A stretch of DNA of 21,254 nt from Candidatus Raymondbacteria bacterium RIFOXYA2_FULL_49_16 (GTDB lineage Bacteria; Fibrobacterota; OXYB2-FULL-49-7; XYB2-FULL-49-35), in assembly GCA_001789205.1 (NCBI GenBank), contig MFYT01000015.1, forward strand, positions 93,881-115,134, in the 5' to 3' direction. Positions 1 to 21,254 of the stretch are shown here, piece by piece (position 1 is the stretch's first letter; each line of letters begins with the position of its first letter). Made by a program: the position numbers and the translations under genes. The notes under the pieces were generated by a model. The model did not search any database. It had not been told where the DNA came from and was given only the letters and a program-made list of their open reading frames with translations.

Positions 1-25
1 CAGGAGTTGGTTGCTGTCGGGGGGA

Positions 26-1387
26 TCAGAACACAATTCCTGCGGTTACCTGCACCATCAATGGATCGCTGAAGTACGTGTATTCGGTCTTGTCCGGACC
101 CAGGTTCTGGATTAGGGTTACTCCCAGCGAAAAATTGTTCAATGTGGTATAGGTAAGCGCTTCTGAAATCACAAAGCTGCTTTCTTCAATATTGCAGATT
201 GCGTTTGCGCTTAATGTCATACTGCTGGTTATGAACCTGCCGAAACTGGTGAAGAGCGACGCATACCAATAGGCGTGCTCATTTGGCCTATAGAGGTTAT
301 TCATAAGAAAGTATTCCAGTTTTGTCACCCCTTGCAGCACAATGGGCGGCAACGAATTGGTTAAAGAGTCGGGAAGAGGGATGGGGCTTACTGCGGCAAT
401 GCTCTGTTCGTCCCCCTGCCACCGGTAATGGGTTGTGTCCTCGAATATCCGACTGTTGTTCCCTGCGCCGTTATAATAGCCTTCGGCAACTACCATAATC
501 CTGTCTGGTATGCCGTTGAAGTCAAAAGCGTGCGAAAGGCCTAGGGCTGCACGGGGCGCCCATTCTTTGGGACCTTTTTCAAGGCTCAGAACGCCGTTGT
601 TTTCCCGCATTACCATCTCGTTGTCGCGCCTGAAAACGCTCATTTCACCGGAAATGTCAATGGTCAACAGCCTTGACGAGAAATCCAATCCCAAAACCGG
701 TTTTTTTCCTTTTTTGTTCCACGCGGCAATTGCCATTTCCGTACCGCTTGCCACTACTTCAAATTTGATTGAGCCCGATGATTCGAGCAGGGAATCCGCG
801 TTGCGTACGTCCCAAAAGCCATAGAGATTGGCGCGCGTGCCATAGGGAACGTGCATTTTGAGACCATAGGCGCCTTCGCGGTAACCAATTTTTTTAATAA
901 AACTCACGCGTTCAACATTGATGAGATCCGTGGGGTTCCAGAAATAGCACCGCCCCCATTGCAGTACCTGCTTGCCTGCCCGGAAATAGGCCAGGTTGTT
1001 CAGGTTTGCATCGATAAAGAGTTCCCTGATATAAAACTCCGCGGAATCAGAGGCAGGCGTATAGCGCGCCTCTGTGTTTAAAAAGCTTTTTGCGCCGCCG
1101 GGAAGACGCGCGTCGAGTAGCAGGTTGGCCACCATATAGGCGGAAAGGCGCGGTGTGTCCCACGAATCGCGCGGAAATGAGACCATGCCCGCGCTGGTAA
1201 CTTCCCCGGAAAAGCCAACGGCCTTTTGCTCGTCAGCGTTTGTGATGGCTTCGCTATTATTGAGCGGTGTCTGGGTCACGGTTGCAGTGTCGTCGAACAT
1301 TGCGGATTCATCGATGTCTTGGGGCCATGCGCTTATTGTGCACAGGAATATAATCGCCATGATGAATGATATGGGAATTATTTTCAT
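26..1387 (-). CDS. Predicted outer-membrane beta-barrel protein (DUF1302/porin-like), last gene of the TetR-ABC-LolA-like operon
   Basis: Complete 453-aa protein. A hydrophobic N-terminal signal peptide (about residues 1-21) is followed by a short acidic, low-complexity stretch (about 22-57). After that come alternating amphipathic strands typical of a beta-barrel, ending in an aromatic residue (...TAGIVF), the usual outer-membrane insertion signal. The segment around residues 134-156 (FRAGKQVLQWG, then WNPTDLIN) resembles the GxQxxxWG...NPxD signature of DUF1302/alginate-export-like barrels that accompany envelope exporters. It starts 5 bp after the stop of the LolA-like gene, so it is co-transcribed and probably serves as the outer-membrane end of the ABC system upstream. 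The barrel fold is inferred from sequence pattern; the substrate is unknown. Nothing identifiable lies in the 25 bases after its stop. Confidence 0.75.
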   Translation of the reverse strand: MKIIPISFIMAIIFLCTISAWPQDIDESAMFDDTATVTQTPLNNSEAITNADEQKAVGFSGEVTSAGMVSFPRDSWDTPRLSAYMVANLLLDARLPGGAKSFLNTEARYTPASDSAEFYIRELFIDANLNNLAYFRAGKQVLQWGRCYFWNPTDLINVERVSFIKKIGYREGAYGLKMHVPYGTRANLYGFWDVRNADSLLESSGSIKFEVVASGTEMAIAAWNKKGKKPVLGLDFSSRLLTIDISGEMSVFRRDNEMVMRENNGVLSLEKGPKEWAPRAALGLSHAFDFNGIPDRIMVVAEGYYNGAGNNSRIFEDTTHYRWQGDEQSIAAVSPIPLPDSLTNSLPPIVLQGVTKLEYFLMNNLYRPNEHAYWYASLFTSFGRFITSSMTLSANAICNIEESSFVISEALTYTTLNNFSLGVTLIQNLGPDKTEYTYFSDPLMVQVTAGIVF

Positions 1388-1392
1388 GATAT

Positions 1393-2145
1393 TTATTTGC
1401 TCAAATTCTCTAAATATGCCTTGGTAAATATTTTATCATCCAGCTCCTGTGTTGCAATATTCGATATCTCCACAATGGTCTTGTTACCCTTTTCGAATTC
1501 GTCGATGAACATCTGTTTGACACACACGTAGCGGCCGTCGATCTGCGTGTAGTTGATGAAATAGGCTGTCTGCATAAGCGTGTTTGAGGATGAGTATGAT
1601 TCCTCTTTGAGCATCAGGAAGTTGTCGCGGCGCACCCACATGATCTGTTTGGGATAGTCCACGTCGTTCACAATGCCCTTGATTTCCAACTTGTACACGG
1701 GAATTTTTCCCAGCATTTCCTCGGATATGGCCTCACTCCCGGATGAGTCCTTGGCTGCCGTGTACATCTCGGTAAGCTTTCTGTTTTCAAAATCCTCGCC
1801 ATGGGCGTCAGATCCGCCAATGGACTCGTCTCTGTTGACGTGCTGGAAGGTACGTGTGTTGCGGCGGTACATCCAGAAATTGTCATCAACGCGCAGATAG
1901 CCATTTCCTTTTTCGTTTTCGGGCGCTGTCATGACCATGAGAAAGGCGTTGTCCCGGTCGCGGCGATACCAAAGAATATCGAAGTTTTTGACTCCCTCGT
2001 CTTTTTTCTGCTGGGTCATTTGTACGCGCGCTTTTGCATCAGAGGTCATTTTGTAGATGTCCTCCATTTTTTTCAGTACGTCGTGTATGGACGGCATGCT
2101 GAAGGCCGCGGCTGCGAGGATGAGGGGCAGGATGATGGTTTTCAT
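1393..2145 (-). CDS. Outer-membrane lipoprotein-sorting protein, LolA-like (COG2834)
   Basis: A 250-aa periplasmic protein. A short signal peptide (about residues 1-17, ending AAAFS) precedes a LolA/LolB-like fold. The diagnostic stretch is about residues 80-118: GNGYLRVDDNFWMYRRN, then TRTFQHVNRDESIGGSDAHGEDF. This matches the 'gyL...dnlW.Y.P..r....i....gSDf...D' pattern of the LolA_like / 'outer membrane lipoprotein-sorting protein' family. That family is distinct from canonical LolA, and its members often sit beside RND or FtsX-type ABC exporters. It lies between the permease genes and the barrel gene, so it probably carries a lipid or acylated cargo across the periplasm from the permeases to the barrel. 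It is separated from the upstream permease by a 98-bp gap holding a G-rich repeat, and from the barrel gene by 5 bp. Cargo is inferred, not seen. Confidence 0.85.
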   Translation of the reverse strand: MKTIILPLILAAAAFSMPSIHDVLKKMEDIYKMTSDAKARVQMTQQKKDEGVKNFDILWYRRDRDNAFLMVMTAPENEKGNGYLRVDDNFWMYRRNTRTFQHVNRDESIGGSDAHGEDFENRKLTEMYTAAKDSSGSEAISEEMLGKIPVYKLEIKGIVNDVDYPKQIMWVRRDNFLMLKEESYSSSNTLMQTAYFINYTQIDGRYVCVKQMFIDEFEKGNKTIVEISNIATQELDDKIFTKAYLENLSK

Positions 2146-2170
2146 GGTAGGGTCCTTTTTATTTAGGAAC

Positions 2171-2238
2171 CCACTCCCCCCGCCCCCTCTCCCTTGTCTT
2201 TACAAGGGAAAGGGGGAAAGGGGGAAAGGGGGTGAGGG
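2171..2238. repeat. REP-like C/G-rich imperfect hairpin with an AAAGGGGG tandem triplet
   Basis: The 98-bp gap between the first permease and the LolA-like gene holds a C-rich tract (2171-2193) and a G-rich tract (2206-2238). They flank a perfect 7-bp stem, CCCTTGT (2191-2197) / ACAAGGG (2202-2208), with a 4-nt loop. Three exact tandem copies of AAAGGGGG follow at 2209-2216, 2217-2224 and 2225-2232, then a GGTGAGGG tail. The C-rich half, the G-rich half and the GTGAGGG end resemble dispersed intergenic palindromes (REP/MITE-like) common in many bacterial genomes. Read on the transcript strand it would fold strongly inside the operon and could weaken expression of the last two genes or protect upstream mRNA. 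No T-run follows, so it is not a typical terminator. Confidence 0.65.
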
Positions 2239-2243
2239 TTCTC

Positions 2244-4007
2244 TTACTCATAGTGTCTTAGGGCTTCGCAGGCAGACATATTGGCTGCCTTGCGCGAGGG
2301 AAAAAATGCTGTTGCTCCGGCAATGGCCCAGATGAGCGCGTTGTATCCAATGACCGCGATCACCGTGGGTACGAACACCAGGTGGCCGCTCACCAGCAGC
2401 ATGGCCATTGGATTGTCGCCTGCGTTGATGTTGATGAGCGAAAGCAGGCGCATGCCGATAAACGCCAGTACCGTGCCTGCGGCAGAAGCGAAGATGGCCA
2501 GGAACACGGTCTCGGCGATGAAGGTGTTACGCACGTCCTTTTTCTGCATGCCGATGGCGCGTATAGTCCCTATTTCGCGGGTGCGCTCGCGTATTGTCAT
2601 GCGCAGGGTGTTGATCACGCCGATCAATATTATGCAAAAGAGCACCATGACGCAGACAAGGGTGATGAGGTTGAGCGCGTACTCCAGTTTGATGATGGCG
2701 CTGGCACCCTCGTACATGGTCGAGACCGAGACCTGGGTCGACCGCCACTTGTTTTTACTGATCTCCTTGTACAGCTTCATCAGGTCTTCGGATGACGATA
2801 TGCGGCGCAGAAGCGTCCATTCGCCCGGGATGGCGTCAAGGACCTTGAACGAGCTGTCTGGCAGCAAGGTACGCAGACTGTCCGGCAGAAACGCGGGCAG
2901 GTTGCCGTAATATGCCTTGTAGAAGTCCCGTTCGTTCACAAGGATGATCCGGCTATCGAGCACCGAGTCCCCGCGTATGCCTTTGACTATGAACTTGAGT
3001 CTGCCTTCCTCGGCATCGTATTTGGACGAATACCTGACAACGCAGGTATCGCCGAGAGAAAGGCCGCTCTCACGCGCCATGGTCTTGCTGATGACTGCGC
3101 CTGTACGCGAGTAGCCCGTGTCGGGCGCTCCCATAACAAGAGGCAACTCTTTCCTGCAGAGTTTGAGCGATACAGTGTCTGACTTGAAGGGCAGGACCAG
3201 AGCAGGGGCAGGGCCGACCTTGCATCCTATGGTGCAGCCTATGGCCGCGGGTCCGGGTTTTAGGAGCTTTTGCAGGCGGTCCGCGACAATGACCGCGTCC
3301 TTCACTGGGTCCTTGACGTTTATCATCAGTTGGCCAGCTTCGTAGGGCTTGTACCCCGCCAGCCGCTTGACGATTTTCTGGTCAACGAACACGGGCATGG
3401 ACATGAAGAAATTGGTGGGCTGGAACACACCCACTACGGTGAACGATGCCGCCTGGTTCTGGCCGTTGATGTCTCTGAACCGGGCCTTGACCACGTCACC
3501 CATTTTGAGATTCAAGTATTCGGCTTTTTCCTTTGAGATGATGAGCGGATTGGCGATGCCGGGCGCCTCGAGATCCTCGAAGCGGCCCTCGACCATTGCG
3601 AAGTTCTCCTCCATGTTCTTTTGGTCCTCGGGCGCGAGGGTGTCATGGATGTTGACGCCTACGATCATCACGATGTCGGACCGTCCGTTACCAATGGCCT
3701 GGCCGAAAACGCCTATGGCCTCTTGCACAGCGGTCACCTCGGGATTGTTTTCCCTGATGATGCGTTTGATCCGGTCGCCCTCGTGCACGATCTGGCGCTC
3801 GAAATTACCGTTCTCGGTCGCGCTGATGTTCACGTTGCCGTAGGTGATGGCCACGATCCGTTTGAACATGGTGTCTGTGATGCCGTGCGAGAACGAATTG
3901 GTGAGGATGAGGATGAACGTGCCAAAGGCGATGGCAATGCCCAGAAGGATATTCCGCCGTTTCTGGCGCAGTAGATTCCTGAGTGCAATTGATAAGATTA
4001 ATTTCAT
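2244..4007 (-). CDS. ABC transporter permease, FtsX/MacB (LolC/E) type, with a duplicated periplasmic module
   Basis: A 587-aa inner-membrane protein. TM1 is at about residues 18-37 after a basic start. A long extracytoplasmic domain (about 40-435) follows, then three C-terminal TM helices (about 442-467, 497-523, 545-569). The cytoplasmic loop RTREIGTIRAIGMQKKDV (about 475-492) is the FtsX-family coupling motif. The periplasmic part is larger than the usual single MacB_PCD domain. The motif 'ISK..A..L.L..GD......F.V.G' occurs at about 156-194 and again at about 305-343, indicating an internal duplication. Four cysteines (258, 262, 284, 322) lie in the inserted part. It starts 9 bp after the partner permease, and the pair should form a heterodimer with the ATPase encoded at 5547-6227. 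Lipid or lipoprotein extraction is inferred from family and neighbours. Confidence 0.85.
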   Translation of the reverse strand: MKLILSIALRNLLRQKRRNILLGIAIAFGTFILILTNSFSHGITDTMFKRIVAITYGNVNISATENGNFERQIVHEGDRIKRIIRENNPEVTAVQEAIGVFGQAIGNGRSDIVMIVGVNIHDTLAPEDQKNMEENFAMVEGRFEDLEAPGIANPLIISKEKAEYLNLKMGDVVKARFRDINGQNQAASFTVVGVFQPTNFFMSMPVFVDQKIVKRLAGYKPYEAGQLMINVKDPVKDAVIVADRLQKLLKPGPAAIGCTIGCKVGPAPALVLPFKSDTVSLKLCRKELPLVMGAPDTGYSRTGAVISKTMARESGLSLGDTCVVRYSSKYDAEEGRLKFIVKGIRGDSVLDSRIILVNERDFYKAYYGNLPAFLPDSLRTLLPDSSFKVLDAIPGEWTLLRRISSSEDLMKLYKEISKNKWRSTQVSVSTMYEGASAIIKLEYALNLITLVCVMVLFCIILIGVINTLRMTIRERTREIGTIRAIGMQKKDVRNTFIAETVFLAIFASAAGTVLAFIGMRLLSLININAGDNPMAMLLVSGHLVFVPTVIAVIGYNALIWAIAGATAFFPSRKAANMSACEALRHYE

Positions 4008-4016
4008 GGTGCGCTC

Positions 4017-5543
4017 CTAGTCCCGTGATATCGCGTCGAGCGGGGTAATGCCGCGCGCGACCTTGAGGGGGTATATAACTGCGATGCAGGTGACCAGCGC
4101 GAGCTGGAAAATGGAGAGGAAGATATCCACTCCGGTCAGCATGGGATGGAAGGTGTCGCCGCCAAAAAGCAGCTGGACCATGTCATTGTCCGAGGTAATC
4201 GCGAACAGGGAGGTTATCTTCACCGCGACGGCGCCTACCAGAATGCCAGCGCCGCCAAAGACAAAGGAAAGCATGGCGGTCTCGGCAAAGAACATTTTGC
4301 TGATGAACCCTTTACGTGCCCCTACGGCGCGCATCATACCGATCTCCGAAGTCCGCTCAAGCGCTGCCATTGAGAGCGTGTTCACAATGATAATGATGGC
4401 CACAAAGAAGAGGATCATGACAAAGACAAAGAGCGCGGTCTTGATCAGTATGGTCATGCTGCCCACAGGGCCAAGGCCTTTTTCCCATGTGACCGCACGC
4501 GCGTTTACAGGTTCCAGCGCCTTGTTGAGTTCAACAAGCGCCTTTGCCCTGTCAGCGCCGGGCTTAAGTTTCACAAAAATGAGATTATAAGCTCCGGTCT
4601 CAAGATCGACAGTTTTTAAAGCGGGAGAGGCTGATTTCCGGTGCTTCAGGTCAGCCTCGTTAAACGATGATTTTTTATTGGCCACCATGATTGTGGCGTC
4701 GGAAAAGAGCGCATCGAGGTTTTCGTCCTCCATGCCAAGCAGCTCTTTTTTTTCCGGCGCAATTGAATCGACCTTGTCCGAGGCCGCTATATAGCCCAGA
4801 CAGTTTCGGTACGACTCGATGTCCATGAGCACAAAGTGGCCCCAGATCTTGTTCAGTGACCTGTATTTCATGATCCCGCGCACAGGCAGGCGGATGTCGT
4901 TGGTCGAATTGTCCGCATTGAACCCCATGAGGACCGCGTTTTGCTTGATCGAAAGGTCGTTCCTGTTGGCGCGCGCATCGTCAGTCAAATTCGCGGTGTC
5001 GAGCGATGTGCTCTCGGGAATAAACCAGATGCTGGTGAAATCATAAAACTGCTGGCGCGCGCCGGAAGGCACCATGGCGCCCTGTTCGTGCGGCCGGGGC
5101 GGATTGCCCTCGATGACCTTGAAATTGTCCGGGAACATCTCCTTGTACTTGTCGAAGTCCACGCCGATGACAAAGGCGTTTCCCGGGGTCCCGCCGTCCT
5201 CGTTGAGCACAATGGCCATGTTCTTGCCCGCTGGCAGAAAGCCGGAGATGTATGGCTGGCCCTCGAGCACGGGCCTGATCTCCTTGAAATTGTAGATAGG
5301 TTCAACCGCCTTGGCCATCATGCCCATGAGCACGTTGTCATCCTTCTGCTTCTTGGCCATGATAATGATGTCGCCGGTAAAGCCCTTGACCACGCTGGTC
5401 TTGAGTCCCTGCTCCATGCCCGAGACCACGCCATTGCCCGCGGTCATGAGAAAGGCGCCCATGAAGAGGATTGCGCCAATGACCAAGCTTTTGCCTTTGT
5501 GGCGCATGATATTGCGCCAGGCTATTTTGAATATAAGGTCCAT
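4017..5543 (-). CDS. ABC transporter permease, FtsX/MacB (LolC/E) type, second subunit
   Basis: A 508-aa protein with the LolC/LolE/MacB layout. TM1 is at about residues 18-38. A periplasmic domain spans about 40-360, and three TM helices follow at about 364-388, 416-440 and 472-492. The cytoplasmic loop ERTSEIGMMRAVGARKGFISKMF (about 396-418) is the conserved FtsX motif thought to contact the ATPase, and the C-terminus RGITPLDAISRD is typical of the family. It begins 3 bp after the stop of the ATPase gene and ends 9 bp before the next permease gene, so the three are tightly coupled. Unlike its partner it shows no obvious duplicated periplasmic module. It is unlikely to be canonical LolC/E because the operon also encodes a TetR protein, a COG2834 carrier and a barrel. 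Confidence 0.85.
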   Translation of the reverse strand: MDLIFKIAWRNIMRHKGKSLVIGAILFMGAFLMTAGNGVVSGMEQGLKTSVVKGFTGDIIIMAKKQKDDNVLMGMMAKAVEPIYNFKEIRPVLEGQPYISGFLPAGKNMAIVLNEDGGTPGNAFVIGVDFDKYKEMFPDNFKVIEGNPPRPHEQGAMVPSGARQQFYDFTSIWFIPESTSLDTANLTDDARANRNDLSIKQNAVLMGFNADNSTNDIRLPVRGIMKYRSLNKIWGHFVLMDIESYRNCLGYIAASDKVDSIAPEKKELLGMEDENLDALFSDATIMVANKKSSFNEADLKHRKSASPALKTVDLETGAYNLIFVKLKPGADRAKALVELNKALEPVNARAVTWEKGLGPVGSMTILIKTALFVFVMILFFVAIIIIVNTLSMAALERTSEIGMMRAVGARKGFISKMFFAETAMLSFVFGGAGILVGAVAVKITSLFAITSDNDMVQLLFGGDTFHPMLTGVDIFLSIFQLALVTCIAVIYPLKVARGITPLDAISRD

Positions 5544-5546
5544 GGG

Positions 5547-6227
5547 TCAGCCTTCCTTCACAATGAGGCCGTCCCGTATCTTGACAACGGCCCTGGCGTA
5601 TTTGAGCACATGCTCGTCATGCGTGGAGAAGATGAAGGTGGTCTGCGACACGCGGTTCATCTCCATCATGGTCTCAAGAATTTGCGCGCCGGTCACGGAA
5701 TCGAGGTTTGCCGTGGGTTCATCGGCAAGCACAATGTCCGGATTGGTGACCAATGCGCGTGCAATGGCAACGCGCTGGCGCTGGCCGCCCGAAAGTTCCG
5801 CGGGCCTATGGTGGCTGTATTCCGTCAACCCCACCTTGTCGATGAGTTCAAGCGCCTTTTTACGCACTTCGGTTTTGGAATACTTTTTCATGAGCAATAG
5901 CGGGAATTCGACATTCTCTGTCGCATTGAGCACTGGTATAAGGTTGAACGTTTGGAAGATAAACCCGATCTTGTGCAGCCGTATGTCGGTTATTGCGCTG
6001 TCCTTGAGTTCGTGGATCTCAGTACCGCCCACGGCAATTGTGCCTGTGGTGGCAAAATCAATGCACCCTATTATATTGAGCAGGGTGGTCTTTCCGCTGC
6101 CCGAGGGGCCCATGATGGAAAGCAGGTTGCCTTTCTCAACCGCAAGGTCGATCCCGCGCAGGGCATGGACCGTAGTCTCGCCAAGGGGGTAGTCTTTGAT
6201 CACATTTTTGAGTTCAATGATGTTCAC
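5547..6227 (-). CDS. ABC transporter ATP-binding protein, LolD/MacB type
   Basis: A 226-aa cytoplasmic ATPase with all family motifs: Walker A GPSGSGKT (40-47), Q-loop Q92 in FQTFNLIPVL, signature LSGGQ (145-149), Walker B IVLADEPT (165-172), and the switch histidine in STHD (H203). The length and the motif FQTFNLIPVLNATENVEFPL are typical of the LolD/MacB-ATPase/FtsE subfamily that powers FtsX-type permeases. The start is a GTG whose first four bases (GTGA) overlap the tetR stop. A strong Shine-Dalgarno sequence (GAAAGGAG) lies about 5 bases upstream inside tetR, so translation is probably coupled to the regulator. It should energise the two permeases encoded immediately downstream. Confidence 0.93.
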   Translation of the reverse strand: MNIIELKNVIKDYPLGETTVHALRGIDLAVEKGNLLSIMGPSGSGKTTLLNIIGCIDFATTGTIAVGGTEIHELKDSAITDIRLHKIGFIFQTFNLIPVLNATENVEFPLLLMKKYSKTEVRKKALELIDKVGLTEYSHHRPAELSGGQRQRVAIARALVTNPDIVLADEPTANLDSVTGAQILETMMEMNRVSQTTFIFSTHDEHVLKYARAVVKIRDGLIVKEG

Positions 6228-6973
6228 GATACGCTCCTTTCATCGGTTGACGTCTGCCACATTGCCCGCTTCTGCTCCGGATTTTCAGGCGTTGTGACAA
6301 TAGAATCAATGGTATATTCCCAGATTTTGATATAAATGTCATCGATTTTTCCCACAGGGATGGGGAAGGGGTTGGGCTTGTCCTGAAAATACCGTTCGTG
6401 CTGTTTGATGTGATCGAGCATAAGGATAACGCCGTTTGATGAGGCATAGAGCCCCACGGCTGTTGCAACTGGATCAACTGTTGGTTTGAATTCGCCTGAG
6501 TCTATGCCTTTTTTCACGCACTCCACGCACACATCCCAAATCTGGTAGTTGCGGCTTGCAATGTCCGAGAGGATGTTGTTTTTCATGTCCAGGTGCGGGT
6601 CACCTTCAGTTTGGTGCGTACCGAATTCACCCATGCCATTGATCATTTTAAAATACCACGGATGTTCTCGATAGAATTCAAGATAAGAACGGCCAACAAC
6701 CCTGAGTCGGTCTGAGCCTGAAAGGTTGACCGCAGCGGCAGCTGACAAATGTTCGTATAGATTATCGAGCGCTCGTTTCACAATTTCAATGACCAACTCT
6801 TCTTTGCTTTTATAATATAGATAGAGGGTTGCCTTTGAAAGTTCGCATTCTTTTGCGATATCATCCATGGTTGTTTTTGCTAAACCATTGTCGATAAATA
6901 AATTCTCTGCAGCTGAAATAATCTGTTCAGCGCGCTGCTCTTTTTCTCGTTGTTTTCTTTCAGTAATTCCCAT
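6224..6973 (-). CDS. TetR/AcrR-family transcriptional regulator, first gene of the exporter operon
   Basis: A 249-aa regulator. The N-terminal TetR_N domain covers about residues 14-62, with the helix-turn-helix at about 33-56 (TTMDDIAKECELSKATLYLYYKSKEEL), a textbook match. The C-terminal helical domain (about 75-235) is the ligand-sensing and dimerisation part and is unassigned. It heads the exporter operon and overlaps the ATPase gene by 4 bp. The promoter upstream (TTGACA-N17-TATATT) carries a perfect 19-bp palindrome over the -10 element, so autorepression and repression of the whole exporter is the natural reading. No Shine-Dalgarno precedes the ATG at 6973; this start is kept because it places the TetR_N domain correctly and no other ATG precedes the HTH. 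Confidence 0.92.
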   Translation of the reverse strand: MGITERKQREKEQRAEQIISAAENLFIDNGLAKTTMDDIAKECELSKATLYLYYKSKEELVIEIVKRALDNLYEHLSAAAAVNLSGSDRLRVVGRSYLEFYREHPWYFKMINGMGEFGTHQTEGDPHLDMKNNILSDIASRNYQIWDVCVECVKKGIDSGEFKPTVDPVATAVGLYASSNGVILMLDHIKQHERYFQDKPNPFPIPVGKIDDIYIKIWEYTIDSIVTTPENPEQKRAMWQTSTDERSVS

Positions 6974-6986
6974 AAATACTGTACTG

Positions 6987-7015
6987 TTGGTTATTTACTG
7001 ACCGTTGGTTATAAT
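6987..7015 (+). promoter_or_regulatory. Candidate divergent plus-strand promoter toward the 50-aa gene
   Basis: TTGGTT (6987-6992, 3/6 match to -35) is followed after 17 bp by a perfect -10 TATAAT (7010-7015). The -10 shares the palindrome with the tetR promoter on the other strand. The predicted start near 7022 would give a leader of about 115 bases before the ATG at 7138. The weak -35 means this is plausible, not certain. Confidence 0.45.
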
Positions 7016-7023
7016 ATAACCAA
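7005..7023. promoter_or_regulatory. Candidate TetR operator: 19-bp perfect palindrome
   Basis: TTGGTTATAATATAACCAA is a perfect inverted repeat with 9-bp arms around a central A, placed exactly over the -10 elements of both divergent promoters. The half-site GTTGGTTAT occurs again in direct orientation at 6986-6994, 18 bp away. A second inverted repeat, GACAAT-TT-ATTGTC, is at 7026-7039 and overlaps the -35 side of the tetR promoter. Size and position fit a TetR dimer site. Binding is inferred. Confidence 0.6.
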
Positions 7024-7041
7024 AAGACAATTTATTGTCAA
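7013..7041 (-). promoter_or_regulatory. Sigma-70-type promoter of the tetR-exporter operon
   Basis: Read on the minus strand, TTGACA (7041-7036, 6/6 match) is followed after 17 bp by TATATT (7018-7013, 5/6 match). The predicted transcript start is near 7006, about 33 bases before the tetR ATG. The -10 box lies inside the palindrome at 7005-7023. Confidence 0.7.
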
Positions 7042-7137
7042 TAGAAATAATTTCTTCTTCTGCGTCATTAATTTTACCTTAATCAAAGCAACTGAGATGC
7101 CAGCACAAGAAGTTACTATTTTTCAAGGGAGAAAAGC

Positions 7138-7290
7138 ATGACTCGTTCTCAGAAATCACATTTTGATATATCAAATGCATATATCCGGCAGCGCCAGGCA
7201 AGCTGGTTGAAAATCAAAAGGTTGTTTTACATTCTCTTACGCAGTGCCCTTGGCGCAGACACTGTTATTAAAAGTATATTTTTTCCATGA
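7138..7290 (+). CDS. Small protein of 50 aa, translationally coupled to the downstream Cys-rich gene
   Basis: An ATG at 7138 opens 50 codons ending in TGA at 7288-7290. The start is preceded by a good Shine-Dalgarno sequence (AAGGGAG, about 6 bases upstream), and the stop overlaps the next gene's ATG by 4 bp (ATGA). This combination of ribosome binding site and stop-start overlap is the main evidence that it is real. The product starts MTRSQKSHFDISNAYIRQRQ, is strongly basic in its first half, and has an amphipathic or hydrophobic stretch at about residues 29-49 (LFYILLRSALGADTVIKSIFF). It could be a small membrane-associated peptide or a leader controlling the downstream gene. No family is recognised. 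It lies in a locally AT-rich stretch downstream of the TetR palindrome. Confidence 0.6.
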   Translation: MTRSQKSHFDISNAYIRQRQASWLKIKRLFYILLRSALGADTVIKSIFFP

Positions 7291-7931
7291 AAAAAATATT
7301 TCCAGAGTGTGTTGTCAGAATTCTTGAGGATTATCATGCAAACGGCATTTCCAGCCAGGATTGTGTTTGTTGTTCATCCCCGTGCTGTGGTATGCCTGGT
7401 TTCGCCCTTTTGGAAAACGTTGTTTTAATATATAATTTTTATAAGAAGGGAAAACTTAGACGAAAAGATTTCACGTTTAAACACGGCTTGGCGTTCAGGG
7501 ATTTTGTTGATACCTACTTCGATATCTGGGAATGGAGTGAAAAGAACGGTAAAAACGCCATTCTTTTTTTTCATCCAAAGATAGTTTCAGCGTGCAACGA
7601 CCTTATTTCAATTCCCGGGGACAATGATTATTATGCCATGCGCGCCCAGTTATTTGAATTCAATCCCTGGATGAGCAAGGGGTGCGTTTTTTTAAGCGAA
7701 AAGATTACGAACTGGCCGCAAGGGGACACAAAACCCAGGCATTGCATTCTGCACTCGAAACATTCCAGCAAGCAAATTGGCCCGAAGCCCATTGACTGCG
7801 TTTTTCATACCTGCATTTTGCCGAAAATGCAGAAACTGCCAGAGCCCGAGGTCGTTGACAAATGGTTCAGCGCGCTTGCGCGCGCCTTTCCTGGAAGCGT
7901 GAGGCGTTACAATAAATATATTGATATGTAG
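7287..7931 (+). CDS. Cysteine-rich protein of unknown function (possible metal-binding, YkgJ-like Cys pattern)
   Basis: A 214-aa protein with no signal peptide or TM helix, so probably cytoplasmic. It has eleven cysteines: C8, a cluster CVCCSSPCC at 26-34, C103, then C133 (GCVFL), C153 (RHCILH), C171 and C176 (DCVFHTC). The N-terminal CxCC...CC cluster followed by 'GCxFL', 'C.I' and 'P..C' segments recalls the arrangement in YkgJ-type zinc/iron-chelating proteins, but spacing and flanking residues differ and I do not claim membership. The start overlaps the 50-aa gene (ATGA), implying translational coupling. The 3' end is 10 bp from the convergent HsmA-type gene, leaving no room for a separate terminator. 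A metal or Fe-S role is inference from the cysteines only. Confidence 0.7.
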   Translation: MKKIFPECVVRILEDYHANGISSQDCVCCSSPCCGMPGFALLENVVLIYNFYKKGKLRRKDFTFKHGLAFRDFVDTYFDIWEWSEKNGKNAILFFHPKIVSACNDLISIPGDNDYYAMRAQLFEFNPWMSKGCVFLSEKITNWPQGDTKPRHCILHSKHSSKQIGPKPIDCVFHTCILPKMQKLPEPEVVDKWFSALARAFPGSVRRYNKYIDM

Positions 7932-7941
7932 ATGAAGTTTT

Positions 7942-8319
7942 TTACACTGCCTTTGTCATGGCAATAAAGCCACCCGCAAAATAAGCCACCACCCACCACG
8001 CATAGGCGATACGCGTGAACAGGTGAAGCTTTTTCGCCATGGGCGCGGTACGCAGCCAGGTCCGCCACATCAGAATTGCGTCGATGAGCATTCCCGTGAG
8101 CGCCGAATACCCAAGAACGCCGTGAAAGGTTATGGGAATGTTCTTGGAACCAATGATCATGAAAATTGTCGCGGTTATATCGAGCAGCACGCCTAGGGTA
8201 AAAAAGAACAGACCGAAGCGGCCAATGGCCATTTTTCTTTGTTCGGTAATGACCGCAATCGAATATGAAATGAGCGCGCACGTGACAATGCAGGTCCCCG
8301 CGATAAGGGTGGAATTCAT
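7942..8319 (-). CDS. HsmA family / TIGR03987-type four-helix membrane protein
   Basis: A 125-aa integral membrane protein with four hydrophobic helices at about residues 4-23, 34-56, 64-86 and 101-121. Conserved-looking features are GxxxDxxxT in helix 2 (TLGVLLDITATIFM), the ITFHG motif with H66 at the start of helix 3, HxFTRxAY near 99, and a final WWVVAYFAGG. The order FF..G...D...T / FHG..G......H-like / WL..Y..G matches my memory of the TIGR03987 (HsmA) family of unknown function. It is the last gene of a three-gene unit, starting 15 bp after the DUF3795-like gene, and is convergent with the Cys-rich gene. A longer overlapping frame (to 8488) is a shadow. Biochemical role unknown. Confidence 0.75.
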   Translation of the reverse strand: MNSTLIAGTCIVTCALISYSIAVITEQRKMAIGRFGLFFFTLGVLLDITATIFMIIGSKNIPITFHGVLGYSALTGMLIDAILMWRTWLRTAPMAKKLHLFTRIAYAWWVVAYFAGGFIAMTKAV

Positions 8320-8334
8320 CTGGTGTTTCCCAAG

Positions 8335-8685
8335 TTATTTCTTTTTTATCGTCTGTGTTCGCGCAGCAGCCATTTTTTTCGCATGACCCAGCAGGCCAAG
8401 CTCTTTGACCTGGGCTATGCACGCGGCCCTGTCTGATTTGAAAATAAGCGCGAAGATCTTTGACATCAGATTGTTGACCTTTTTGCACGCCTTGGGGTTT
8501 TTAAATTCACCGCAGTCAGCGCATGTGGTGTAGTTTTTTTCGATGCAGCAGAGCCGTATTTTGCACCAGGTCGCCTTTGTGTTTTCGTGGCAGCCTTTGC
8601 AGCGTTCTTTTAGATACGCGCCGCATGCACCGCAATAGAGGCCGCAATAGGCCACCAGTTCAGGTTTCTCGGTTACTTCACGCAT
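8335..8685 (-). CDS. DUF3795-like cysteine-rich small protein
   Basis: A 116-aa protein from the ATG at 8685. This start is preferred over an ATG at 8742 inside the HIT gene because a strong Shine-Dalgarno sequence (GAGGAG) lies a few bases upstream, and the conserved core begins just after it. Eleven cysteines lie at 14, 18, 21, 29, 32, 41, 46, 47, 55, 58 and 67. The opening YCGLYCGACGAY followed by CKGC and later CCxxK...C..C is the DUF3795 pattern, and suggests zinc or Fe-S binding. The C-terminal third (about 75-116) is basic and helical. It follows the HIT gene by 28 bp and precedes the HsmA-type gene by 15 bp. Function of the family is unknown. Confidence 0.8.
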   Translation of the reverse strand: MREVTEKPELVAYCGLYCGACGAYLKERCKGCHENTKATWCKIRLCCIEKNYTTCADCGEFKNPKACKKVNNLMSKIFALIFKSDRAACIAQVKELGLLGHAKKMAAARTQTIKKK

Positions 8686-8713
8686 GATATTCTCCTCACT
8701 TTTATTGATACTT

Positions 8714-9190
8714 TCATTTGGCATTTTTAATTGTCTTGCCACGGATTTTTGACGCGATTTTTGCTAATTGATAATCTGGAGCGCGTTTACAGTCATGGGA
8801 TGAAATATAGCCCTCATAGGCATGAAAAAACTTTGTTTGTTTTGATATAATGGGCTTCCTTTTTTTTAATTTGGCTGTTCCGTGCATGGGAAACAACTTT
8901 GCGTGAACATGGTCTACGCCAAATCCTTCAAAAATCAAACCTGTTCTGCCAACCCCAGGCAGTTTCTTATCAATAAGCTTACCGACTTTTTTGGCAGCAA
9001 GGACCAGTTTTGTCAATACTGATTCTTTCAGGTCAAATGCATAGGAAGAATAATGTTTTTTCGGGATTACAACGGTAAAACCAGGGGTGTTTGGGAAAAT
9101 GGTCAAAAATGCAAGATGTGTTTTGCTTTCCCACACTTTGTGGCATGGTATTTCTTTGGCCGCGATTTTACAAAATAGGCAGTCTTTCAT
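8714..9190 (-). CDS. HIT-family protein with altered histidine triad (HxHxK)
   Basis: A 158-aa member of the histidine-triad nucleotide hydrolase/transferase superfamily. The N-terminus MKDCLFCKIAAKEIPCHKVWES, the strand FLTIFPNTPGFTVVIPKKHY (about 28-47), and the active-site segment GFGVDHVHAKLFPMH (about 89-103) are clear HIT features. The first two histidines, including the middle one that is the nucleophile in HINT/FHIT, are present. The third triad position is lysine (HVHAK instead of HVHxH). The CxxC at residues 4-7 may bind zinc, as in other HIT proteins. It is the first gene of a three-gene unit with a good promoter about 80 bp upstream and a purine-rich ribosome binding site (AAGGAAAAGG). 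Nucleotide substrate unknown; activity cannot be assumed given the triad change. Confidence 0.87.
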   Translation of the reverse strand: MKDCLFCKIAAKEIPCHKVWESKTHLAFLTIFPNTPGFTVVIPKKHYSSYAFDLKESVLTKLVLAAKKVGKLIDKKLPGVGRTGLIFEGFGVDHVHAKLFPMHGTAKLKKRKPIISKQTKFFHAYEGYISSHDCKRAPDYQLAKIASKIRGKTIKNAK

Positions 9191-9267
9191 TCCTTTTCCT
9201 TTTGTTTAGCTATTTGATGGCTTTGTCTTGGATCGGCATGCCTCCATACATGACGTTATATATAGAA

Positions 9268-9296
9268 AATATGCAATTTTTACCACGTTATGTCAA
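9268..9296 (-). promoter_or_regulatory. Sigma-70-type promoter of the HIT-DUF3795-HsmA unit
   Basis: Read on the minus strand, TTGACA (9296-9291, 6/6) and CATATT (9273-9268, 4/6) are separated by 17 bp. The predicted transcript start is near 9261, giving a leader of about 70 bases. The rest of the 232-bp gap (9191-9422) is AT-rich; I saw no further gene or clear terminator for tamA in it. Confidence 0.6.
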
Positions 9297-9422
9297 AGAT
9301 AATAGAGTAAGACAAGTATTATCAGTGCTTTCCAAAACAGGACATATAATGACCAGGAAGGATAAAAAGGAGAAGAGAAGAATTTTAATCATATTACTGG
9401 AACCCTTTATTTAATAATGCTG

Positions 9423-11210
9423 TTAAAAGGCCTGTCCCACGTTAAAACCGATGTTATACCACGATTCCGTGTTTTGAGGGACCGGGTTAATGGCGAAATC
9501 AGACCTGACAATGCCAATGGGTGTATTGACCCGCAGGCCGATTCCCGGTGAAAATCTGAGACTGCCAAAAGAGAAATCACCGGCATTTGCCCATACATTT
9601 CCCGCGTCAAAAAACAGGGCCATGCCAACCATTTTATATATCACCTGCCGTATTTCAACAAGATTCCAGACCACCTTGAACATGCCTCCGAGCGGCACGC
9701 CATTATTGTCAATAGGCCCCACGGATTGGTAGGCAAACCCGCGGATGGAGTTAATGCCACCCGTATACAATCGTTCGTTCGGAGGAATCTCTTTGGAATT
9801 TCCATAGGAACCTATCCAGCCGGCTTCTAAGGCTGTTGCCAGCACTGTCGGCGGTCGCAATGAATGAAAGTATTTACCTGATACAATACTTCGTACAAAA
9901 TTATTCGTTCCATTAAATACCGCGCCAGCCAGCTCATTGGTCCATCCCAGGTACACGCCGCTTCTTGCGTTGAATAGATTGTCGCGCGTATCATACGTAA
10001 TTGCCGGCATTATGCTTCTGACATTTGCGGTCAGGGTATCGGGAATTGCGCTCACCCGGATATTGCTCAGGTCCGCGTTTTCATATTTTGTTGTTAGCGA
10101 CAGGGTAAGGTTGTCGCCCAGGGCCTGTCCAAAAACAAGCTTGCCGCCCCTGCGAAAAAGATTATATCCGGGCTCTTCCAAAAAGCCGACATATGCGCTT
10201 ACATCGGTGCGCAAATGGATGCCAAAGGCCCATGGGTCGGTAAAGGAGGCCTCAATTTCCTGCTGCAGAACGCTTAGTTTTGCAGCGCACCCTATTTTCC
10301 GGGCAGTTCCCGCAATATTATCATGGGTCACTTCAAACCGTACCCTGGCTTTTTCCTCAGTACCGTATCCGGCTGACATGTTTAACGTAATGGCCTTTTC
10401 CTCCCGCAACTCTATGAGAATGTCTTTCATTGACGAATCGCCGGATGCGGCCGGAACAGGATGGATGTACACAGCCTGGAAGAGGCCGGTCAGATAGAGC
10501 TGCCGCTGGGAGCGGAGGAGCTGTGAAACGGCAATGGGTTTTTCTCGATCAAGAACAAGTTCACGTTCAACAACAGAAAGTTTTGTCCGTTTCAGACCTT
10601 TGTATATCGTCTGAGACAAGTGAAATTGGGCACCCTCATCAATTACTATGCTGACGTCCACCGAATGGGATCCGATATCAACAGAGAAAACCGGTTCCAC
10701 GCGCGCATCAAGATAGCCGTTTTCCGTGTACAGGTTAGTGATGTTCGCCAGGGAGTCCCGGATAGTATTTTTCCTGAAAATATCTCCTGGACCAACAGCC
10801 GCCAGGCGCAACAGCGTACTGTCCGGATATATGGAGTTACCGGAAATGCCGGCCGAACGGACATGATACAGGGCGCCTTCGACAATGGCGATCCTGATTG
10901 AGACCTTGCGGGCAGCTGAATCGATTGCGACAGATGTATCGGAAATATGTACGTCCAGGAATCCATTCTCCTTGTAATACAGCGTTACATTTTCCAGGTC
11001 ATGGTTAAATAAGGCTTGATGAAAATATTGAGAAAAGAAAAGTTTTGACTGCCGGGTGACCATTGTACGCTGCAACTGTTTGTCCGAAAAAGAACTGTTT
11101 CCCGAGAAAGCAAGAGACAGCACTTTGAGCCGGGATTGCGGCGCTTTGGCATTGGCCGCACATACGCAAAAAAGCGCCGTGATACATACCAGAAGGGTTC
11201 GATTATTCAT
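9423..11210 (-). CDS. tamA: TamA-like outer-membrane Omp85 assembly protein
   Basis: A 595-aa Omp85-superfamily protein. A signal peptide ends near residue 21 (AANA). Three POTRA-like repeats follow, each with a 'G....' turn and 'Y...GY.....' strand: about 28-110 (YYKENGFLDV), about 113-190 (YTENGYLDARV) and about 195-275. A C-terminal 16-strand-type barrel covers about 280-595. The barrel contains the lid-lock motif IRGF (489-492) within YTGGINSIRGF and ends in an aromatic residue (GQAF). The three POTRAs, the length (E. coli TamA is about 577 aa) and the adjacent tamB gene favour TamA over BamA. Its ATG overlaps the tamB stop by one base (TAATG), so translation is coupled. The pair forms a trans-envelope conduit for outer-membrane protein assembly and lipid transport. 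Confidence 0.88.
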   Translation of the reverse strand: MNNRTLLVCITALFCVCAANAKAPQSRLKVLSLAFSGNSSFSDKQLQRTMVTRQSKLFFSQYFHQALFNHDLENVTLYYKENGFLDVHISDTSVAIDSAARKVSIRIAIVEGALYHVRSAGISGNSIYPDSTLLRLAAVGPGDIFRKNTIRDSLANITNLYTENGYLDARVEPVFSVDIGSHSVDVSIVIDEGAQFHLSQTIYKGLKRTKLSVVERELVLDREKPIAVSQLLRSQRQLYLTGLFQAVYIHPVPAASGDSSMKDILIELREEKAITLNMSAGYGTEEKARVRFEVTHDNIAGTARKIGCAAKLSVLQQEIEASFTDPWAFGIHLRTDVSAYVGFLEEPGYNLFRRGGKLVFGQALGDNLTLSLTTKYENADLSNIRVSAIPDTLTANVRSIMPAITYDTRDNLFNARSGVYLGWTNELAGAVFNGTNNFVRSIVSGKYFHSLRPPTVLATALEAGWIGSYGNSKEIPPNERLYTGGINSIRGFAYQSVGPIDNNGVPLGGMFKVVWNLVEIRQVIYKMVGMALFFDAGNVWANAGDFSFGSLRFSPGIGLRVNTPIGIVRSDFAINPVPQNTESWYNIGFNVGQAF

Positions 11211-14200
11211 TATTCAAACCGTATGCCATATTTAAGGTCAAGACCGCCTGTTCCCTCTTGGTCAGTTTCACCTTCGAGCGAGAAATGGTCCGACAGCCGG
11301 TATGCAAGCCGCACGCTGTTCTCGTTCAGGTGGCCGACTTTTGTTTTAAGGGTAATTTCAAATTTTTTAGATATTTTTTTTGACGCGAGCAACGCCGGGT
11401 TCCAGTCGCGGCCAAAGTTGAAAAGGTTGCCTTCAATGGCAAGTTCGTCGAGCCCCACGTGCGAACCGACATTTTTTGATAAATATGCTGAGATTTTCTG
11501 CGTGGAGACAAAACCGGCACGTTCCAGAAGGGCCCCGCCTGCTTTGGCGTCTTTGCCGGTTATCTGATCGCGCGTGACCCCCAGGACCAGCAGTGAAACA
11601 ATGTTCGGCTTGTCCAAATACGGGTCTGCCGTCAATTCGGTGACCACGCTGTCGAGCGGTCCTCTGGCAGAAAAAGTGATGGCATATGAGGTGACATCGA
11701 GTGATTGATAGTTGTTGACATGGGTTGTCGCGGCCAGGTCAACGATGGGTACCGGACGGATCGGATTTAAAAAATCGATGCGGCAGCGGTCTAAAAGAAA
11801 TTTTCTGTCAAGAAAGAATATAGCGCCTTCCTCGGCTGATAAGCGGCCGTTTATGTTTGGCCGTACCGGGTTGCCGATAATGGTCAACTCGGGGTCTGTC
11901 CGTACGCGCGCAAGGTTGTTGTCAATCCAGATGTCGTTTGTACCGGAGACGCGGATGGAAAGGCGTATGGTCTCCATCCATGCGGGCCTAGGTTTTGCGG
12001 GTTTTTCAATTGTAGACAGAAAGGGAACAATGGATTTAATATCAATGTCCTGGACCACGCGGGATTTTCCAAAGACAAGAGACCCGGTCAGGGCGTATGC
12101 TTTTACGTCGCCGTTAAATGCCATATCTCCGCTCTGGACAGACAGAGTCACTACTTCGGGGAGCGCGATGCCGATGTCTTTGAGGCTGGCATGGATGGCT
12201 GCGCTATCGAGCCTGCCATTGGCATGCGATATGGTGCCTGCAATACTCACGGAACCTGTTCCCTGAGTCATCTGAAAGGTGTCGAGGCTTGCCGTTTGCT
12301 TGTCAAAAGAAAGAACACAAAGGCCATTCTCAAACGGTGTGGTTGTCCAAAAGGGAAGCCAGAACAGATCGCGTATGCGGACAAAGCCCTGTATCTGCGG
12401 TGAAGCCGGATTTCCCGTAACAGCCAATCGGGTGTCCGCTGTTCCGGATAGTTGGCCGATGTTTGGGAGCAGCGGCACAAGCGGGGCGAGGGCCATGTTT
12501 TTTATCTGTGTAAGCAGGTGCATTGAATCCGTAGCAATAAATCCAGTGCAAGTTATTTTGCTTACTTGAGCCATGGTGGCTTTCAGGTCAATGGTCATCG
12601 CTGACCATGCATCATGGACTATTTCACCCTGAACGGCAAAAGGCACCTCTTTGATACTACCGCTGAATCGGCGCACAACGATCATTGAATCGGCAATGGT
12701 GATGGAGGCCTGCAGGTCGCGGACCAGAGGAGCTTTGTCCAGCGCACCTACGGAGCCGGAAGTGATAGAGACTTCGCCTGTTGGGTTGGGTTGCGCAAGA
12801 GTGCCATTCCAGGACACAGAGCACGAAAGGGTTCCGGCAAGAATGGGCTTTTCCGGCAGCAATGGCCCAATGAGGGCCATGTCATACTTTTCGGCCAGAA
12901 TGGAACCCCGGAAAGGCGCGGTTTGCACTATGGAAAAGCCGGATGTCTGGTCAATGGTGAATGGAAGCAGTGCCTCGCCTTTGAGGTATGACCCTGAATC
13001 GTGGATGCCAAGGTCGTGGACGGTCACAACACCATTTTCCAGCACAAATGACCCGACCACGGAATCAAGATGTATGGCATTCATGCGTGGATGACGAAGC
13101 GAGAACGCAACTTCTCCGCGGGGGTTGTTTTGCGCCCCTGACAGCGATACATCCACACTGCATGTGCCTCCCATTGGGGGAAGAGCGTGGAAAAAAAGGC
13201 CGAGACTGTCGAGTACCAGGTTGTTTGTCCGCAGAGTTACGCTGATGGCCTGTTCGTCTGATAAATCAAACGACGTATGTACTGACCCGTAGGACGAAAA
13301 TCCAACTGGCGCACATTCCAGCGTATCAGCCTCAACCATATCCATGAGTTCGTGTTGCATATAGTGATTGGATATTCCAAACGCGCGCAACGTATATGCC
13401 CCCACAAGCTCTGGCACGCGTATAGCGCCTTGTGCGCACAACAGCAAGGGCCCGCGCTGCAGTAGTACGGAATGGAGAGATACTGACGTGCTCTGGAAGG
13501 TGAGGAAAAGCGAGCCATTGTCCGCACCAATGTCCTTAAACGCGGGTTTTACCAGATACAGGGAGACAGCGCCCGACAATGAGTCGATTGGGCCATGCAA
13601 GACTCCTTCAAATGCGAGTGCTTCGGCGATTTTCGGCAAGCCAAATATCGGCCGTGCTGAGTCGATGTCATTCAAGGTGCTTGAAAAGCGAGCGTCAGTA
13701 ATCCACACTCTGTTGTTCCTGTATTCGATGATACCCGCCAGACTGTCCGCATGCGCGTTGTAAAAAGAGAGGTCGCGTGTCCAGGCCCTGGCGCGTATTA
13801 CGGGCGAAGAGGTTGTTCCCGCAAGATCGCCTGTCAGATTGAGATCGCCTTCCAGAAATTCGACGCCAGCCAGTTTTGCGAGGTTATCTATTTTGAACAG
13901 CGACGCTGAGAAGCTGCCGCGCAGCTGGTTGTCCCTAAAGGGTATTGCGGCTGTTATGGCCGACATGTTTTGTGAAAGACTGAAATGCAGCGTATCGTGC
14001 AGTATTGACACTGTTGCAGCCACGGCTGGAATGGCTTTGCCTCCATACGCCAGGTGATGCAGGCCAAGAGTACCGCGCAGGTCCCACGATCCGGGATTGT
14101 GCAGGCTGCCGCGTGCGGTAACACGGCCCTGCATGTTTCCGCGCAGGCGCGGCGGGTATGACTTCCAGAAACCGCGCAAGCCCGAAAGGGCCGCGTTATC

Positions 14201-15067
14201 GGCATAGAGCGACATGGAGAATAATTGACTGGTGTCAAATCGAACAGATGCTGCGCCGTAAAGGGCGCCGTCGGTGGATTGTATTACGATCGTGTCAATG
14301 TTCACTGTTTTTTCCCGATACCTGAATGCGCCGGCCCCGGACACGGCCAATTCGTTGTACACAAAGGAGAACGAGGGGATTTCAAGGTTTGGCGCGATCC
14401 AAGCCCATTGCAGATCTATCTTTTTAAAAAGGAGCAGCGATTCTTTGTAGGTTATTCTGCAAGTGTCGGCGGTGATACCGCCCGAAAAACCGCCTGTTGT
14501 AATTTGGCGTGCGTGGATATCCGCATTGGCGAGAGATACGCTGATTCCTGTCATGGCGCTGTCCTTAAATACCAAAAACGAATGACGTATATCCAGGCGT
14601 TGGATCGGGATGGTGATTTCTGATGTGTCCGGCGCAGCTGTGGAATCTTTAGTGTTGTTTAAAAGAGCCAGGTTAAAAATTCCAGCACTGTCCCGGTCTA
14701 AGTAAACCAGGAGACTGTCCATTGTGCATGCGGTAATGAACTGACGGCCCTTTTTTACCAGGTCCAGAAGGCTGTAGGTCATGGTTATACGGCCCAGTGA
14801 AACCACGGGATGTTCCTCGTGGATCGAATCAAGGCTGGAAATGCGTATGCTTTTCGCGGTAATCGTAGAAACAACATTTGTGTTTATTGACCCAATACTG
14901 ATTGTATGACCAATGACTTTTTGGAGTTTTGTTTCAACAAAGGGCGTAACAAATGAAGTACCGTATGCCAGGCCAAACCAGAGTGCAACAAGGGCAAGGC
15001 CAATTATGGCAATAACAATGGCCGCAATGTTCCGGAAGAAACGAATACAAGAGGTACCACTGTTCAT
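11210..15067 (-). CDS. tamB: TamB-like translocation/assembly module protein (DUF490)
   Basis: A 1285-aa AsmA-like bridge protein, close to the usual TamB length. A single N-terminal TM anchor (about residues 13-36, AAIVIAIIGLALVALWFGLAYG) is followed by long repetitive beta-strand segments that form a hydrophobic groove. The C-terminal DUF490/TamB domain (about 950-1285) has typical features: WIDNNLARVRTDPELTIIG, then RLSAEEGAIFFLDRKFLLDRCRIDFLNP, 'DPYLDKPNIVSLLVLGVTRDQI', and a final beta-rich tail ending LDLKYGIRFE. It spans the periplasm and docks onto TamA, with which it overlaps by one base. It begins 55 bp after the diguanylate cyclase gene. No good Shine-Dalgarno lies before the ATG at 15067, but the TM anchor position supports that start. 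Confidence 0.9.
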   Translation of the reverse strand: MNSGTSCIRFFRNIAAIVIAIIGLALVALWFGLAYGTSFVTPFVETKLQKVIGHTISIGSINTNVVSTITAKSIRISSLDSIHEEHPVVSLGRITMTYSLLDLVKKGRQFITACTMDSLLVYLDRDSAGIFNLALLNNTKDSTAAPDTSEITIPIQRLDIRHSFLVFKDSAMTGISVSLANADIHARQITTGGFSGGITADTCRITYKESLLLFKKIDLQWAWIAPNLEIPSFSFVYNELAVSGAGAFRYREKTVNIDTIVIQSTDGALYGAASVRFDTSQLFSMSLYADNAALSGLRGFWKSYPPRLRGNMQGRVTARGSLHNPGSWDLRGTLGLHHLAYGGKAIPAVAATVSILHDTLHFSLSQNMSAITAAIPFRDNQLRGSFSASLFKIDNLAKLAGVEFLEGDLNLTGDLAGTTSSPVIRARAWTRDLSFYNAHADSLAGIIEYRNNRVWITDARFSSTLNDIDSARPIFGLPKIAEALAFEGVLHGPIDSLSGAVSLYLVKPAFKDIGADNGSLFLTFQSTSVSLHSVLLQRGPLLLCAQGAIRVPELVGAYTLRAFGISNHYMQHELMDMVEADTLECAPVGFSSYGSVHTSFDLSDEQAISVTLRTNNLVLDSLGLFFHALPPMGGTCSVDVSLSGAQNNPRGEVAFSLRHPRMNAIHLDSVVGSFVLENGVVTVHDLGIHDSGSYLKGEALLPFTIDQTSGFSIVQTAPFRGSILAEKYDMALIGPLLPEKPILAGTLSCSVSWNGTLAQPNPTGEVSITSGSVGALDKAPLVRDLQASITIADSMIVVRRFSGSIKEVPFAVQGEIVHDAWSAMTIDLKATMAQVSKITCTGFIATDSMHLLTQIKNMALAPLVPLLPNIGQLSGTADTRLAVTGNPASPQIQGFVRIRDLFWLPFWTTTPFENGLCVLSFDKQTASLDTFQMTQGTGSVSIAGTISHANGRLDSAAIHASLKDIGIALPEVVTLSVQSGDMAFNGDVKAYALTGSLVFGKSRVVQDIDIKSIVPFLSTIEKPAKPRPAWMETIRLSIRVSGTNDIWIDNNLARVRTDPELTIIGNPVRPNINGRLSAEEGAIFFLDRKFLLDRCRIDFLNPIRPVPIVDLAATTHVNNYQSLDVTSYAITFSARGPLDSVVTELTADPYLDKPNIVSLLVLGVTRDQITGKDAKAGGALLERAGFVSTQKISAYLSKNVGSHVGLDELAIEGNLFNFGRDWNPALLASKKISKKFEITLKTKVGHLNENSVRLAYRLSDHFSLEGETDQEGTGGLDLKYGIRFE

Positions 15068-15122
15068 GAAAGGCAGCCTAAGGGATTATGCCCTGGGTGA
15101 AAGGAATGATATGCAGGCTGAC

Positions 15123-15974
15123 TTACTGCGGGGGCCACTGCTCAATTTTCAGGTTATTTTTTCCGCTGTGCTTTATGGTGTACATAAGTTCATCGGCCCG
15201 TTTTATCATGGGGCCTATGGAGGACGGCAGCACGGAAAAGGCGATTGCGCCAATGCTGAGCGAGACCGGCCAGCCGCGCGATTTCATTTCAGCAAGGACC
15301 ATCTCGCGGATGCGGCCAAGCGCTGTCTGCGCCCCTTCGTACCCGGTGGCAGCGAGCAGAATGACGAATTCGTCGCCGCCCACGCGCGCAAGCATGTCGC
15401 CTGGCCGCAGCGCGGTCTGGATGAGCTGCGCAACAGTGCGGAGCAGTTCGTCGCCAACATCGTGGCCCAGGGTGTCGTTCACTTGTTTAAAATTGTCAAG
15501 GTCAAAATAGGCAATGGTAATGGGCTTCTTTTCCCTGCGTTCGCGCTCCAGCTCGCGGCGTGAATACTCTTCAAAATACCGCCAGTTTGCCGCGTTGGTC
15601 AGTGGATCGAGCAAAGATTTTTCCTTTTCGCGATGGATTGTCTTGAGCAGGCTCGAGAGGATAAGCGTATGGGAGATGAAGTATCCCAACCGTACCGCGG
15701 CGTTCCAATAGGGAATCAGGAAGTGCGAGTATTCGTGTCCTGCTTGCAGATCGGCCCCCAGCCAGGCGCCCGCTGATACGCAGGCGATCACCAGCCCCGG
15801 CATCCTGTTTGAGAAGAGGGTAACAAGGGTAATGGGGATAAGGTAGAAAATGGAGAACGAGAGCTCAGCGCCCGTGAGATAGTCGGTGATGCCAAGAAAG
15901 GCGACAAGGGCAAGGCCGCCAACAATGGCCAGGAAGGATTTAACCTTCCGGGGCTCTTCCAAGACAATGTTCAT
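15123..15974 (-). CDS. Membrane-anchored diguanylate cyclase (GGDEF) with intact I-site
   Basis: A 283-aa protein. The N-terminal membrane region (about residues 13-110) has three to four hydrophobic helices and the motif DYLTGAELSFSIFYLIPI, often seen in membrane-bound diguanylate cyclases. The GGDEF domain (about 118-280) starts with DPLTNAANWRYF and contains FDLDNFKQVNDTLGHDVGD (157-175), the active-site loop GGDEF (199-203) and the inhibitory-site motif RPGD (190-193) exactly five residues upstream (RxxD-x5-GGDEF). It should therefore make cyclic di-GMP from GTP and be product-inhibited. It is the first gene before tamB-tamA on the same strand and is divergent from the histidine kinase gene, 52 bp away. 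No EAL or HD-GYP domain is present. Confidence 0.92.
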   Translation of the reverse strand: MNIVLEEPRKVKSFLAIVGGLALVAFLGITDYLTGAELSFSIFYLIPITLVTLFSNRMPGLVIACVSAGAWLGADLQAGHEYSHFLIPYWNAAVRLGYFISHTLILSSLLKTIHREKEKSLLDPLTNAANWRYFEEYSRRELERERREKKPITIAYFDLDNFKQVNDTLGHDVGDELLRTVAQLIQTALRPGDMLARVGGDEFVILLAATGYEGAQTALGRIREMVLAEMKSRGWPVSLSIGAIAFSVLPSSIGPMIKRADELMYTIKHSGKNNLKIEQWPPQ

Positions 15975-16026
15975 ACTGAAAGTAAAATAGTCAAATTAGT
16001 ATATTAACACAACCAGAATTAAATAC
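15975..16026. promoter_or_regulatory. Short AT-rich divergent promoter region between cyclase and kinase genes
   Basis: Only 52 bp separate the two divergent start codons. On the plus strand CTGAAA (15976-15981) and TATATT (16000-16005) are spaced by 18 bp. On the minus strand TTGTGT (16012-16007) and TATTTT (15989-15984) are spaced by 17 bp. The two putative promoters overlap, so the genes may compete or be co-regulated. Neither gene has a clear Shine-Dalgarno sequence. The box assignments are weak matches. Confidence 0.3.
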
Positions 16027-17442
16027 ATGCGATTCCAGACAAAACTGCTTCTTGTGTTTTTGGCCTTTGCGCTGCTTACGTCGGCCCTGATGCTGCTTTT
16101 TACCTTGCAGTCCAAAAAGCTTCTTATTGAACAGGCGGACCTGAACCGGAGGGATTTTTCGCGCATCATACAGATTTCAGCGCAGCGTCTTTCGTCAATT
16201 CCCGAAAACCAGATGGAAAAGGTCGAACAGCTTATCCAGGAGCTGAAAAAGAACGAGGCCGTGAGTGAGGTGACCATTGTAAACAAGGACCAGAAAGTGG
16301 TCGCCAGCACCAATCCCTCCCTTGTGGGGCAATCGCATCCGCTGAGCAGCATGGAAGTGGTGATCAATGAAAAGGAAGACCCCGTGGACACGCTGGGGCG
16401 GTTCAGTCCGTTTGAAATAACGGTCCCCATCATACGCGACAAACGGATCACCGGCCTGGTCCGAACAACGGTCATTCTCCGGGACATCAGGTATCCATTG
16501 GAGATGCTGTATTATAAAAACACCATTATCACCATTATTATTCTTATCATTGGATTTGGTTCTTCCCTTATTATTTTAAAAAGATTGAACCGTCCTTTGC
16601 AGAACCTGATGCGTGCGGCGGAAAAGGTCGCGTCAGGCGACCTTTCAGTGGACATCAAGCCGGTTGAGAGAGACGAGATAGGCCAGCTTGGGGCTGCTTT
16701 CAGCGTTATGACGCAGAGGCTCGCGGAACAGAAATCCCTGGAAAACAAGCTGCATTCATTTGAAAGGAAGGCCATACTTGCCGAGCTTTCGTCGTTCCTT
16801 GCGCACGAGATACGCAATCCCCTGAACCTTATCATGCTTACCGCGCACTACCTGGGAACGCAGTTTGTGCCGCAACAGCAGGAGCAGCGGAAAAAGTTCG
16901 ATGAGCTGGTCGCCTCCCTGAAGTCTGAGGTGGAACACCTAAACCAGATGATAAGCAATTTTCTCTCCATGGGCAAGGCGACGTTGAAAAAGACGCGGTT
17001 CAGAGTGTTTGGCCTTTATGAACAGATCATGGTGCTGGTGAGGCAGCAGATTACCGCGAAAAGCCTCTCCTTTGACTATCAGGGCGACCAACAGCTTGAG
17101 CTGTTTGCGGACAACGAACAACTGCGTCTGGTCCTGCTCAACCTGATCCTCAACGCAATTGCCGCGGTCAGTGATGGGGGACAGATCGCCTTGTCTGTTT
17201 CGCGCACGAGCGATCCTAGACCCTGCGCGGTCCTTGTCCTGACTGACAATGGCCCTGGTTTAAATCCGGAAATATTCGGACAGGTATTTGAACCCTATTT
17301 TTCCGAGAAAGCCCTTGGTGTTGGACTGGGCCTTGCCTTGGTAAAGAGGATCGTTGAGGAGCACAACGGAACTATTAATGCGGACAACCGGCCCGAAGGC
17401 GGCGCCCGCTTCACTATTGCTATTCCCCTTGAGGAGGGCTAA
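16027..17442 (+). CDS. Membrane sensor histidine kinase (HAMP-HisKA-HATPase)
   Basis: A 471-aa sensor kinase. TM1 is at about residues 7-27, an extracytoplasmic sensor domain of about 135 residues follows (28-162), and TM2 is at about 165-184. A HAMP linker (about 185-238, with DEIGQLGAAFSVMTQRL) leads to the HisKA domain with H260 in FLAHEIRNPL. The HATPase_c domain has the N-box LNLILNAIAAV (about 371-381), G1 DNGPGL (407-412), F-box FEPYF (421-425) and G2 GVGLGLAL (431-438). All catalytic motifs are intact. The stop is directly adjacent to the ATG of the NtrC-family regulator (TAAATG), so the two form a ZraS/AtoS-like two-component pair. The stimulus is unknown. The sensor region is Cache-like in size but is not assigned. 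Confidence 0.93.
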   Translation: MRFQTKLLLVFLAFALLTSALMLLFTLQSKKLLIEQADLNRRDFSRIIQISAQRLSSIPENQMEKVEQLIQELKKNEAVSEVTIVNKDQKVVASTNPSLVGQSHPLSSMEVVINEKEDPVDTLGRFSPFEITVPIIRDKRITGLVRTTVILRDIRYPLEMLYYKNTIITIIILIIGFGSSLIILKRLNRPLQNLMRAAEKVASGDLSVDIKPVERDEIGQLGAAFSVMTQRLAEQKSLENKLHSFERKAILAELSSFLAHEIRNPLNLIMLTAHYLGTQFVPQQQEQRKKFDELVASLKSEVEHLNQMISNFLSMGKATLKKTRFRVFGLYEQIMVLVRQQITAKSLSFDYQGDQQLELFADNEQLRLVLLNLILNAIAAVSDGGQIALSVSRTSDPRPCAVLVLTDNGPGLNPEIFGQVFEPYFSEKALGVGLGLALVKRIVEEHNGTINADNRPEGGARFTIAIPLEEG

Positions 17443-18789
17443 ATGGCCGCAGTCCTGCTTGTTGACGACCAAGAGAACCAACGCACCATTCTGGCAAACA
17501 TCCTTGCTGCTGAAGGGCATACCGTATTCCACGCGTCATCAGTGGCTGAAGCACGGCAGCAAATCGAAGCTAAACATCCTGAGGTGGTTGTCACTGACCT
17601 CAAAATGCCCGGCGAGAGTGGCATGGGGCTTGTTGAAGGTAGCGGCCGGACCGCCAATTTTCCTGAAATAATCATGGCAACAGCTTTTGGGACCATTGAA
17701 ACAGCCATTAAGGCGATTCAACTTGGCGCATACGACTATCTGACAAAGCCTATAACACCCGAGAAACTGCTTTTTCTTATTGAAAAAGCACGGCAGAAAT
17801 ATATTCTCAAACTGGACCGGAACCATTTCCAAAAAGAGCTTGAGGAAGAGATCGGTTCAAACCTGGTGGCTGAATCAGCGGGCATGCGGCAGATTTTTGA
17901 TACCATAGGCAGGGTAGCGCCTACTGATTCAACGGTTTTTATCACCGGAGAGACCGGCACGGGAAAAGAGTGCATTGCGCGATTGATCCATTTGAAAAGC
18001 CCCTATGGAAACAAACGGATGCACAGCATTAATTGCGCGGCCTTTCCCGAGACCCTGCTCGATTCGGAGCTTTTCGGACACGAGAAGGGATCGTTTACCG
18101 GGGCAGTGGCGCGTAAGATCGGCGTTGTCGAAGCAGCCTCGGGAAGCACCTTGTTTCTGGACGAGGTCGCTGATATGTCGCTGAATACCCAGGCAAAACT
18201 GCTCAGGGTATTGCAGGAAAAGGAGATACGGCGTGTGGGCGGCACGGAAACAATCCCAGTGGCGATCCGGATCATTGCCGCGACAAACAAGAACCTTGAG
18301 GACGCCATTGCCAAAGGCGCGTTTCGCAAAGACCTTTTTTACCGGCTGAACATTGTCCCGATATTTATACCGCCGCTGCGCGAACGAAAGGACGATATTC
18401 CAGGGCTTATCAACCATTTTTTCGAAAAATTCGGCCGCAAAGAAACAGTGGAGGAAGAAGCCATGCTTCACCTTCTGGAGTATGAGTGGCCGGGCAATGT
18501 GCGCGAGCTCGAGGCGGTCATAGAACGGATCGCGGTGTTATCGCATGGGACTGTTGTCACGCTGCAGGACTTGCCAAATGAATTGAAAAAAAGACCGCAG
18601 CATGTCCAGAGCGGTTCTCCCTGGGACATACCCGATTCAGGCATCAATTACAAGGAATGGGAGCAAAAATTGTATTCCATTGCCTATGACAAGGCTGGGG
18701 GCAATATGACAGAGGCTGCCCGTCTGCTGGGGCTTACCTACCGGGCCTTCAGATACAGGGCCGAACAGTCTGGTCTCAAGGAAAAGTAA
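17443..18789 (+). CDS. NtrC-family sigma-54-dependent response regulator
   Basis: A 448-aa activator. The receiver domain (1-118) has D8/D9, phospho-acceptor D52 (VVVTDLKMP), T80 and K102 (DYLTKP). The AAA+ domain (about 140-375) has Walker A GETGTGKE (169-176), the sigma-54 contact loop GSFTGA (216-221), Walker B LFLDE (237-241), and the tail motif YEWPGNVRELE. A Fis-type HTH lies at the C-terminus (about 410-448, GGNMTEAARLLGLTYRAFRYR). The contact loop has serine where most family members have alanine (GAFTGA). The receiver is slightly short between D52 and T80, with the unusual stretch LVEGSGRTANFP. It begins immediately after the kinase stop with GGAGGG as ribosome binding site. A sigma-54-like promoter and palindromes lie in the gap downstream, suggesting a local target. 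Confidence 0.94.
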   Translation: MAAVLLVDDQENQRTILANILAAEGHTVFHASSVAEARQQIEAKHPEVVVTDLKMPGESGMGLVEGSGRTANFPEIIMATAFGTIETAIKAIQLGAYDYLTKPITPEKLLFLIEKARQKYILKLDRNHFQKELEEEIGSNLVAESAGMRQIFDTIGRVAPTDSTVFITGETGTGKECIARLIHLKSPYGNKRMHSINCAAFPETLLDSELFGHEKGSFTGAVARKIGVVEAASGSTLFLDEVADMSLNTQAKLLRVLQEKEIRRVGGTETIPVAIRIIAATNKNLEDAIAKGAFRKDLFYRLNIVPIFIPPLRERKDDIPGLINHFFEKFGRKETVEEEAMLHLLEYEWPGNVRELEAVIERIAVLSHGTVVTLQDLPNELKKRPQHVQSGSPWDIPDSGINYKEWEQKLYSIAYDKAGGNMTEAARLLGLTYRAFRYRAEQSGLKEK

Positions 18790-18807
18790 CAAATTGGGCA
18801 CATCGAC

Positions 18808-18823
18808 CTGACGTTTTTGTCAG
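18808..18823. promoter_or_regulatory. Inverted repeat, candidate activator site
   Basis: CTGAC (18808-18812) and GTCAG (18819-18823) flank GTTTTT, about 130 bp upstream of the predicted sigma-54 start. No T-run follows the right arm, so it is a weak terminator candidate for the activator gene. Enhancer use is inferred from position. Confidence 0.3.
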
Positions 18824-18847
18824 ATAGGTAAACCTAATCCCAATCAT

Positions 18848-18859
18848 CCGGATATCCGG
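18848..18859. promoter_or_regulatory. 12-bp perfect palindrome, candidate enhancer (UAS)
   Basis: CCGGATATCCGG is a perfect palindrome centred about 93 bp upstream of the predicted sigma-54 transcript start, inside the usual range for NtrC-family enhancer sites. Binding by the neighbouring activator is inferred. Confidence 0.35.
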
Positions 18860-18919
18860 CTTCACCGCTAACTTCCTGCCTTGTTTCGCGTTATCCCCGC
18901 AGCATTTTATTGCACCACA

Positions 18920-18935
18920 TTGGCTTTGATATTGC
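18920..18935 (+). promoter_or_regulatory. Candidate sigma-54 (-24/-12) promoter
   Basis: TTGGCTTTGATATTGC holds the invariant GG (18922-18923) and GC (18934-18935) with exactly 10 bp between them. It also matches TTGGC at -24 and TTGC at -12. The predicted start near 18947 gives a leader of about 17 bases that just includes the Shine-Dalgarno sequence AAAGGA (18954-18959) of the 68-aa gene. It lies 130 bp past a sigma-54 activator gene. Confidence 0.6.
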
Positions 18936-18963
18936 GTTTCTTGCTGTGCAATGAAAGGACAGC

Positions 18964-19170
18964 ATGAAATTGGTTGTACGGTATAATACGGCAAAATCCA
19001 GCTACGAGATACTGAAGGCAGGGTGTAGCGGTTCAGCGGACACGCTGTTTTTTTCAATATCCCACGACGAGTTGGAGCGCAAACCAGACCCGCAGGAGTA
19101 TCTAGGTTCACTGATCAACAAAGCTGTCCGGGCGCTTGTGTTCGAGAATGGCACCGATTACAGGGAGTGA
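18964..19170 (+). CDS. Small 68-aa protein of unknown function
   Basis: The ATG at 18964 is preceded by a good ribosome binding site (AAAGGA, spacing 4). The product is soluble, with no signal peptide or TM segment. It has a beta-rich start (MKLVVRYNTAKSSYEIL), one cysteine (C21), and a mixed-charge helix near the end (about 45-60). No family is recognised. The stop (TGA 19168-19170) sits 5 bp before the preferred ATG of the response regulator gene, so they are an operon pair. It is the first gene after the sigma-54-like promoter. It might be a partner or modulator of the adjacent receiver protein, which is inference from context only. Confidence 0.65.
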   Translation: MKLVVRYNTAKSSYEILKAGCSGSADTLFFSISHDELERKPDPQEYLGSLINKAVRALVFENGTDYRE

Positions 19171-19175
19171 AAACC

Positions 19176-19550
19176 ATGGTCTCAGAAAAAACGGTTTTGC
19201 TTATTGATGACGAGGAAAAGGCCCTCGATATTTTAAGACTCACCCTTGAAGCTTCAGGGTTCACGGTCTTTGCTGCCCAAACCGGCTATGAAGGGCTTGT
19301 ACTGGCAGAGGATCAGAACCCCTCAGCCATTGTCCTTGACATACGCATGCCCGCATTGGATGGATGGGGCGTGTTTCGGCAGTTGAAAGAGAATCCGATA
19401 ACAGCAGGAATTCCGGTGGTGATCCTGAGCGCTTTTTCAGGCAGGGAATACCGGCAAAAGGCGGAGGATATGGGGGCCTATCTTTATATAACAAAGCCGG
19501 TCGATCCACGAAAACTGATCGCCTGGCTTTTTGCAGCGATAACCGCATGA
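19176..19550 (+). CDS. Single-domain response regulator (CheY-like receiver)
   Basis: A 124-aa protein consisting only of a receiver domain. Acidic pocket D11/D12 (LLIDDEE), phospho-acceptor D55 (VLDIRMPALDGWG), the serine in VVILSA and the lysine in YITKP are all present, so it should be phosphorylatable. There is no output domain. The ATG at 19176 is preferred over an in-frame GTG at 19167 because GGGAG lies about 8 bases upstream of the ATG, whereas it abuts the GTG. It could accept phosphate from the kinase encoded at 16027-17442 or from an unlinked kinase. Its position behind a sigma-54-like promoter suggests it is a downstream output or feedback element of that pathway. Confidence 0.88.
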   Translation: MVSEKTVLLIDDEEKALDILRLTLEASGFTVFAAQTGYEGLVLAEDQNPSAIVLDIRMPALDGWGVFRQLKENPITAGIPVVILSAFSGREYRQKAEDMGAYLYITKPVDPRKLIAWLFAAITA

Positions 19551-19699
19551 AAGGGTGATGCAATGGCTGGTTTTTTGAGTGTTAGGTGTTTTAGACTATT
19601 TTTCCGGCATTGAAATATCGGCTTCCATTTTTTTACCTGATGAATTTTGACCGGAAGGATATTGAGCGTAATTAAATACAATTCAAAAAGGAGAATGTA

Positions 19700-20230
19700 A
19701 TGCGTATTTCTGTATTCGCAGTCCTGTTGCTTGGCTTTGTCTGTGCGGTTCTATGGTCGTTGTCGTGTTCTTCGGCAAAAGTGGCCCAGAAAACAAGCGG
19801 AGATATTGAAGCCCCCAAAGCCCTGGAACCGGTAAAAGCCGCTGATATGACAAAGGAGGAATTACAATATCTCAAACGTATCCTCCGTGCCATCGAAGAT
19901 ATTCCGTTTGAGTTCGACAGCTATGTCATACCGGCCTCAGGCAGGGACAAATTGAAGAAAAACATAGAACTGTTGAACGACGTGCTCCAAAAACGGGGCA
20001 AAATGGTCAAATTTATTCTTGAGGGTCATTGCGATGACAGGGGCAGCGAGGAATACAACCTTGCGTTGGGTGAAAAACGGGCCCAGTCGGTAAAGGAGTA
20101 TCTGATTCCAGTGGGATTTCTGGAAAAATCATTGCATGTTGTCAGTTATGGCGAGGAAAAACCGAAAATAAACGAACACACGGTTGAGGCATGGGCGGCC
20201 AATAGAAGGGTCCATTTTGTGGTTGAGTAG
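19700..20230 (+). CDS. pal: Pal-like OmpA-domain peptidoglycan-associated protein, probable lipoprotein
   Basis: A 176-aa envelope protein. The hydrophobic N-terminus leads to C23 (LWSLSCSS), a probable lipidation site although residue -3 is serine instead of leucine. A linker of about 30 residues precedes an OmpA_C domain (about 68-176). The peptidoglycan-binding segment GHCDDRGSEEYNLALGEKRAQSVKEYL (109-135) closely follows E. coli Pal (GHADERGTPEYN...), with the D-D/E-R-G, N and R residues kept, and the C-terminal ANRRVHFVVE matches Pal's NRR motif. Length equals typical Pal. It should tether the outer membrane to peptidoglycan. No tolA, tolB, tolQ, tolR or ybgF is adjacent; instead it pairs with a DUF2279-like gene 8 bp downstream. 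The ribosome binding site AAGGAG lies 6 bases before the ATG. Confidence 0.87.
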   Translation: MRISVFAVLLLGFVCAVLWSLSCSSAKVAQKTSGDIEAPKALEPVKAADMTKEELQYLKRILRAIEDIPFEFDSYVIPASGRDKLKKNIELLNDVLQKRGKMVKFILEGHCDDRGSEEYNLALGEKRAQSVKEYLIPVGFLEKSLHVVSYGEEKPKINEHTVEAWAANRRVHFVVE

Positions 20231-20238
20231 GAGCGTCA

Positions 20239-21087
20239 ATGAAATCCTCAACGGCCGTTGTTTTGTGTATGGTTGTGATCCCAGGCTGGTTTATGGACAA
20301 CCGGGCCCAGGAGGTTATACACTATGCCGAACCACCGCGACAAACAGCCCCCGATGTAAAAGAGAAGATCAAAGGCCTTGGTATTCTGGGCGCAGGATAT
20401 GGTGGGGCGGTTTATGTGGCCTATCAGATTTGGTGGAAAGGTGGTTTTGAATGGGGAAACCCGTTTTCACGAATAGGCGAAGGAGAGCCGTTTCATGAAG
20501 ATGACATGTGGCATTTTCTGGCCGCCGCATCGCTCTCCCACGCCAATCATTTTGTGTTTTGCCGGTATTTCAATGCGCGGTCGTCCGCCTTTGCCGCAGG
20601 CGGCGCATTGCTGACCATGTCCGGGATCGAAGTGTTAGATGCTTTGGCAAAAAGCAAAAAATGGGAATTTTCAATCAGCGACGAGGTCGGCAACTGCGCC
20701 GGAGTCGGATTTTTCATACTGAAAGAGCGGTTTCCCCGTCTTCCTGTGTTTGTCAGGGGAGGAATACGGCAATGGAAAAGAACACCTGAATTGGTGAGGG
20801 CGCCCTATCTATTGGCGACAGACTACAGGAAATACTCGAAAGGACACCTGGACCGGTATAGTATTGGAAAGGTGGAGGCCATTTTCAAATTTTACGGCAA
20901 TCTTTATGGGGGTGCTGCAATTTCAAAACATGATGGTGCCAGTAACAAAGATCTTGTCGGGATTTGCATGGGCTATGATATTGTCCAGAAGATACGCGAG
21001 AGTGCTTCTGGATGGTTGCAGGCGCCCCTCGACAATGTCAGCCGGTATCTTTCTTTGGATCTTGGATTTACTTATTGGATGTATTGA
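20239..21087 (+). CDS. DUF2279/YfiM-like predicted periplasmic or envelope protein
   Basis: A 282-aa protein. A weak signal peptide (about residues 1-23, VVLCMVVIPGWFMDNRAQ) is followed by a hydrophobic helix at about 46-64 (LGILGAGYGGAVYVAYQIWW). The region 65-160 fits the DUF2279 pattern: W...F..GN, an acidic EDDMWHF (87-93), a helix with E131 and D134 (GIEVLDAL), then WEFSISDEVGNCAGVGFF (142-159), corresponding to 'WGFS..D...N..G'. The C-terminal third has alternating strands and ends in aromatics (DLGFTYWMY), suggesting outer-membrane association. It starts 8 bp after the Pal-like gene with TAGGAG as ribosome binding site, so the two are co-expressed. Function of DUF2279 proteins is not established. 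Confidence 0.7.
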   Translation: MKSSTAVVLCMVVIPGWFMDNRAQEVIHYAEPPRQTAPDVKEKIKGLGILGAGYGGAVYVAYQIWWKGGFEWGNPFSRIGEGEPFHEDDMWHFLAAASLSHANHFVFCRYFNARSSAFAAGGALLTMSGIEVLDALAKSKKWEFSISDEVGNCAGVGFFILKERFPRLPVFVRGGIRQWKRTPELVRAPYLLATDYRKYSKGHLDRYSIGKVEAIFKFYGNLYGGAAISKHDGASNKDLVGICMGYDIVQKIRESASGWLQAPLDNVSRYLSLDLGFTYWMY

Positions 21088-21093
21088 ACGGAA

Positions 21094-21113
21094 CGCGCAA
21101 TGACCTGTGCGCG
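21094..21113. other. GC-rich hairpin after the DUF2279-like gene
   Basis: CGCGCA (21094-21099) and TGCGCG (21108-21113) can form a 6-bp stem with an 8-nt loop right after the stop codon. No U-tract follows, so it is at most part of a Rho-dependent or weak terminator. Confidence 0.3.
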
Positions 21114-21140
21114 GCGCGGACATACACGAAGGGAACATGT

Positions 21141-21209
21141 ATGAGAATTATTTATCTGACGGTATTACTAGTGCCACGACCACTTAATTTTTACACTTTT
21201 TGTATTTAA
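21141..21209 (+). pseudogene. Short signal-peptide-like reading frame, possibly a truncated gene start
   Basis: ATG at 21141 has a fair ribosome binding site (GAAGGGA, spacing 6) and opens MRIIYLTVLLV, which looks like the start of a signal peptide. After about 11 codons the sequence becomes AT-rich and non-protein-like, and the frame stops at 21207-21209. This could be a gene start interrupted by an insertion, or chance. The window ends 45 bases later, so the rest of any element is not visible. Confidence 0.3.
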
Positions 21210-21254
21210 ATTTTTCTCGCGCTTTTTTTCGTGTAAAGCGCCAGTTGATCAATA

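Follow-up and report, generated by a model that had tools for sequence, protein, structure and literature searches.

A conserved five-gene cassette in Candidatus Raymondbacteria combines a type VII ABC pump with a LolA-like carrier and an outer-membrane barrel

An operon of Candidatus Raymondbacteria bacterium RIFOXYA2_FULL_49_16 encodes relatives of the Lol lipoprotein-sorting proteins next to an outer-membrane barrel, which raises the question of whether it is the organism's Lol machinery or a separate route across the envelope, and for what cargo. We analysed the surrounding stretch of 21,254 nucleotides (the window), for which a sequence-only reading had described six same-strand genes with overlaps or short gaps. 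This layout was borne out: all six open reading frames were verified on the (-) strand and at their positions, in the transcription order TetR, ATPase, permease 1, permease 2, LolA-like carrier, barrel. The TetR stop overlaps the ATPase start by 4 bp, and the subsequent gaps measure 3 bp (ATPase–permease 1), 9 bp (permease 1–permease 2), 98 bp (permease 2–LolA-like) and 5 bp (LolA-like–barrel). The features are as follows:

7013..7041, (-) strand: sigma-70-like promoter TTGACA-17-TATATT, preceding the TetR gene (11/12 match, from a consensus scan only)
7007..7021, no strand assigned: palindrome GGTTATAATATAACC, candidate TetR operator, overlying the -10 box
6224..6973, (-) strand: TetR-family regulator, which opens the operon and is an optional part of it (TetR_N, E = 3e-17)
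5547..6227, (-) strand: ABC ATPase of LolD/MacB type, GTG start (ABC_tran, E = 3e-32; Walker A GPSGSGKT, LSGGQ)
4017..5543, (-) strand: FtsX/type VII permease 1, 508 aa (FtsX, E = 2e-16)
2244..4007, (-) strand: FtsX/type VII permease 2, 587 aa, with an enlarged periplasmic domain (FtsX, E = 1e-14; MacB_PCD, E = 1e-11)
2146..2243, (-) strand: intergenic gap of 98 nt with a stable RNA hairpin (MFE -56.9 kcal/mol, z -5.7)
1393..2145, (-) strand: periplasmic carrier of the LolA_like family, 250 aa, with a signal peptide but without a lipobox (PF17131, E = 8e-40)
26..1387, (-) strand: outer-membrane beta-barrel, 453 aa, with signal peptide, C-terminal Phe and the motif GKQVLQWGRCYFWNPTDLINVE

Family matches (ABC_tran, FtsX and, in permease 2, MacB_PCD) agreed with the earlier assignment of a LolD-type ATPase and two FtsX-type permeases. 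The combination of a LolD/MacB-type ATPase with permeases that carry an FtsX domain, one N-terminal transmembrane helix, a large periplasmic domain and three C-terminal transmembrane helices places the pump among the type VII ABC systems. LolD was the best-scoring model for the ATPase, but at 229 bits against an equivalog cut-off of 308, and the permeases scored below the LolCE equivalog (54 and 41 bits versus 362). Among cassette relatives the ATPase is 62-85% identical. In a quick tree with long branches, permease 1 and permease 2 each formed a conserved clade of its own, separate from LolC/LolE and MacB, as expected of a heterodimer. The AF2 model of permease 2 (pLDDT 83) found its best Foldseek match in lipoprotein-bound LolE (9rld_E; E = 1e-17, TM by target 0.73).

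The LolA-like identity of the carrier was likewise upheld, with a PF17131 score of 136.9 bits against a curated cut-off of 30; no match was obtained with PF03548, the LolA family. Its profile matched solved LolA-superfamily structures (3buu at 2e-20, 9tp6, 4z48 and 3bk5), and its N-terminus carries a signal-peptide-like stretch that lacks a lipobox. Conserved motifs of the carrier are ESIGGSDA and DEFEKGNK. The barrel had been described as DUF1302/porin-like, of which the porin-like part stood: its AF2 model (pLDDT 75) has OprD/Occ, chitoporin and AlgE as fold neighbours (Z 22-24), whereas its DUF1302 (PF06980) score of 12.7 bits is sub-threshold (cut-off 23.2). The N-terminus is signal-peptide-like without a lipobox, and the last residue is Phe. 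A search by sequence for a solved structure of the barrel found none (best E 0.3). A G(K/R)-WG-NP signature is common to the window barrel and a called DUF1302 protein of the same genome, occurs in 0/258 other open reading frames, and is kept in cassette relatives and paralogous barrels. When the barrel profile was aligned to single paralogous barrels with hhalign, probabilities were low to moderate and the motif aligned in 2/3. Homology among barrels adjacent to LolA_like genes rests on the motif, the partner gene and the fold, whole-length scores being non-significant. Where the function of OprD-like barrels is known, it is mostly the uptake of small molecules; likeness of the predicted fold to these porins is no proof of function.

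To place the operon in a wider context, we compared 45 homologous loci drawn from four samples of phylum rank. The complete set of ATPase, permease 1, permease 2, LolA-like carrier and barrel was present in 34 of them, with the five genes in identical order and on one strand, so that the gene order is conserved far beyond chance. It is kept although identity drops to 27-42% in the barrel and 31-51% in permease 2. No barrel was detectable in five loci (L062, L070, L078, L079 and L123), and L133 has neither carrier nor barrel nearby; the barrel may therefore be dispensable at times or encoded elsewhere. The distribution is patchy, covering 21/150 genomes of the phylum, a minority, and 31/198 genomes, and no plasmid-borne copies of the cassette were found. 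Among the neighbours of the homologous loci we found no recurring gene for making or modifying a cargo, nor recurring catabolic, resistance or lipoprotein genes. Patatin-like genes adjoin L027 and L028 and acyl-CoA-ligase-like genes adjoin two other loci; neither recurs widely.

Conservation does not extend to the regulator. Besides the window, a TetR homologue occupies the same place in only 2/45 cassettes (L117, 39%; L129, 27%), both of which likewise have palindromes at the TetR-gene promoter. A conserved six-gene unit was accordingly rejected in favour of a five-gene one, with the TetR gene as an optional extra, and the proposed inducibility may hold for the window lineage but not for the system. 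The hairpin in the 98-nt gap is very stable, has no U-run and is not repeated elsewhere in the genome; strong hairpins occur in some, not all, relatives with long gaps at this site. It may act in the processing or stability of the mRNA ahead of the carrier gene. As it is neither a genome repeat nor present in all relatives, we claim no essential role for it.

The sequence-only reading had called the export system self-contained. Every compartment is indeed represented. The system is not unique, being one of several LolA_like-plus-barrel cassettes in this genome. Four other LolA_like genes each lie beside a barrel with the G(K/R)-WG-NP signature, two of these pairs with RND (MMPL) pumps (at C39 and C8) and one with a smaller ABC pump, which suggests that carrier and barrel form a module paired with either pump type. 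Among the open-access papers searched, none described a system with the exact five-gene layout; the closest precedents are Castellaniella AmeABCD and Borrelia BBJ23-29. In Castellaniella defragrans, AmeABCD combines an RND/HAE3 pump, a LolA-superfamily DUF1329 protein and a DUF1302 barrel and confers tolerance to apolar monoterpenes (PMC6394551). The window cassette likewise unites a pump of the inner membrane, a periplasmic protein of the LolA superfamily and a barrel resembling the DUF1302 type, and its substrate is presumably hydrophobic too. It is not of the AmeABCD type, since its pump is ABC rather than RND (HAE3/MMPL); its carrier is PF17131 instead of DUF1329, its barrel falls under the DUF1302 threshold, and AmeABCD has the additional AmeC protein. 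On C28 alkane, a Thalassolituus MMPL/LolA-like protein is up 42-fold, and a neighbouring predicted porin appears only there (PMC6304351).

Other known systems are organized differently. Borrelia BBJ23-29 has one permease, a proposed homodimer, two TPR proteins, one protein of an undescribed kind and an Omp85 barrel (PMC13078400), whereas the six operon genes include no TPR or Omp85 gene and the barrel is predicted to be OprD/AlgE-like. YbbAP-TesA has a ten-helix permease and hands over to a hydrolase instead of a carrier and barrel (PMC12646458). MacAB-TolC resembles the cassette in permease fold and trans-envelope layout, but the operon encodes no MacA-type membrane-fusion protein, TolC-like duct or fused ATPase-permease, its ATPase and permeases being separate chains. 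We tentatively propose, at just short of an even chance, an undescribed, widespread form of lipid export whose standard module, a LolA-fold carrier plus a GKQ-WG-NP barrel, is coupled to either a type VII ABC or a proton-driven RND pump, with the barrel replacing LolB and the five-gene cassette having moved between phyla.

How, then, does the cassette relate to Lol (LolCDE-LolA-LolB)? Both have a type VII ABC pump, two permeases and a LolA-fold carrier, and they differ in the cassette's own permease clades, its carrier from another LolA-superfamily family and its barrel gene. That the cassette could be the housekeeping Lol system draws on likeness of parts only and has a negligible probability. 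Canonical Lol genes, as a dedicated pathway would presuppose, were found elsewhere in the genome: a full-length LolC/E (326 bits) followed by LolD at C12, grouping with E. coli LolC/LolE (SH-aLRT 98; quick tree with long branches) and E. coli LolD, respectively, and the genome's sole PF03548 match, a true LolA, at C97. Together with the distinct permease clades and the restriction to 21/150 genomes of the phylum, these genes led us to reject that identity; the cassette coexists with housekeeping Lol, which would free it from lipoprotein sorting. A second system specialized for a subset of lipoproteins would account for the LolD-like ATPase, the LolE-like fold and the LolA-fold carrier, and LolB was not detected in this genome, so its lipoproteins need some receptor. 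We nevertheless consider it unlikely, given the housekeeping genes, a carrier of PF17131 rather than PF03548 and the lack of a recurring lipoprotein neighbour; nor is a porin-like barrel known to act as a lipoprotein acceptor. With order conserved in relatives and LolC/E, LolD and LolA encoded separately, the dedicated pathway for a hydrophobic cargo stays the best reading.

Inward transport, with a hydrophobic nutrient entering through the barrel and being moved on inward by the carrier, would suit a barrel whose modelled fold lies nearest the uptake porins OprD/Occ. It is quite improbable, as type VII ABC systems act on the periplasmic side, typically extracting from the inner membrane, with no known importers among them (PMC12646458), and the cassette genes include no importer-type binding protein. 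In a tentative alternative, somewhat below an even chance, the cassette would be the ABC-driven counterpart of AmeABCD and inducibly expel a toxic hydrophobe, exogenous or metabolic, instead of exporting one of the cell's own membrane lipids. AmeABCD itself is a precedent, a first-position TetR gene with a promoter palindrome is common in efflux pumps, the C39 RND cassette likewise has a TetR gene, and the patchy spread fits an accessory function; on the other hand, 43/45 cassettes lack TetR, catabolic or resistance neighbours do not recur, and type VII pumps with LolA-fold carriers are known for acylated cargo. Toxic efflux would narrow the cargo of the preferred explanation and is compatible with its mechanism.

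We consider it probable that the cassette is dedicated to exporting a hydrophobic molecule dissolved in the membrane, be it a lipid or a lipophilic toxicant, and that its type VII ABC pump uses ATP to drive this transport across the envelope. An ATPase dimer would power a complex with a heterodimer of the two FtsX/LolE/MacB-fold permeases, which would use mechanotransmission to extract the cargo from the inner membrane. The soluble LolA-fold carrier would then take it over, shield it through the periplasm and deliver it outward, in LolB's stead, to the OprD/AlgE-like barrel for outer-membrane insertion or release. In this organism, the TetR repressor probably shuts its own promoter via the palindrome on the -10 box, and the cargo or its precursor may relieve repression. 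The cargo could be a lipid or lipopeptide, as previously proposed, with a toxic hydrophobe nearly as likely.

How lipids and other hydrophobes transit the periplasm beyond Lol, Lpt and Mla is little understood. A five-gene cassette that covers all compartments and keeps its order across phylum-rank distance offers a compact genetic target. That carrier and barrel go with an ABC pump in some cassettes and an RND pump in others points to a single mechanism underlying AmeABCD, the Thalassolituus alkane proteins and perhaps Borrelia BBJ, and makes the docking of a LolA-fold carrier on a barrel a directly testable question.

Six minus-strand ORFs, with families confirmed against Pfam and NCBIfam, lie head to tail in the window:

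6973-6224, minus strand, TetR regulator
6227-5547, minus strand, ATPase
5543-4017, minus strand, permease 1
4007-2244, minus strand, permease 2
2145-1393, minus strand, LolA-like carrier
1387-26, minus strand, barrel

Their spacing in transcription order (-4, 3, 9, 98 and 5 bp) matches the overlaps and gaps described in the sequence-only reading and confirms its six-gene observation. The N-termini of carrier and barrel are hydrophobic and resemble signal sequences, and neither has a lipobox; the last residue of the barrel is Phe, as is usual for outer-membrane barrels. The structural model of permease 2 (pLDDT 83) shows the type VII layout, in which a single N-terminal helix is followed by a large periplasmic domain and then by three C-terminal helices. 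The top Foldseek match of this model was lipoprotein-bound LolE (9rld_E, E 1e-17), and VIA-align scored LolE, MacB and related chains equally (Z about 20-21). At 587 aa versus 414 aa for E. coli LolE, permease 2 carries ~170 extra residues in its periplasmic part. For the carrier, profile comparison retrieves solved proteins of the LolA superfamily (3buu, E 2e-20; 9tp6, 4z48 and 3bk5). The barrel had been read as DUF1302/porin-like; its model (pLDDT 75) bears out the porin-like fold, matching OprD/Occ porins over about 300 residues (Z 23-24, rmsd 3.0-3.8) as well as chitoporin and AlgE, whereas the DUF1302 match is only weak and overlaps the most conserved barrel stretch, R-GKQVLQWGR-YFWNPTDLINVE.

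We rejected the candidate explanation that this cassette is the housekeeping Lol system, since canonical components were found elsewhere in the genome, which spans 5.4 Mb in 112 contigs (completeness 100). The best LolCE-model match is a permease on contig C12 (326 bits over 2-410 of 411), which falls slightly short of the 362-bit equivalog cut-off; the gene immediately after it encodes a LolD-type ATPase. The window permeases score just 54 and 41 bits. In trees, the C12 permease clusters with LolC and LolE of E. coli, and the C12 ATPase with E. coli LolD. A true LolA (PF03548) is encoded on contig C97 (55.7 bits versus a cut-off of 23.6); no LolB was found in the genome.

The gene order is conserved in relatives, with the conserved unit being five genes, from ATPase to barrel. 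A first scan of named genomes returned six relatives, labelled Fibrobacteres, Pseudomonadota, Bacillota or plain bacterium; four carry the complete five-gene order, and in two a contig end cuts the cassette after the carrier. Wider sampling with a permease 2 profile covered four samples that have no genome in common. Matches turned up in 21 of the 150 genomes from the window's own phylum and, around the homologous loci L027, L029 and L025, in 31 of 198, 2 of 199 and 2 of 9, respectively. Among the 45 loci read out, 34 hold all five genes in order on one strand, mostly with gaps below 250 bp (longer insertions occur in L025, L064 and L065). In the remaining 11, either a contig end truncates the cassette or no barrel could be detected, and L123, L125 and L133 are missing the carrier as well. 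In trees of the ATPase and the permeases, which contain many weak forks, sequences from separate phylum samples are intermingled, a pattern suggestive of transfer between lineages. In L025, a 441-aa ORF (3473-4798, start MKLTLIAPPEGEGGKPVVRM) lies between the permease genes of an otherwise complete cassette.

The sixth gene did not share this conservation. A TetR homologue precedes the ATPase in just two of the 45 loci, L117 (39%) and L129 (27%), and the regulator is therefore an add-on. In the window, a promoter-like TTGACA-17-TATATT element (7041-7013, 11/12 match) lies 40 bp upstream of the TetR start, its -10 box overlain by the palindrome GGTTATAATATAACC (7007-7021). Palindromes read by eye also occur at the TetR promoters of L117 (ATACATACTATTAGTTATT..AATAACTAATAGTATGTAT) and L129 (TTACTTA..TAAGTAA). 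In the simplest reading, the window operon would be autorepressed by TetR and opened by a ligand. A weaker TetR homologue heads a second, more distant cassette beside the first in L029 (717-6527), followed by a 352-aa protein, an ATPase (53%), two shorter permeases and a LolA_like protein (27%); the 352-aa protein ends in SF and lacks the GKQ-WG-NP motif.

The 98-nt gap between permease 2 and carrier genes (2146-2243) folds into an exceptionally stable RNA hairpin (-56.9 kcal/mol, z -5.7). The hairpin is built from tracts rich in C/T and tracts rich in G, has no U-run and might protect or separate the carrier-barrel portion of the message. Strong hairpins likewise occur in L027, L072, L121 and L122 and are absent from many relatives. 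Beside the cassette (9423-15067) lies a gene for a 595-aa Omp85/POTRA protein, its Omp85 part confirmed by Pfam. The preceding gene overlaps it by 1 bp, and its 1285-aa product is, judged by look, TamB-like, so that the two resemble a TamA-TamB pair. In between, a small DUF3795 protein overlaps the end of a HIT-like protein (8335-8742 and 8714-9190); the intervening genes are not conserved neighbours of the cassette in relatives.

Five clear LolA_like (PF17131) genes are present in the window's genome, each adjoining a barrel-like protein:

C39, TetR-barrel-MMPL-carrier, barrel above the DUF1302 cut-off
C8, MMPL-carrier-barrel
C39, ATPase-permease-carrier-barrel
C108, carrier-barrel, close to a contig end
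window, the fifth LolA_like and barrel locus

The compact ABC cassette on C39 (L030, 3016-6873) comprises an ATPase, a single permease, LolA_like and a 386-aa barrel; the genes next to it resemble those for ArsR-type regulators and redox proteins. All five barrels share the motif G(K/R)x(1-4)WGx(3-7)NP and a terminal Phe. Not one of the 258 other ORFs at the loci compared contains the motif; 13 of 15 aligned cassette-family barrels match it strictly and two are one residue off. Because whole-length profile comparison among the genome's barrels is weak, their relatedness rests on motif, partner gene and fold. Carrier and barrel probably work as a pair that accepts cargo from either kind of inner-membrane pump, ABC or RND. 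The proposed export system stands in outline, but as one of several LolA_like-barrel cassettes rather than a singular one.

Type VII ABC transporters act mechanically on the periplasmic side, typically by pulling molecules out of the inner membrane, and their function is set by the partner protein (PMC12646458). Here the partner would be a LolA-fold carrier, and the cargo is therefore expected to be hydrophobic and to occupy the LolA cavity. The likely acceptor or exit, replacing LolB, would be the conserved barrel. Each of these hand-over steps we infer. In the open-access literature searched we found no described ABC system that combines two permeases with a porin-like barrel; the parts and general layout have precedents. 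Deletion of AmeABCD, a Castellaniella defragrans RND cassette with DUF1329 and a DUF1302 barrel, reduced monoterpene tolerance (PMC6394551). When Thalassolituus was given C28 alkane, an MMPL/LolA-like protein increased 42-fold, and the neighbouring predicted porin was detected only on that substrate (PMC6304351); Borrelia BBJ23-29 is a proposed exporter of a non-polar ligand (PMC13078400). These relatives in layout point to a hydrophobic cargo.
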